Assembly (NCBI GenBank): GCA_029552825.1
Contig: JAKPDL010000019.1
Span: 1-58,111 of the forward strand
Direction of reading: 5' to 3'
DNA: 58,111 nucleotides
Origin: Bacteroidota bacterium
GTDB taxonomy: Bacteria; Bacteroidota; Bacteroidia; Bacteroidales; VadinHA17
Shown here: positions 1-58,111 of the stretch, piece after piece
How the letters are laid out: each line of letters begins with the position of its first letter
Numbering within the stretch: position 1 is the stretch's first letter
The notes under the pieces: model-generated
What the model saw: the letters and a program-made list of their open reading frames with translations, nothing else
Told to the model about the DNA's origin: nothing
Database searches by the model: none
Translations under genes and position numbers: made by a program

Positions 1-9
1 CTCTTTTTT

Positions 10-361
10 ATTTTCACCCCTGAATCCCCTGGGAGGGGACATATTGAATTACAATATTTTAGCTTTTATGTCTTTATTATGCTTACCCAATAAACATCTT
101 TTTAGACAGCCCCTGATATTTTGGGGATCAGTAGCAATCTATCCCCCTCTCAGGGGGTCTGGGGGTTGCCCCCTCTCAGGGGGTCTGGGGGTGAATCCCT
201 GGATGAGAAGTGAAGTTCTGCAATTCGGAAGGGCTGGAGTTGAGGGATTAGGAGTGAGGAATGAGGAATGAGGAGTGAGGCATGAGGGATGAGTATTAAT
301 AAAGATGATCCTCTTGGGAATAAACTCCGCTAAAATCCTGATAGCCAAACGTGTCGGGAAC
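10..361 (+). repeat. Long direct repeat, copy 1 (partner at 4004-4398)
   Basis: The first 123 bases (10-132) are identical to 4004-4126. After that the two copies differ in a G-rich stretch of CCCCCTCTCAGGGGG-type palindromes, then match again through a GAGGAATGAG-type short repeat (about 240-292) and a REP-like palindrome (316-361). The pair brackets the fiber gene at 633-3323. No open reading frame in it looks coding. It could be an intergenic spacer duplicated together with a gene, or a recombination substrate. Confidence 0.9.
316..361 (+). repeat. REP-like palindromic element, copy 1
   Basis: A 46-base element starting GGGAATAAACTCCGC and ending with an imperfect inverted repeat around GATAGCCAAACGTGTC. 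Related copies lie at 4353-4398 and 4425-4469. The apparent ancestral palindrome is TCCCGATA, an 8-base loop, then TATCGGGA. An 11-bp tandem array starts one base after its end. Confidence 0.7.
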
Positions 362-362
362 T

Positions 363-395
363 ATTGAATTACAATTGAATGACTACTGAATGACG
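363..395 (+). repeat. 11-bp tandem array A (consensus ATTGAATTACT)
   Basis: Three consecutive 11-base units are visible: ATTGAATTACA, ATTGAATGACT, ACTGAATGACG. The same unit forms arrays at 4471-4523 and 28856-28899. Function unknown. Confidence 0.75.
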
Positions 396-504
396 CGCCG
401 AGCAACGCGAGGCGCAAATGACCAAAAAAATAAATGGCAGGCAGAGTTACGGCATACTTACATGCACACCATAAATAGATGCTCAAAACTACTGACCCAT
501 GTGC

Positions 505-632
505 AACCTTTGTGTCCTTTGTGGTCTTTGTGTGAAAAACTTCTTAACCCCTAAAACCCCATAAACCAGTTAACCCATAAACCAGTCAACCAGTTAACCA
601 GTCAACCAGTTAACCAGTCAACCCGTTAACCC
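505..632 (+). repeat. CTTTGTG-type repeat and CCAGTTAACCAGTCAA tandem repeat
   Basis: Bases 508-534 carry the interspersed CTTTGTGTCCTTTGTGG motif that recurs at 51651-51790. Bases about 548-628 are a tandem repeat of CCAGTTAACCAGTCAA-like units that stops just before the stop codon of the fiber gene at 633. The rest of 396-504 shows no gene. Confidence 0.75.
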
Positions 633-3323
633 TTATTTCCTCCCCATCATCGCCTCAAGTACCGAAAGGCGTTCTTTGAGGGATTCAAGTTCTTCTTTCT
701 GTGATTCGATAATTTTCTGCTGTTCCTTCACTGCATTCACCAGGGCCACGTTAATAACGTGCATATCGAGGTTCAGGTATCCGTCTTCGCCTGTGCTTAC
801 TGCATCAGGAAGGTATCTTTGCACATCCTGTGCCACAAAGCCTATATATTCTTTTTCGGATGAGTGATTTCTTGCATTTCCGTTTTTGTATCTGAAATAT
901 GATGGATTTAGATTCAGGATTTCATTTAAACCACCTGTAAACTCTCCTTCCAGATCCTTAAGCCTGCTATCAGAACTGTTTAGCCACGATCCGCCACCGG
1001 GTTTGTAAGCATCGCTCGACACATAAAAATCCCCGTTGGAAGTATTTATCTTCATAGTTTCAAATGGTGCTCCGTCATTGACACGGCCCAGAACCCGGAA
1101 ATATGCTCCCGTCCAGCCGGTATTTGTGCTGCCAACCTCTATAGTGGCGAAGTTCCTTGCAGTCAGATCTGTTGCTCCCGGACCAAAGGTTCCGTATAAA
1201 TACACGGCTGATTTCCTTCCTGCTGCGCCTGATTGTGTATAAAGGAGAAGTTCAGGTACCGGACTACTTATGGTTTGAGAACCATGGACTGTAAGGATTC
1301 CTAAATTAAAATCTCCGTATATCAAAGGAGTTGTTGTATTGCTGTTGGCAATATATAATTTGTTTGATCCGGTCTCCTGACCTCCTGCGCCGTATCCAAG
1401 GAAAACATTGTGATGACCTGAAACCAGATTTTTGCCCGCATCAGTGCCGATTATGGTGTTAGCATATCCAGTCACAAGGCTGTAACCGGAAAAATGACCA
1501 ACCATCACATTGCTGTTGCCATAAGATTTGTTCAGGAAATCGCCCGTTAAGTTAACTCCGGTATATGCACCAATAGCTACATTATTACCTCCCCAGGATC
1601 TGTATTCAGTAGTGGAGCCTCCCCATGGGAAAAATAATGTAAATGTCTCGTATCCTCCACTGTTATTCATTCCTGAACCTTCTCCTATGAAAATATTCCA
1701 TGCTGAACTGCTTCCCGCGGCGGCACTTTTTCCGGCATTAAATCCGATATATGTATTGTGCGGCCCTTTTGAATAAAAACCTGCCTGGTAGCCAATAAAT
1801 GTGTTATTGTCAGCGCTTATATTGCTATAACCTGCCTGGTAGCCTATGAAAGTATTGTATATACCTGTGGATTGGGTACTATTACCGGACTGATAGCCAA
1901 GAAATGTATTATATTGACCGGTTGCTGAGGCCTGGGGTGTGACGTTCATAAATGCTTTTGGATTAACCGCTTTCGATGCATCAAAGCTTCCGATGGCAAA
2001 CCCGCCCTTGACCGCTTTTGCCGGATTATTATCAATGTTTATTCTTACGCTGTCGGGACTGACGGTCAGCAGATTCACTGTCTCGGCACCCGGCGCCTTG
2101 GTAGGGTCGAAACCACCAATAGCAAATCCTCCTTTCACACCCTTGCCATCAGTATCCTCTACAAGTATCTTAACACCATTGTTGTATACTGCGAGTACCG
2201 GAACACCGAGTTTGTTCTTAACCTGGAAGAGGGGGACATCATCGGGCCACGTTCCTGGAGCCTGTATTTCGGCCCTGCCTGTGGGTAATGATGTGCCGAC
2301 TCCAAAATTATCTGCTGAAATCAGCACACTGTTTACAGTATACGTGCCAGGATTGCGGGTAACTGTAAGCCATGGACTTGCAGCGGTATATGCATCATTG
2401 ACAAATCTGCCCACGAAGCCTGTTCCATATGACATAAATTCAGTAATTCTCTGATCAACCTCATTATCAGTTTTGGTAAATCTCAAGGTTGTTTGTACGG
2501 CACTGCCCAGAAGGAGCATATCACCTGCAATTGTTCCGTTCACATGAAGCTTTGCTGAAGGTGATGTTGTGCCTATACCCACATTTCCGGTGTAATCAAT
2601 TGTCATATGAGGAACGGTTCCTCCTCCTCCAATGAACTGAAGTCTTCCTGCACCACCGTTGTTACTTGCAATTGTTCCCATAATGGTTCCGTAATCATGT
2701 CCTGATGTAGGATTCAACCTTCCGAACTTCAGTCCTACACCTTTTTCCGTGGCTGTCCAGTCACCGCTGGCATTCTGGATATAAAGCGGATAGGTTATTC
2801 CGGTATTATTGTTTTCTGTTATGGTAAGGGCTGTCAGCGGATTACTTGTCCATATACCTACCTTTCCTGCGTTGTGATAAATATTGGCTCCGGCCTGCAG
2901 CCATTTTTCGCTTGCAGAGGAGTTCGCCCGCATGGCAAATGGTACGGACCACAATGGGCTAACCCCCATATCCTTCCATCCGCCGTAATCTATTTCGGTT
3001 TTGATGTATTTCGGGGTAACACTCCAGTCAATATCGGCAAAAGTTGCGGCAGTACCTGCCTCTCTGGTACCCTGTCCCACAACAAGGGTTAGCATGCCAA
3101 AATCGTTGGTTGTTACCGATGAGTGCAACTCCTGCCAGAAGATTGTGGTGCCTGTCAGGTCGCTCTGTATGGTGATGCGCACAGGCATGGCGGTGTTTAC
3201 AATGGGGTTACCGGAGGCATCGCGGGCGATGGCCTGGTAATTAAATCCCTGCGGGATCTGGCTCAGAGCGCAGAGCACAGGGCTCAGGGTAAGAATTGCT
3301 GAAAGAAAAATCTTTGTTTTCAT
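633..3323 (-). CDS. Secreted fiber/adhesin-like protein with YadA-head-like repeats and C-terminal S74 chaperone domain
   Basis: An 896-residue protein with a signal peptide (MKTKIFLSAILTLSP, then ALSQ). The N-terminal part (about 20-120, with IPQGFNYQAIARD) is common in secreted Bacteroidota proteins. The middle has short repeats such as NTFIGYQAGYSN and VMVGHFSGYS, like the trimeric beta-helix heads of YadA-type adhesins. From about residue 784 there is a peptidase S74 intramolecular chaperone domain: the SDSRLK motif, which in this family carries the Ser/Lys pair for self-cleavage, then EYIGFVAQDVQ, and a final coiled coil (KEQQKIIESQKEELESLKE). By family knowledge the domain assists trimer folding and is cut off. 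No phage genes lie nearby, so a cell-surface fiber is more likely than a tail fiber. The gene lies between long direct repeats and is followed at once by a tandem repeat. Ligand unknown. Confidence 0.85.
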   Translation of the reverse strand: MKTKIFLSAILTLSPVLCALSQIPQGFNYQAIARDASGNPIVNTAMPVRITIQSDLTGTTIFWQELHSSVTTNDFGMLTLVVGQGTREAGTAATFADIDWSVTPKYIKTEIDYGGWKDMGVSPLWSVPFAMRANSSASEKWLQAGANIYHNAGKVGIWTSNPLTALTITENNNTGITYPLYIQNASGDWTATEKGVGLKFGRLNPTSGHDYGTIMGTIASNNGGAGRLQFIGGGGTVPHMTIDYTGNVGIGTTSPSAKLHVNGTIAGDMLLLGSAVQTTLRFTKTDNEVDQRITEFMSYGTGFVGRFVNDAYTAASPWLTVTRNPGTYTVNSVLISADNFGVGTSLPTGRAEIQAPGTWPDDVPLFQVKNKLGVPVLAVYNNGVKILVEDTDGKGVKGGFAIGGFDPTKAPGAETVNLLTVSPDSVRINIDNNPAKAVKGGFAIGSFDASKAVNPKAFMNVTPQASATGQYNTFLGYQSGNSTQSTGIYNTFIGYQAGYSNISADNNTFIGYQAGFYSKGPHNTYIGFNAGKSAAAGSSSAWNIFIGEGSGMNNSGGYETFTLFFPWGGSTTEYRSWGGNNVAIGAYTGVNLTGDFLNKSYGNSNVMVGHFSGYSLVTGYANTIIGTDAGKNLVSGHHNVFLGYGAGGQETGSNKLYIANSNTTTPLIYGDFNLGILTVHGSQTISSPVPELLLYTQSGAAGRKSAVYLYGTFGPGATDLTARNFATIEVGSTNTGWTGAYFRVLGRVNDGAPFETMKINTSNGDFYVSSDAYKPGGGSWLNSSDSRLKDLEGEFTGGLNEILNLNPSYFRYKNGNARNHSSEKEYIGFVAQDVQRYLPDAVSTGEDGYLNLDMHVINVALVNAVKEQQKIIESQKEELESLKERLSVLEAMMGRK

Positions 3324-3370
3324 TGTTATTAGGTTTTATCAGATTATTGTATTTATGTTATTTACCTGTT

Positions 3371-3466
3371 TTATTGACTCAAGTAAGACGAAGAGCGCAC
3401 GAAGCGAAGCGAAGTCCCGCGAAACGGGAGGGTAAGAATTAATGAGAAAATAAATCTTGTTTTCAT
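3371..3466 (-). pseudogene. Signal-peptide remnant resembling the start of the fiber gene
   Basis: A 31-codon minus-strand frame begins MKTRFIFSLILTLP, close to MKTKIFLSAILTLSP of the gene at 633-3323. It then runs into a GC-rich palindromic repeat (3395-3432) and stops at 3371. It lies directly upstream of the intact gene in the same orientation. The likeliest reading is the 5' end of a second fiber gene left by deletion or gene replacement. It is short, so chance similarity between signal peptides cannot be excluded. Confidence 0.5.
3395..3432 (-). repeat. Palindromic repeat, CCCGTTTCGCGGG type (partner at 55204-55238)
   Basis: Read on the minus strand it is CCCTCCCGTTTCGCGGGACT followed by TCGCTTCGCT. 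The plus-strand sequence at 55204-55238 matches this closely. Each copy can form a CCCGC/GCGGG-type hairpin, followed by a second GCGAAG-rich part. It resembles dispersed REP-like elements. Confidence 0.7.
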
Positions 3467-3835
3467 GACTGTATTATTTTATTGTATACTCACACTCGAT
3501 TTATTTGCCCTTTGATTTGCCCCCTGTAGTCCCACAAATGGAAGATTTATTATTATACAGCTTCATACCCGAGTAGCTTCGATTTCTTCCGGAAGAAGGC
3601 AAACTCTAAAAAGTATTTTTAATTTTTAGGTTTACAAGTTTTATCTTATATTTCCTCAGGCTGAATGACTCTGGAGATCGGGAGTTGAGAAATCCGGGGA
3701 CAGGCAACCTTAAATGAAAATAATAATTCGTTAATAAATTTTATATCTAAGTTAAAAATAAAATCAATACCTATCAATTTTTTTTGATGAATGTATAATT
3801 AATGTAAATGAACGGAGGAATTTTATAGATGAATG

Positions 3836-3999
3836 AAAAAAGTTCCGCGTTCAGCGTTCAGAGTTCCGCGTTCAGGGTTCAGAGTTCAGGGTTCAAAGTT
3901 CCGCGTTCGGGGTTCAGAGTTCCGCGTTCAGCGTTCAGAGTTCCGCGTTCAGCGTTCAGAGTTTCGCGTTCAGCGTTTAAGGGTTTAAGGGTTTACGGG
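3836..3999 (+). repeat. GTTCAGAGTTCCGCGTTCAG minisatellite
   Basis: About 140 bases of degenerate tandem units built from GTTCAGAGTTCCGC and GTTCAGCGTTCAGAG, ending in GGGTTTAAGGGTTTACGGG. A 62-codon frame runs through it but encodes only low-complexity FRVQSS/FRVPRSA repeats, so I treat it as non-coding. The remaining parts of 3467-3835 are AT-rich and show no gene. Confidence 0.85.
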
Positions 4000-4003
4000 T
4001 TTC

Positions 4004-4398
4004 ATTTTCACCCCTGAATCCCCTGGGAGGGGACATATTGAATTACAATATTTTAGCTTTTATGTCTTTATTATGCTTACCCAATAAACATCTTTTTAGA
4101 CAGCCCCTGATATTTTGGGGATCAGTGGTAATCTAGCCCCCTCTTAAGGGGTCTGGGGGTCGCTCCCTCACAGAAGATCGGGGTCGCCCCCTCTCATGGT
4201 GCCGGGGGGTCGCACCCTCTCATGGTGCCGGGGGGTGAATCACAAAATGTGAAACTAAATCCTACAAAGCGGAATGGCTATAGTTGAGGGATGAGGAATG
4301 AGGGATGAGGAATGAGGAATGAGGGATGAGTATTAATAAAGATAATTCTTTGGGGAATAAACTCCGCTAAAATTTTGATAGCCAAACGTATCGGGAAC
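4004..4398 (+). repeat. Long direct repeat, copy 2 (partner at 10-361)
   Basis: Bases 4004-4126 are identical to 10-132. The middle is longer than in copy 1 because of extra CCCCCTCTCATGG and GGGGGTC units. The end matches again through the GAGGAATGAG short repeat (about 4284-4330) and the REP-like palindrome at 4353-4398. Orientation is the same as copy 1. Confidence 0.9.
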
Positions 4399-4469
4399 AA
4401 TCGAGTTTCGAAGTCACGCTTTGCGGGATAAATTCCACGGAGATCCCGACAGCGAAGCGTATCTGGAAC
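4353..4469 (+). repeat. REP-like palindromic elements, copies 2 and 3 in tandem
   Basis: Copy 2 (4353-4398) begins GGGAATAAACTCCGC and ends GTATCGGGAAC. Copy 3 (4425-4469) begins GGGATAAATTCCACGG and ends GTATCTGGAAC. Both keep the inverted repeat around GATAGCCAAACGTATC or GACAGCGAAGCGTATC. Copy 3 is followed after one base by an 11-bp tandem array, as copy 1 is. Confidence 0.7.
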
Positions 4470-4470
4470 G

Positions 4471-4523
4471 ATTGAATTACTATCGAATTACCATTAAATT
4501 GCTATCGAATTATTATCGAATTC
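4471..4523 (+). repeat. 11-bp tandem array B (consensus ATTGAATTACT)
   Basis: Five units in register: ATTGAATTACT, ATCGAATTACC, ATTAAATTGCT, ATCGAATTATT and a partial ATCGAATTC. It lies 50 bases before the start codon of the M20 peptidase, so it could touch that gene's promoter, but nothing shows this directly. Confidence 0.8.
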
Positions 4524-4573
4524 AAATCCCCAAAAATTATATTGATATTTGTATTGTTTTTAAATAATCTTAT

Positions 4574-6025
4574 ATGAAAAAAGTCCTGCGTCTTTTTCTC
4601 TGGTTAGTAGCGGTGCTGCTCATCATTTTAATAGTTAAAGCTCTGTTTTTCAAATCACTTCAGGCAAACTTCGGTGAGGTTACAACTGTTGGGTTTGGTA
4701 CAGAAAGTTTATTAAACCTTTCGGAAGCGGTTAAATATCCTACTGTTTCCTATGCGCCGGGTTTACCGGTAGATACATCGGCTTTTCAGGGTTACATTGG
4801 ATTTATCAGAAGAAAATATCCACTGGTTGATTCACTTCTTCACCTGGAGGTCTTCAATAAATTCAGTCTTCTTTACCGCTGGGACGGCAGGAATGCTTCA
4901 CTTTTGCCGGTTATTCTTATGGCTCATTATGATGTTGTTCCACCAGGAGATACTGCAGGGTGGGAGAAAGGTCCTTTTTCGGGGCTGAACGATAGCACTT
5001 TCATCTGGGGACGTGGCACACTCGATGATAAGGCTGCAATGATATCAATCCTTGAAGCTGTGGAAAGACTTCTCTCAGAGGGATTTGTTCCTGAGAGGAC
5101 TATATATCTTTCTTTTGGTCACGATGAAGAGATCAGCGGTGAGAAAGGAGCCAGGGCTATTGCAGCATATCTGGAGGAGAAAGGCGTTAAGGCTGAATAT
5201 GTGCTTGATGAGGGTATGGCGGTGACTGTCGGGATGGTGCCGATGATTAAGGAGCCTGTGGCTCTGGTGGGCACTTCGGAAAAAGGCTATCTATCTGTAA
5301 GACTGACTGCAGAGATGTCTGGCGGCCACTCCTCAACACCCGAGAAAGAATCAGCCCTTACTGTTATTGCAAAGGCTGTTGGTGCTCTGGCTGCAAAACA
5401 GATGAAACCCCGTCTTGCCGGACCGGTAAATGATTTCATCCGGTATATTGGCCCTGAGATGCCGGTTTTTGCAAGAGTGATTTTTGCAAACAAATGGCTT
5501 TTCAAACCTCTGCTTCTGAGTATATATTCCGGGAGTGCTTCAGGAAATGCACTTGTAAGAACCACAACAGCTCCAACTATTATTCAGGCCGGAATAAAAG
5601 ACAATGTTATTCCAACAAGGGCAGAAGCAGTTGTGAATTTCAGGATTTTGCCAGGTGAGAGTTCAGCAGATGTTCTTGAGCATATAAGAAAAGTTATTGA
5701 TGACTCACGTGTAATTATTGAGCCGCTGAAAGATTTTATCAACGAGCCTGCGCCTTTTTCACCGACAGATGCAGCGGGTTTCCAGGTGATTTTCAAAACC
5801 CTCAGGCAGGTTTATCCTGAGGCTTATGTTGCACCAACCCTTACACTTAGTGCCACCGATAGCCGCCACTTTTCGGTTATCACAGATAACATTTACCGTT
5901 TTGCACCCATCAGAGTTACCGCTGAAGACATGGCCCGGGTACACGGGTTGAATGAGCGGACAAAAATTGAAGATTACCTTCGCGGGATCAGTTTCTATTA
6001 CATGCTGATCAAAAACTCACAATAG
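4574..6025 (+). CDS. Membrane-anchored M20 family peptidase (carboxypeptidase PM20D1/CPS1-like)
   Basis: A 483-residue zinc metallopeptidase. An N-terminal hydrophobic segment (about residues 5-27) probably anchors it with the enzyme in the periplasm. Metal-site motifs are intact: MAHYDVVP (H118, D120), GRGTLDDK (D151-D152), GHDEEISG (E185-E186), LDEG and, near the C terminus, DSRHFS. The dimerization insert (SEKGYLSVRLTAEMSGGHSS) lies in the middle. Length and motif spacing match the CPS1/PM20D1 branch of M20, which hydrolyses N-acyl amino acids or peptides; the substrate is unknown. The next gene is convergent, with 5 bases between stop codons. Upstream are the repeats described separately. 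Confidence 0.9.
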   Translation: MKKVLRLFLWLVAVLLIILIVKALFFKSLQANFGEVTTVGFGTESLLNLSEAVKYPTVSYAPGLPVDTSAFQGYIGFIRRKYPLVDSLLHLEVFNKFSLLYRWDGRNASLLPVILMAHYDVVPPGDTAGWEKGPFSGLNDSTFIWGRGTLDDKAAMISILEAVERLLSEGFVPERTIYLSFGHDEEISGEKGARAIAAYLEEKGVKAEYVLDEGMAVTVGMVPMIKEPVALVGTSEKGYLSVRLTAEMSGGHSSTPEKESALTVIAKAVGALAAKQMKPRLAGPVNDFIRYIGPEMPVFARVIFANKWLFKPLLLSIYSGSASGNALVRTTTAPTIIQAGIKDNVIPTRAEAVVNFRILPGESSADVLEHIRKVIDDSRVIIEPLKDFINEPAPFSPTDAAGFQVIFKTLRQVYPEAYVAPTLTLSATDSRHFSVITDNIYRFAPIRVTAEDMARVHGLNERTKIEDYLRGISFYYMLIKNSQ

Positions 6026-6030
6026 TTTTA

Positions 6031-8409
6031 TTACATGTCTTCTGCAGGCTCAGTTGCCTCCCGCTGTCGAGCCCTTTTATCTTTTTCGTTGACAGGGTTG
6101 GCATCCATTACCCACATCCCGCGGCCATGTGTAGCAATGACAATCATGTTATCGCGGGGATGGATTATCAGGTCGTGAACATAAACATATGGTAGTGTTC
6201 CCAGTACATCCCACCTGTTACCGCCATCCCTGGTGACGTAAACGGCACAGTCGGTTCCAACATAAAGAATGTCAGGGTTTACGGGGTCTTCCCTTATGAC
6301 GTTTACAGGCCCGAGAGGAATATTGCCGGATATATCTTTCCATGTAGTTCCAAAATCGGTTGATTTCCAGATATAGACCTGAAAATCATCATCCCTTCTG
6401 CCTGTTTGTGTCATATAAACAGTTCCGATGTTAAATTTTGAAGCAACAATACGGGAAACAAATTTCTGAGGTACTGCTCCGTTGCGTATTTCTGTCCAGG
6501 TTTTGCCTTCGTCCTTTGTTCTCCATATTCTGCCGTCGTCGGTACCTGCATAGATAAGTCCGAATCTGAGAGGTGATTCATCGATTACTGAGATTGTCTG
6601 GTAATTTATGTCACCCCGTTTTTTGGGGTCGTTGTACGACAGGTCGGGGCTGATTATCTCCCAGGTATCACCGCCGTCTTTAGACATCAAAACGTACTGC
6701 ATTCCGTGATAAATGATATTTGGGTTATGAGGAGAGATCAAAGTTGGAGCGTTCCATTCCCCTCTTAAAGGTGTTTCATCGGGATAAGTATTTGGAAGAA
6801 GGCTTTTTGTTTCGCGTGGGTAAGTATCTATTTTCCCCCGTTGCAGTCTGCCGTAGAAGGAACTTGCATAAATGGTATTGTTATCTACGGGGTTTATTGC
6901 GTGCATACTTCCTTCGGCTCCAAGGGTGTTTTTGAATTCCTGTGCAGGCACTCTGTCTCTTCCTCTTGAAAGGTCGACAGGTGCATAGAAGCTGTGGTGG
7001 TCCTGTATTGAGCCGAATACTCTGAATGGTGTGCTCATGTCGTATGCTACGTTATAGAATTGAGCAAGCGGGAGGGGTTCGATAGGGTATTTCCATGTAG
7101 CTCCTTTATCGTACGAAATAGTCAGTCCACCATCCTGAACGTCAAGCAGGTAGTTTGGGTTTTCAGGGTCTATCCATAGTCCATGGTGGTCGACGTGAGG
7201 TCCACGCAATGGCCGGAAAGTTTTACCTCCGTCGGTCGATTGATTAAGATTTATTCCGAGGGTATAGACTGTGTTTTCGTCAAGAGGGTCAACACGAATT
7301 TGTCCGAATACCCAGCCGTATGTGCCTGAATGGCGTTCCATATATGTTTTCTGGTCGGGTGTAAGGCCGCTCACCTGTTTCCACGACCCTCCGGCATTGT
7401 CGCTCCGGTAAACGGTTGCGCCTTTGATTACGTCGGCTCTTGGTCTGCCGTATGAATCGAGTTCGCCGGGCTGGGCTTTGTATGCTACTTCGTAATTGTC
7501 GACAAGGGCGTAAAGTACATCGGGTTTTGTAAGACATAGGTCGATGCCTATTCTTCCCATTTTGTTGGGTGCTGGCAGGCCTTCATTTATTTTTTTCCAG
7601 TTTCTGCCGCCGTCTGTAGATTTCCAGATGCCGTTGTTTTTTGTCGTTTCGTATGTTCTTGGGTCGTTCCATTTAAGGCGGATACGTTCCCATGTGGTAC
7701 AATATATTATGTCGGGGTCTCTTGGGTCGAGAAGGAGGTCGAATACTCCGGTATTCTGGTCGATATACAGGATTTTATCCCATGTTTTACCGCCGTCGGT
7801 AGTTTTGAAGAGGCCTCTTTCAGGGTTAGGAGTCCATTCGTGGCCGGTAGCTGCTACGTAAACAATATTTGAGTTTTTGGGGTTGATACGTATTCTGCCT
7901 ATGGTGAAGGTGTTTTCTAGTCCCATATTTGACCATGTTTTACCGCCGTCGGTAGTTTTAAATACACCGCATCCGGCGTTTGAGCTTCTGAAGATGTTTG
8001 CCTCGCCGGTGCCGACCCATACAACGTTGGGGTCGTTTGGATCGATGGCGATATCACCTATTGAGGCTGTTGGCATGGCGTCGAAGACGGGTATAAAGGT
8101 TGTGCCCTCATTTATGGATTTCCATACTCCGCCTGAAGCGGAGGCTATCCAGATTGTATAGTTTTTTCCTCGTGGGGATATTGCTTCGACGTCGGTGCAG
8201 CGTCCGCTGATGTTTGTTGGTCCGAGGTATTGCCACACAAGGTCTTTGTATGGTGAGTTTTGCTGCATCATTTTGTGTTTTTCAAACAGCTGTACTTTTT
8301 CGTTTCCGCTGGTCAGGGGTGGTTTTACCTGGGGGAATACTGGTAAGGAAATTATAAGGGCTGTTGTGATTATGGACAGCATTTTTCGGTAATATGGGTT
8401 CATAGTCAT
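6031..8409 (-). CDS. Secreted BNR/sortilin (VPS10)-like beta-propeller protein
   Basis: A 792-residue protein with a signal peptide (IITTALIISLPVFPQ) and many Asp-box/BNR repeats across its length: TTDGGKTWSNMG, STDGGRNWKK, SDNAGGSWKQ, TKDEGKTWTE, STDFGTTWKD, TRDGGNRWDV. These mark VPS10/sortilin-type or sialidase-like propellers. No sialidase RIP motif or catalytic residues can be assigned, so a binding or scaffold role is as likely as an enzymatic one. Many secreted relatives in Bacteroidota end in a sorting domain; this one ends ATHGRGMWVMDANP followed by a charged tail, with no T9SS signal. Two in-frame ATGs (8409, 8403) are possible starts. Substrate unknown. Confidence 0.75.
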   Translation of the reverse strand: MTMNPYYRKMLSIITTALIISLPVFPQVKPPLTSGNEKVQLFEKHKMMQQNSPYKDLVWQYLGPTNISGRCTDVEAISPRGKNYTIWIASASGGVWKSINEGTTFIPVFDAMPTASIGDIAIDPNDPNVVWVGTGEANIFRSSNAGCGVFKTTDGGKTWSNMGLENTFTIGRIRINPKNSNIVYVAATGHEWTPNPERGLFKTTDGGKTWDKILYIDQNTGVFDLLLDPRDPDIIYCTTWERIRLKWNDPRTYETTKNNGIWKSTDGGRNWKKINEGLPAPNKMGRIGIDLCLTKPDVLYALVDNYEVAYKAQPGELDSYGRPRADVIKGATVYRSDNAGGSWKQVSGLTPDQKTYMERHSGTYGWVFGQIRVDPLDENTVYTLGINLNQSTDGGKTFRPLRGPHVDHHGLWIDPENPNYLLDVQDGGLTISYDKGATWKYPIEPLPLAQFYNVAYDMSTPFRVFGSIQDHHSFYAPVDLSRGRDRVPAQEFKNTLGAEGSMHAINPVDNNTIYASSFYGRLQRGKIDTYPRETKSLLPNTYPDETPLRGEWNAPTLISPHNPNIIYHGMQYVLMSKDGGDTWEIISPDLSYNDPKKRGDINYQTISVIDESPLRFGLIYAGTDDGRIWRTKDEGKTWTEIRNGAVPQKFVSRIVASKFNIGTVYMTQTGRRDDDFQVYIWKSTDFGTTWKDISGNIPLGPVNVIREDPVNPDILYVGTDCAVYVTRDGGNRWDVLGTLPYVYVHDLIIHPRDNMIVIATHGRGMWVMDANPVNEKDKRARQREATEPAEDM

Positions 8410-8944
8410 ATGTTTTAAAGGGTGTTGTGATTCACGTATAAAAGTAAGATTAATTTCAGAAAAATGAGTTATAAGTTTTTAACATAATGTTGAATCTTTA
8501 AGAGGTTGGAGGGGGTGTTTTTTATCAAATAGTAAAAATTATCGGATAAGAAATTTTATTAAATAGAAATGATTATCATTTAGAAAATTTTATCAAATGG
8601 AAAGAATTACTAAATGATAAAAAATATCAAATAATAAAAAATATTAAATGATAAAATATACTATTTGATAAAAAATATTAATTAATAAAATTTATAAAAT
8701 AAGAATAAATATTATTTAATAAAAATTTTCAGATAGAAGAAATTATCATTTAAAAATGGTTATCAAATAAAAATAATTTCTATCTGATAAAGACTCCCAT
8801 TCAATAAACTCTACTACCTGGTAAATCTTTTACCTGTTAAATCTTTATTGTTAATACGTTGAATATATTTATGAAACACCTGAATACTAAACAATATTCT
8901 TCTTGCTGAAAACTAAATAAATATAAATTTCCAACCAGATCCGC
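8410..8944. repeat. AT-rich degenerate repeat region between genes
   Basis: There is no gene in this 535-base gap. From about 8516 to 8800 the sequence is almost pure A/T and is built from short motifs of the type AAATGATAAAA, TATCAAATA and TTATCATTTA in both orientations, with irregular 10-20 base spacing. It lies upstream of the BNR gene and downstream of the histidine kinase gene. It could be a bent or nucleoid-protein-bound region, or simply slippage-derived low complexity. Confidence 0.7.
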
Positions 8945-10705
8945 TCAATTATAACGCGGCAACGTAAAAAGAAACTCAGTCCCTCCACCCTGACGCTTCC
9001 TTACAGATATTTCACCACGATGCAACAATATAGCATTCTTTACTATCGCCAGACCCAAACCTGTTCCACCACTCTTCCTCGACCGCCCTGAATCAACCCT
9101 GTAAAACCTTTCAAAAACCCTCGGTAAATGCTGCTCAGGAATGCCAACACCATTATCGGAAAATGAGAAATAATAGAACTTCCTGTCCCTGCTGTATGCC
9201 TTTATCCATATGGTTATGTTCTCACCCGCATAATTGACAGAGTTTTCCATTAGATTCTGAAAAACCGAAAGAATTAACGATTTGTCACCCTTCACAACAA
9301 TATCATCGTCAACTGATGACTCAACCTTGATGTTTTTTGATTTGATTGCCGACTTAAAATTATTTGTTACATCCTTTATAATCTTCTTGACCTTGACCTT
9401 CTCAGGCTGGAACGAACTTCCCGCCTCCTCAATTTTATTCAGCAGCGATATGTCGTTGATGAGCGTGTTGAGCCTGTCAGCTTGCGCCAGTGCCTTCTTG
9501 AGAAAATATTTCCTTGTCTTCATGTCCATACCATCTTCATTATACATGGTCTCAATATAACCCTTGATGGAGGAAACAGGTGTCTTAAGCTCATGGGCTA
9601 TGTTGGAAGTCATCTGCTGCTTGATTATCCTGTTTTTCTCAGTCTTCGTAATGTCACTGATTATAATTTCAAAGGTCCTGTCGTTGAATACCACACACTG
9701 AATCCTGAAAAACCTGCCGTTAATGCTTACCTGAAATTCAGTTTTGGGAAGCTCATCAGAAGGAGTAAAATCTGAATAAGTGTGTTCAAGAAATGAATTA
9801 ATCTGCTCAAATTCGGACATTTTGAACAACGTCTCCGGTACCAAACTCAGCTCACCTGAAATCAGGTTCAGATAATAACTGAAATGATCGTTCGAAAATA
9901 TCAACTCCCTTTGTTCGGAGAAAAATGCAATCCCTTCATTAAGTGCGTTAAGATGACTGAAAAGCTTTTCCCTCTCATTTGCCAGATCATTTTTTGTCCT
10001 GAGCAGACTATTATATATCTCAAGTATCCTAGAACCGATTACTCCAAGTTCATTTCTTGGAAATTCCGATTCAAAAGGTTTATTATTGCTTATGTTGAGC
10101 GCAAAATCCCTTAGCCTTGTTATTGACTCCGCAAAGCGATTGGTTACAATCATTAGAATTATTCCGAGAAAAATGAAAAAGCCCAGAATGATAAATAAAA
10201 AAAATAGTCTGGCCTTAAGGAAATTAGCAAGATTAATATCATAAATGACAGCAGTTCTTACAAAATAGCCACCAAAGAATTTTGCAAAATAGTAATATTC
10301 AATACCGGTTGTTCCCGACTTCCTTACCGCCGTTCCGAAAATTTTATGCTTCGATTCTGCTATTTCAGCCCTGCCAAGATGATTTTCCATATGACTCCAG
10401 TCAGGAACTGAACTGTCATACAGAACGATTCCAGTTGTATCAATAATAGTCAGTCTGAGATTCTTATTCGGGAAAAGTTTTACAAATGAATCAATTTTTC
10501 TGTAATCTCCGGTTTCATTTATATTATTAGCTTCTATAAAATTGTACGTAATAAGCGCAAAGTTTTGCAATTCATCGTTCAGTGCCGAGGTTCTGTAATC
10601 TTTTTCACGCGAATAGAGGTAAAAAATAATCATCAATGCAACAGTTATAAATACTGCTGAATAAAAGAACAGTAGGTTGTTTCTGAATTTATTCCTTCCG
10701 TTCAT
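8945..10705 (-). CDS. PhoR-type sensor histidine kinase
   Basis: A 586-residue membrane kinase. Order: TM helix about 11-30; periplasmic sensor region about 31-165; TM helix about 166-187; HAMP-like linker about 189-240; PAS-like domain about 250-350; HisKA with SNIAHELKTPVSS (phospho-acceptor His371); HATPase_c with N box NLMENSVNYA, G1 DNGVGIP and G2 GGTGLGLAIV. It follows its response regulator after 14 bases, so the two form one operon. The architecture fits PhoR-like kinases of Bacteroidota. Assignment to phosphate sensing rests on architecture plus the Pho-box-like site upstream of the operon and is inference; a generic envelope sensor is the alternative. Confidence 0.88.
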   Translation of the reverse strand: MNGRNKFRNNLLFFYSAVFITVALMIIFYLYSREKDYRTSALNDELQNFALITYNFIEANNINETGDYRKIDSFVKLFPNKNLRLTIIDTTGIVLYDSSVPDWSHMENHLGRAEIAESKHKIFGTAVRKSGTTGIEYYYFAKFFGGYFVRTAVIYDINLANFLKARLFFLFIILGFFIFLGIILMIVTNRFAESITRLRDFALNISNNKPFESEFPRNELGVIGSRILEIYNSLLRTKNDLANEREKLFSHLNALNEGIAFFSEQRELIFSNDHFSYYLNLISGELSLVPETLFKMSEFEQINSFLEHTYSDFTPSDELPKTEFQVSINGRFFRIQCVVFNDRTFEIIISDITKTEKNRIIKQQMTSNIAHELKTPVSSIKGYIETMYNEDGMDMKTRKYFLKKALAQADRLNTLINDISLLNKIEEAGSSFQPEKVKVKKIIKDVTNNFKSAIKSKNIKVESSVDDDIVVKGDKSLILSVFQNLMENSVNYAGENITIWIKAYSRDRKFYYFSFSDNGVGIPEQHLPRVFERFYRVDSGRSRKSGGTGLGLAIVKNAILLHRGEISVRKRQGGGTEFLFTLPRYN

Positions 10706-10719
10706 CTGTTGGCATCAGA

Positions 10720-11409
10720 TTAATTCCATTCAAAATAATAACCGTAACCTGATTTGTTCTTAATGCTTGATGAATATTTCCCGAGCTTTCCCCTTAGCCT
10801 TGTTATGTTCACATCCACGGTACGGTCGGTAACAATAACTTCTTTTCCCCATACTCGGTTCAGAATCTCATCCCTTGAAAATATTTTTCCAGGATTGTCA
10901 ACAAGCAGCTTGAGGATTTCATATTCTTTCTTTGTAAGCTCGATTTTCTTATTGTGGATTATCAGCCTTTTTTTACTTGTATCAAGCTCAAAATCACCAA
11001 ATTTTATAGCAGGAGCATTCGCCTTCTTTTCACCTCCCGACCTTTTAAGTACAGCTTTTACCCGTGCTGTGAGCTCATTTATTGAGAAAGGTTTTGTGAT
11101 ATAGTCATCGGCTCCCAGGCTGAATCCGGTAAGAATATCATTCTCGCTATTTTTAACGGTCAGAAAAATTACGGGAGTCTCGATGTTCATTTCCTTCCTC
11201 ATCATATCAGCAAGTTTAAAACCTGAAATCTGCCCCATCATAACATCGAGGAGAATCAGATCAAATTCCCCCAGTGGTTTTTTCAAAGCTTCCTCAGCCG
11301 AATGTGCCGTCTCAGTTATATATCCCTCATTCCGAAGGTTATATTGAAGAATTTCACAGAGGTCTTCCTCATCATCCACAATCAGTATCTTCTTCCCTTT
11401 TAAATCCAT
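10720..11409 (-). CDS. OmpR/PhoB-family response regulator
   Basis: A 229-residue regulator starting MDLKGKKILIVDDEEDL. The receiver domain (about 5-120) has the acidic pair D12-D13, the phosphorylation site LILLDVMM (D55) and TKPF (K106). A winged-helix Trans_reg_C domain (about 130-229) carries LTKKEYEILKLL and VTDRTVDVNITRLRGK. The frame extends 6 bases further to a TTG, but the ATG at 11409 is preferred. It is the first gene of an operon with the histidine kinase. It is transcribed away from the TonB receptor at 11619, and the 209-base gap holds a Pho-box-like direct repeat, so control of itself and of the receptor is plausible. Confidence 0.9.
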   Translation of the reverse strand: MDLKGKKILIVDDEEDLCEILQYNLRNEGYITETAHSAEEALKKPLGEFDLILLDVMMGQISGFKLADMMRKEMNIETPVIFLTVKNSENDILTGFSLGADDYITKPFSINELTARVKAVLKRSGGEKKANAPAIKFGDFELDTSKKRLIIHNKKIELTKKEYEILKLLVDNPGKIFSRDEILNRVWGKEVIVTDRTVDVNITRLRGKLGKYSSSIKNKSGYGYYFEWN

Positions 11410-11431
11410 AATCAACGGGTTTGATACGATG

Positions 11432-11439
11432 CAAATTTA
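11432..11439 (-). promoter_or_regulatory. Possible -7 element for the response-regulator operon
   Basis: On the minus strand the sequence is TAAATTTG, a match to the Bacteroidota -7 consensus TAnnTTTG, 22 bases before the ATG at 11409. I do not find a TTTG -33 element at the usual distance, so this is weak. Confidence 0.3.
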
Positions 11440-11480
11440 ACTGAAAAACAAATTATTTCATCATATAAAATATTGACTTT

Positions 11481-11500
11481 CTGTTACAAAATTATTACAA
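11481..11500 (+). promoter_or_regulatory. Pho-box-like direct repeat between regulator and TonB receptor
   Basis: CTGTTACAAAATTATTACAA contains two 7-base half-sites (CTGTTAC and TTATTAC) with starts 11 bases apart, the arrangement of the Pho-box consensus CTGTCAT-4-CTGTCAC. It lies in the divergent intergenic region, 72 bases from the regulator start and about 119 from the receptor start. Binding by the adjacent PhoB-type regulator is inference. Confidence 0.45.
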
Positions 11501-11618
11501 ACAGGTCTGATCTGTAATATCAATTTAACAAAATGTTCACCGGTTTGTAGCCGCTTCTGCCATTTGTATTGTCCAACTTTGCCATGTGTAAAGAATGGAA
11601 AAATCATCATTAAAAACT

Positions 11619-14477
11619 ATGAAAACATTAAAGTTAATTTTTCTTGCAGTTATGTGTGCAGTAACAGCTGCAATAAACGGACAGACAGGTACAATTGAGG
11701 GAATAGTAAAAGATCTCTCTTCAGGCTCGGCACTTCCCGGGGCTACTGTAATTATTGAAGGCACCACAACCGGAACAACAACTGATGCAGACGGAAGGTT
11801 CAGAATCATAAATCTTAAACCGGGTTCGTATAATCTGAAAATTACTTATGTCTCATACCTTCCTGAAACCATCGAAAAAGTTAGGGTTGAGCAGAACAAA
11901 ACAGCTCAGGTAGAAGTTGTTCTGAAAGAAAATACTGTTAATCTGTCGGATGTCACCGTTACAGCTGTCAGGAAGACAAACACTGAATTATCCATGATTA
12001 GCGACATCAAAACAAACGCCTTTGTGACAATCGGTATTTCAGGCCAGCAGATTTCAAAAACTCTGGATAAGGATGCTTCAGAAGTTGTAAAAAGAGTACC
12101 GGGAATAACAATTCAGGATGACAGGTTTATTATAGTAAGAGGTTTATCAGAAAGATATAACAATGTTTGGTTAAATAATGCAGCAACTCCCAGTGCAGAA
12201 GCTGATGTGAGGGCATTTTCATTTGACATAATACCCAGTTCAATGATAGAGAATATTATGATAATTAAATCACCGGCAGCTGAACTTCCAGCCGATTTTT
12301 CGGGTGGTTTTGTAAAGATTACTACCAGAAATATGCCTGAGAACAATAACATAATATTCTCGTACAGTACTGCCTTTAATGAGGGATCAACTTTCAGGAA
12401 ATTTTATAAATACGATGGGAGTTCAACTGATATTCTGGGTTTTGATGATGGCATTAGAGCTCTACCAGAAGGCATGCCGGCACATCTTAATGAATATGAA
12501 GCTGCAACCAATCCTGCAGTCAGAGAAAGGATAACCACAATTGGCAGGTCGATGAACAAGATATGGCTGCCTTATGAAAAAATGGCACTACCCGATCAAA
12601 AAATTCTTCTTGGTATTAACCGTAAGTTCGGACAGGGAAAATTCCAGGCCGGAAATACCACAGCCATAAGCTGGAGCTGGTCGGATAATATAGATTTTAT
12701 CGAATCAAACGATTATACTATTTATGACTATGTAAATGACCAGCCTTTATATCTCAACCAGTTTAATGACAAACGCTATACTAATTCAGCACGGGTTTCA
12801 ATTATGAATAACTGGGCATTTCTGGCAGGAAGAAGCAGGTTTGAAATACGAAATCTTTTTAACCAGGCTGGATATACCCGTACCATAGAAAGAACAGGCA
12901 GAGAATGGTATAACGATGGCCGGTATATCTTTTTGGAAGAACTGAGATACTTGAGCCGTTCCATCTATACCGGGCAGATTGCAGGAAGTCACTCTCTTAA
13001 CAATTCCGGTTCATCAAAAATCGAATGGATTGCAGGCTATTCTTATGCCGGGAAAAACGAGCCCGATACAAAACGCTACCGCTACATAAGAAATCCTCAG
13101 GATACAACAAAATATATTCTCCTTTTCAGCGACAATGCAGATCTGTCATCAGTGTCAAGAATGTGGATAAAACTTAATGAAAACACTCTAACCGGCTCAA
13201 TTAACCTGACACTGAGCCCTGAAGTTTTCAACGGAAGAAAAGCAGAAATCAAAACGGGGGTCTATTTTGAAAGTAAATCGAGAAGTTTCAGAGCCAGAAA
13301 TTTTGGTTATGCTAAAGGAAGTCTCAATTCAGGTTTCAGCCAGACATCTCTGCCAATAACCGAGATCTTCAGAGATGAGAATATTAACCTTACAGACGGA
13401 ATTAAACTGGTGGAAATGACTGCACTATCTGATTCATATACTGCTTCAAACCTTCAAATGGCTGCCTATGCTTCAGCAAGGATTCCGATTACATCCAGAT
13501 TAAACCTCTATTCAGGTGTAAGAATAGAAAGAAACAAACAGACCCTTTCGAGTTACAAACAGGGTTCAACTGTGAGGGTTGATGTTGACCGTGATTCAGT
13601 CAATATTTTCCCTTCAGTTAATCTGACTTATAATTTCTCAGAAAAAAGTCTTGTAAGGGCAGCCTACGGGATGACAATCAACAGGCCGGAATTCAGGGAG
13701 ATAGCCCCCTTCTACTATGTTGATTTTGAATTGAATGCAGGAATATACGGAGAACCGGAAATCAGGCAAGCCTATATTCATAATTTTGATATTAGATATG
13801 AACTCTATCCTGAAAACGGAGAAATGTTCAGCATCGGGATTTTTTACAAAGATTTTTTAAATCCTATTGAGCAGGTTATACTTGGAAACAGCCCTACCCA
13901 GTATTCATTCAGGAACGTAAAATCGGCTTACAGTGCAGGAATAGAGGCAGAACTCAGGAAATCACTGGCCTTCATACCTGGAATGGAGGATTTCAATTTA
14001 ATACTAAACGGTTCACTGATTAAGAGCAGAGTTCATTTTGAAGAGGGTTCGCTCTACAGAAACAGACCTCTTGAAGGACAGTCGCCATACATTGTTAATG
14101 CAGGACTTTTTTATCAGAATAATCAAAAGGGGTTGATGATGAGCTTATTGTACAATGTTATCGGTAAACGTATTACTGCTGTCGGAAGACCTTCGCCAAA
14201 CCAGTGGGAAGATATACCCGATATCTATGAAATGCCGAGAAATGTTATAGATCTGACATTCAGCAAAACATTAGGGAATAGGATTGAAATTAAGGGAGGT
14301 ATTAAAGATATCCTGAATCAGCCTGTGAGATTTGTCCAGAATGTCAATACAACGGTCGACATGAATGTATATGCCCGGGGGGCCGATACAGGTATAAAAT
14401 ACTTTGACAGAAACCAGGTAACCAAGTATTATATACCTGGAAGGACATTTATAATTGGAGTATCTCTGAAGTTCTGA
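11619..14477 (+). CDS. TonB-dependent outer-membrane receptor with N-terminal carboxypeptidase-regulatory-like domain
   Basis: About 952 residues. Signal peptide MKTLKLIFLAVMCAVTAA; I prefer this ATG to the one at 11595 because the signal peptide then starts normally. Next comes a CarboxypepD_reg-like domain (GTIEGIVKDLSSGSALPG to QVEVVLKE), a plug domain (LDKDASEVVKRVPGITIQDD, IIVRGLSERYNNVWLNN) and a beta-barrel ending in IIGVSLKF with a terminal Phe. The RGLSERYNNVWLNN plug type differs from SusC. A lipoprotein gene follows 48 bases downstream, making a receptor/lipoprotein pair; the divergent Pho-type two-component system suggests phosphate-responsive uptake (inference). Substrate cannot be read from sequence. 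Confidence 0.88.
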   Translation: MKTLKLIFLAVMCAVTAAINGQTGTIEGIVKDLSSGSALPGATVIIEGTTTGTTTDADGRFRIINLKPGSYNLKITYVSYLPETIEKVRVEQNKTAQVEVVLKENTVNLSDVTVTAVRKTNTELSMISDIKTNAFVTIGISGQQISKTLDKDASEVVKRVPGITIQDDRFIIVRGLSERYNNVWLNNAATPSAEADVRAFSFDIIPSSMIENIMIIKSPAAELPADFSGGFVKITTRNMPENNNIIFSYSTAFNEGSTFRKFYKYDGSSTDILGFDDGIRALPEGMPAHLNEYEAATNPAVRERITTIGRSMNKIWLPYEKMALPDQKILLGINRKFGQGKFQAGNTTAISWSWSDNIDFIESNDYTIYDYVNDQPLYLNQFNDKRYTNSARVSIMNNWAFLAGRSRFEIRNLFNQAGYTRTIERTGREWYNDGRYIFLEELRYLSRSIYTGQIAGSHSLNNSGSSKIEWIAGYSYAGKNEPDTKRYRYIRNPQDTTKYILLFSDNADLSSVSRMWIKLNENTLTGSINLTLSPEVFNGRKAEIKTGVYFESKSRSFRARNFGYAKGSLNSGFSQTSLPITEIFRDENINLTDGIKLVEMTALSDSYTASNLQMAAYASARIPITSRLNLYSGVRIERNKQTLSSYKQGSTVRVDVDRDSVNIFPSVNLTYNFSEKSLVRAAYGMTINRPEFREIAPFYYVDFELNAGIYGEPEIRQAYIHNFDIRYELYPENGEMFSIGIFYKDFLNPIEQVILGNSPTQYSFRNVKSAYSAGIEAELRKSLAFIPGMEDFNLILNGSLIKSRVHFEEGSLYRNRPLEGQSPYIVNAGLFYQNNQKGLMMSLLYNVIGKRITAVGRPSPNQWEDIPDIYEMPRNVIDLTFSKTLGNRIEIKGGIKDILNQPVRFVQNVNTTVDMNVYARGADTGIKYFDRNQVTKYYIPGRTFIIGVSLKF

Positions 14478-14525
14478 TCAGAACTATATAAATAGATGAT
14501 TAGTAACTATTTAAATTAATTAATT

Positions 14526-16154
14526 ATGAAAATTGATTTTAGCAAAAAATTTCTTACAGCAGCACTTATTGTAATTTCATTGTTTGCTGTATCATGTGAA
14601 AAAGAAGTTAAAGTAACGGCAATTGAACTGAGCAGGACTTCGGCTGAGGTTATGGTCGGTGCTACCCTTAATCTAACAGTTGTATTTACTCCTCCGGATG
14701 CAACAAACAAAGGAATTATCTGGAGAACATCCAATAAAGACATTGCAACAGTTGCAGAGGGAGTTATAACGGGTGTGGCTGTAGGGCAAGCCGAGATAAC
14801 GGCTATCAGCAGATCTGATACTACTTTGAAGGCTGTATGTGAGGTTACAGTAATACCTTCAAACGGCCAACAGATAACTCTCAGCGGTGATATTACAAGC
14901 GATATAACACTCTATTCAAATGCCCGTTACTTTCTGTCAGGTTTTGTGTATGTAAAAAATAATGCAACAATTACCATACAGCCTGGAACAATAATAAAAG
15001 GAGTTTCTGGTACAAAAGGTACGCTTATTATTGAGAGAGGTTCAAAAATAATAGCCGAAGGTACTCCATCACAACCGATAGTATTTACTTCCGATAAACC
15101 AGTAGGACAGCGTGCGATGGGTGACTGGGGTGGAATTGTAATTTGCGGCAGGGCAACGACCAATAAACATGATATGGGCACAGGTGTTGGCGTTGCAGAA
15201 GGTGGAATCGGCTCTCTCTATGGAGGTAATGATGACTCTGATAATTCAGGAATTCTTAAATATGTAAGAATAGAGTTTCCGGGTATTCCTCTTACTTCCA
15301 CACCTAACAGCGAAATTAACGGACTGACTTTATATGCGGTAGGAAGTGGAACAGTGATTGACCATGTACAGGTTTCGTTCAGCGGCGACGACTCGTTTGA
15401 ATGGTTCGGAGGAACAGTTAATTGTAAATATCTTGTCGCATTCAGAGGGCTTGATGATGATTTTGATACGGATAACGGTTACAAAGGCAAAATACAGTTT
15501 GCTCTGGGAATCCGCGATCCAAATCAGTCGGACCAGTCGGGTTCAAACGGTTTCGAATCAGACAATGATGCTGATGGTTCAACGCTTACGCCAGTTACAA
15601 AACCGATTTTCTCCAATGTGACATTTTTAGGTCCATATACAGTAACAAACTCTCTGCCTGCAAATCATCTGTTCAAGAGGGCCATGCATATAAGAAGGTC
15701 TTCACAGCTTTGTGTATACAATTCAATATTTGTCGGTTATCCCAAAGGGCTTATTATTGATGGTACCACAGGGAACAGTCCTACAATGGCTACAAATAAT
15801 GTGCTTCAGATTGAGAAGAGCATTCTTGCAGGGATGGCTACCAATTATGAGGTTGCCTCAGGCACTCCTGCAACACCCTATACAATTGCTGAGCTGCAGT
15901 CATATTTTGAAAATCCCTCAAGGGGTAATGTCGCAAATGCAACCATACAGGATATTATTGGTTCAAATTTGCTAAATCTTACATCACCCTCATTTATGCC
16001 GGCAGCTGGGGCATTTTATCTTACCGGTGCATCATTCAGTAATGCCAACCTGAACAATCAGTTTTTTGAAACTGTAACCTTCAGAGGTGCTTTCGGAACC
16101 GTTAACTGGACATCAGGTTGGTGCAACTGGGATCCTCAAAATACTGCTTATTAA
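14526..16154 (+). CDS. Surface lipoprotein with BIG_2 Ig-like domain and beta-helix-like C-terminal region
   Basis: A 542-residue protein with a lipoprotein signal (LFAVSCEKE, Cys at about residue 25). Residues about 33-110 form a bacterial Ig-like (BIG_2) domain, seen in AIELSRTSAEVMVGATLNLT and IATVAEGVITGVAVGQAEIT. The remainder (ITIQPGTIIKGVSG, IIAEGTPSQPIVFTSDKP, GDWGGIVICGRA) resembles parallel beta-helix proteins often paired with TonB receptors in Bacteroidota. There is no SusD/TPR signature, so it is not a SusD. Position after the receptor and before a strong terminator (16215) suggests one transcription unit. A likely role is surface capture of the receptor's ligand; the ligand is unknown. 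Confidence 0.75.
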   Translation: MKIDFSKKFLTAALIVISLFAVSCEKEVKVTAIELSRTSAEVMVGATLNLTVVFTPPDATNKGIIWRTSNKDIATVAEGVITGVAVGQAEITAISRSDTTLKAVCEVTVIPSNGQQITLSGDITSDITLYSNARYFLSGFVYVKNNATITIQPGTIIKGVSGTKGTLIIERGSKIIAEGTPSQPIVFTSDKPVGQRAMGDWGGIVICGRATTNKHDMGTGVGVAEGGIGSLYGGNDDSDNSGILKYVRIEFPGIPLTSTPNSEINGLTLYAVGSGTVIDHVQVSFSGDDSFEWFGGTVNCKYLVAFRGLDDDFDTDNGYKGKIQFALGIRDPNQSDQSGSNGFESDNDADGSTLTPVTKPIFSNVTFLGPYTVTNSLPANHLFKRAMHIRRSSQLCVYNSIFVGYPKGLIIDGTTGNSPTMATNNVLQIEKSILAGMATNYEVASGTPATPYTIAELQSYFENPSRGNVANATIQDIIGSNLLNLTSPSFMPAAGAFYLTGASFSNANLNNQFFETVTFRGAFGTVNWTSGWCNWDPQNTAY

Positions 16155-16214
16155 TTGCTTATCAAGATAAAAGAGCGATGATTTTTCTGAAATAGCTCTT
16201 TACACCGCCGGTAC

Positions 16215-16251
16215 GAAGTCTCCGTTACACAAAGCGGGGACTTCTTTTTTT
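16215..16251 (+). terminator. Rho-independent terminator after receptor/lipoprotein pair
   Basis: GAAGTCTCCG pairs with CGGGGACTTC (one G-T wobble) around a 10-base loop, followed by seven T. It lies 60 bases after the lipoprotein stop codon. Confidence 0.85.
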
Positions 16252-16331
16252 AATCATTTTTCCCTAATCCCTGACCCTGAATAATTATATATCCGGAATT
16301 TTTTTAACTTTCACATTTAAACGAAACAGTA

Positions 16332-17024
16332 ATGCCAGGTAAGACGATTACGCTTATTTTGATGCTGGTTTCTGCTGCCAGTACTACCATATACTCACAG
16401 GTATATACAAGTCCAAATTATGGAATCAAAAGTCATGAGACCCTTGAGATAAAAAGGATAGAGGTAACCCCGCAGAATACAATAATATATCTTACGATAG
16501 AGAATAAAATTACCGGAGGGTATTTTTGCACAGATAAAAGAACCTATCTTATTTATCCTGACGGCACAAGGTTGAGAATGACAAGAGCTTCGGGTATCCC
16601 ATACTGTCCGGAGTTGCATAAATTTTATTCGGTTGGGGAAAAACTTCATTTTGAACTCATTTTCCCTCCTCTGGCACCTGGAACAAAGTGGATTGATATG
16701 GTTGAGCAGTGCGGTGGCAATTGTTACTGGGTTTACGGGATTATGCTGGATGAAGAACTCAACAGGAAGCTGGATGAGATTTTCAGGATTACTTCTGCAG
16801 GCAAGCCTGAGGAAAATATAATAGTATTCCGTCGATTTCTGGAGGAAATCGATAGCCTAAACTACGGAATAGAAGGTATGCTTTACTTCAATATAATAAA
16901 TGCATTCATAGAAGCAGGCGACTCAATAGGAGCAGGCGTGTGGTACAAAAGACTCGGTGAGTCAGATGCCCCTCGAAAGGAGCAATATCTGAGACTTCTG
17001 AATGAAAGAGGTATTAAGTTTTAG
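16332..17024 (+). CDS. Secreted protein of unknown function
   Basis: A 230-residue protein with a signal peptide (MPGKTITLILMLVSAAS, then YSQ). I do not recognise a family. The N-terminal half looks like a beta-sandwich (THETLEIKRIEVTPQNT-like strands; TYLIYPDGTRLRMTRA), including two cysteines close together in VEQCGGNCYW. The C-terminal third is helical (NRKLDEIFRITSAG, MLYFNIINAFIEAGD), possibly a TPR-like tail. It is preceded by the terminator at 16215 and followed by a stem-loop at 17078, so it is probably a single-gene transcript. Confidence 0.65.
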   Translation: MPGKTITLILMLVSAASTTIYSQVYTSPNYGIKSHETLEIKRIEVTPQNTIIYLTIENKITGGYFCTDKRTYLIYPDGTRLRMTRASGIPYCPELHKFYSVGEKLHFELIFPPLAPGTKWIDMVEQCGGNCYWVYGIMLDEELNRKLDEIFRITSAGKPEENIIVFRRFLEEIDSLNYGIEGMLYFNIINAFIEAGDSIGAGVWYKRLGESDAPRKEQYLRLLNERGIKF

Positions 17025-17077
17025 AGATAAGCTTTAAAGATTTTTTTAAATTAATACAAAAATACCGCGAAAATCTA

Positions 17078-17110
17078 AAGGCGCCAGAAAATTGCTTCTT
17101 CTGGCGCCTT
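17078..17110. terminator. Stem-loop between convergent genes
   Basis: AAGGCGCCAGAA and TTCTGGCGCCTT form a 12-bp perfect stem with a 9-base loop, between the convergent genes ending at 17024 and 17151. Read on the minus strand it is followed by TTTAGATTTT, so it may serve mainly the FadL-type gene, possibly both. Confidence 0.65.
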
Positions 17111-17150
17111 CAGGGTATGAAAAGACTTATTAAAGTTTACTTATTACCAA

Positions 17151-18800
17151 TCAGAAACTGAAATCAACACCTACGCCTATAACCATAGCATTCTTATGGT
17201 AGGTTTCATCGGGCTGGAAGATTATTCCGGCGGGTGACATGTGGTTAATACTTACACGGTCTTTCATATAGAACGTGTAGCTGAAACCTGCATTTAGCAG
17301 AATATTTTCGGTAATCTTATAAGCACCTCCTGCACCCAGTGTATGAGTTGCAAGTCCGAATGTCAGATCGCTCTGGTACTTGTCGTTGACACCCTTGTTT
17401 GCAAATGAATAACCTCCACTAAGCAAAAGTTTTTCCGACAGGCCATATTCAGCGCCGCAACTTAAAGACCAACCGTTATGTTTAATTATTTCCTTGTTTG
17501 AAATAAATATTGACGGTGTGGTTGATTTGAGATCGTGGTCTATTTTATGGCCATAGTCAGCATTTTTATCGAAGAAATAGTTCAGGCCACACGATAGCCG
17601 GAGGTTGTCGGAAGCTGAATAATCGAGTCCGAGTGCCAGCATTGCAGGCATATCAGAAGGTGTGAGAATTCCATCGGGAAACATTGTGATTGGAGTTCCT
17701 GTTTCAGTGAAGCCAACAAGGAAATCCTTGGTGGTTTTGTTCTCGAGCTGCATGCTGGTCTTCATCTCATATCTTATAGCGATGTTGAGATTTTCTGATG
17801 GTGAGATGTTGACGCTGAAAATTGGCGAAATTCCTGAGCCTGTTTGTTTGACATCAGCTTCCTGATCACCCAATACGGTGGCTGTAGCAGAGTACTTTGC
17901 TGCATTTGCAAGTAGGGTTGGAGAAGCTGCAGTAATTGTTCCGCTTATCTGATTGACGGTCATGAGCGGAATATTTGAAGAGGGCACTCCCACCACACCG
18001 AGGGCAGCATATATTGCCTGCTGTTGCTGGACTGTCATCTGTCCGGCGGCTACTAACTGGGCAATTGTAAAATTGCCTCCACCTGCCGAAATGATTGGAC
18101 TGAGTTGTGTGGGAATAGTTGTAATGGCGGTAAGCTGACTTGCTATTCCATTCAGAATCGCATCAGCCCTCACCCAGTTTGAACCCTGCTGGAGTTCAAC
18201 ATCTTTAAGATGGCCTACATACGAGTTGTTTGCAATTACATAACGCAATCCTGCAGCTACAGAGAGCCAGTCGTTTATCTTGAATGATACACCTCCCTGG
18301 ATTCCGAAATAGACCGATGAGCCTTTCAGATAGGAATCGAGCCGGTACCCTGTAACATTCTGGGAGGCAAGTGCGGGAACAAGATCGGAAATGCTCAGCT
18401 CAAAAGAGGGCAGACCTTCTTTATATTCTGCACCACCCCCTCCGCCAATAGGATTGAAACCTGCCCATATTGCAAGCCGGTCCATCTTATATGCGGCATA
18501 GATGCCAGGAAAGATTGGAGCTTTTACATCTCCGGTAAAGAGAGTATCATTTAACCATCTGTAAAAGTTCTCTACTTTCCTTTTCTGAAAAATTGTCTGA
18601 TTTGAAACTGAAAAGTGAAAACCGTTTTCAAGTTTCATGAGTCCTGCGGGGTTGTAATTTACTGCATCGATGGATGTTGAAGCATTTCTCGACGGCATAC
18701 GTACCCATGCAGCACTCTGGTTGGTATTGGTCACAAGACCACCGGCAATAAGTATACCGGGTACCACCACAGCAATTAAAAGCGTAAGCAGTTTTTTCAT
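17151..18800 (-). CDS. FadL/OmpP1/TodX-family outer-membrane protein
   Basis: A 549-residue outer-membrane beta-barrel protein with a signal peptide ending LIAGG. The start of the mature protein, TNTNQSAAWVRMPSRNAS, and then AVNYNPAGLMKL, is the N-terminal hatch signature of the FadL/OmpP1 family. The C-terminal end VIGVGVDFSF ends in Phe as outer-membrane barrels do. By family knowledge these proteins let hydrophobic molecules pass the outer membrane. Residues about 190-310 include a long Q/A-rich insertion (AQLVAAGQMTVQQQQAIYAA), which is longer than usual. It has its own 190-base upstream gap and a stem-loop downstream, so it appears monocistronic. Confidence 0.85.
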   Translation of the reverse strand: MKKLLTLLIAVVVPGILIAGGLVTNTNQSAAWVRMPSRNASTSIDAVNYNPAGLMKLENGFHFSVSNQTIFQKRKVENFYRWLNDTLFTGDVKAPIFPGIYAAYKMDRLAIWAGFNPIGGGGGAEYKEGLPSFELSISDLVPALASQNVTGYRLDSYLKGSSVYFGIQGGVSFKINDWLSVAAGLRYVIANNSYVGHLKDVELQQGSNWVRADAILNGIASQLTAITTIPTQLSPIISAGGGNFTIAQLVAAGQMTVQQQQAIYAALGVVGVPSSNIPLMTVNQISGTITAASPTLLANAAKYSATATVLGDQEADVKQTGSGISPIFSVNISPSENLNIAIRYEMKTSMQLENKTTKDFLVGFTETGTPITMFPDGILTPSDMPAMLALGLDYSASDNLRLSCGLNYFFDKNADYGHKIDHDLKSTTPSIFISNKEIIKHNGWSLSCGAEYGLSEKLLLSGGYSFANKGVNDKYQSDLTFGLATHTLGAGGAYKITENILLNAGFSYTFYMKDRVSINHMSPAGIIFQPDETYHKNAMVIGVGVDFSF

Positions 18801-18990
18801 AGATTAAATTTTTAGTTTATCGGTTATTTTCAGTTCACCAACCTGTTCATTATATCCGCAAACTTCAATAATTTCAGGTTGCCGGTAATTGAACAGGCGC
18901 CGTAAATGTAGAAAAATATTTTGTTTCTGCAATAGTCGAATTATAAAATATTAATTAACAGAACATTAAAATTAAAATAATTTATCCGGT

Positions 18991-21900
18991 CTAATTTCTA
19001 TTTACAATATTGAAATCACCTGATAATCCGTACTCTTTAAGGTTGTATTCACTGCCCGGGGGATATGACCTGACGTTTCTCCAGCTCCATGGCGAGGCAA
19101 TACCTGCCGGGGGATTATTATGATGAGGCCCGAGAAGATTCTTCAGACTGCCGATTACCTTCAACTCTATTCTGTTTTTTCCCGCAGATATGAACGGAGT
19201 AATGTCAGCCTCATAAGGAGGAAAGGCAATGATACCTGCTTTTTTACCATTGACAAAAACTTCTGAAACAGTTCCTTTCCAATCAGTCACCTTTAAAATG
19301 TATTTGCCTCCGGGTGATTCAATGGTGTAATTTTTCGAATAAGTTACGCCCCACGAATAAAACGGCATACCCTGTTTAACCCAAGGACCAGTAGTAAGTT
19401 CTTTCATTGGTGATGTTATCACCCATCCTTTCCTGGCAGGTTCAACAGAAAAATCTCCAAGAATATATACAGGTTCTATCTCGGCGTGAACTTTCATAGG
19501 TGTAACAGAAAGTGTAAGCCGGTTTTCCCCCTCCTTAACAATATTGGCTATATTAAAGACTTTAAATGAACGGTCGAGCCACCATTTGTCGAGGTTGGGG
19601 CTAATTTCGGTTCCGTTCAGAGTAACCTTCCATAATTCCGGTCTTTCCACCACAGCAAGCAGCGTTGACTTATCCTGCAGGTTTTTTATGATGAATTTGT
19701 ATGTAACTCTGAAACCTGTACCGCTGCCGAATGTGTCTCTTTCGACAATGGCTTTTTTGTACTGCACAGAATGATTCCACGGGTTGCCCGATGCAAATCC
19801 GTAATGCTTGAATACTTTATCAGCTGCATCATATATATGCATATCAGCCTCTGTTTTGCCTTCCAGTTCCAGATCGCAGAAATCAATCATCAGTGCATTT
19901 GGTTCATCTCTTGTAACTGTCACTTTTTCTTCAGATTCAATAACTTTTTCCGTATTCACATTTTCTGGAACAACATCGGGAATTGAAATTCCCTGCGATG
20001 GGAAGAACAGCAGAAGACTGCCTGCAGGGGCCAGACTGAAACGTGCTTCAACTTTTTTATCTTTTTTCTCTGCAGGGTAACCTTTTATCTCTCCGTCAAT
20101 TGTATTGAGTTCAACAGCAGTAACTCCGGGTGCTGTAAGGGTTCCCGCGGCGCTAGTTTCAAGGCTTGAATTTGCAAGGAAAACCACTAAACCATCTTTC
20201 AGCACGCGTGTATGATGAAACAATCCTTCTCCTTCGATAGATGTGAACGTAACATCCCTGTTTCCAAGGTGGGTTTTTATCAATTCGTCGTTAAGTGATT
20301 CACATTTAACCACATTGTTGGATGACGAACTTATAAACTCTTTCAGTTCTTCATTTTCGGAGCCATCAACAAGCGAAGGAGATGAGAAAAGCAGTAGTTT
20401 ACCACCCTCTTTAACAAACTGCCGGAGAAGCGTAAATGTCTTAAGATTAAGATTTTCTGTAAGTGGCGGTATGACAACAGTTTTATATGCACAATTCCCG
20501 ACGACAAATTTTCCCTTTTTCACCGATCCAAGGTCTTTTATAATGTTTTCAGAACCAAGGTCATATTCCACCTGTTGTTTTTCGAGTTTTGTAATAAACT
20601 TCTGAAATGTTTGTCCTATTACATCACGGTAAGGGTCGGGTTTTAGATATGAATCATACATCCATGTAGTTGTAGTCGGTTCAATTACAAGTATCTCATT
20701 GATTTGTCTGCCGGAGGAGAGGGCAAGGGAGAGTCTTGCGTAATGGTCGGCCAGGAGTTTGTAGTTGTTCCACCATGGTTCATGGTAGTCGAATGTTGGC
20801 GGGTAGTCATATTTTCTTGCACCTGCCATTGTGAAGAATGTGAGGTGCTGGTTCATCAGGTTCACGCCCAGGGCATACTCCCAGTCGCCATTGCGTTTCA
20901 TCTCAGTGAATGTGAGGTCCCAGCCTGAGCCACCGTATGTTTCGCTGAGCTTTCTGTTCCACCCTGCCTGGTTGGCAGCGCTTGCAAGTTCTTTCACTGA
21001 GCGTACATTTCCGAATTGAGCCGTTGAAGAGGTGTCGTTCCACTGGTTGAAGAGCATATCTATTCCAGGAACCTGATGCCATGCGTACATCGCCATATTG
21101 TCACCTCCATGATGCATTTTGGGCCATTCATGTTCCCAGTAGTGACCTGTAAATTTCAATCCTGCACTGTCGCAGTATTCTTTCCATGGCTTTGCCCAGC
21201 GGTCGATAAACATTTGAAGCAAAGTGCAGGTATAATTATGCCTTACCTTCTTCCAGTCTCCAGTTTGTTCAAAGAGTGATGGCAGGGCTGTTTTAAGGTC
21301 ATAGTTCCACATTTTAAGGAATACATCAAAAAGGTCGGGGGTATAACGAATCCCGCCAGATGTATGGATATGTGGTTCATCGGTGAAGGTTCCTGGAATA
21401 GTTTTGCCAAACTCTTCTCCTGCAATTTTTTCGTAACCCTGCATTGTAAGTTCAATAAATTTCTGAGTTACACCCGGATAGAGGAGGTCAACATATGAAA
21501 AGCCACCGTACCATTCCGATGGGCTATGGAATGTTTTTCTGAAAAGACAATATTTGCCTGTTTTGCCCATCTCTGTTTGATAAGAGCTGGTGATATCTGT
21601 GAACACTCCATTTTCTTCTTTCAGAATAATAAAGAATTTATCGGCAGTGTCGGGCAGTGTTTCAACACGGGTCATTCTGAGACCCTGTCCCTGGTTGTAC
21701 GATTCGGGCATATTTGCCGGGACGTGTCCTCCGGCAAAACCGCTTGGATATGAGTTTTCATCATATATCCACACTTTCATACCGAGTTCCTTTCCCCTGT
21801 CAACCGTATATCTGAACAATTCAAACCATTCATCCGAGCGGTATTCTGTAATAAGTCCGGGCCGGGGATGAACAAAGACCTGCTTTATGCCCTGGCGGTA

Positions 21901-22128
21901 GAATTCGTCCATGAAATTGTCAATCTCTGCTTGCGTTATCTCACCGTTCCAGACAAAGAATGGGGCGGTGGTGTATTCTGCAGGCGGCTCTTTGAAATTA
22001 GCAGAAAGAGATTTGAAATCATTTACACCTGTAATCTCTGCTTTTTTTGGTCCACACGAATAACCCAGAAGCAGAATTAAAGAAAATAATCCGGTGAATA
22101 AAAAATTATCAGTTAGTTTTTTCTTCAT
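18991..22128 (-). CDS. Large secreted glycoside hydrolase (GH106-like/unclassified) with C-terminal sugar-binding domains
   Basis: A 1045-residue lipoprotein (LILLLGYSCGPKK). The N-terminal half looks like a TIM barrel: FFVWNGEITQAEIDNFMDEF, IKQVFVHPRPGLITEY, WIYDENSYPSGFAGG, then FTDEPHIHT and SETYGGSGWD, which give candidate catalytic Glu residues. Residues about 540-690 look like a Rossmann-like trimerization domain (KGKFVVGNCAYKTVVIPP). The last 300 residues contain galactose-binding-like beta-sandwiches (WKVTLNGTEISPN, TVSEVFVNGKKAGI). This layout fits large enzymes related to GH106 rhamnosidases and GH2-type glycosidases. Exact family and substrate are uncertain. It lies 18 bases downstream of a sulfatase gene, so the two are probably co-transcribed and act on the same sulfated glycan. 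Confidence 0.7.
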   Translation of the reverse strand: MKKKLTDNFLFTGLFSLILLLGYSCGPKKAEITGVNDFKSLSANFKEPPAEYTTAPFFVWNGEITQAEIDNFMDEFYRQGIKQVFVHPRPGLITEYRSDEWFELFRYTVDRGKELGMKVWIYDENSYPSGFAGGHVPANMPESYNQGQGLRMTRVETLPDTADKFFIILKEENGVFTDITSSYQTEMGKTGKYCLFRKTFHSPSEWYGGFSYVDLLYPGVTQKFIELTMQGYEKIAGEEFGKTIPGTFTDEPHIHTSGGIRYTPDLFDVFLKMWNYDLKTALPSLFEQTGDWKKVRHNYTCTLLQMFIDRWAKPWKEYCDSAGLKFTGHYWEHEWPKMHHGGDNMAMYAWHQVPGIDMLFNQWNDTSSTAQFGNVRSVKELASAANQAGWNRKLSETYGGSGWDLTFTEMKRNGDWEYALGVNLMNQHLTFFTMAGARKYDYPPTFDYHEPWWNNYKLLADHYARLSLALSSGRQINEILVIEPTTTTWMYDSYLKPDPYRDVIGQTFQKFITKLEKQQVEYDLGSENIIKDLGSVKKGKFVVGNCAYKTVVIPPLTENLNLKTFTLLRQFVKEGGKLLLFSSPSLVDGSENEELKEFISSSSNNVVKCESLNDELIKTHLGNRDVTFTSIEGEGLFHHTRVLKDGLVVFLANSSLETSAAGTLTAPGVTAVELNTIDGEIKGYPAEKKDKKVEARFSLAPAGSLLLFFPSQGISIPDVVPENVNTEKVIESEEKVTVTRDEPNALMIDFCDLELEGKTEADMHIYDAADKVFKHYGFASGNPWNHSVQYKKAIVERDTFGSGTGFRVTYKFIIKNLQDKSTLLAVVERPELWKVTLNGTEISPNLDKWWLDRSFKVFNIANIVKEGENRLTLSVTPMKVHAEIEPVYILGDFSVEPARKGWVITSPMKELTTGPWVKQGMPFYSWGVTYSKNYTIESPGGKYILKVTDWKGTVSEVFVNGKKAGIIAFPPYEADITPFISAGKNRIELKVIGSLKNLLGPHHNNPPAGIASPWSWRNVRSYPPGSEYNLKEYGLSGDFNIVNRN

Positions 22129-22146
22129 AATTAAAATTTTAGTTCA

Positions 22147-23742
22147 TTATTTTCTTTTTATTTCGAAATCAGTTGAATCCACCCATCCAGCTGATTTTGT
22201 ATTTAGTTCACCTTTCATGAATCTGTTGTAGAAGTCACGCACTTTTTCATCGGCATAGGTATACCTGTCGAAAATATCACCTTTCCCCAGTATTCTAGGA
22301 TCTTGTTGTTCGGAAAGCAGCTCGAACATTGTTTCTCTCATTTTCTGCCATGCGGAGCTGTAGCCGGGGTTATTTATCAGGTTGTCAACGCAATCGGGAT
22401 CTATTCCGATTCTGTACAATTCTTCCGCTCCTCTTTGCCCGAACGACAGATTCCAGTAATTAAGGTCACTGCCTGAGCGGCGGAGGCTCAATATCCACGA
22501 TTTTGTGGGACTACCGTCGCAATTGAGGTAACCTGTTTCGGGATTTCCTGCTGGCCATCTTCCCGGCCTGAAGTTTCTGATATATAGAAAATTGTTCTGT
22601 ATTATGGCTCTTACAGGGTAGCCAACATCGCCAGGCCGTCCGACATCATGTCGCTCTTTGCCGAGAAGGATATAATTTCGAGATTTGTCAATTACTTTAT
22701 TCTTTCTTGTGAAGAAGATGTTTGTAAGGCTTTTCCCTTCAATGGGCTGCATTCCGCACTTTTCCAGGTCTAATCCTGCTACTTCAAGAAGGGTTGGCGC
22801 GATGTCGATAAAACTTATGAGGTCGTAAACTATTCTTCCGGGCCTTTTGATCCCTTTCTTCCACATTATAGCAAGAGGGATGTGGTTGGAATATTCATAA
22901 ACCTGCCCTTTGGCACGCGGGAAAGGCATGCCGTTGTCACCGGTTACAATAACAATAGTGTTGTCGAGTTCTCCTCTTTCACGGAGGATTTCGAGCATCT
23001 TAACGAGATGGCTGTCGAAGTGTTCTATTTCAAAGGCATAATCGAGAAGGTCGTTTCGAACAATCTCATTATCGGGAAGGAATCTGGGAACCCGTGGGAT
23101 ATCTTCCAGACGTTTGCCTCCCTTTGTTACTCCTGAGCCATATTCATAACCGCGATGAGGTTCTCTCGAGCCGTACCAGAAACAGAAAGGCATATTATCA
23201 GGCCTTGAATTCAGGAAATCCTCAAAATTTCCGGCGTAGTCAATGTTTGAGATTCCTTTTGCAGGTGGTACAAGCTGTTTTGCGTTATAGGCTTTACCTG
23301 TCAGTTCTCTTGGTTTTCCGGTACTGTCCAATGCCACACCGGGCGCCCATCCCTTCGCGGTATAGCCTGTGAAGTATCCGTTTTCGCCCAGAACTTCTAT
23401 AAATGATTTGAATTTTACCGGAAAGTAAGGTACATGGTTTGCTGCTTCTTCCAATTGCCATGAGTTCCTGCCCGTCAGGAAGCATGCTCTTGAAGGCGAT
23501 GACTTGGAATTGGGCGTGTAGGCATTGTAAAAAAGAAGTCCTTCTTTTGCAACTCTGTCGAACCCGGGTGTCTTGATCCATGAAGTGCCATATGCCCCCA
23601 TATGAGGATATGAAATATCGTCACCCATCGCTATCAGAATATTAGGTTTCCTACCTGAAAGTTTTTCACCATGCTCTCCCGCACATCCGGATAACAACAG
23701 TGGCGAAACCAGAATCAAAGTTCCAATGTGAAAGGGTTTCAT
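22147..23742 (-). CDS. S1 family sulfatase, Ser-type, lipoprotein
   Basis: About 531 residues starting [13 protein letters not shown] choose this ATG because the lipoprotein signal (LLLSGC) then has normal length. The frame also extends to a GTG at 23757 that overlaps the receptor's stop. The alkaline-phosphatase-fold sulfatase is clear: metal site [12 protein letters not shown], activation motif [12 protein letters not shown] with Ser81 as the residue converted to formylglycine, and [15 protein letters not shown]. It resembles heparan N-sulfatase-type relatives. By family knowledge Ser-type enzymes need the radical-SAM maturase anSME, which is not in the window. It is the fourth gene of the window's lipoprotein-receptor-sulfatase-glycosidase group when counted back from the glycosidase. 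Confidence 0.9.
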
Positions 23743-23753
23743 GTTTTCAAATA

Positions 23754-25988
23754 TCACAATTTTCCAGTTAATCTCACGCTGATATTTCTGGGTGGCTGTA
23801 TATCGCCCGGACGTCCCATATACTCGGTGTTTGTAGCGTTTTTCAACGCCATAGATATTTTCAGCCAGCGGTTGATGTTGTAACCCAGACTCAGATCTGC
23901 TGCAAAATAACCTGTGTTATGAGTCAGCCAGTAGTCGTAGAACCCCGGCAGTATTGCTTCTCTTGTCATCGGATCGACGAATACATCATCTATGTTGAGG
24001 ATCCTGGATCTTATATATACTGTAAATTCCGATTCCAGCTTCTTCCATGCAGCATTAAGGTTTAGCTTGAATGAATGTTTTCTTCTGTATTTCAGATAGG
24101 TAATTTCACCAGAAGGTGCACCTGCCCTCATGTCTATGGGCATAACAAAAGTGTATCCTCCGCTCATTGTGGTGTTAAGGCTGCCGGTTGAGCGGTTAAG
24201 CAGAAACTCAATCTCAGCACCGTAGATCCTCGATTGTTCAATGTTGTCTGCCCTGAAACCGAGTCCGTCGGGATAGACGCCGAAAAGATACTCTATGAAG
24301 TTTTTGTTCTGTGAGAAGAATAACGAGAGATCGGCCTGTCCGGTTATGTTTTTACCGATGAGGATGCCCTGTTTTATTCCGGCTTCGGAACTCCAGCCCG
24401 ATTCGGCCTGCAGTGTTGGGTTGGGGAAGATAGTAACTGAGCCGAGGGTTGTAGAAGCATGTTTCTCGGCTATTGACGGGAACCGGTAACCCTGCCCGAA
24501 TGATGCCCTGATGAAGGTATAATCAGCAGCCTGCCAGTTTACCCCGGCTCTGAAAACTGGTACGATTTTATCGGCATCAGAATCTAGAATGTTCTGCTCC
24601 AGTCTTACTCCGGCAACAAGTTTAAGCCTTTCCGACGGTTTCATTTCTGCCTGCCCGAAAGCAGCAATGTTAATACCATTATGATCGCCGAAAAAATTAG
24701 AATTGATTTTATTCCATGTTTCAGATACTCCTGCAGTGATACTCACTAAATCTGAAAGTTTGTACCATAGCTGGTATTCAGAGTAAATGGAGAAAGTACG
24801 TGCGTTGTTTTTCACCTTCACCGGAAAGCGGTTTTCGTTCGATTGTATTCTGGCTCTGAAATCATGCCTGAAACGTTCCTGCTTCGAGTATGATATGAAA
24901 GGGTCGGCCGCCATAAACCTTCCGTGCAGAAACGATACACTTGAAGTGTCCTGAATAAGAGCTGAATCTTTTGCATTGCCCCACAGCAGGAAATCAGTTT
25001 TATCAGTGAGACCTCCGGTGAAATTGATTCCGTAATTGAGCCCTTCTGTTTTTTCGCTGAAGTGTTTGACTTTCAGACTTACTTTTCCGAGTTTTTCGTC
25101 GTTGAATTTTCTGTAGCTGTTATCTGTGAAAAGGTTAACAATAAATCCGAGATCGGTGCTGCCTTCCTTTCTCAGGTGTGTAAAAGAAACTGTGGAGAAG
25201 ACTCTCGGTGTTGTCCACCATTTCCATTCTTCGTTGCCGGGTTTGCAGTATAGACCTGCTTCGGCAAAAAACTTTGTAACCGGTATATTGCTTGCATCGG
25301 CAGTGCGGAAGTTTATTATTCCGTTAAGCGCGGAGGAGCCGTACATAACCGATGATGCTCCTTTTATTATCTCAACCTGCGACAGGTTTTCAACCGGCAG
25401 GTATTGCCACCTGATGCCTCCGGCATCGGGCGAAAGCAGAGGAAGTCCGTCAACAAGCGCCATCACCCTGCTACCGACACCGTAACTGAACCCGCTTCCG
25501 CCTCTTATGGAAGCCTGACCGTCGAGTACCTCAATGCCAGATGTCTTTGTTATCAGCTCGGTAGCATCGGTAATATGGTTTCTCGACAGAAAGTCGGCTT
25601 TGATAACCGATACCGAAACAATCATTTCCGAAATTTTGTGTTCAACCCGGTCGGCACTTACAACAATCTGATCTATCGAATGAGTTTCGGTTTCGAGCTG
25701 GACATCAACACTATGAACCTCACCCCTGCGGAGGCTGATCTGCCGTATTACAGTTTTGTATCCTATATATTGAAAGGTAACAGTAATTTTTGCGGAATCG
25801 GTTTTGAATGAATAGTTTCCATATTCGTCGGTTGAGGTGCCGAGCCCGTTTCCATAAATAACATAGACTCCTGCAAGGGGTTCTCCGGTGTCCCTATCAG
25901 AGACTCTGCCTTTTATAACAGACTGAGCATTAAGTACCGGAATAATATTACCCGCAAGTAGAATTATCGCAGATAGAAATAACCTCAT
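23754..25988 (-). CDS. TonB-dependent outer-membrane receptor
   Basis: A 744-residue receptor with signal peptide ([22 protein letters not shown]), a CarboxypepD_reg-like domain ([20 protein letters not shown], about 22-105), a plug ([39 protein letters not shown]) and a barrel ending [13 protein letters not shown]. The size is that of siderophore/vitamin-type receptors rather than SusC (about 1000 residues), and no SusD follows. Its start overlaps the stop of the small lipoprotein gene upstream (ATGA at 25985-25988), and the sulfatase follows 11 bases downstream. The tight packing suggests it imports a ligand linked to the sulfatase or to the lipoprotein, but metal or cofactor uptake is equally possible. 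Confidence 0.88.
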
Positions 25989-26401
25989 TGTTTCGGTTTG
26001 AATGTCATTCGTATGTTAAATGGGTTCTGAGGATTTGCAAGATTGGGATAAACAGTTGTGATTTTAAGGTCTGTAGTTGTAAGCAATACAATTTTGGCGG
26101 TGAGAGGAACCTGCAGTGAATCGGATTCAATAACCAGATTCTCTTCCCCGTAGGCAAACCTCCATGTTCCCTTGTATTTACCAAAGTATCCCGTTCCGTC
26201 CTTCTCGAATTTAGCATCTCCCTTGAATTTTTCGAGCATGCCCCCTGGCCCTCCTGCATCAACGCCGTTGACAAGCAGGCTGTCGCTTGTCCAGATATGT
26301 GCTGTTAACAACGTGAAGCGTTCAGATTCTTTTTCTTTACTGCACGAGAAAAATGCGGCAGTAATTCCTGCAATAATAAGAAATAATGTTATCTTTTTCA
26401 T
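25985..26401 (-). CDS. Small lipoprotein, possibly lipocalin-like, first gene of receptor operon
   Basis: 138 residues from the ATG at 26401 (MKKITLFLIIAGITAAFFSC). The frame continues upstream to a TTG at 26467, but the lipoprotein signal fixes the ATG as start. The mature part reads like a small beta-barrel of the lipocalin-like type (WTSDSLLVNGVDAGGPG, KFEKDGTGYFGKYKGTWRFA, LVIESDSLQVPL). It overlaps the TonB receptor gene by 4 bases, so translation is coupled. A TAATTTTG sequence at 26465-26472 on the minus strand could be a -7 element. It may present a ligand to the receptor; this is inference from position only. Confidence 0.7.
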   Translation of the reverse strand: MKKITLFLIIAGITAAFFSCSKEKESERFTLLTAHIWTSDSLLVNGVDAGGPGGMLEKFKGDAKFEKDGTGYFGKYKGTWRFAYGEENLVIESDSLQVPLTAKIVLLTTTDLKITTVYPNLANPQNPFNIRMTFKPKQ

Positions 26402-26642
26402 ATTCCCCGGTTTTTGGTTTGACAGAAATTTCAAAATATTCTGTTGTAGCTTCTGCTGGTAGTTCAAAATTATGAAACTTTAATGATTTTAGAAGCATTA
26501 GCAAGTATGAAAATAGCTTTATTAATTATTATAACCATTGTTAAAACCGCAATGTTCATATTTCGAAAATAATTAACATAATTTCTTTGTCAAGAACTCT
26601 GGCATACACTAATAATTTGTGTTGTAAAAACAGAATGTGTTA

Positions 26643-28844
26643 TCAGAAAGGAAATTTCTGAGTCAGGTAAAATGTAAATCTGCTCCCTTTCACGATATCG
26701 TCATGAGTTATGAACCAGTTGTAATATCTGGCACCGTTTCTGTTCATTGCAGCTATGTATGCATTACCTGATGGGCGGTCGAGGCAGTTTATAAGAAAGG
26801 TATTTCTACCGGGCACCACTATACGCACTTCATCAAATGCTGGTGTGGTTATTACATATTCATTTGATGCCGGGTTAACCGGGTAGAAGCCCATCATGGC
26901 AAAGACCAGCCATGCCGACATCTGGCCTGCGTCCTCATTTCCGCTAAGTCCGCCGGGGCCTGTACCATACTCTTCCTTAAGGATAGTCTGGGTCCATTTT
27001 TGTGTTTTATCGGGGCGCCCCGCCATTGCATACATGAACGGGATCTGGTGCCCTGGTTCATTGCCGTGCCAGTAATGGCCTTCATCGAAGAATTTATCAA
27101 GTTTCATCAGGAATTGTGTCTGGCCGCCCATTGCCTTTATCAATCCCGGTACATCATGCGGTACGTACCATGTGTAATGGAACGGCGTTCCCTCGCAGAT
27201 GTATTTTGCCCTGCTGAAAGGGTCAAAAGGTTCCACCCAGCGGCCGTCGGCATGGCGTCCACGCACAAAACCTGTTTCAGTGTCGAAAACATTCTTCCAG
27301 TTTTCTGACCGTTTCATCAGTATAGCTGAATCTTCGGTTTTTCCTAAAGCACCTGCAAACAGTGCAAGTGCATAATCGTCGAAGGCGTATTCAAGGGTTC
27401 TCGAGACCTGTTCATTTTTATGGAATGCATCCCACACGCTGTCTTCCATGGGAATGTAACCATACTGGATATAGCTCTTTAGGGCTCTTCTTCCTTTGCC
27501 ATCTTTATATTCATCGTCAGGTGGAGTTTCAAAAGCATTTTTGCGCATATAGAACCATGCCTGTTCTGTATCGAAGCCGGTGATCCCCTTGAGGTATGCA
27601 CTTGCAATGGTTGTGCTTACGTGGTCGCCTATCATTGCGGAGGTGTAGTTTGCCCATAAAGGGAAGATTGGCATCCAGCTTCCCTGTTGTGCTTTCAATA
27701 CAAGTGAACGTACCATGTCGCGTGTCCGTTCAGGCTCTATGATAGTCATCAGCGGATGCAGAGCCCGGTAAGTGTCCCACATAGAGAAATCATCGTAATA
27801 GTCGAAACCCTCTGTTTTGCAGATTTTACCTCCCGAAGAAAAACAGATATAACTGCCGTCAGCGTCGCTGGCGATGCGGGGGAGGATGTAGCAGTGGTAT
27901 AATGCAGTGTAGAATTTTATTTTATCTTCTTCGGGACCATTTCTCACAATTATTTTACTGAGTGTCTGGTTCCAGACGTTTTCGCTTTCCCTGCGGACTG
28001 CGTCGAAGTCCCAGCCCGGTATCTCTTTTATCATGTTGTTACGGGCGGCTTCAGCGCCTGTAAAAGATGTGCCTGCCTTAACCACTATTGTCTTTTCAGC
28101 ACCGACACTAATTACAAGCTGCTGTTCATTTTTCAGGTATGAGACTTCCTGAAAAGGCTTGTCGGTTTTGATGACAAACCAGCCGCTGAAACCTGCAGGT
28201 TTCCCCCATCCCTGATAGATTCTGTGAACCGGGTTATAGCCTATTATCTCATTTTTTTCCCTGTCTATCCACACCTTGCCTTCTTTCTCGTCGCTGTTCA
28301 TCCGTATGAGTATAAATCCTTCCGGTTTGCCCGGGAAGGTAAAACGCATCATTCCTGCTCTTGTGGTGCCGGTTATTTCAGCAGTTATTCCGAATGTGCT
28401 GAGGTTTATCCGGTAATAAGCCGGGGAGACTGTTTCGGATTTATGATTTAATGTTGAAACAGGGTTTACAGTTATGGTATCTGGTTTTGATGAAGTGAAG
28501 GGCATTATGGTGGCAGAACCGTATTCCTGTGTACAGCTGCCGCTCATCCAGTGGCTTCCACGGAAGCCTGTTAAATATTTATCGTTATAGTAGTATGGAG
28601 CCATGCATTTCGTTTCGGTGGTTCGTGTTTCGGGTGTCCATTGTGTCATGCCGAAGGGTCGTCCCACAGCGGGGAAGGTCTGACCTTTGTCTTCTGTTCC
28701 TGAGCCATGACGACGCGCACTTTCGGTTGTGGCAGGGGCTGTGCCGATGAGGGGATTGACATACTGCAGGGGAGGCTGGGCAACCAGAGCTATAGACCAA
28801 ACAAGGAAAATAAGATGGAATGTTATTTGCTTCGCTTCATTCAT
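26643..28844 (-). CDS. GH92 family exo-alpha-mannosidase
   Basis: 733 residues from the ATG at 28844 (MNEAKQITFHLIFLVWS), with a signal peptide ending ALVAQ. The frame extends to a TTG at 28856, which I reject. GH92 hallmarks are present: the N-terminal beta-sandwich start YVNPLIGTAP, PAVGRPFGMTQWTPET, GFRGSHWMSGSCTQEYG, and the (alpha/alpha)6 barrel with MWDTYRALHPLMTI, GNEPGHQIPFMYAM and GNEDAGQMSAWLVFAMMGFYP. These enzymes are calcium-dependent and remove alpha-linked mannose with inversion. It probably acts in the periplasm or at the surface. It follows the sialate O-acetylesterase by 58 bases, a gap almost filled by the 11-bp array at 28856-28899. Confidence 0.92.
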   Translation of the reverse strand: MNEAKQITFHLIFLVWSIALVAQPPLQYVNPLIGTAPATTESARRHGSGTEDKGQTFPAVGRPFGMTQWTPETRTTETKCMAPYYYNDKYLTGFRGSHWMSGSCTQEYGSATIMPFTSSKPDTITVNPVSTLNHKSETVSPAYYRINLSTFGITAEITGTTRAGMMRFTFPGKPEGFILIRMNSDEKEGKVWIDREKNEIIGYNPVHRIYQGWGKPAGFSGWFVIKTDKPFQEVSYLKNEQQLVISVGAEKTIVVKAGTSFTGAEAARNNMIKEIPGWDFDAVRRESENVWNQTLSKIIVRNGPEEDKIKFYTALYHCYILPRIASDADGSYICFSSGGKICKTEGFDYYDDFSMWDTYRALHPLMTIIEPERTRDMVRSLVLKAQQGSWMPIFPLWANYTSAMIGDHVSTTIASAYLKGITGFDTEQAWFYMRKNAFETPPDDEYKDGKGRRALKSYIQYGYIPMEDSVWDAFHKNEQVSRTLEYAFDDYALALFAGALGKTEDSAILMKRSENWKNVFDTETGFVRGRHADGRWVEPFDPFSRAKYICEGTPFHYTWYVPHDVPGLIKAMGGQTQFLMKLDKFFDEGHYWHGNEPGHQIPFMYAMAGRPDKTQKWTQTILKEEYGTGPGGLSGNEDAGQMSAWLVFAMMGFYPVNPASNEYVITTPAFDEVRIVVPGRNTFLINCLDRPSGNAYIAAMNRNGARYYNWFITHDDIVKGSRFTFYLTQKFPF

Positions 28845-28855
28845 TGTTAATTTCA

Positions 28856-28899
28856 ACTGAATTACTATTGAATTACTGCAGAATTACTATTGAATGACT
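28856..28899 (+). repeat. 11-bp tandem array C (consensus ATTGAATTACT)
   Basis: Four units in register: ACTGAATTACT, ATTGAATTACT, GCAGAATTACT, ATTGAATGACT. It fills the gap between the start codon of the GH92 gene and the stop of the esterase gene upstream. Unlike arrays A and B, no REP-like palindrome stands next to it. Confidence 0.8.
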
Positions 28900-28902
28900 T
28901 TC

Positions 28903-30321
28903 TTATTGTTCCCAGTCATCAGTTCTGAATGAGGATGCCGGCAGACCCTCGGTATTGAACAGATCACCTACAATAAAATCCTTGAAGGCATATCTGACGG
29001 CAACGGGCTGGGGCACCAGGGGTGAAAACAGGGTAATTCCGGCGTTGGTTATAAATGCTTTTGCAGGGAAAAACCTTCTGTTTGCTCCTGCCACCTCAAA
29101 ACATGACAATTCTTTCCCGAAAGAAGTCAGTCCGTTTGGAGCATTGTCGAAAGTAAGGTAAACCAGACTGCCTTCAACCCTCATCTCTTTCAACACAGGG
29201 CCTTCGCAGGCAAATCCTTTCTTGCCGTATGTCTTTGCCAGAGCGAGATATGCCAGTCTGTCGCCGGCCGCCTTTTTGTTTGCAGGATGTATACAATCCT
29301 TTTCACCGGTGTCCATCACGCATGCCATTCCGAAATTTGGTATTGCAGTGGCAGCTTTAAGCTGTGCCTCACGAAGAAAAGCTGAATTGAATCCCTGTTC
29401 CCCATAATCATATGGTGCAATCTGGACATAGTACATCGGGAATTCTCCTATTCCCCATACCCTCCTCCAGTCGAGAGCCAGACCGGGCATCAGTTTCTGG
29501 TACTCTTTAGGCTCCTTGCGGTTTGCCTCACCCTGATACCATATTGCACCACGGATGCCGTAACCCACAATGGGATTAACCATTGCATTAAAGAGTACCG
29601 TTGGTGTTTGCTGGGAGAGTTTTTCAACTTTTGCTGTTTTGTCAGGCAGTTTTACCCATTCGAATGGTTTGAGTCCTTCCTCGCTCATCCATGGCTCAAT
29701 GCGCGTACCGCCCCAGCTTGTACAGATAAGTCCGACAGGTACGTTCAGCGCTTTGTTGAGCATCAATCCGAAGAAGTAAGCAGTAGCGCTGAATTCAGCA
29801 ACATTTTCAGGTTCACATAGTTTCCACTGGCCCTTGAAATCATCAAGTGGCGTCAGGCTCGTTGCATGGGGGACTGTAATAAGCCTGATAGAGTTATTGG
29901 ATGAAGTTGCAATATACTCGTTTGCACCAAGCACCGGCTGGTTTCTGTAACCCTTCATCGGCATCTCCATGTTCGACTGACCAGAGCAAACCCATACTTC
30001 ACCAATCATCACATTTCTGATAACCAGAGGTTTCCCATCACTTATTGTGATCGTATAAGGCCCACCTGCTGCAGGAGTGGCAACCCGGGTCTTCCATTTA
30101 CCGTCAGTTCCGGCTTTTACAGTATAACTCTTACCGTTCCACGAGGTTTTAATAGTTACAGTTGAATTGGGGGAAGCATTTCCCCATATTGCAGCATTGG
30201 TCTGTTGCTGCAGAACCATATTATCGCCAAAGATGGCAGGAAGCTTAATTTCTGCGAGAGCATTCAGGGTTGAAATAACCAAAGCACCTGTTACAATAAT
30301 TAATAAAGCAATCCTTTTCAT
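28903..30321 (-). CDS. Sialate O-acetylesterase-like SGNH esterase
   Basis: 472 residues from the ATG at 30321 (MKRIALLIIVTGALVIS), signal peptide ending LNALA; an ATG at 30333 is an alternative. The family start is clear: LPAIFGDNMVLQQQTNAAIW, then VWVCSGQSNMEMPMKGY (nucleophile Ser in the GQSNM block) and the late DCIHPANKKAAGDRLA (catalytic His block). By family knowledge it removes acetyl esters from sialic acids or from other acetylated sugars such as pectin or xylan. No sialidase or sialic acid catabolism gene occurs in the window, so general glycan deacetylation is more likely. It lies 29 bases after the PQQ-like gene. Confidence 0.88.
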   Translation of the reverse strand: MKRIALLIIVTGALVISTLNALAEIKLPAIFGDNMVLQQQTNAAIWGNASPNSTVTIKTSWNGKSYTVKAGTDGKWKTRVATPAAGGPYTITISDGKPLVIRNVMIGEVWVCSGQSNMEMPMKGYRNQPVLGANEYIATSSNNSIRLITVPHATSLTPLDDFKGQWKLCEPENVAEFSATAYFFGLMLNKALNVPVGLICTSWGGTRIEPWMSEEGLKPFEWVKLPDKTAKVEKLSQQTPTVLFNAMVNPIVGYGIRGAIWYQGEANRKEPKEYQKLMPGLALDWRRVWGIGEFPMYYVQIAPYDYGEQGFNSAFLREAQLKAATAIPNFGMACVMDTGEKDCIHPANKKAAGDRLAYLALAKTYGKKGFACEGPVLKEMRVEGSLVYLTFDNAPNGLTSFGKELSCFEVAGANRRFFPAKAFITNAGITLFSPLVPQPVAVRYAFKDFIVGDLFNTEGLPASSFRTDDWEQ

Positions 30322-30350
30322 ATATCTAAACATTTAGTTAAATATAGATT

Positions 30351-31628
30351 TTATTTAATTCCTATTCTGAACAGAAAATCAGATGTTCTAATTAAGATTG
30401 AATTTCTAAGGATAGCCGGAGTTGCATAAATTTCACCGGGCAGTCTGTTCCTGGAAAGAATATTTAGTTCCTTTCCTTCAGTTATTACAAGGGTTTCGCC
30501 TGTTACCGACGGAAAATATATTTTCCCTGCGGCATATACCGGGGAGGCGTTGTATTTATCTTTGAGTCTGTACGTGTAAAATGTATTTCCAGTTGCTGCA
30601 TCGATGCACTGCAGAGTATTTCGTGTATCGACAAGGTAGATCAAGCCATCTTTTATCAGAGGCGTCAGCAATTGAAGAACAGGAAATTTTTTTCTCCAGA
30701 TAATGTTGGTTCCGGCTATATCCCCTTTTCCGTCAGGGTTTACTGCCATTAGTTCACAGTACTGGCCTTCTCCTTGCACTGTAACAAAACTTGTGAAAAA
30801 ATAGACAATGCCATTCTCACTGAAAGGCATTGATATTGTTGAATCTTCGCCCTGTACAATTCTCCATACTTCTGTTCCGGTCTGAATATCATATGCAATA
30901 CAAACGGCCGATCCGTTGGAAATTAGCAGGTCACGTCCGTTCACATTAATTACAATTGGTGTAATATATGCTTTTTTTCCTATACGTGGGAGCTTATCCA
31001 TCAGGTCCCTGGGTCTTTCGGTGCGCCAAATTGTTTTGCCGGTTGTTTTATCAAGTGCTGTAATAAATTGAACATCAGTTCCTTCAAGATGCAAAATAAG
31101 CATGTTTTTCCATATTATTGGAGAAGACCCCGGTCCCTGAACATGGTCACAATTAAGATCGGTGCGTTTCCATACTACCGAACCATTGGTGGTGTTAACG
31201 CATGCTGTGCCATAGGTTCCGAAATGGAAATAAGCGAAGTCTTTTTCAATGCAGGGAGTAGGAGTGGCATAGGTGTTTATTTCGTGTTTTGAAAAGACTT
31301 TTTCAGGTTCGAAAAGTTTAATTCTGTAGAGCTCCTTTCCTGTTGTGAAGTCGTAGCAGAGGGCATACATCTGTTTCCCATTATTTGTTTCTGAAGTTAT
31401 CCAGACCTGGTTGCCGTAAACCACAGGAGATGACCAACCTCTGCCAAAAGATGGTACTTTCCAGACGATGCCGGACGATTCATCCCATTTAACAGGAACA
31501 TTTTTTTCTGTCGATATTCCGTTTAGCAGGCTACCTCTGAAGTGAGTCCAGTCGGTCTGCTGTGCCGGAAGTACAATGGACAATAAGGTTAAAAAAAGCG
31601 AAGAGAGGAAGGAGTAAAGGATTTTCAT
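30351..31628 (-). CDS. Secreted PQQ-like beta-propeller protein
   Basis: 425 residues with a signal peptide (MKILYSFLSSLFLTLLSIVLPAQ). Repeating propeller blades are visible: PVVYGNQVWITSETNNGKQM, ALDKTTGKTIWRTERP, YDIQTGTEVWRIVQG, CIDAATGNTFYTYRL. This is the PQQ/BamB-like fold. I do not see residues that would show PQQ binding or dehydrogenase activity, and there is no lipobox, so it is not BamB itself. Such proteins are common beside glycosidase genes in Bacteroidota, with unknown role. It is the first gene of a probable operon with the esterase and GH92. Confidence 0.75.
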   Translation of the reverse strand: MKILYSFLSSLFLTLLSIVLPAQQTDWTHFRGSLLNGISTEKNVPVKWDESSGIVWKVPSFGRGWSSPVVYGNQVWITSETNNGKQMYALCYDFTTGKELYRIKLFEPEKVFSKHEINTYATPTPCIEKDFAYFHFGTYGTACVNTTNGSVVWKRTDLNCDHVQGPGSSPIIWKNMLILHLEGTDVQFITALDKTTGKTIWRTERPRDLMDKLPRIGKKAYITPIVINVNGRDLLISNGSAVCIAYDIQTGTEVWRIVQGEDSTISMPFSENGIVYFFTSFVTVQGEGQYCELMAVNPDGKGDIAGTNIIWRKKFPVLQLLTPLIKDGLIYLVDTRNTLQCIDAATGNTFYTYRLKDKYNASPVYAAGKIYFPSVTGETLVITEGKELNILSRNRLPGEIYATPAILRNSILIRTSDFLFRIGIK

Positions 31629-31767
31629 GTATAAGATTTTATCTATAATTTCATGGATTGAAATTATAAAAATCCTGTTTATAAAAAAATTGAATTTAAT
31701 TTTACAAATCTGTATTTTTAAAGTTCATTAAAAGTAATTCAATTTTAAACTCTTAAAAAACCCGGTT

Positions 31768-32538
31768 ATGAAAATGAGAAATATAGGTCTTTTTATGTTA
31801 CCGGTGATTGTCATCGGAGTAATATCATGTACTTCAAAACAGCCTGCAGGTAGTCCGCAGGCATTGCTGGCGGAGATTGACAGAAATGCTCCACCCAATA
31901 CTCTTACAAAGAAAGAGGCAAAGAAGGGGTGGCAGTTGTTGTTTGATGGTAAAACAACCAATGGATGGCGTGGATATAATATGAAAGAGTTCCCGGATTG
32001 CTGGGCAATTGAAGACGGGGCACTTACAATGAACACAACAGGAGGTGCCGAAAGTCAGGATATTATAACAACGCGCAAGTATAAAAATTTTGTGTTGAGT
32101 CTGGAATACAAACTTACTCCGGCTGCAAACAGTGGGATAATGTATCAGGTAGAGGAGGATACTATTTATAAATTTCCTTATGAGACCGGTCCTGAATTTC
32201 AGGTAATTGACAGTGACGGCTGGCCAGAAAAGCTTGAGGAGTGGCAGGTAAACGGCGCCAATTACGCCATGTATCCTCCCCGTGTAAAACCATATAAGCG
32301 TGTTGGAGAATGGAATCATGCAATGCTGATAGTAAATGGTAATAAAGTGACTCAGATACTGAATGGAGAAATTGTTGTAGAGTACGAAAAGTACTCTGAT
32401 GAATGGAACAAGCTTCGTAACAGTGGTAAATGGAATGATTATCCCGATTGGGGGAAATTCGATGAGGGCTATATTGCGTTACAGAATCATGGAACGAAGG
32501 TGTGGTATCGAAATATCAAGCTCAAGGAACTTGATTGA
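31768..32538 (+). CDS. DUF1080 (3-keto-disaccharide hydrolase-like) lipoprotein
   Basis: 256 residues, lipoprotein signal (VIVIGVISCTSKQ, Cys about 19). The concanavalin-like domain of PF06439 is recognisable by KKGWQLLFDGKTTNGWRGY, WAIEDGALTMN, FVLSLEYKLTPAANSGIMYQ, YEKYSDEWNKLR and a conserved end GYIALQNHGTKVWYRNIKL. Characterised members in Bacteroides hydrolyse 3-keto-disaccharides made by a Gfo/Idh-type dehydrogenase; no such dehydrogenase is in this window, though a sugar isomerase/epimerase is (39391). It lies divergent from the PQQ-like gene and convergent with the ApnL-like gene. Confidence 0.85.
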   Translation: MKMRNIGLFMLPVIVIGVISCTSKQPAGSPQALLAEIDRNAPPNTLTKKEAKKGWQLLFDGKTTNGWRGYNMKEFPDCWAIEDGALTMNTTGGAESQDIITTRKYKNFVLSLEYKLTPAANSGIMYQVEEDTIYKFPYETGPEFQVIDSDGWPEKLEEWQVNGANYAMYPPRVKPYKRVGEWNHAMLIVNGNKVTQILNGEIVVEYEKYSDEWNKLRNSGKWNDYPDWGKFDEGYIALQNHGTKVWYRNIKLKELD

Positions 32539-32565
32539 GGTGTAAAGTAACCTGACGTCATCCTA

Positions 32566-34446
32566 TCAGCCCTTCAGCCATCCTTCAATAAAATTTAGGG
32601 AGTACGGTTGAAGGGTTATTATTTTTTCAGAATTGTAAATTTTTTCATCTTTTATCCCTGTCCAGCGGCAGTCGCTGACAGCTTCTTTTAAAGTTGTCTG
32701 ATTAAGAGATCTCATGCGGAACATCCCCGATAATCCTTCAAGTTTAACATTCTGTTCTGAATCGGTATAATTTACCATTACCAGTTTTGCTTCACCATCA
32801 CTTGCCATTGAAAAACAGTCGGCACACAGAGGGTCAGAACTTATACTTTTCAATATGTTGTAATCGTTGTGCAGTAGAACGTAGCGGAAGAGATGAAATA
32901 CTGGAAAAATCAATCCTTTTGTTGAGGGGAAAAACTCCGGCCATTCAGGTTCTTTCTCTCCCTGCATGATTCCTCTTTCTCCAACGGCTTCGAAATATGT
33001 GATGCTGTCAACATCTGCTTCACACAGATATTTAAGGCTCCCGGCAGTCCAGCAGGCTCCAAATAGCGTCATCTGCCTGAGGTCAATCTGTGGTGGAACA
33101 CCTTCTCCTTCCCATGGAAGTTCGATAAATGAAATTCCAGGATTAAATCTTTTTTTTAAAGTAACTGGTGACACCACCACACCTTTTCTGCCTGCAAAAT
33201 TTTTTGCACTTCTGACACTATATTCCTGGCCTTTTAGATTTTCAATAAGAGTGGTATCGTCTGAAGCATGTTCCTGGGGATGAATTGAATATGTGATATA
33301 GTCGTTTCCGGTGTCACCCGGCCTATTGCGGTTTAGCTGGGCAAAGTTTGCATTGGTACCTGTGGCAATTCTGATGTCAGGGTTCTTTTTACGCAAAATG
33401 GTTATTACTTCCTTTGCCATATCATCAGGTGTCGCAGGCTTATCACGGTGAAACAGTAATATTCTTGCAATATCAGGATTTCTCGATTCAAGCCACTCTG
33501 CAAACGTACTAGCCTGTTGTTTTATATCGCCTGTAAAAAACAATGCAACTTCCAGTGGCCATCCAAGCTCAATTGATTCATTCAGCGAAAGGTCGGCTGC
33601 CACAGGCCAGTCGGGTGAAAAAAGATGAATATCGGTTCGGTAATGGCTGAAACCTGCGGCACGCAGCATCTTTATTTCCTTCAGGGTAAGCTCCCTGCCC
33701 GAAGATGAACGGCATATTCCTATGGAAGGGAATGTATAAGCCTCTTCCGGTACCAGCTCAATGTGAATAATATCGTCTTTCGCAGCGAAAGTTTCTGTGA
33801 CACCGGATGCACTGAAGACTACTTTCTGGTAAATTCTTGTTCCTTTTTCAATTGTTACCGGATGAGGCAAAGAAAGAGGTGTTGAGTAGGTTTTGTAGGA
33901 ATTGTCAGTCCAGTTCCGCTGGTCCTCTGTTTCAAATATGTCTCCCTCGAACTGCAACTGGCATGTTATTCCTTTATTTACCCATTTCATTGACTTTATG
34001 TCTCTGAAAACCTGATGCGGGCTGATATCCTCGGGAAAAATCGACTGCTCAATGGTGCCATCGGTATGTTCAATAAGACAATTCTGACCTGCATAAGGTT
34101 CTATCGGGTGAAGAACACAAAATCCTATCCGGTTCTTTTCAAATGTCTCGAGTGCCTCACCATTCATCACCAGGATAAGAGTATTATCATTATGCCCTTC
34201 AATAATATATTCAGCGTCAAATTTTATTCTGTCATTTTCATAAAGACATCTGATTTTCACTGTAAATGTATCATTCGACCGGTCGATTTTTTCTTCAACA
34301 ATACGTGGAATCACAGTTTCCCAGTTCCGGTCTCTCACAGCAGGATATATCATCCTGATAAGTTCATTCCGCCCTGTGGAAATGTATCTCAGAGCACCCT
34401 TCTCATATATCATCGACAGCCTTCCTGCTTTGTAAAACGTTTTCAT
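32566..34446 (-). CDS. Cytosolic TIM-barrel protein resembling D-apionate lactonase (ApnL)
   Basis: 626 residues, starting MKTFYKAGRLSMIYEKGALR, with no signal peptide, unlike nearly every hydrolase around it. The N-terminal beta-rich part has FCVLHPIEPYAGQNCLIEHT and FPEDISPHQVFRDIKSM, blocks I associate with ApnL-type proteins of the apiose/apionate pathway. The middle looks like a TIM barrel (IRIATGTNANFAQLNRNRPG; YITYSIHPQEHASDD; ADVSITYFEAVGERG-like region) and the C terminus is a small beta domain. The match is from memory of the family. Support comes from length, cytosolic location and a broken apiosidase-like gene nearby (37827). A glycoside hydrolase-like protein of other function is the main alternative. 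Confidence 0.45.
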   Translation of the reverse strand: MKTFYKAGRLSMIYEKGALRYISTGRNELIRMIYPAVRDRNWETVIPRIVEEKIDRSNDTFTVKIRCLYENDRIKFDAEYIIEGHNDNTLILVMNGEALETFEKNRIGFCVLHPIEPYAGQNCLIEHTDGTIEQSIFPEDISPHQVFRDIKSMKWVNKGITCQLQFEGDIFETEDQRNWTDNSYKTYSTPLSLPHPVTIEKGTRIYQKVVFSASGVTETFAAKDDIIHIELVPEEAYTFPSIGICRSSSGRELTLKEIKMLRAAGFSHYRTDIHLFSPDWPVAADLSLNESIELGWPLEVALFFTGDIKQQASTFAEWLESRNPDIARILLFHRDKPATPDDMAKEVITILRKKNPDIRIATGTNANFAQLNRNRPGDTGNDYITYSIHPQEHASDDTTLIENLKGQEYSVRSAKNFAGRKGVVVSPVTLKKRFNPGISFIELPWEGEGVPPQIDLRQMTLFGACWTAGSLKYLCEADVDSITYFEAVGERGIMQGEKEPEWPEFFPSTKGLIFPVFHLFRYVLLHNDYNILKSISSDPLCADCFSMASDGEAKLVMVNYTDSEQNVKLEGLSGMFRMRSLNQTTLKEAVSDCRWTGIKDEKIYNSEKIITLQPYSLNFIEGWLKG

Positions 34447-34637
34447 TTTTCAAGATTATTGGGCTGAAATAGATTTGTTAATTGAATATTTCCCTGCGAT
34501 ATAAAATCTTTCAGATGACTGCTTTTTAAACCATAATCCTTCTTTTTGCGGTTTGGAATAAATTTGTTTTGCTGTATCAAAAAAATTGTAAATCTTCACA
34601 TAAAAATAGAAATTTATTTTTACATAAATCTCAAGCC

Positions 34638-36284
34638 ATGAGCAGTTCATCAGGAAACATTTACCCATTGAAAGGATTAATAGTTGTTCTTCCGATAATT
34701 ATGATTGTTACGATTGTAAATTTTTCATGCAGGATAAAATCCAGTCAATTGCAGCTGGTTCAGGATACTTTATTGCTCAGCGACACAATTCAATATCACC
34801 CGGTAAGGATAAATAAGTCTGATGGCTCCATTCTACCATGGTTTTCAGCCGACAAAGGTGAATCGTACGATACAGTTATTTTACTGGTATGGAATTTCTG
34901 GAAGAATATGGAGACTGATTCGAACGGGCTAAAATATTACATGAACCACCAGGTGTGGGCACCCTGGCATGATATGCGCGGACTGGGAGGTGACCAGATC
35001 AATATGGCGCTTTCATCATGGGCACTTCTATATGCTTATACTGGTGACTCCGAAATCATTGAAAATATGAAATATATGGCTGACAATTATCTGGAGAGGT
35101 CTCTTTCCGGACCTGATGATAAATGGCCATATATTCCTTATCCGTACAATACTGAAGTTCATTCGGGGAAATATGATGGTGATATGATAAATGGAAAGGG
35201 ATTTACCCAGCCCGATAAAGCAGGTACTTTCGGTTATGAACTTGTGAACCTTTACAAAATAACCGGCGAGGGCAAATATCTTGAAGCGGCAAAAAGAATT
35301 GCCCTGACGCTCTCCCGGAAAATGACGGAAGGAGACAGTCTGCATTCGCCTCTTCCTTTCAGGGTGAATGCAAAAACAGGAGAAATTGCGCCTCTTCTCG
35401 AGAGGAGAATAACTGGCAGGAAGGTGGGAGAGGCTTGTTATACAACCAACTGGACAGGCACCATGCAATTGTTTGAGGAACTTGCAAAACTGGATGATGC
35501 AAACAAAGAGATCTACATGAAAAGTTTTTCGGTAATCCTTGAGTGGATGAAGAAATATCCACTGAAAACAAATAAATGGGGTCCGTTTTTTGAAGATGTC
35601 CCGGGATGGAGTGACACACAGACCAATGCCATCAGCTTTGCAATGTTTATACTTCAGCACAGGGCTCTCTTTCCTGATTGGAAGGAAGATGTGAAAGGCA
35701 TAATTGACTGGACATACAGGGAACTTGGCAACCATGAATATGAAAAATACGGTGTTACGGTAATGAACGAGCAGACAGCCTACAGGGTTCCGGGAAATAG
35801 CCATTCGTCGCGGCAGGCCTCGGTAGAACTCATGTTTGCTGCTCTCTCAGGCGATACCTCTTATGTGAGAAATGCAGTCAGGACTCTTAACTGGGCTACT
35901 TATACAGTTGCACCTGACGGCCGTAACCGTTATATACGTGATGATATATGGCTTACTGATGGTTATGGGGATTATGTCAGACATTATATCAGAGCAATGG
36001 GCACCATGCCTCAACTTGCTCCTTCGTCAAAAGACAGGTTTTTAAAAACTTCATCAATAGTAAGATCAATTCAATATTCACCTGAAGAAATAATTTACAG
36101 TACTTATGATGAAGCGGAAGACATTTTAAGGCTTACTAAAAAGCCCCGTTCAGTAACATGTGATGGGACGAAGCTGATAGAGAGCACTGATGATATGCCT
36201 GAAAGCTATTCATGGAAGCCTCTTGAAAAAGGCGGGGTACTGATAGTAAGGCATACTGGTAAAAAGGTTGAAATAATATTTTAA
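34638..36284 (+). CDS. Alpha/alpha-barrel (six-hairpin) lipoprotein, putative glycosidase or lyase
   Basis: 548 residues from the ATG at 34638 (MSSSSGNIYPLKGLIVVLP); the longer frame begins only at a TTG. A membrane segment ends in a lipobox-like VNFSC. The rest is helical with repeated hairpins: GDQINMALSSWALLYAYTGD, GYELVNLYKITGEGKYLEAAK, AISFAMFILQHRALFP, GNSHSSRQASVELMFAALSG. This is the six-hairpin toroid found in GH88, GH105, GH127 and several lyases. I cannot assign a family, and no catalytic pair stands out. The sulfatase at 36290 starts 5 bases after its stop, so they are probably co-transcribed and work on the same substrate. Confidence 0.65.
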   Translation: MSSSSGNIYPLKGLIVVLPIIMIVTIVNFSCRIKSSQLQLVQDTLLLSDTIQYHPVRINKSDGSILPWFSADKGESYDTVILLVWNFWKNMETDSNGLKYYMNHQVWAPWHDMRGLGGDQINMALSSWALLYAYTGDSEIIENMKYMADNYLERSLSGPDDKWPYIPYPYNTEVHSGKYDGDMINGKGFTQPDKAGTFGYELVNLYKITGEGKYLEAAKRIALTLSRKMTEGDSLHSPLPFRVNAKTGEIAPLLERRITGRKVGEACYTTNWTGTMQLFEELAKLDDANKEIYMKSFSVILEWMKKYPLKTNKWGPFFEDVPGWSDTQTNAISFAMFILQHRALFPDWKEDVKGIIDWTYRELGNHEYEKYGVTVMNEQTAYRVPGNSHSSRQASVELMFAALSGDTSYVRNAVRTLNWATYTVAPDGRNRYIRDDIWLTDGYGDYVRHYIRAMGTMPQLAPSSKDRFLKTSSIVRSIQYSPEEIIYSTYDEAEDILRLTKKPRSVTCDGTKLIESTDDMPESYSWKPLEKGGVLIVRHTGKKVEIIF

Positions 36285-36289
36285 TTAAT

Positions 36290-37825
36290 ATGAAAAATGA
36301 GTTGTATATTGCAAGTTTAGGATGCATTTTGCTTCTGCCTGCCTGCGGGCAAAAGAATTATGAAAAGCCGAATATTGTATTTATCCTGGCCGATGACCTT
36401 GGTTATGGTGATGTAAGTTTCCTTAATCCTGATTCAAAAATACCCACGCCCAACATTGACAGGATAGCCCGGACGGGAGTTACTTTCACCGATGCACATT
36501 CATCTTCAGCTGTAAGTACCCCTACAAGATATGGATTACTTACTGGAAGATACAGCTGGAGAAGTGAAATGAAAAGCGGAGTGCTGAATGGTTATTCGGA
36601 AGCATTAATTCCTGAAAGCAGAAAAACAATAGCTCAGATGCTCAGAGAAGTTGGTTACAATACTGCCTGTATCGGGAAATGGCATCTGGGATGGAAATGG
36701 AACAACATCGAAAAAGGCAATGACAGCGTTGATTTTTCGAAACCTATTACCGATGGTCCCACCGAAAGAGGGTTTGATTATTTCTTTGGAATCAGTGCCT
36801 CGCTCGATATGCCACCATATGTTTATGTGGAAAATGATATGCCTACCTCAATGCCTGACAGAATAACCACAGGCAACAATATTTCATATGGTAATCCTGG
36901 TTATGATGGTTCGATGTGGAGGGAAGGACCAACTGGAAGTGATTTTTTTCATATTGAATGCACCCCGGAATTTTTCCGCAGGGCTGGCAAATACATTGAA
37001 GAGAAAGCACGGGAGAAACAGCCTTACTTCCTTTACCTTGCACTGTCATCGCCTCATACCCCTATCCTTCCAACGGATGAATTTAAAGGTAAATCAGGCA
37101 TAAATCCATATGCCGATTTTGTAATGATGGTTGATGCCGAAGTGGGCAAACTACTTGATATTATAGAGGGAACGGGTGAAAGTGAAAATACAATTATTGT
37201 TTTCACCTCTGACAATGGTACTGCGCCATGGGCGGATATCAAAACACTCAAATCGAAAGGACACATGACAAGTTATATTTTCAGAGGCTACAAAGCCGAC
37301 CTTTATGAAGGGGGTCACAGGATACCATGTTTTGTGAGTTGGCCCGCCAGGATAAGAAAACCTCATGTTGTTGGGCAGACAATATGTCTTAATGATTTGT
37401 ATGCGACTTTTGCGGCTGTTACGGGATATAAAATAGCTGATAATGAGGCTGAAGACAGTTACAATCTTCTACCGGCATTGCTTAAACCCGGATACAGGAA
37501 GATTATAAGAGAAGCAACAGTCCATCAGTCGGTTAATGGCAATCTTGCAATAAGAAAAGGCGACTGGAAGCTTTTAATGACGCCAGGATCGGGAGGCTGG
37601 AGTTTCCCGCGGCCGGGAAGGGAAGAGGAAGGACTGCCTCCAGTACAGCTTTTTAATATGAAGGATGACCCATCAGAACAGAAAGACCTTCAGGCTGAGT
37701 ACCCCGAAATTGTTAAAGAATTAACAGAACTATTAAAGAAATACATAGAAGATGGGCGCAGTACCCCAGGCATTCCTCAGAAAAACGAAGGGGAATTTCC
37801 TGCTAAGCTAAGATTCTGGGAATAA
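36290..37825 (+). CDS. S1 family arylsulfatase, Ser-type, lipoprotein
   Basis: 511 residues with a short lipoprotein signal (ILLLPAC, Cys19). Sulfatase motifs: metal site NIVFILADDLGYGDV, activation motif SSAVSTPTRYGLLTGRYSWR with Ser76 in the formylglycine position, GKWHLGW, SSPHTPILPTDEFKG and IIVFTSDNGTAPW. Overall closest in style to arylsulfatase A/N-acetylgalactosamine-6-sulfatase-like members, but the substrate cannot be read off. It follows the alpha/alpha-barrel gene by 5 bases. Its stop codon is one base from the end of the convergent apiosidase-like pseudogene. Confidence 0.92.
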   Translation: MKNELYIASLGCILLLPACGQKNYEKPNIVFILADDLGYGDVSFLNPDSKIPTPNIDRIARTGVTFTDAHSSSAVSTPTRYGLLTGRYSWRSEMKSGVLNGYSEALIPESRKTIAQMLREVGYNTACIGKWHLGWKWNNIEKGNDSVDFSKPITDGPTERGFDYFFGISASLDMPPYVYVENDMPTSMPDRITTGNNISYGNPGYDGSMWREGPTGSDFFHIECTPEFFRRAGKYIEEKAREKQPYFLYLALSSPHTPILPTDEFKGKSGINPYADFVMMVDAEVGKLLDIIEGTGESENTIIVFTSDNGTAPWADIKTLKSKGHMTSYIFRGYKADLYEGGHRIPCFVSWPARIRKPHVVGQTICLNDLYATFAAVTGYKIADNEAEDSYNLLPALLKPGYRKIIREATVHQSVNGNLAIRKGDWKLLMTPGSGGWSFPRPGREEEGLPPVQLFNMKDDPSEQKDLQAEYPEIVKELTELLKKYIEDGRSTPGIPQKNEGEFPAKLRFWE

Positions 37826-37826
37826 T

Positions 37827-38464
37827 TTAATTAAAAACTTTGTTTCCGGCAATCAACACCCATGGGTTATTGTCAGGAGATGTAAAAACGCCTTCAGAAG
37901 TTGTTTCTCCTCCGGTTATGGTCTCACCTGTTTTAGGGTTAAACCAGTAAAACGGTAAACCCTCAGGCATATTTTTAATTTTTATTGTTCCTCCTTTGTC
38001 GAGGTATGAGATATAAAATACTCCTTCTTTTGCAAGTAATGGTTTATTGCCATCTGTCAGGTCCCAGCGCCTTTCCATATCGGCAAAGTCAAAGCCATCA
38101 AATGCTTTTGCAACATATCCTACATAGTATGCTGTTGACCGGAATACCCTGTTTTCCTGCTGAGACCTTTATCAAACGGTTCTGAAAAGGTTGTCCACCG
38201 CCATAAAGATCCTGAGTCGGGTGGAGCAAACCGTATTTTCCAGATATTTCCACCATCCCAGAATGCCGGTCTGATAAGTGTATCATTTTTGTCGCTAATA
38301 AACTGAGCCCAGACATCAACACTTATATATGGATTATCATAATTAATGCTTGATTTAAGCACTATTTCGTTAGTGGTCTATTGTTCAACCAGTTGTATTT
38401 CTTTTCTGCACGAACAAAAAAATGCCGGTATAATAACCAGAAGAGGCATTTTTAATTTTTTCAT
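37827..38464 (-). pseudogene. Broken DUF5060/DUF4038 (apiosidase, GH140-like) gene
   Basis: The minus-strand frame starts at the ATG at 38462-38464 with a lipoprotein signal (MKKLKMPLLVIIPAFFCSC), meets an in-frame TAG after about 28 codons, and then continues with a DUF5060-like domain (INYDNPYISVDVWAQFISD, RPAFWDGGNIWKIRF). After DKGLSRKTG, near 38160, the frame changes. The new frame gives FRSTAYYVGYVAKAFDGFDF and then a C-terminal domain of the collagen-binding-2 type (LPFYWFNPKTGETI, NNPWVLIAGN). The catalytic DUF4038 barrel, some 300 residues, is missing. The gene therefore has a nonsense mutation, an internal deletion and a frame change. DUF4038 includes the GH140 apiosidases, but the exact specificity of this relic cannot be recovered. 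Confidence 0.8.
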
Positions 38465-38520
38465 TCAAATAAGAACTTTCTGTTTAATAATTTGTTTTAG
38501 TAATATAAAATTAAAATTAA

Positions 38521-39267
38521 ATGAAAAAAGTAAAAATTGTTCTGATTATTTCAGTTTTTGTTGTTTATTCTTTTCTCTCAAACGCATCTGCCCAGACAGG
38601 TATTGATATTGAGACAGGTTTAGTTTTTACCGGATACAATGATGTGCGTATTCCGGGAAATACGGGTACATTGTTTTCCCTCAGCGATGATCTCAGTGCA
38701 AAAGAAAAGATATTTTACAGGATAAGGATAAATCATTCTTTTGGTAACAGACATGACATATCTGTTCTATATGCACCTCTGACTATTGTTTCTTCCGGTA
38801 TTTTTACTGATAATGTGATTTTCGAAGGAGTTCTTTTCCAGTCGGGCAGGGATGTAGAGGCAGATTATAAATTCAACTCTTATCGTCTTACATACAGATA
38901 CGACATTATTAAGAGGGATAAGCTGGAGTTTGGTATCGGTTTTACAGCAAAAATACGCGATGCTAAAATTGCTTTGCGTTCAGGTGGAATTGAAAGTATC
39001 AAAACCAATGTCGGATTTGTACCTATTCTGAACTTCAGACTGCTCTGGAATGTTAAGGATAATCTTGGTGTGTTGCTTTATGGTGATGCGCTTGCTGCAC
39101 CTCAGGGGCGCGCCGAGGATGTGCTTATGGCATTGCAGTATAAAGTAAACGAAAAGGTAACTCTTAAAGGCGGATACAGAATACTTGAGGGAGGTGCAGA
39201 CAATGACGAAGTTTATAGTTTTGCACTGTTTAATTATGCTGTACTTGGAGTGACTTTTAAACTCTGA
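38521..39267 (+). CDS. Secreted outer-membrane beta-barrel protein of unknown function
   Basis: 248 residues with a signal peptide ending SNASAQ. Alternating strands typical of small outer-membrane barrels run through the whole protein (RHDISVLYAPLTIVSSGIF, YRLTYRYDIIKRDKLEFGIG, FRLLWNVKDNLGVLLYGDAL, VTLKGGYRILEGGAD) and the C terminus is YAVLGVTFKL. No enzyme motif is visible. It lies divergent from the broken apiosidase-like gene and is followed by a 123-base gap before the isomerase. It may be a structural or channel protein; which is not known. Confidence 0.65.
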   Translation: MKKVKIVLIISVFVVYSFLSNASAQTGIDIETGLVFTGYNDVRIPGNTGTLFSLSDDLSAKEKIFYRIRINHSFGNRHDISVLYAPLTIVSSGIFTDNVIFEGVLFQSGRDVEADYKFNSYRLTYRYDIIKRDKLEFGIGFTAKIRDAKIALRSGGIESIKTNVGFVPILNFRLLWNVKDNLGVLLYGDALAAPQGRAEDVLMALQYKVNEKVTLKGGYRILEGGADNDEVYSFALFNYAVLGVTFKL

Positions 39268-39379
39268 AACAAGGTTTTATTCTATCTTAATTAAGACACA
39301 GGTAAATCTTTTCCTGTCTTTAGCAGATAGGATTTTCTCCTTTTTTCAAAAAAGTTTAATTTTAAATGATTTTTAAAAA

Positions 39380-39385
39380 AGGAGG
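39380..39385 (+). promoter_or_regulatory. Canonical Shine-Dalgarno sequence, unusual for this genome
   Basis: AGGAGG stands 5 bases before the ATG of the isomerase at 39391. Most genes in this window have no such site, as is usual in Bacteroidota. The deacetylase at 49051 has a weaker one (AGGAG at 49042-49046). Confidence 0.7.
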
Positions 39386-39390
39386 AAATC

Positions 39391-40305
39391 ATGAAACTCG
39401 GATTTGTAAGTGCTATTTTACCTGAGCTTCCGCTTGAAGAGCTTGTTGACTATGCCGCTCATCTGGGATATAAATGCATTGAAGTATGTTGCTGGCCTGT
39501 AGGAAAGGCCGAAAGGCGTTATGCAGGCGTTACTCACATTGATGTTGATGCGCTTGATGAGAAGCGTGCTTCAGAGATAAGGGAATATTTTAACAAGAAT
39601 GGAGTAGAAATTTCCGGCTTGGGATACTATCCGAATCCGCTTGATCCTGACCCTGAAAAGAGAGCTTTTTATGCGTCCCATATCAAAAAGGTTATTGACG
39701 CTGCTGCACTTCTTGGCGTAAACAGGATGAACACATTTATTGGCAGGGATAAGACAAAGAATGTTGAGGGGAATTTTGAGATGTTCCGGCAGGTCTGGCC
39801 CGGTATCATCAGACATGCCGAAGAAAGGGGCGTGAAGGTGGGCATCGAAAACTGTCCGATGATTTTCACTTACGACGAATGGCCCGGAGGATGCAACCTG
39901 GCAACCACACCTGTTATCTGGCGGAGGATGTTCTCCGAGATAAAGAGTGACTTCTTCGGATTGAACTTTGATCCCTCCCACATGCTTTGGCAGCAGATGG
40001 ATTACATTAAACCTTTATATGAATTCAAAGACAAAATATTCCATATTCATTTGAAAGATGCCCGGCTGCACCGTGACAGGCTCGATGAGGTGGGAATAAT
40101 GGCAACACCACTGCAGTTCCATACTCCAAAGCTTCCGGGCCTCGGCGATATCGACTGGGCAAAATTTATTTCAACTCTATATGAGACAGGTTATGACGGT
40201 CCGGCTTGTGTTGAGGTTGAGGACAGAGCCTTTGAAGGTTCACTCGACGACCGGAAGAAATCACTGGCTCTGGCGAAAAAATATCTGGATCAGTTTATAA
40301 TATAA
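39391..40305 (+). CDS. Sugar phosphate isomerase/epimerase (xylose isomerase-like TIM barrel)
   Basis: 304 residues, no signal peptide, so cytosolic. AP_endonuc_2/xylose isomerase-like barrel: [55 protein letters not shown] (metal Glu), [15 protein letters not shown] (Asp and His), [12 protein letters not shown] (His) and [13 protein letters not shown] (Glu). These are the expected divalent metal ligands. Probable role: isomerising or epimerising a sugar or keto-sugar released by the surrounding hydrolases. Substrate unknown. It has the strongest Shine-Dalgarno sequence in the window. Confidence 0.85.
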
Positions 40306-40489
40306 ATGTTAACTGTTTGATACTAAGATTTAATCTATTTTTGTGTTTCCCTGCCCGGCAAGCTAGCCTGACACGCCCTCAAGGAAACAACAAAATACTC
40401 CTTTCCCTTTGGGGGAAGGTTGGGATGGGGTAATGGACCAAATCAATAGAGACATTTAATGATTTCAGATCTACAAAAAACATCTCAAA

Positions 40490-41998
40490 ATGAAACCACA
40501 AAAAAGAATCAGACGTCGCGAGTTTGTTAAGAAAACTGCTATGGCGGCAGCAGCAGCGACAATTGTTCCGGGATTTTTTATGGGATGCACCCGTAAAACG
40601 GAACCAATGAAACGCTTGCTTGGACGCACAGGCTTTGCAGCCACGACACTGGGTCTGGGCGGACAGGCTTCCCTTCAGTGGACACCGGAAGGCATTGATC
40701 CGGTTAAGATAATTCTTAAGGCATTTGACCTCGGAATTAACTACTTTGATACTTCCAACCTTTATGGTCCCAGCCAGCTTAATTTCGGAAAGGCTTTCAA
40801 AATTCTGAAACTGATACCCGGAGAGGCTGGATATAACGAATATCTCAGGAAATCAATCTTTCTTACCACTAAAACACATCTGCGATATGCAAAGGGTGGT
40901 GATGATGTGCCCGGCGTAAGTAACCGGACTAACGGGGAGCCCGGAAGCAAAACGATAGATGACCTGAAAAGGTCTCTTTCACAGATGTTCGGTGACGGGC
41001 TGGGTAATTATCCGGAAGGAGCATACGTGGATATGGTACTATTCCATAATCTCAACACAAGGGAAGAGGTTGATGCTATCTATGAGGGAATAGAAAATAC
41101 CAATCCGGATATGGAAAGAATTGGTGCCCTGGCAGCATTGCGCGACTACCGGAATGGGACAAACTTAACCGGGCTGAATCCGAAAAATGAAAAACTGCTA
41201 CGGCATATCGGTTTCTCGGGACACCACGACCCTTCCGTTAACATGTACATGATTCAGCGCGACAAATACGACCTGCTCGATGCAATGCTTGTTGCAATAA
41301 ATGCAAACGATAAGCTGATGTTCAATATGCAGCATAACGTTATTCCACTTGCAAAAGCAAAAAATATGGGGGTTATAGGGATGAAGGTCTTTGCAGACGG
41401 AGCCATGTACACAAAACCTGCCCGGTGGTCGGGTACACCTGAAGATGTTGTGATGACTGTGGGCGACAGTACACTTCCCAGCCGCCCGCTGATACAATAT
41501 GCACTAACCACACCCGGGGTTGACCTGGTGATAATAGGAATCGGTCATATCAGCGACAACGATGAAGAATGCCAGCTTGTACAGAATTTTTCGGCGGCAC
41601 AAATACTGCCTGATGGTCTGTCGGAACAGGAGCGTGCTGAAATTGAAAAAATGGCAGCAAAGGTGAAGGACGGAAAGACAAATTATTTCCAGCTTCCGTC
41701 CCGCGGACTTGTACCACCGGGAGAAGTAAAAGCTGACCAGGTGATTGAAAATAATACCAGAAAAATTGTTATTGGCTGGAGTACAGCTTATGCCCTCACA
41801 TCACCCCTGAAGAAATACGTAATACTCAGGGATAATCAACCAGTGCATGAACAGGATTTTTCTCCACAGCTTACAACGGATTTATTTACATGGTCGGAAA
41901 CAATTACCGACAGGGAACCGCATTCATATACAGTGAGAATAGTAGATTCTTCAGGTAATACTGCTGATTCAGAATCTGTTACTATTGAGAAGGTTTGA
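40490..41998 (+). CDS. Tat-exported aldo/keto reductase with C-terminal fibronectin-like domain
   Basis: 502 residues. The N terminus IRRREFVKKTAMAAAAA is a twin-arginine signal, followed by a lipobox-like FFMGC. The AKR barrel (about 37-370) shows LLGRTGFAATTLGLGG, the catalytic FDTSNLYGPSQ block (Asp and Tyr), FLTTKTHLRY (Lys) and VLFHNLNTREE (His), so the tetrad looks intact. Residues about 400-502 form an extra beta domain, fibronectin type III-like (IVIGWSTAYALTSPLKKYVI, PHSYTVRIVDSSGNTADSES). Tat export of a folded NADPH-type enzyme would place it outside the cytosol with its cofactor bound. Role in the region unknown. Confidence 0.82.
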   Translation: MKPQKRIRRREFVKKTAMAAAAATIVPGFFMGCTRKTEPMKRLLGRTGFAATTLGLGGQASLQWTPEGIDPVKIILKAFDLGINYFDTSNLYGPSQLNFGKAFKILKLIPGEAGYNEYLRKSIFLTTKTHLRYAKGGDDVPGVSNRTNGEPGSKTIDDLKRSLSQMFGDGLGNYPEGAYVDMVLFHNLNTREEVDAIYEGIENTNPDMERIGALAALRDYRNGTNLTGLNPKNEKLLRHIGFSGHHDPSVNMYMIQRDKYDLLDAMLVAINANDKLMFNMQHNVIPLAKAKNMGVIGMKVFADGAMYTKPARWSGTPEDVVMTVGDSTLPSRPLIQYALTTPGVDLVIIGIGHISDNDEECQLVQNFSAAQILPDGLSEQERAEIEKMAAKVKDGKTNYFQLPSRGLVPPGEVKADQVIENNTRKIVIGWSTAYALTSPLKKYVILRDNQPVHEQDFSPQLTTDLFTWSETITDREPHSYTVRIVDSSGNTADSESVTIEKV

Positions 41999-42354
41999 CC
42001 GGGGGTGTATTGTCCTGAAATAACATGTACTCACCCCCCAACCCCCCTAAGAGGGGGGCTGTATATTTTATTATCTTGTAAACCTATATCAGGACAAGAC
42101 ATATAGTTGAATTTTAGAAAATTTTCTGATATTTTTTCAGATGAATCCACCAAACCAGCTAAGATATTCTTCCTGACAATTTAATGATTTTTCTTGTGTT
42201 TAATGATTTTTTTTACCGAAATCATTAAAGCGATTTTGATATTTTGCATATTAAGAAAATTTTTTATATTTTTATATTAATAAAGTGAAAGTGATAATCC
42301 GTATTTTATTAACAGACGTTGTTTGAAGGGTTTAACTATTTAATTATTAAGGTT
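41999..42354. other. Intergenic region with G-rich palindrome and inverted TTTAATGATTT sites
   Basis: No gene is seen. About 42030-42060 holds an ACCCCCCTAAGAGGGGGGCT palindrome of the dispersed family. At 42180-42190 and 42199-42209 are two direct copies of TTTAATGATTT, and at 42219-42229 an inverted copy, AAATCATTAAA; the second and third can form an 11-bp hairpin. The rest is AT-rich leader of the peptidase gene. Confidence 0.7.
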
Positions 42355-44184
42355 ATGAAAAGGGTATTTATGATTCTAATAATTTTAATGGGGGGGATAT
42401 TTTTATTTGCCCAACCTGCTGATTTCAGATGGGATAAGAGACATCAAGATCGTTATAAGCCAGATTCTTTAACAAATTATATTTCAGATGCCAAAAATCA
42501 GAAAGAACAGGGACCATGCGGAGCTTTTGCTGCAGTTGCTGCAGTTGAAGCCATAGCGCAGATTTATTTCAATAAAACAGGGCCAATGCTTGATTTGTCT
42601 GAAAGCAACATTTATAGTGGTATTGATACAAGCATGAATTGTAAAGGTGTAGGTTGTGGAGCCGTTGGCGTAATATCTTCTTTGTTTTTTATTAAAAACA
42701 ACGGAATAGTTGATGAAAATTGTTTTAGATACCCTGATCAACCACTACCACCACATAAAGGAGATTCGACTTACAGGTACTGTTATGAAGATTGCCAGAT
42801 TATGTGCGATAATCCTGACTACCGTGTTTTTATTCCTTATTATGATGATACTGCAAATATTAACAATAATACGGAATTAAAACAAGCTATTATGGATTAC
42901 GGGCCTATTATTGTAGAGTTTGCAAACGGTCTTATAGGCTGTAGGTTGCATCCGGATGATCCCAATTGTAATAATCCTCATTCATTATTATTTATAGGTT
43001 GGGAGACAAAATCTGGAAATCTCTGGTGGAGGTTTAAAGACAGCTGGCCAAATAAGGAAAGTATTAAAAGTGATACGTTAAATATTTTTAATTACAGACC
43101 CACCTTTATTCGTGTTTATCCTGTTTACAATGGCGATACTATTCGTTGCCAGGGAAGTTACTGTACACTTTTCAATTCAAGAAAGTGTGAAGATAAAGAC
43201 AAAGATGGTTTTTATAACTGGGGATTTGATACCCAACCCAAACCTTCTGGTTGCCCGGGGCCTGATAAAATGGATTTTAATGATAGGGACTCGTCAATAA
43301 TTTTTCGCGTTGGTTATGAACCTCTTCCTGCACCACAACTGACAGGGCCTTCTTACGTATGTTCACAGCAAAGAACATTTACCCTGCATAATGTTCCGTC
43401 ATTATTTCTTGAGCACCCGGATTCAATTGAATGGGAAGTGACCCCTTCAGTCTATTTTGATACACCCCGAAGCGGTAAAGGAGATACTGTTGTAAACATA
43501 AATCCATATCCGGGTTACATAGGGAAACAGGGTGAAATAAAATTTACATTGCGTCATAATGGTAAAGTGGAATATAAACATAATTTCACAATAACCGGAC
43601 CCCGTGAGGACCTTGTCTCAATCTCCGTAATAGATTCATATGGAGGTTCTCCGCCAAAATATGGTGATATATATTACATCTGTCCCAATACAATCTACCA
43701 CATTTACTACAACAATTACGACTCAAACTGCTCCACGTGGGATTATGACTGGGTACTTCCTTACGGCTGGACGGAATACTGGAGATACGGTAACATGATA
43801 TCAGTTAACACGAATGATTATCCTTACGGGCTGCTTGAGGTGTGGGGGAAAACTTGCTGTGAAAACCAGTCAAGAATTAAACTGAAAACGCAATATTTTT
43901 ATGAGTACTATGAATGTGGTGAATATTTCATGGCGTTTCCCAATCCTGCAAACAGTTATGTGGATATAGATATCAACAGGGAAAAGATGGCAGAAGAAAA
44001 CATAAGAACTGATGCAAAATGTACGTTAACTTTGTATGATAAAACAGGTCTGGTAAAGTATAAGACCGAATTCAGGGGATTTCCCTTCAGGATTGAAACA
44101 GTCAATTTACCTGAAGGAGTCTATTTGATGAACCTTCTGTATAATGGAAGGACATATTCGATGAGTGTAGTGATTAAACATTAA
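42355..44184 (+). CDS. Secreted C1 (papain-like) peptidase with type IX secretion sorting domain
   Basis: 609 residues from the ATG at 42355 (MKRVFMILIILMGGIFLFAQ); the frame reaches a TTG at 42319 only. Papain-like domain about 20-260: NQKEQGPCGAF aligns with papain NQ-SCGSCWAF, giving Gln49 and Cys55; PHSLLFIGW gives His209; WWRFKDSWP gives Asp229 where papain has Asn175. Residues about 330-430 may be a PKD/Ig-like domain (WEVTPSVYFDTPRSGKGD). The last 85 residues are a type A sorting domain (FPNPANSYVDIDI, LYDKTGLVKYKT, LPEGVYLMNLLYNG), the signal for export by T9SS. It precedes the FISUMP lipoprotein by 11 bases. Probable surface or secreted cysteine protease, activity to be shown because of the Asp. 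Confidence 0.82.
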   Translation: MKRVFMILIILMGGIFLFAQPADFRWDKRHQDRYKPDSLTNYISDAKNQKEQGPCGAFAAVAAVEAIAQIYFNKTGPMLDLSESNIYSGIDTSMNCKGVGCGAVGVISSLFFIKNNGIVDENCFRYPDQPLPPHKGDSTYRYCYEDCQIMCDNPDYRVFIPYYDDTANINNNTELKQAIMDYGPIIVEFANGLIGCRLHPDDPNCNNPHSLLFIGWETKSGNLWWRFKDSWPNKESIKSDTLNIFNYRPTFIRVYPVYNGDTIRCQGSYCTLFNSRKCEDKDKDGFYNWGFDTQPKPSGCPGPDKMDFNDRDSSIIFRVGYEPLPAPQLTGPSYVCSQQRTFTLHNVPSLFLEHPDSIEWEVTPSVYFDTPRSGKGDTVVNINPYPGYIGKQGEIKFTLRHNGKVEYKHNFTITGPREDLVSISVIDSYGGSPPKYGDIYYICPNTIYHIYYNNYDSNCSTWDYDWVLPYGWTEYWRYGNMISVNTNDYPYGLLEVWGKTCCENQSRIKLKTQYFYEYYECGEYFMAFPNPANSYVDIDINREKMAEENIRTDAKCTLTLYDKTGLVKYKTEFRGFPFRIETVNLPEGVYLMNLLYNGRTYSMSVVIKH

Positions 44185-44195
44185 AAGTTTTGGGT

Positions 44196-44873
44196 ATGAA
44201 AAGTTCTGTAATGCTTCGGATATTACCGGTTATAGTTTCAGTAGTTTTATTTACTGCCGGATGTGAATTTGAAAGAGATAGTGGATTGCCGGTTGATGGT
44301 GACGGGAATGTATATGATACAGTTGTCATTGGCACTCAGGTATGGCTTAAGGAAAACCTGAAAACAACCAGATTCAGAGATGGGACTCCTATCCCTCTTG
44401 TTACTGACAATAACAAATGGGCTTCAATGACCTCGGCTGCATATTGCTGGTATAATAATAATCCTGTATACAAGGATAATTATGGTGCGATATATAATTG
44501 GTATGCTGCAGCCTATGCATGTCCTGTGGGCTGGCGTTTGCCAACAAAGGAAGAGTTGGAAACATTAAAGAACTATGCAGAAGAGGATGCAGGAAAACTA
44601 AAAGATCCAAAATTCTGGTCTTGCCCGCCCGGATATGTAATGGATTGTAGTGGAAACAATGAAACAGGTTTTTCTGCAAGGCCTGGTGGCGCCAGGGATT
44701 ACGAATATGGCTATTTTGCTAACATCGGACACGTTTTTGCCATATGGTCTTCTACGGCAAACGAATCTGGGGCATGGGGCCTACATTTTTGGTCCAATTC
44801 TTTTGTTATAACCATACAACCTTCTCGGAAAAGGGGTGGATGTTCCGTCCGTTGCATAAAAGATTCCAATTGA
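44196..44873 (+). CDS. FISUMP-domain lipoprotein
   Basis: 225 residues from the ATG at 44196 (MKSSVMLRILPVIVSVV); the frame starts 6 bases earlier at a TTG, which I reject. Lipobox LFTAGC. The Fibrobacter succinogenes major paralogous domain is clear: YDTVVIGTQVWLKENLKTTR, YNWYAAAYACPVGWRLPTKE, GFSARPGGARDYEYGYF, IWSSTANESGAWGLHFW and CSVRCIKDSN at the end. The function of FISUMP domains is not established; they are usually surface-exposed. It lies 11 bases after the T9SS peptidase gene, so probably one operon. Confidence 0.88.
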   Translation: MKSSVMLRILPVIVSVVLFTAGCEFERDSGLPVDGDGNVYDTVVIGTQVWLKENLKTTRFRDGTPIPLVTDNNKWASMTSAAYCWYNNNPVYKDNYGAIYNWYAAAYACPVGWRLPTKEELETLKNYAEEDAGKLKDPKFWSCPPGYVMDCSGNNETGFSARPGGARDYEYGYFANIGHVFAIWSSTANESGAWGLHFWSNSFVITIQPSRKRGGCSVRCIKDSN

Positions 44874-45310
44874 CTAAAGTATATCGTCATAAAAAAAGTT
44901 GACAGATTTTTAGAACTTTACATATTATATTACCCCCTTTCCCCGGCTGTTGCCGGTACCTTCCCCCAGAGAGGGGAAGGAGTTGGGATATGAGCGCCAG
45001 CTGGGGGGCAGAAACACTGTCTCGTCCTAAAAAAAGTTGACAGATTTTTCGTTTAATCCTGACATAAGTTTACAAATTTGTTCTCTTATCCTGTCAAACT
45101 ATTTCAGTGCAAGTGATACTTAAGTCCCCCTCTTAGTTTGATACGTTTGATTTTCTTCTATTTGATAATTATGTGCAAGTGAGCCTTAAGTCCCCCTCTT
45201 AGGGGGATTAGGGGGTGAAAAACTAAAAAGAAGTCTCGCAATACAATTAATGAGAAAAATTTAAATTTACCTTAAATAACTGAAGAAATAACCCCTTAAA
45301 ATTACCAGAA
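44874..45310. repeat. Intergenic repeat cluster
   Basis: No gene is seen. A 29-base sequence, TCGTCATAAAAAAAGTTGAC followed by AGATTTTT, occurs at 44884-44912 and again with one internal change at 45022-45050, same orientation. GTGCAAGTGATACTTAAGTC at 45107 recurs as GTGCAAGTGAGCCTTAAGTC at 45173, each followed by CCCCCTCTTAG. A G-rich palindrome lies at about 44955-44985 (CTTCCCCCAGAGAGGGGAAG). These look like layered remnants of small repeated elements. Confidence 0.75.
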
Positions 45311-46840
45311 ATGAAAAATATCCTGATTATGTTGAAAAAAGCATTTGTGCTAATAATGGGTATACTTGTATATTCCTGCACAGGAAAACAACCAGTTCTG
45401 ACAGAACCGATATTTAACCCTTCTTTTACATCTGATATTGAATCATTCGGGCAGTACAACTATCCGGAGTGGTTCCGCGATGCCAAGTTCGGCATCTGGG
45501 CTCACTGGGGGCCACAGGCCGTTCCGCGCCAGGGCGACTGGTATGCCCGTAAACTCTATGAAGAAGGAGGGCCAGTTTATAAATATCATCTTGAACATTA
45601 CGGCCATCCCTCAAAATTCGGTTATAAGGATATTATACCTCTCTGGAAAGCTGAGAGATGGGACCCCGACAGTCTGATGGCACTTTACAAAAGGGTCGGA
45701 GCAAGATATTTTGTAAGCATGGCAACACACCACGACAATTTTTTCCTCTGGAATTCTAAAATCCACAGATGGAATTCCGTAAATATGGGTCCTCAGAAAG
45801 ATGTTGTTGGTTTATGGCAGGAGGCGGCAAGAAAATACGGGTTGCGTTTCGGTGTCTCAGAACACCTTGGAGCCAGTTTTACATGGTTTCAGGTGAGTCA
45901 TGGCTCAGATAAGACGGGTCCGATGAAGGGTGTGCCATACGATGGCGCAAATCCCGAGTACCAGGATCTTTATCATTGGCCCGCTGCTCCCGACGATAAA
46001 GGATGGCTTACAAAAGACACAGCTTACCATAAAAGATGGCTTGCCTGCATAACAGAACTAATCGATATGTACAAACCTGACCTGCTATACTCCGACAGCG
46101 AACTACCCTTTGGCGAAACAGGCCGTAAAATGCTGGCACACTTTTATAACCAGGATATTGTCAAAAACAACGGCGGGCTTGAGGCTGTCTATACCTGCAA
46201 ACACCTTGCATCTGAAGGACGATGGGTGAGGGATATCGAACGAGGAGCAATGGATACAATCAGCGCCGATCCCTGGCAGACCGATACCTCAATAGGCGAT
46301 TGGTACTACCGCACCGGACAGAAATACATGACCGGTACCCAGGTAATACAGATGCTTGTGGATATCGTGAGCAAGAACGGCAACCTTCTGCTCAATGTGG
46401 TTCAGACACCCGAAGGAGACCTCGAACAGGATGTCCTTGACATACTTGAGGAAATAGCTGCCTGGATATCCGTCAACGGGGAAGGAATTTACGAAACACG
46501 CCCGTGGAAGGTCTATGGCGAAGGACCCTCGATGAAGAAACAGGAAAAGGGACGTTTCGGAGGCGTAAAGGACGTCAGAACCTATCAACAGGCAGATATC
46601 AGGTTCACTTCAAAAGGGAACACCCTTTATGCATTCGTAATGGAAAAGCCTTCGGAAGATATAAAAATTGCTTCACTCGGAAAGAAAACATGGCCTGAAA
46701 CTGTCAGGGTCAAATCAGTTAAGATGCTGGGCAGTGATGAAAGACTCAAATGGAAGCAGGAAGATAGTGCCCTCATTATCTCCCTGCCGGCCAGGCTTCC
46801 GGAATGGAAGGTTACATGCTTCAGGATTGAATTGAAATAA
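45311..46840 (+). CDS. GH29 family alpha-L-fucosidase, lipoprotein
   Basis: 509 residues with a lipoprotein signal (MGILVYSC, Cys23). GH29 features in order: EWFRDAKFGIWAHWGPQAVP, the histidine pair ATHHDNFFLW, WNSVNMGPQKDVVG, the predicted nucleophile region PDLLYSDSELPFG (Asp262) and the C-terminal beta-sandwich with ISVNGEGIYETRPWKVYGEG. It would cleave terminal alpha-L-fucose with retention. Location: lipid-anchored, periplasm or surface. The next gene, a beta-helix protein, starts 33 bases downstream and is probably co-transcribed. Confidence 0.92.
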   Translation: MKNILIMLKKAFVLIMGILVYSCTGKQPVLTEPIFNPSFTSDIESFGQYNYPEWFRDAKFGIWAHWGPQAVPRQGDWYARKLYEEGGPVYKYHLEHYGHPSKFGYKDIIPLWKAERWDPDSLMALYKRVGARYFVSMATHHDNFFLWNSKIHRWNSVNMGPQKDVVGLWQEAARKYGLRFGVSEHLGASFTWFQVSHGSDKTGPMKGVPYDGANPEYQDLYHWPAAPDDKGWLTKDTAYHKRWLACITELIDMYKPDLLYSDSELPFGETGRKMLAHFYNQDIVKNNGGLEAVYTCKHLASEGRWVRDIERGAMDTISADPWQTDTSIGDWYYRTGQKYMTGTQVIQMLVDIVSKNGNLLLNVVQTPEGDLEQDVLDILEEIAAWISVNGEGIYETRPWKVYGEGPSMKKQEKGRFGGVKDVRTYQQADIRFTSKGNTLYAFVMEKPSEDIKIASLGKKTWPETVRVKSVKMLGSDERLKWKQEDSALIISLPARLPEWKVTCFRIELK

Positions 46841-46873
46841 TAATCTTTAAATAAACAAATTAATAAATTAAAA

Positions 46874-48985
46874 ATGCGATTCCGGAACATCATTCCTTTA
46901 TTGCTTTTTTGGCTTGTTTGTTACAATCCTTTATCTGGTCAGAAAATTTATCTTTCTCCTTCGGGAGACGACACTAATCCGGGTACCAGTGAAAAGCCCC
47001 TTGCAACACTTACAGCAGCCCGCGACAAAGTGAGGGAATTACGCAAACAGGGAAGTATCACGAAACCTGTGGAGATAGTCGCCCTACCCGGTGAATATTT
47101 TCTGATGCAACCACTTGTACTGAGCACAGAAGATTCAGGAACTGAAAACGCACCGCTTGTTATAAAATCTGATGCAGGAACGAAGGCAGTTTTCAGGGGA
47201 GGCGTTGAACTGAAAGGATTTGAGAAAGTTAATGATAAACTTTGGAGATGCTTTATCCCTCAGGTTGCTTATTATAATTCATACTTCGAACAACTTTATG
47301 TGAACGGACGGAGGGCAATAAGAGCAAGAGAACCTGATGAGGGATTCGCAGTAGTAAAAACTGTTAAGGAAACAGTACTCGATAAAGGTTCAGGCAGAGC
47401 ACCTGCGCTTGCAGTTCAGAAGATTGGGATCGACTCCCGGCATGCCGCAATGGTAAGAAACTTTACAGATGACGATTTCCGCGATGCCCTGATAATTTTC
47501 TACCATAACTGGGATAATACACGAAAGAGAATTCTCGGCTGCAGCAGTGATTCTGCCTTCATATTTACGGCCGGACAGGGGATGAAACCATGGAATCCCA
47601 TTAACAGTAAATCGAGATACCTTATCGAAAACTTCAGGGCAGCACTTGATACTCCCGGTGAGTGGTTCCTCGACAGATCGGGTTACCTTTATTATATTCC
47701 CCGTGAGGGTGAAACCATCGAAAACACAGAATTTATTGCGCCTGTTCTGAAGGAGTTTGTGATTCTAAAAGGTGAATCACCTGAAAAGCCTGTTTCCAAT
47801 ATTGTATTTGAAAACCTCGTTTTTAATTATGCCGGCTATCTTACTCCGGCCGACGGCAACGAACCGGCTCAGGCAGCCGCCCCGGTAAGTGCTGTAATGA
47901 CAGCTGATTTTGCTAAAAACATCTCCTTCTCCGATTGTGAAATTGCCCATACCGGAACTTATGCCTTCTGGTTCAGAAGGGCGGTGAACAATTGCCTTGT
48001 TACAAAGTGTTTTATGCATGACCTTGGCGCAGGTGGAGTAAAAATTGGCGAAACAATCCTGCGGCAGTCTGTTGATGAGTTAACACATCATATAACTGTT
48101 GACAATAACATAATTACTGATGCCGGACATGTATTTCCATGCGCTGTTGGAATTATCATATTCCATGGAAGTGATAACCGTCTCACTCATAATGAAATAT
48201 CAAATCTCAGGTATTCAGGCATTTCCGTGGGGTGGATCTGGGGCTATGCTTACAGTCCGTCGAAGAGAAACCTGATTGCATATAATCACATACATCACCT
48301 TGGCTGGGGAGAATTATGTGACATGGGAGGAGTATATACACTTGGTGCTTCAGAAGGAACGGTTGTTTCAAACAATGTGATTCACCATGTCTATTCTTTC
48401 GATTATGGCGGCTGGGGACTCTATACCGACGAAGGCTCTTACGGAATCGTTATGGAAAAGAATTTGGTTTATCTATGTAAAAACTCCGGCTTCCACCAGC
48501 ATTACGGAAAAGAAAACATAATCCGCAACAACATATTTGCATTTAACATAAGAGCACAGCTTCAGGCAACAAGGGTTGAAGAACACAGGTCGCTGAGTTT
48601 TACCAATAATATTATATATTTCGACAGGGGGACACTTACTTCCAGTAACTGGCATAAATTCAACCTTTTTACCGATTATAACTGCTACTGGGATATACGC
48701 ACAAAAGAATTAAGATTTGGTGACAGGACATTTGCGGAATGGCAGAAGGAAGGAAAGGATCTGCATTCAGTTATTGCCGATCCCATGTTTGTTGACCCGG
48801 TAAAGTTCGACTTCAGATTTAAGAATCTTTCGGTTGCACGCAGAATAAAATTCGTTCCGTTCGACTATTCACTTGCAGGCATTTATGGTGATGAGGAATG
48901 GAAAAAGAAAGCTGTGCTTGACCCTGAACTGATAAAAAAATTTGACGAAAGAGTGACAGAAATGGAAAAACAGGTAAAAAAATAA
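46874..48985 (+). CDS. Secreted right-handed beta-helix glycosidase (GH141-like)
   Basis: 703 residues with a signal peptide ending NPLSGQ. The start IYLSPSGDDTNPGTSEKPLA, then LTAARDKVRELRKQG and IVALPGEYFLMQPLVLST, is typical of the GH141/DUF1565 beta-helix group. Helix coils follow (NISFSDCEIAHTGTYAFWF, NCLVTKCFMHDLGAGGVKIG, NRLTHNEISNLRYSGISVGW, SNNVIHHVYSFDYGGWGLY). The first described GH141 enzymes include an alpha-L-fucosidase acting on rhamnogalacturonan-II and a xylanase. Its place after a GH29 fucosidase fits a fucose-containing substrate. The family call is from layout and motifs; a related lyase fold cannot be ruled out. Confidence 0.75.
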   Translation: MRFRNIIPLLLFWLVCYNPLSGQKIYLSPSGDDTNPGTSEKPLATLTAARDKVRELRKQGSITKPVEIVALPGEYFLMQPLVLSTEDSGTENAPLVIKSDAGTKAVFRGGVELKGFEKVNDKLWRCFIPQVAYYNSYFEQLYVNGRRAIRAREPDEGFAVVKTVKETVLDKGSGRAPALAVQKIGIDSRHAAMVRNFTDDDFRDALIIFYHNWDNTRKRILGCSSDSAFIFTAGQGMKPWNPINSKSRYLIENFRAALDTPGEWFLDRSGYLYYIPREGETIENTEFIAPVLKEFVILKGESPEKPVSNIVFENLVFNYAGYLTPADGNEPAQAAAPVSAVMTADFAKNISFSDCEIAHTGTYAFWFRRAVNNCLVTKCFMHDLGAGGVKIGETILRQSVDELTHHITVDNNIITDAGHVFPCAVGIIIFHGSDNRLTHNEISNLRYSGISVGWIWGYAYSPSKRNLIAYNHIHHLGWGELCDMGGVYTLGASEGTVVSNNVIHHVYSFDYGGWGLYTDEGSYGIVMEKNLVYLCKNSGFHQHYGKENIIRNNIFAFNIRAQLQATRVEEHRSLSFTNNIIYFDRGTLTSSNWHKFNLFTDYNCYWDIRTKELRFGDRTFAEWQKEGKDLHSVIADPMFVDPVKFDFRFKNLSVARRIKFVPFDYSLAGIYGDEEWKKKAVLDPELIKKFDERVTEMEKQVKK

Positions 48986-49050
48986 ATGTAAATTGTCAAA
49001 AAATGATTTTTAATGGATAAACCTGAACTAACCTGAAAAATAGGAGATCT

Positions 49051-49929
49051 ATGAAAACACTCATTTTAACAATTCTGGTGGCATTATTTCCTGCACTTGT
49101 TTTTTCCCAGCAGGAGAGGAAGATCAATGTAATTGTCTTTGGGGCTCATCCCGATGATTGTGATGGCAAGGTAGGAGGTACAGCAATTGAGTTTGCAAAA
49201 AGGGGACATAATGTTCTTTTTGTATCGGTGACTGACGGCAGTGCGGGTCACCATGAATATGGAGGGGCGCCTCTTGCAAACACACGAAAACTTGAAGCAC
49301 AGGAAGCCGGTAGAAGGTTCGGAGTTAAGTATTTGGTGCTCGACCATCCCGATGGTAAGCTCATGCCAACCCTTGATGTAAGGGAAGAGATTATCAGGCT
49401 GATTCGCCAGTGGAATGCCGATATAGTAATTGTTCACAGGCCCAATGATTACCACCCCGATCACCGCTATACTTCTACACTGGTCCAGGATGCGGCATAC
49501 ATGGTTATTGTTCCTAATATTGTTCCCGATACACCACCCCTTAAAAAGAACCCGGTCTTCCTCTATATGGAGGATAATTTCAAAAAGCCTCAGCCCTTTA
49601 CTCCGGATATTGTGATAGATATAACCGATTCGTGGGACCAGAAGATGTATGCACTTGCAGCCCATACATCACAAATGTTTGAGTGGCTTCCCTGGACAAA
49701 TGGCACGCTTAGCCAGGTTCCGGCAGGTGAGAAAGAGAGGCTTGAATGGCTGAAGAAGACACGGGGCCCAGGGCAGATTTCACCTGAGAAAAGAGCAGCA
49801 CTCGAAAAATGGTACGGAAAAGAAAGAGCCCAGAAGGCGAAAATAGTTGAATCATTCGAGATATGCGAATATGGGCGCCGTCCTTCCGAAGACGAAATAA
49901 GGCAACTCTTCCCGATGATGGTGAAATAG
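49051..49929 (+). CDS. Secreted PIG-L family deacetylase
   Basis: 292 residues with a signal peptide (MKTLILTILVALFPALVFSQ). PIG-L/LmbE zinc-deacetylase motifs: VFGAHPDDCDGKVGG, where the His and the Asp pair are the zinc site and base, and HRPNDYHPDHRYTS with the third ligand. By family knowledge these enzymes remove N-acetyl groups from amino sugars. The secreted location fits action on a glycan before uptake. It has a short Shine-Dalgarno-like AGGAG 4 bases before the ATG. It lies between the beta-helix gene and the DoxX fusion gene on the same strand. Confidence 0.88.
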   Translation: MKTLILTILVALFPALVFSQQERKINVIVFGAHPDDCDGKVGGTAIEFAKRGHNVLFVSVTDGSAGHHEYGGAPLANTRKLEAQEAGRRFGVKYLVLDHPDGKLMPTLDVREEIIRLIRQWNADIVIVHRPNDYHPDHRYTSTLVQDAAYMVIVPNIVPDTPPLKKNPVFLYMEDNFKKPQPFTPDIVIDITDSWDQKMYALAAHTSQMFEWLPWTNGTLSQVPAGEKERLEWLKKTRGPGQISPEKRAALEKWYGKERAQKAKIVESFEICEYGRRPSEDEIRQLFPMMVK

Positions 49930-49963
49930 TTTGCTCATAACGGAACAGGTGTCACTATTCAAC

Positions 49964-49980
49964 CTCCCCTTTGAGGGGAG
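49964..49980 (+). repeat. Small CTCCCCT/AGGGGAG palindrome
   Basis: CTCCCCTTTGAGGGGAG forms a 7-bp stem with a 3-base loop after the deacetylase gene. No T tract follows, so I class it with the dispersed G-rich palindromes and not as a terminator. Confidence 0.5.
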
Positions 49981-50030
49981 TGAAAAGAAATAAATTGACA
50001 AAGTGATTTTCTGTAATTAATACTTTTTAC

Positions 50031-51605
50031 ATGACAAACATTAACAAAGCTGGAAGTTATCTTTTAACAATTGTAAGAATTGCCATTGGCTGGCAATTCC
50101 TTTATGAAGGTATCGCCAAAATTATTGCAGGAAACTGGACGTCAGCACCTTATCTTGCAGGCTCAAAATGGATACTTGCGCCTCTTTTTACAGCAATGGC
50201 TGACAATCAGGCTGCTGTTGCCTTTGTTGATTTTATAAACATATGGGGTATGGTGCTTGTAGGAGTCGGACTTATGCTTGGTCTTCTGTCGAGATGGGCA
50301 AGTGCAGGCGGAGCATTGATGCTTCTACTCTATTTTATGGCGTACCCTCCTATACCCGGATATATGACCGGTGTACCCACTGAAGGCAGTTATCTGTGGG
50401 TAAACAGAAACCTTATTGAACTATTTGTCCTGGCAATTTTTGTTTTCATCTCTCCAGCTTCACACTACGGACTCGACAGACTTATAAAGAGATGGAAAGA
50501 AGAGAGGGCGCGTCAGCCTGTGCCTGAACCTTCAGGAGGTAAAGAAGCTGCCTCACAACGTCGCGAACTGCTGAGGGATCTTATATCCGTTCCTGCTATA
50601 GGTGCTTTTGCATATGCATTATACCGCAAGAGGAAATGGGACAGCTTTGAGGAAAGACTGCTTAAGGTACAGGGCATTGATGCAAACACCGGTGCAACAC
50701 TTCTTACCTTCACTTATACCTCTTTAAAGGAACTTAAAGGTCAAATTCCGAAAGGAGTTATTAAATATAACGGTAAGGATGGAAGTCAGTCGCAGTTCGA
50801 ACTCAGCCGTATCATAATGGGAGGTAATCTTATCGGGGGCTGGGCTCATGCACGTGACCTTATTTATGTGTCGAAGCTGATAAAGACATACCATACCGAC
50901 GAAAAAGTAATGCAGACTCTTGCACTGGCTGAAAAATGCGGTGTGAACGCACTGCTGACAAACCCGCAGCTCGGGAGAATATTTCAGAAATATAAGCATG
51001 AATTTAGAAGCAAAATGAAATTTATCTCCGACTGCGGAGTAGGACTCGATTTTCAGAAGGGTATTGCAATGTCGCTGGCCGTTGGTGCCGATGCTCTTTA
51101 TTGCCAGGGCGAGATTACAGACCGCTGGACAGATGAAAACTGGAAAGACCCTCAGAAGAGAACACCTGAACAGCGGATGGAACTGATAAGCAAAGGCATC
51201 GAAGAAATCAGAAGCCACGGCAAACCTGCAGGAATAGGTGCCCACAAAATTGAGGCAATAAAGAAGTGTGTAGAGTACGGAATTAAACCGGATTTCTGGG
51301 TAAAAACCTGCCATAGCCACAACTACTGGTCGGCTAAAGCAAACCCCGAATGGCACGACAATATTTTTGATTATGACCCGGAGGAAACAATCAGGTATAT
51401 GGCAACTTTGGAAGAGCCATGGATTGCCTTCAAAGTGCTGGCAGCCGGAGCAATAAAACCGGAAGAAGGCCTTAAGTATGCCTTCTCAAACGGAGCCGAT
51501 TTTGTGTGCCTCGGAATGTACGATTTCCAGATAGTTGAAGATATCAACATTGCTCTCGACACTTTATCGTCAATAACTGAAAGGCAGAGACCCTGGAGGG
51601 GATAG
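50031..51605 (+). CDS. DoxX membrane domain fused to a TIM-barrel-like domain through an internal Tat-like segment
   Basis: 524 residues. The first 150 are a DoxX-type four-helix membrane domain (LLTIVRIAIGWQFLYEG, WGMVLVGVGLMLGLLSRW, NLIELFVLAIFVFI). Residues 176-197 read QRRELLRDLISVPAIGAFAY, which looks like a twin-arginine signal (RR at 177-178). The remaining 320 residues are a soluble domain (IIMGGNLIGGWAHARD, LAEKCGVNALLTNPQ, KPAGIGAHKIEAIKKCVEYG, FKVLAAGAIKPEEGLKYAFS) that looks like a TIM barrel of the aldolase or AKR-like kind. The natural reading is a fusion of a quinone-linked membrane subunit with an exported enzyme. Function unknown; it is unlike any DoxX protein I can name. Confidence 0.7.
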   Translation: MTNINKAGSYLLTIVRIAIGWQFLYEGIAKIIAGNWTSAPYLAGSKWILAPLFTAMADNQAAVAFVDFINIWGMVLVGVGLMLGLLSRWASAGGALMLLLYFMAYPPIPGYMTGVPTEGSYLWVNRNLIELFVLAIFVFISPASHYGLDRLIKRWKEERARQPVPEPSGGKEAASQRRELLRDLISVPAIGAFAYALYRKRKWDSFEERLLKVQGIDANTGATLLTFTYTSLKELKGQIPKGVIKYNGKDGSQSQFELSRIIMGGNLIGGWAHARDLIYVSKLIKTYHTDEKVMQTLALAEKCGVNALLTNPQLGRIFQKYKHEFRSKMKFISDCGVGLDFQKGIAMSLAVGADALYCQGEITDRWTDENWKDPQKRTPEQRMELISKGIEEIRSHGKPAGIGAHKIEAIKKCVEYGIKPDFWVKTCHSHNYWSAKANPEWHDNIFDYDPEETIRYMATLEEPWIAFKVLAAGAIKPEEGLKYAFSNGADFVCLGMYDFQIVEDINIALDTLSSITERQRPWRG

Positions 51606-51828
51606 GTTGTTAATCTGAGAATAATAAACTAAAAGATTTAATATAAAATTTCACGCAAAGGCCACGAAGTTCACAAAGAAAAAAATCTTTGTGTTCTTTG
51701 TGCTCTTTGTGTGAGACATAAGAAATTTTTGAGATAAAAGAAGAAAGAAAAAAGAATAATTCACACAGAGGCCACAAAGGGCACAAAGAATATACCGAAG
51801 AATTGCAGATGGAGAAAAATTACATTTT
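51606..51828. repeat. CTTTGTG-type interspersed repeat with large hairpin
   Basis: Bases 51651-51679 and 51686-51714 are inverted copies (about 23 of 29 positions pair) around a short A-rich loop; each is made of units such as TCACAAAGA and TCTTTGTG. A further partial copy, TCACACAGAGGCCACAAAGG, lies at 51761-51790. The same motif is at 508-534. No gene is seen. Confidence 0.75.
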
Positions 51829-51977
51829 ATGAGACGCTTGCCTTTAGTCCATGTTGCTTTTTTCACCTCCGGACTATTGTCGTGTGCCGTGAAAAGGGAC
51901 CTGATCCGGAAATATGGGAAACATATCCGCGTCTGCAGGGAGAAATACGTAAATTTCCAGCTCCTGACAATAAATAA
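51829..51977 (+). pseudogene. Possible remnant of a small lipoprotein gene
   Basis: From the ATG at 51829 the frame gives a lipoprotein-like start (MRRLPLVHVAFFTSGLLSC). Shifting frame after this, the next bases read REKGPDPEIWETYPRLQGE and stop at 51975-51977, 11 bases before the sulfatase ATG. Together they look like the two ends of a gene with the middle lost. Each half is short and I know no family for it, so this is weak. The first frame also runs on into the sulfatase gene, which a real gene would be unlikely to do. Confidence 0.3.
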
Positions 51978-51988
51978 TCAATTGAATC

Positions 51989-53629
51989 ATGAATCAGTTA
52001 TCTTTTCTATCCTTCTGTATTGCCGGCGCCCATATCTTTTCAGCACAGATCTCTGCTCAGAAAAGTGAGGCAAAACCTAATATCATCCTTATACTTGCCG
52101 ACGACATGGGCTACTCCGACATTGGATGTTTTGGTTCGGAGATAAAGACCCCCAACCTCGACCGGCTGGCACAGCAGGGATTGAGAATGACACAGTTCTA
52201 CAACGCTTCGCGCAGCTGCCCTACACGGGCCTCACTGCTTACCGGACTCTACCAGCACCAGGCCGGAATAGGAGATATGGTTTCGAACCTAGGATACCCG
52301 TCATACCAGGGTTATCTGAATGAAAAATGCGTGACAATAGCCGAGGTACTGAAGATGAACGGTTACAGAACATATATGTCGGGCAAGTGGCATGTGGGCA
52401 GTCAGTCCGAAGTGCACCCCCTCAGGAGAGGCTTCGACCGTTATTTCGGTCTGATTGATGGTGCCGGAAGTTATTTCAAACCAATTGCCTACAGGCCAAA
52501 TATGAAACCCGTCAGATGGATGCTCGACGATAAAGATTTCTTTCCGCCTGATACTGGATTTTATATGACTGATGCTATCGGTGATTATGCACTTTCATTC
52601 ATTAAGGAAAGGGATAAAAATGAACCGTTTTTCCTCTATATGGCATTCACCGCACCTCACTGGCCACTTCATGCATTGCCTGAGGATATCGAAAAATACC
52701 GGGGAAAATACATGATGGGCTGGGATAAGCTCAGGGAAGAAAGGTATAACCGTATGCTCTCAATGGGTATTATTGACCCTTCTGTGAGACTTTCGCCCCG
52801 CGACGTAAGGGTGCCTCAGTGGGATACTTTGCCTGAAGCAACAAAAAAGATGTGGGACCTCCGTATGGCTGTTTATGCAGCAATGATCGACCGTATGGAT
52901 CAGAATATTGGCAAGGTTATAAGTTATCTGGAGAAAACAGGTGAGATGGACAATACGTTGATAATCTTTCTTTCCGATAACGGTGGTTGCCACGAATCAA
53001 CCCGCAGTCAGGCAGAGTTCCTTAAGGTGAAAGGAGAGACCGGTACCCCTGATTCATTTGATGCATACGAATACCCGTGGGCAAATGCAAGCAACACCCC
53101 GTTCAGAATGTTCAAGCACTGGGTGCATGAAGGTGGAATAGCAACGCCGTTTATAGCTTATTACCCGAAGCTGATAAAGGGTGGCAGAATTGATTCACAG
53201 ACAGGGCATATAATAGATATCATGCCTACTATTGTGGAACTTACAGGGGCAAACTATCCTGACAGGATTGTGGAACTGGAGGGACTGGAAAATCCAGAAA
53301 AATTTAAAGAGAGAGATATTATTCCTATGGAGGGGATAAGTCTTGTACCGGTTTTTAAAGGGAAAAAACTGAAGCGGAAATCTCCTCTCTTCTGGGAGCA
53401 CGAAGGGAACTGTGCCGTAAGGTATGGCGACTGGAAACTGGTTTCGCTCTATGATAACTCAACCCGGAAATCTGGCATGTGGGAGTTATACGATATGAGA
53501 AACGACCGTTCGGAACTGAATGACCTCAGTGAAAAATTCCCCCGTAAAAAGCTGGAAATGATTGAGATGTACGAAAAATGGGCAACACGGGTCGGTGTTG
53601 TTCCAAGAGAACAGATAGACAGAAGGTAA
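51989..53629 (+). CDS. S1 family sulfatase, Ser-type, secreted
   Basis: 546 residues with a signal peptide ending FSAQISAQ. Motifs: metal site NIILILADDMGYSDIGCFG, activation motif YNASRSCPTRASLLTGLYQHQ, GKWHVG, TAPHWPLHALPEDI and LIIFLSDNGGCHES. Aligned to C/S-x-P-S/T-R, the residue converted to formylglycine is Ser76 and the Cys is at the x position; relatives often have CCPTR here, so a Ser in place of the first Cys is noteworthy. The length and the HQAGIGDM block fit the arylsulfatase A-like group with a long C-terminal part. It is followed after 6 bases by a truncated glycosidase remnant. Confidence 0.92.
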   Translation: MNQLSFLSFCIAGAHIFSAQISAQKSEAKPNIILILADDMGYSDIGCFGSEIKTPNLDRLAQQGLRMTQFYNASRSCPTRASLLTGLYQHQAGIGDMVSNLGYPSYQGYLNEKCVTIAEVLKMNGYRTYMSGKWHVGSQSEVHPLRRGFDRYFGLIDGAGSYFKPIAYRPNMKPVRWMLDDKDFFPPDTGFYMTDAIGDYALSFIKERDKNEPFFLYMAFTAPHWPLHALPEDIEKYRGKYMMGWDKLREERYNRMLSMGIIDPSVRLSPRDVRVPQWDTLPEATKKMWDLRMAVYAAMIDRMDQNIGKVISYLEKTGEMDNTLIIFLSDNGGCHESTRSQAEFLKVKGETGTPDSFDAYEYPWANASNTPFRMFKHWVHEGGIATPFIAYYPKLIKGGRIDSQTGHIIDIMPTIVELTGANYPDRIVELEGLENPEKFKERDIIPMEGISLVPVFKGKKLKRKSPLFWEHEGNCAVRYGDWKLVSLYDNSTRKSGMWELYDMRNDRSELNDLSEKFPRKKLEMIEMYEKWATRVGVVPREQIDRR

Positions 53630-53635
53630 ACTATC

Positions 53636-54076
53636 GTGAAGGGAATAACCACAAATAATGCAATCCAGACTTTTTGCCGAAATGTGCTGGGGGGATTTGC
53701 CTCAAGAAGATTTCACAGACCACCATCAGGACTGGGTCTAAGCCCCCTGTCAATAAGCTGTATTAAAACCATCCGTAAAATCGAGGAAAAAGTAAGAATG
53801 TGGGATATTGTCCCCAGGATGGATCTGTTGATGGATGTGGAAGATAATGAAGCATATCTTGCAGCTAAGGAAGGTGATGTTTATGTAATCTTTTTTACAA
53901 ATGGGGGAGAAGCAACTCTGGATCTGAGGGGACATGACAACAGATTCTCAATAAACTGGATTTCTGTTGACAAACCTGAATGGATAAAACATGGTTACAT
54001 TGATGGAAACGGCCTGGTAAAAATTAAAGCAGATTCTTTTAAGACCTGTTTTGCCGTAATTGAGGTTGTCAGATAA
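53636..54076 (+). pseudogene. 5'-truncated glycoside hydrolase remnant
   Basis: A 146-codon frame that starts only at a GTG and lacks a signal peptide. Its content is the C-terminal end of a larger enzyme: NVLGGFASRRFHRPPSGLGL, IKTIRKIEEKVRMWDIVPRM, then a small beta domain (NEAYLAAKEGDVYVIFFTNG, WISVDKPEWIKHGYIDGNG). This resembles the end of DUF4038-like secreted glycosidases: last helices of the barrel plus a C-terminal beta-sandwich. The N-terminal barrel is missing; the sulfatase stop codon is only 6 bases before the frame. It may still be transcribed with the sulfatase but cannot make a full enzyme. Confidence 0.7.
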
Positions 54077-54123
54077 ATTCATTTAATTTGTAGATTGTTA
54101 ATATGTAAATAATTATTTTAAGA

Positions 54124-55065
54124 ATGAAAATTGTTGTACTGGACGGTTATGCACTGAACCCTGGGGATATCTCATGGGATGAGCTGAAATCTCTCGGAGA
54201 GGTGGAGGTTTATGACCGCACACCTGATAATATGATAACTGAAAGGGCAGCAGATGCAGAGATAATTCTTACGAATAAAAATCTGATGATGGCAAATGTT
54301 ATAGAGAAGCTGCCACGTTTGAAATATATAGGTGTGCTGGCCACGGGTTACAATGTTGTGGACACTGAAGCAGCAAAACGGAGAGGCATTATTGTAACAA
54401 ATGTACCGGCATACAGTACTGCATCGGTAGCCCAGCATACTTTTGCTCTTATTCTTGAATTTTACAATTACCCTGGAAAATTTTCTGATGAAGTCAGGGA
54501 AGGGCGGTGGAGCAGGAATCTGGATTTCTGCTACTGGGACAAACAGTTGATAGAGTTAGCAGGAAAAACAATTGGTATTGTGGGTTTCGGAAGGATAGGG
54601 AAGGCGGTCGCAAGGGTTGCCGAGGCTCTGGAAATGAATGTAATAGTTAGTGAGGTAACAGATGTTGAAGGTTATGAAAACTACCCGCTGGATGAACTCC
54701 TCAAACGTAGCGATATAGTCACCCTTCATTGTCCGCTCACACCCGGAACGAAAGGCATTATCAACAGGGAAAGGCTCCGGCTGATGAAGCCTTCAGCGCT
54801 GCTGGTGAACTGTGCCCGCGGGCAGCTTATTGTGGAGCACGATCTGGCTGAAGCACTCAACGAAGGCAGGATAGCCGGTGCTGCGCTCGATGTCCTCTCA
54901 GAAGAACCACCCTGTCCAGATAACCCTCTGCTGAAGGCAAAAAACTGCATAATTACCCCGCATGTAGCATGGGCAACCCTTGAGGCCCGTCAGCGGCTGA
55001 TGAAGATAGCAGTGAATAATGTCAGGAGTTTTATGGAAGGTAAACCGGTAAATGTTGTAAATTGA
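54124..55065 (+). CDS. D-isomer-specific 2-hydroxyacid dehydrogenase
   Basis: 313 residues, cytosolic. Family layout: substrate-binding halves 1-100 and 285-313 around the NAD domain with GKTIGIVGFGRIGKAVARVA. Catalytic residues are in LVNCARGQLIVEHDL (Arg), LDVLSEEPPCPDNP (Glu) and IITPHVAWATLEAR (His). Family members act on glycerate/hydroxypyruvate, D-lactate and similar acids; the late HVAWAT and YPGKFSDEVREG blocks look like the hydroxypyruvate/glycerate reductase branch. It may process an acid from sugar breakdown. Start ATG is in an AT-rich leader of 47 bases after the glycosidase remnant. Confidence 0.9.
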   Translation: MKIVVLDGYALNPGDISWDELKSLGEVEVYDRTPDNMITERAADAEIILTNKNLMMANVIEKLPRLKYIGVLATGYNVVDTEAAKRRGIIVTNVPAYSTASVAQHTFALILEFYNYPGKFSDEVREGRWSRNLDFCYWDKQLIELAGKTIGIVGFGRIGKAVARVAEALEMNVIVSEVTDVEGYENYPLDELLKRSDIVTLHCPLTPGTKGIINRERLRLMKPSALLVNCARGQLIVEHDLAEALNEGRIAGAALDVLSEEPPCPDNPLLKAKNCIITPHVAWATLEARQRLMKIAVNNVRSFMEGKPVNVVN

Positions 55066-55149
55066 ATTCAGCTTTAACGGTTACCCTGTACCATAATTGT
55101 CATGCGGTTTTGCGGTCTGATTTCGTGCGGTTTGTTTTTACCGATTACT

Positions 55150-55238
55150 GAATACCGAATACCGAATACCGAATACCGAATACTGTTTACCCTGAGCCCT
55201 GAGCCCTCCCGCTTTGCGGGACTTCACTTCGCTGCGCG
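55150..55238 (+). repeat. GAATACC tandem repeat followed by CCCGC-type palindromic repeat
   Basis: Bases 55150-55184 are five copies of the 7-base unit GAATACC. At 55204-55238 stands CCCTCCCGCTTTGCGGGACT followed by TCACTTCGCTGCGCG, the partner of the element at 3395-3432. It ends 13 bases from the stop codon of the convergent transporter gene at 55251, where it could act as a transcript end. Confidence 0.75.
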
Positions 55239-55250
55239 ATCTCTGTACCC

Positions 55251-56249
55251 TCACGCTCCCGCATACACCAGCAACGCCAGCCCCGCAAAGTATGCAAAAA
55301 ACATCAACGCTATCAAAATATTCACCTGTCTGCTCGCACCCCTGAACTCCTTCCATATAAATACCCCCCACAACGCTGCTACCAGTGTGGCACCCTGACC
55401 GAGCCCGTAAGATATTGCAAACCCTGCCTTACCGGCAGCTATGATGCTCATCGACATTCCTGTGTTCCATATTATGCCCCCGAGCACACCCGTGAGATGC
55501 ACCTTCAGGCTGCCCCCTACATAATCCCTGAACGAGAGTGGTTCACCCTCAATGGGCTTTTTCATCAGAAGATAATTGAAAATAAAGTTGCTGATAAGCA
55601 CACCAACAGCAAAAAACAGTACCGCCGAATATGGAGTGAGTCTGCCCGGCTCCGGAGCAGCAAAATCAGTTGCCATAGAGCTTGCAACAAACCTGTAAAA
55701 CATCGACATAAGTATACCTGCCGACACAGATAGAATTATACCCTTCCCCGAAACCCTGCTCTGAGAGGCACTATGCTGGCGGTATGCTAAAGCATCAATT
55801 ATAATGGCAGCCACAATGAGAGCAAGTCCCGTGAAAAGTACTACCGGATCTCCTTTGGGCGCTGCAACATAGTTGACAATAACCCCTACTGCAAGTGCAA
55901 TGCCCACACCCACAGGAAATGCAACAGCCATCCCCGCTATTGCCATCGCTGCAACAAGCAGTATGTTGGAAGCATTGAATATCACTCCTCCTGCAATAGC
56001 TTTTAGTACGTTTTCAACGTCAGCCTGAAGGATATCCTTAAGAAAACTCCTCCCTTCCTGTCCAAAACTGCCAAGAGTGAAGCCGGATATCAATGCAAAC
56101 AACAAAATTCCCAGGACGTAATCCCAGTAAAAGAGTTCGAAACGCCATGTTTTGCCGGCAAGCTTCTGGGTGTTGCCCCACGAACCCCAGCAAAGCATGG
56201 TGATGACACATAAAACAACTGCCAGTGGGTAAGATTGTGGAATGAACAT
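55251..56249 (-). CDS. Sugar-type permease of the DMT/GRP superfamily
   Basis: 332 residues with about ten membrane helices and no signal peptide. N terminus: PLAVVLCVITMLCWGSWGNT, then FELFYWDYVLGILLFALISG. Other helices are AIAGGVIFNASNILLVAAMA, AVAFPVGVGIALAVGVIVNY and IWNTGMSMSIIAAGKAGFAI. This fits the glucose/ribose porter (GRP) or RhaT-like families of the drug/metabolite transporter superfamily. In this setting it may import a monosaccharide released by the secreted glycosidases. The substrate is not visible in the sequence. It lies 42 bases after the ADP-ribosylglycohydrolase gene on the same strand, so they may form an operon. Confidence 0.82.
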   Translation of the reverse strand: MFIPQSYPLAVVLCVITMLCWGSWGNTQKLAGKTWRFELFYWDYVLGILLFALISGFTLGSFGQEGRSFLKDILQADVENVLKAIAGGVIFNASNILLVAAMAIAGMAVAFPVGVGIALAVGVIVNYVAAPKGDPVVLFTGLALIVAAIIIDALAYRQHSASQSRVSGKGIILSVSAGILMSMFYRFVASSMATDFAAPEPGRLTPYSAVLFFAVGVLISNFIFNYLLMKKPIEGEPLSFRDYVGGSLKVHLTGVLGGIIWNTGMSMSIIAAGKAGFAISYGLGQGATLVAALWGVFIWKEFRGASRQVNILIALMFFAYFAGLALLVYAGA

Positions 56250-56291
56250 GGCTTTTAAATAAATGATAAAAATATGATAATTAATTAGTTA

Positions 56292-57908
56292 TTAGTATTC
56301 AAATGAAAACTTGTAACCTTCATTTTTCTTTTTCTCAGTTCTAAAAATTGTGGCAGATGTCAGGTACACATTTGTTCCTGATGATTCGGGCCTCTTCTCT
56401 CCTTTAACAACAATTTTCACTTTATGCTCACCCGGCTCCAGGTGCATAACATGCCAGATGCTTGTTGTATGCTGCTGGCGTGCGAAATCGTAATATGTAT
56501 CAATGGTGCGGTGCAGCTCGTCATCAACAAAAATATCTGCCATTCCACCGTCGCGCCACCAGTTACCCTCAATGGAGATCCCGGTGCCGGTAAAGGTTAT
56601 TTCTGCCTCATCACCTGCTTTGCCAGAAACTATCGACTGACTTCGTGGTTTACCATCCCTGCCCGTCACTTCGTGTACCTTCCAGTTTCCCCTGAAGACC
56701 CACTCTCTGCTGTCAAAAACAGGCAACCTCCTGTCGAAAACCACATCGGGAAATGATACTTCCAGTGCAGGTGCTGCAGGCTCCTGAGCCTTTATCTTTA
56801 TTTTTCCGCCCGATACCATACCGCCTCCTTTTTCAATATGCTGCAGGGCATAGTTGTATGTGCTCTCAACAGCTTTGTTGAAGGAGTACGTTGTATGAAT
56901 AAAATTCGAATCGGCAAAGGCTTTAATCCCTTCCTGCATCTCTGCCGGCAGACCGCTGAACCCGTTTATGACACCGAGCACCGCCATAGCATTCGATGGA
57001 TTGCAGTCCGAATCCTGGCCGCACCGCGTGGAGATTTCAAGCGTCTTCACAGGATCTCCTCCGCCGTAAAGAAGCCCCATAACAATATATGCTCCGTTAA
57101 GCTTCGCATCAATATTAAAGGCTGATCCGGCACCGCAGATGTCAACATCACCCCACTTATCCTCAAGTTCCTTCCATGCCGCCCGCCAATCGTCCGGATA
57201 ATGATTGTAAAGTCTGATTACATCCTTAATTATCCTGTAATAATCGCTTTCTGCCGGTATTGATAGCAGTGCCTTTTCAATAATTTTCATTATGTCATTT
57301 TCAAAAAATGCTTCGGCATAAAGGGCGGCAACAAAGATGCCTCCATAAACGCCATCGCCGTAATTCATTATATGCCCGATTTTGTCGGCTATTTCCACAG
57401 CAGTTACCGGCATACCCGGGCACATAAACCCGATATAGTCGGCTTCGATCTGGAAATCAATGTCATCGGCGTGTATGTTGTACATCGGGTGACCCGACAT
57501 AGGAGGGAAGATGCTGTCGTACCAGTTTTTGCGCGCCTGCATGTTAGCATGCCAGAGGCCGTAGCCGGCTTTTGCAAAGAGCTCCTGGAACTTCTTAGCA
57601 GGCGCATCAGTTCCGTATTTGTCCATCGCCATCAGAAAAGTGAGCTGAACGTAAATGTCGTCCTGCCAGAGACTTCCACGGACGTCAGAGGGTTTCCAGT
57701 TTATCGGGTCTTCATAGATTTTTCCCTGTGCCCTGAACTCCGTGGGAGCGCCATAGGTTACACCAATCATTTTTCCGGCCCACCCACCGGCGATCTTGTC
57801 TTTTAAAACGTATGCAGAGATGGTTCTGAAATTGCTGTTATCGGATGTGCAGGATGCTATCATCGAAAATATAATTAACAGAATAGGGTTGCTGATAAGT
57901 CTGGTCAT
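56292..57908 (-). CDS. ADP-ribosylglycohydrolase-family lipoprotein with C-terminal beta-sandwich
   Basis: 538 residues with a lipoprotein signal (LLIIFSMIASC). The first 360 residues are an ADP-ribosylglycohydrolase (DraG) fold: KIAGGWAGKMIGVTYGAPTE, WQDDIYVQLTFL, MNYGDGVYGGIFVAALYAEA and TRCGQDSDCNPSNAMAVLG. The metal-site blocks depart from DraG: QDDIYVQ in place of TDDT-type, and GQDSDCN in place of GGDTD. The Asp residues remain. Residues about 400-538 look like a carbohydrate-binding-type sandwich (AEITFTGTGISIEGNWW, GGMADIFVDDELHRTIDTYY). Export plus this domain suggests a sugar-linked rather than protein ADP-ribose substrate. This is inference. Confidence 0.8.
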   Translation of the reverse strand: MTRLISNPILLIIFSMIASCTSDNSNFRTISAYVLKDKIAGGWAGKMIGVTYGAPTEFRAQGKIYEDPINWKPSDVRGSLWQDDIYVQLTFLMAMDKYGTDAPAKKFQELFAKAGYGLWHANMQARKNWYDSIFPPMSGHPMYNIHADDIDFQIEADYIGFMCPGMPVTAVEIADKIGHIMNYGDGVYGGIFVAALYAEAFFENDIMKIIEKALLSIPAESDYYRIIKDVIRLYNHYPDDWRAAWKELEDKWGDVDICGAGSAFNIDAKLNGAYIVMGLLYGGGDPVKTLEISTRCGQDSDCNPSNAMAVLGVINGFSGLPAEMQEGIKAFADSNFIHTTYSFNKAVESTYNYALQHIEKGGGMVSGGKIKIKAQEPAAPALEVSFPDVVFDRRLPVFDSREWVFRGNWKVHEVTGRDGKPRSQSIVSGKAGDEAEITFTGTGISIEGNWWRDGGMADIFVDDELHRTIDTYYDFARQQHTTSIWHVMHLEPGEHKVKIVVKGEKRPESSGTNVYLTSATIFRTEKKKNEGYKFSFEY

Positions 57909-58039
57909 GGCTAAGTGTGTTTACAACAATATTCTGAAATAAAGATAAAAAGATTATTCGAAACAGGCTCAAGTTGTGCAACTTTTTTTCTGTAAAATCA
58001 TTTAAGCCACGATTAATTTTTTGACATTTAGAGAAGTAT

Positions 58040-58087
58040 CCGAAGGAAGAGGAGCATGCTCCTCTTCCTTCGGAGCGTTTTCTTTTT
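58040..58087 (+). terminator. Long perfect palindrome with T-rich flank, possible terminator
   Basis: Bases 58040-58073 form a 34-base perfect palindrome (17-bp arms beginning CCGAAGGAAGAGGAGCA), followed on the plus strand by AGCGTTTTCTTTTT. No plus-strand gene stands just upstream; it may end a minus-strand gene that lies beyond the window. The rest of 57909-58111 shows no gene. Confidence 0.5.
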
Positions 58088-58111
58088 CCCATATCCAGAG
58101 AGGTTCCATTT

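Follow-up and report, generated by a model that had tools for sequence, protein, structure and literature searches.

What kind of protein results when a single reading frame carries a DoxX membrane bundle, an internal twin-arginine signal and a soluble, enzyme-like domain? The window analysed here (the whole stretch of DNA studied, 58,111 nucleotides from the Bacteroidota bacterium assembly GCA_029552825.1, contig JAKPDL010000019.1) encodes such a protein, in which an internal Tat-like segment, RRELLRDLISVPAIGAF, lies between the DoxX helices and a barrel (residues 176-195 read QRRELLRDLISVPAIGAFAY; Table 1). An earlier note on this DNA took the frame for two fused genes, with the old Tat signal now acting as a fifth membrane helix, and proposed a single-protein, quinone-linked sugar dehydrogenase. 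The element that it missed, and that we consider key, is a predicted flavinylation motif, which would supply the redox cofactor for this idea.

Table 1. Features of the fusion gene, in positions of the window
Feature	Position	Strand	Basis or remark
Whole ORF: DoxX, Tat-like helix 5, predicted flavinylation motif, aldo-keto-reductase-fold barrel	50031..51605	+	ATG start, 524 aa
DoxX four-helix bundle and next cytoplasmic helix, residues 6-160	50046..50510	+	Pfam, model helices, conservation
Twin arginine R177-R178	50559..50564	+	Invariance in alignment rows
Helix 5, Tat-signal-like h-region, then RKRK	50586..50639	+	Model helix 186-203, P188
Motif DANTGAT (residues 217-223), a predicted ApbE flavinylation site with FMN predicted on Thr223	50679..50699	+	Motif definition, conservation, controls
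Barrel (residues 238-524) of aldo-keto reductase fold; invariant residues of its own at strand ends	50742..51602	+	Model, fold search

The structure of the fusion protein was predicted with AlphaFold2 (mean pLDDT 88.1, pTM 0.81) from a 132-row alignment, whose rows were chosen for diversity (<76% identity) from 80 loci and the listed matches. The model agrees with the earlier reading of the membrane part and of the C-terminus. The four DoxX helices (6-33, 60-83, 87-104 and 126-139) form a membrane bundle and are followed by a helix at 148-160 and by two more at 171-183 and 186-203, the last of which, preceded by the invariant arginine pair of the Tat-like segment, stands in the place of a fifth membrane helix. 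The tether between helix 5 and the barrel is modelled with low confidence, residues 215-228 falling below pLDDT 50. The soluble C-terminal domain (about 238-524) opens with an N-terminal hairpin (241-247, 253-259) and continues as an eight-stranded barrel. The DoxX (PF07681) profile scores 23.2 bits on the window protein, the cut-off being 23.6. At E ≤ 1 it finds 25 of the 34 rows of an alignment, including the window protein itself (best 8.9e-08); many relatives among the matches listed carry a precomputed PF07681 annotation. Six residues of this part (R16, G20, W21, E26, G27 and K30) are each present in 95 to 97 of the 98 DoxX-bearing rows. Thiosulfate:quinone oxidoreductase DoxDA is a quinone-linked member of the DoxX/DoxD family; its equivalog model (TQO) scores 15.7 on the window protein, compared with a cut-off of 300.

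Relatives of the protein are numerous. A search of about 5.8 billion proteins, with scoring confined to the 7,998 candidates that had the most words in common, gave at least 5,088 matches at E ≤ 0.001. The 120 matches listed are 467-541 aa long and at least 71% identical to the window protein, and are called, where a name is given, DoxX family protein, YphA (DoxX/SURF4 family) or hypothetical. When species genomes were scanned, at least 554 relatives were confirmed, and the titles among the best 80 of these, which were kept, include Bacteroidota, KSB1, Acidobacteriota, Planctomycetota, Kiritimatiellales, Hydrogenedentota and Sumerlaeota; most of the records are MAGs, and the taxon names are those given by the depositors. 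The distribution is patchy. Surveys with the stand-alone paralogue of the same genome as query (E ≤ 1e-15) found carriers in one of 395 phylum genomes (the window's own) and in 32 of 393 order genomes. A search of phage sequences gave no match, and one of plasmids gave a single DoxX-only match. In a same-genus genome (L093:1276-2535) the frame of the fusion starts inside DoxX and does not include the upstream helices, and is perhaps a decaying copy. These data bear on the possibility that two unrelated domains were joined by chance or misassembly, helix 5 being an ordinary Sec-inserted helix. Positive charges do flank helix 5 on both sides, so that its orientation is ambiguous by charge alone, but all 120 relatives among the matches listed are approximately full length, carriers occur in several phyla and the arginine pair is invariant, and we regard such an accident as very improbable. 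The predicted architecture is more than chance, since it is found in several phyla and R177-R178 is fixed although columns 168-176 vary.

All 98 DoxX-bearing rows of the alignment have R177, R178 and P188, and the nine columns that precede the arginines are highly variable. Immediately after helix 5 the same rows have a mean of 3.4 K+R versus 2.0 D+E. Mean charge is net positive in the N-terminus, the second loop and the linker, and near neutral and negative in the two outer loops, which fits a topology with the N-terminus inside, four helices, the twin arginine in the cytoplasm and the barrel outside. On two hydrophobicity scales, helix 5 lies below helices 2-4 on one and about equals helix 3 on the other, and is no weaker than helix 1 on both. 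A genome profile search finds TatC encoded in the window's genome. In the relevant part of Tooke et al. 2017 (PMC5449189), the last helix of dual Sec/Tat proteins is described as having low hydrophobicity and being followed by positive charges. The invariant arginines and P188, the charges after helix 5, the TatC gene and this precedent together support the reading of an old Tat signal as fifth helix, and the barrel, predicted to be exported, would very probably be so by Tat.

Between helix 5 and the barrel, D217-ANTGA-T223 matches exactly the ApbE motif, D-x-x-[S/T]-G-A-[S/T]. As described in the consulted part of PMC12052999, this motif has a minimal length of seven residues, FMN is joined to its last Thr or Ser, and mutation of the Asp to Ala has minor effects while that of the Gly to Ala approximately halves flavinylation. 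The form D..[ST][GS]A[ST] is found in the linker of 85 of the 98 DoxX-bearing rows, 48 of them having the exact form and 37 having S in place of the published G; S at this fifth position is not among the substitutions described in that part of PMC12052999. The other 13 rows depart further (for example SGST, SEAT, TTAT and TGPT) and include some acidobacterial rows with a displaced or absent Asp. The last residue of the motif is Thr or Ser in all 98. One locus with the exact form is L024, from a strain of Maribellus maritimus. Outside the linker there is no match to the motif at 46,032 other positions of the 98 proteins, and shuffled linkers are expected to give 0.13 rows with the motif and 0.03 with its exact form. 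In the order survey, 30 of the 32 carrier genomes contributed the 31 loci that were read. The 25 with a detected DoxX N-terminus, the window's included, have the exact motif (21) or a near one (four), and the remaining six comprise two motif-less stand-alones, two locus-edge fragments and two with unrecognised N-termini. FMN_bind (PF04205) has no match on the window protein at E ≤ 10 and one at E 0.21 among 34 rows. From the motif and its conservation, covalent flavinylation at the predicted site is probable.

An ApbE is encoded in the window's genome (profile E 1.3e-84, frame of 338 aa, N-terminus MIVRKLVILIILSSLVLFSC), together with two FMN_bind matches in a profile search. The ApbE at L083:1420-3771 of this genome has a lipoprotein-like start and adjoins an NqrF-like gene, both judged by eye. 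Among tested carriers without a Bacteroidota taxon in their title, four of which are titled only 'bacterium', ApbE was found in 20 of 20, versus 58 of 98 Acidobacteriota-phylum genomes (p 0.00014), a control that covers one phylum only, is unmatched for genome size and had the carrier G806 removed. For the five carriers with Acidobacteria-type names the corresponding figures are 5/5 versus 58/98 (p 0.15). Within the order the comparison does not discriminate, because ApbE is equally common in carriers (29/32) and in non-carriers taken by handle order (28/32); it was not detected in three order carriers, one of them a 99%-complete genome. The acidobacterial relatives L070, L075 and L080 have altered motifs (ATAGAT, IASAT and TASAT forms), yet their genomes encode ApbE.

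The window's genome also encodes a DoxX-less paralogue of 352 aa, with the Tat-like N-terminus KRRNIIKGIFAGIPFLTFF and no motif, and a second same-genus genome has a copy that is alike and has similar flanking genes. Stand-alone homologues of the C-terminal part with Tat signals, as a fusion of two genes would lead one to look for, are thus present. The DoxX gene that might have been expected beside them is absent from the flanks of the two stand-alones inspected (about 1.0 to 1.5 kb). In the subfamily to which the paralogue belongs, 26 of 27 fusions have an exact or near motif (19 exact). Among 17 selected stand-alones of this subfamily the exact motif is absent and a near form occurs once, and the twin arginine is kept in all 17. 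These 17 were chosen by judgement, P0198, P0207, P0218, P0224 and P0227 having been dropped because each was probably a contig fragment or had its place elsewhere. By the scoring used for a 161-row tree the dropped P0198, P0207 and P0224 bear the motif, P0227 has EAITGAT and P0218 has none, and the excluded DoxX-less row P0239 has DATSGAS. Outside the 17 there are therefore DoxX-less rows with a motif, perhaps fragments. P0301 and P0360 are also motif-bearing by this laxer scoring; by the stricter one only P0301 is, as a near form.

In a 48-row tree the stand-alones are scattered among the fusions, and the state of DoxX changes seven times, at least three of these changes being forced by well-supported branches; long branches meet at the outgroup with unsettled bootstrap, and changes were counted with no direction given. 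The own-genome paralogue and P0247 stand beside the fusion P0245 on starred branches. Direction of the tree aside, we read this scatter as later loss of DoxX. The proposal of a gene fusion holds in that Tat-signal stand-alones exist; those found would be products of such a loss and do not look like an ancestral half of the fusion. The absence of both elements we read as a repeated joint loss of DoxX and the predicted motif. For the 161-row tree the 34 rows without a full DoxX were sorted by their N-terminus into 22 stand-alones and 12 excluded as truncated or unclear, and the labels of 25 survey rows were taken from the reading of the order survey. Of its seven supported independent pairs, an average of 3.8 agreed, 0.2 disagreed and 3.0 were uninformative, and the sign test (median p 0.125) is not significant and is underpowered. 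We read DoxX and the putative flavin site as one functional unit that would tend to be lost together.

A fold search with the model gave aldo-keto-reductase type throughout the 50 matches listed, all at 9-20% identity. The type follows from the title or from the general affiliation of the protein, Kv beta subunits included, and a few titles (3erp, 9nz6) read only oxidoreductase. Foldseek with the better model returned only four chains at E ≤ 0.001, and a ribulose-phosphate 3-epimerase was among these. With a first, weaker model (34 rows, pLDDT 79.1) aldo-keto reductase was at the top and IMP dehydrogenases were close behind; an IMP dehydrogenase profile match (E 0.12) was discounted. Structure prediction and fold search thus point to a fold of oxidoreductase type, as had been suspected, and not to an unrelated one. 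The aldo-keto reductase profile (PF00248) has no match on the window protein at E ≤ 10 and reaches E 0.14 on one relative. Profile-profile comparison (hhalign) of the barrel with aldo-keto reductases or DeoC aldolases was not significant, the template profiles being shallow because only 9/30 and 19/30 loci were left for use after a length filter. The relation of the barrel to aldo-keto reductases appears to be visible by structure only. Elsewhere in the window, at 40490-41998, a Tat-signal-like protein (RRREFVKKTAM) has, by eye, an aldo-keto-reductase-like sequence.

In aldo-keto reductases the ends of strands 2, 3 and 4 bear a catalytic tetrad, Asp-Tyr-Lys-His. With the register set by strand order, the 132 rows have no conserved Asp or Tyr at 306-318 and no conserved Lys at 331-338; position 330 holds Lys in 48 of the 132, and position 359 holds Gln in 111 and His in 17. 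The barrel has instead a set of 29 residues identical in 132/132 rows, among them N266, H273, R275, D276, H405, K425, H428, K468, D498 and Q500. Without the NAD(P)H-using tetrad, it is FMN and not NAD(P)H that would be the redox partner of the barrel. The stand-alones that have neither DoxX nor the motif keep these invariant residues, so the chemistry of the barrel may not need flavin. An alternative is that the DxxSGAT sequence is an unflavinylated structural or recognition motif in a membrane-tethered enzyme whose fold derives from that of aldo-keto reductases and that is not a redox enzyme at all, such as a lyase, an isomerase or a class I aldolase using K425 or K468. The pair of invariant lysines where strands 6 and 7 end, the presence of DeoC-type aldolases and other barrels among the weaker fold matches, the stand-alones that dispense with the motif and the lack of an FMN_bind domain in the window protein all favour it. 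It leaves unexplained, however, the match to the seven residues reported in the consulted part of PMC12052999 as sufficient for ApbE, as well as a motif fixed in position, found nowhere else in these proteins and always ending in a Thr or Ser acceptor, and we consider it distinctly unlikely. We also compared K425 and K468 with the two active lysines of deoxyribose-phosphate aldolase. The correspondence was one of strand order only, aldolases ranked below aldo-keto reductases, and it was not adopted; no aldolase is among the 50 fold matches listed, which excludes nothing.

The genomic neighbourhood gives no conserved operon partner: among 518 neighbour ORFs from 78 of the 80 loci, the top cluster is found at 12 loci, in scattered positions. 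ProA- and ProB-like genes (by eye) lie downstream at six of the 78. A beta-helix-looking protein is encoded at 46874-48985, and at eight of the 78 loci a similar gene is found upstream of the fusion, at a distance of one or two genes. The absence of a conserved neighbour suits a self-contained enzyme. By eye, the surroundings in the window resemble a glycan-degradation neighbourhood, with three sulfatase-like genes, one DUF1080-like and one fucosidase-like (22147-23757, 36290-37825, 51989-53629, 31768-32538 and 45311-46840). This carbohydrate-rich setting suits a sugar-like substrate and is only suggestive; our guess at the substrate is a carbonyl or sugar-like compound.

On balance we favour a single-chain, flavinylated periplasmic oxidoreductase that would be inserted by both Sec and Tat and would exchange electrons with the membrane through DoxX. 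Sec would insert the four DoxX helices with both ends cytoplasmic, and through the twin arginine Tat would then take over helix 5 together with the folded barrel, leaving the barrel outside, as topology and precedent suggest. An exported ApbE would attach FMN to Thr223 in the flexible tether, and the tethered flavin would shuttle electrons between a membrane pool, reached via DoxX and probably of menaquinone, and a substrate in the barrel. Predicted Tat export and flavinylation are well supported; the quinone linkage and the substrate we infer. A protein that is likewise exported by Tat and flavinylated might use DoxX as an anchor or docking partner only and take its electrons from another complex, for example Nqr or Rnf. 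Electron transfer through DoxX is itself part of what we infer, the ApbE of the window's genome adjoins an NqrF-like gene (by eye), and two flavinylated reductases are thought, in the consulted part of PMC8238504, to be fed by components encoded elsewhere in the genome. Against a mere anchor, there is no conserved partner gene nearby, and DoxX and the motif tend to go missing together while the Tat segment and the barrel stay, which suggests that DoxX serves the flavin. We consider the anchor rather unlikely, and retain, as slightly more probable than not, the oxidoreductase that would be coupled to the membrane through its own DoxX.

It is conceivable, if somewhat short of probable, that the protein represents a new class of respiratory enzyme on one polypeptide, with a quinone-reactive DoxX, a Tat helix, a swinging FMN and a flavin-using barrel with a new active site. 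We found no description of a self-contained enzyme of such domain make-up in the open-licence literature. DoxX together with ApbE was not found in open-licence full texts, an account in a subscription journal being possible; DoxX goes unmentioned in the best-matching open-licence papers on ApbE, flavinylation and FMN-binding; and a term search did not find it in the main texts of PMC5449189, PMC8238504, PMC11334425 and PMC12052999. Among open-licence papers, DoxX co-occurs with twin-arginine only in work on copper resistance, with aldo-keto reductase only in work on BLUF photoreceptors and vaccine strains, and with quinone, membrane protein and Bacteroidetes only in work on heme transport. If the reading is correct, possibly thousands of environmental sequences would be flavin-linked periplasmic oxidoreductases, and the DoxX family would acquire a defined and testable role in electron transfer. 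ApbE would gain a new class of substrate and flavinylation a new domain context; Tat would gain another polytopic client family, and dual Sec/Tat insertion a new domain context; and the aldo-keto reductase fold would have a further branch, one that may act beyond the cytoplasm and independently of NAD(P)H.

The nearest Tat precedent is given by the dual Sec/Tat polytopic proteins, namely the actinobacterial Rieske protein, the MoCo protein Sco3746, a polyferredoxin and the long YkuE. As described in the relevant part of PMC5449189, they share with the fusion twin arginines directly before a weakly hydrophobic last helix, positive charges after it and an external soluble C-terminal domain, and in two of the families the number of helices is likewise five; their membrane part is not DoxX, however, and their exported domain is different. 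The ApbE-flavinylated proteins, which include NqrC, RnfG, PceC, NosR and the flavinylated fumarate and urocanate reductases, are alike, in the consulted parts of PMC8238504, PMC11334425 and PMC12052999, in having D-x-x-[ST]-G-A-[ST] at a predicted extracytosolic site and an ApbE in the genome. Unlike in these substrates, the motif of the fusion lies in a disordered tether and not in an FMN_bind, DUF2271 or NqrB/RnfD domain, and is joined to DoxX and to a barrel of aldo-keto reductase fold; the FMN_red proteins of the same sources offer a precedent for a motif located in an unstructured extension. With the DoxX/DoxD family (PF07681, PF04173) the fusion shares the four-helix bundle and a near-threshold profile match, and it differs in that its DoxX bears its own exported, enzyme-like domain. 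With the aldo-keto reductase superfamily (PF00248) it shares the predicted fold of the barrel, and differs from it in having no Pfam match, in not keeping the tetrad positions and in its predicted export.
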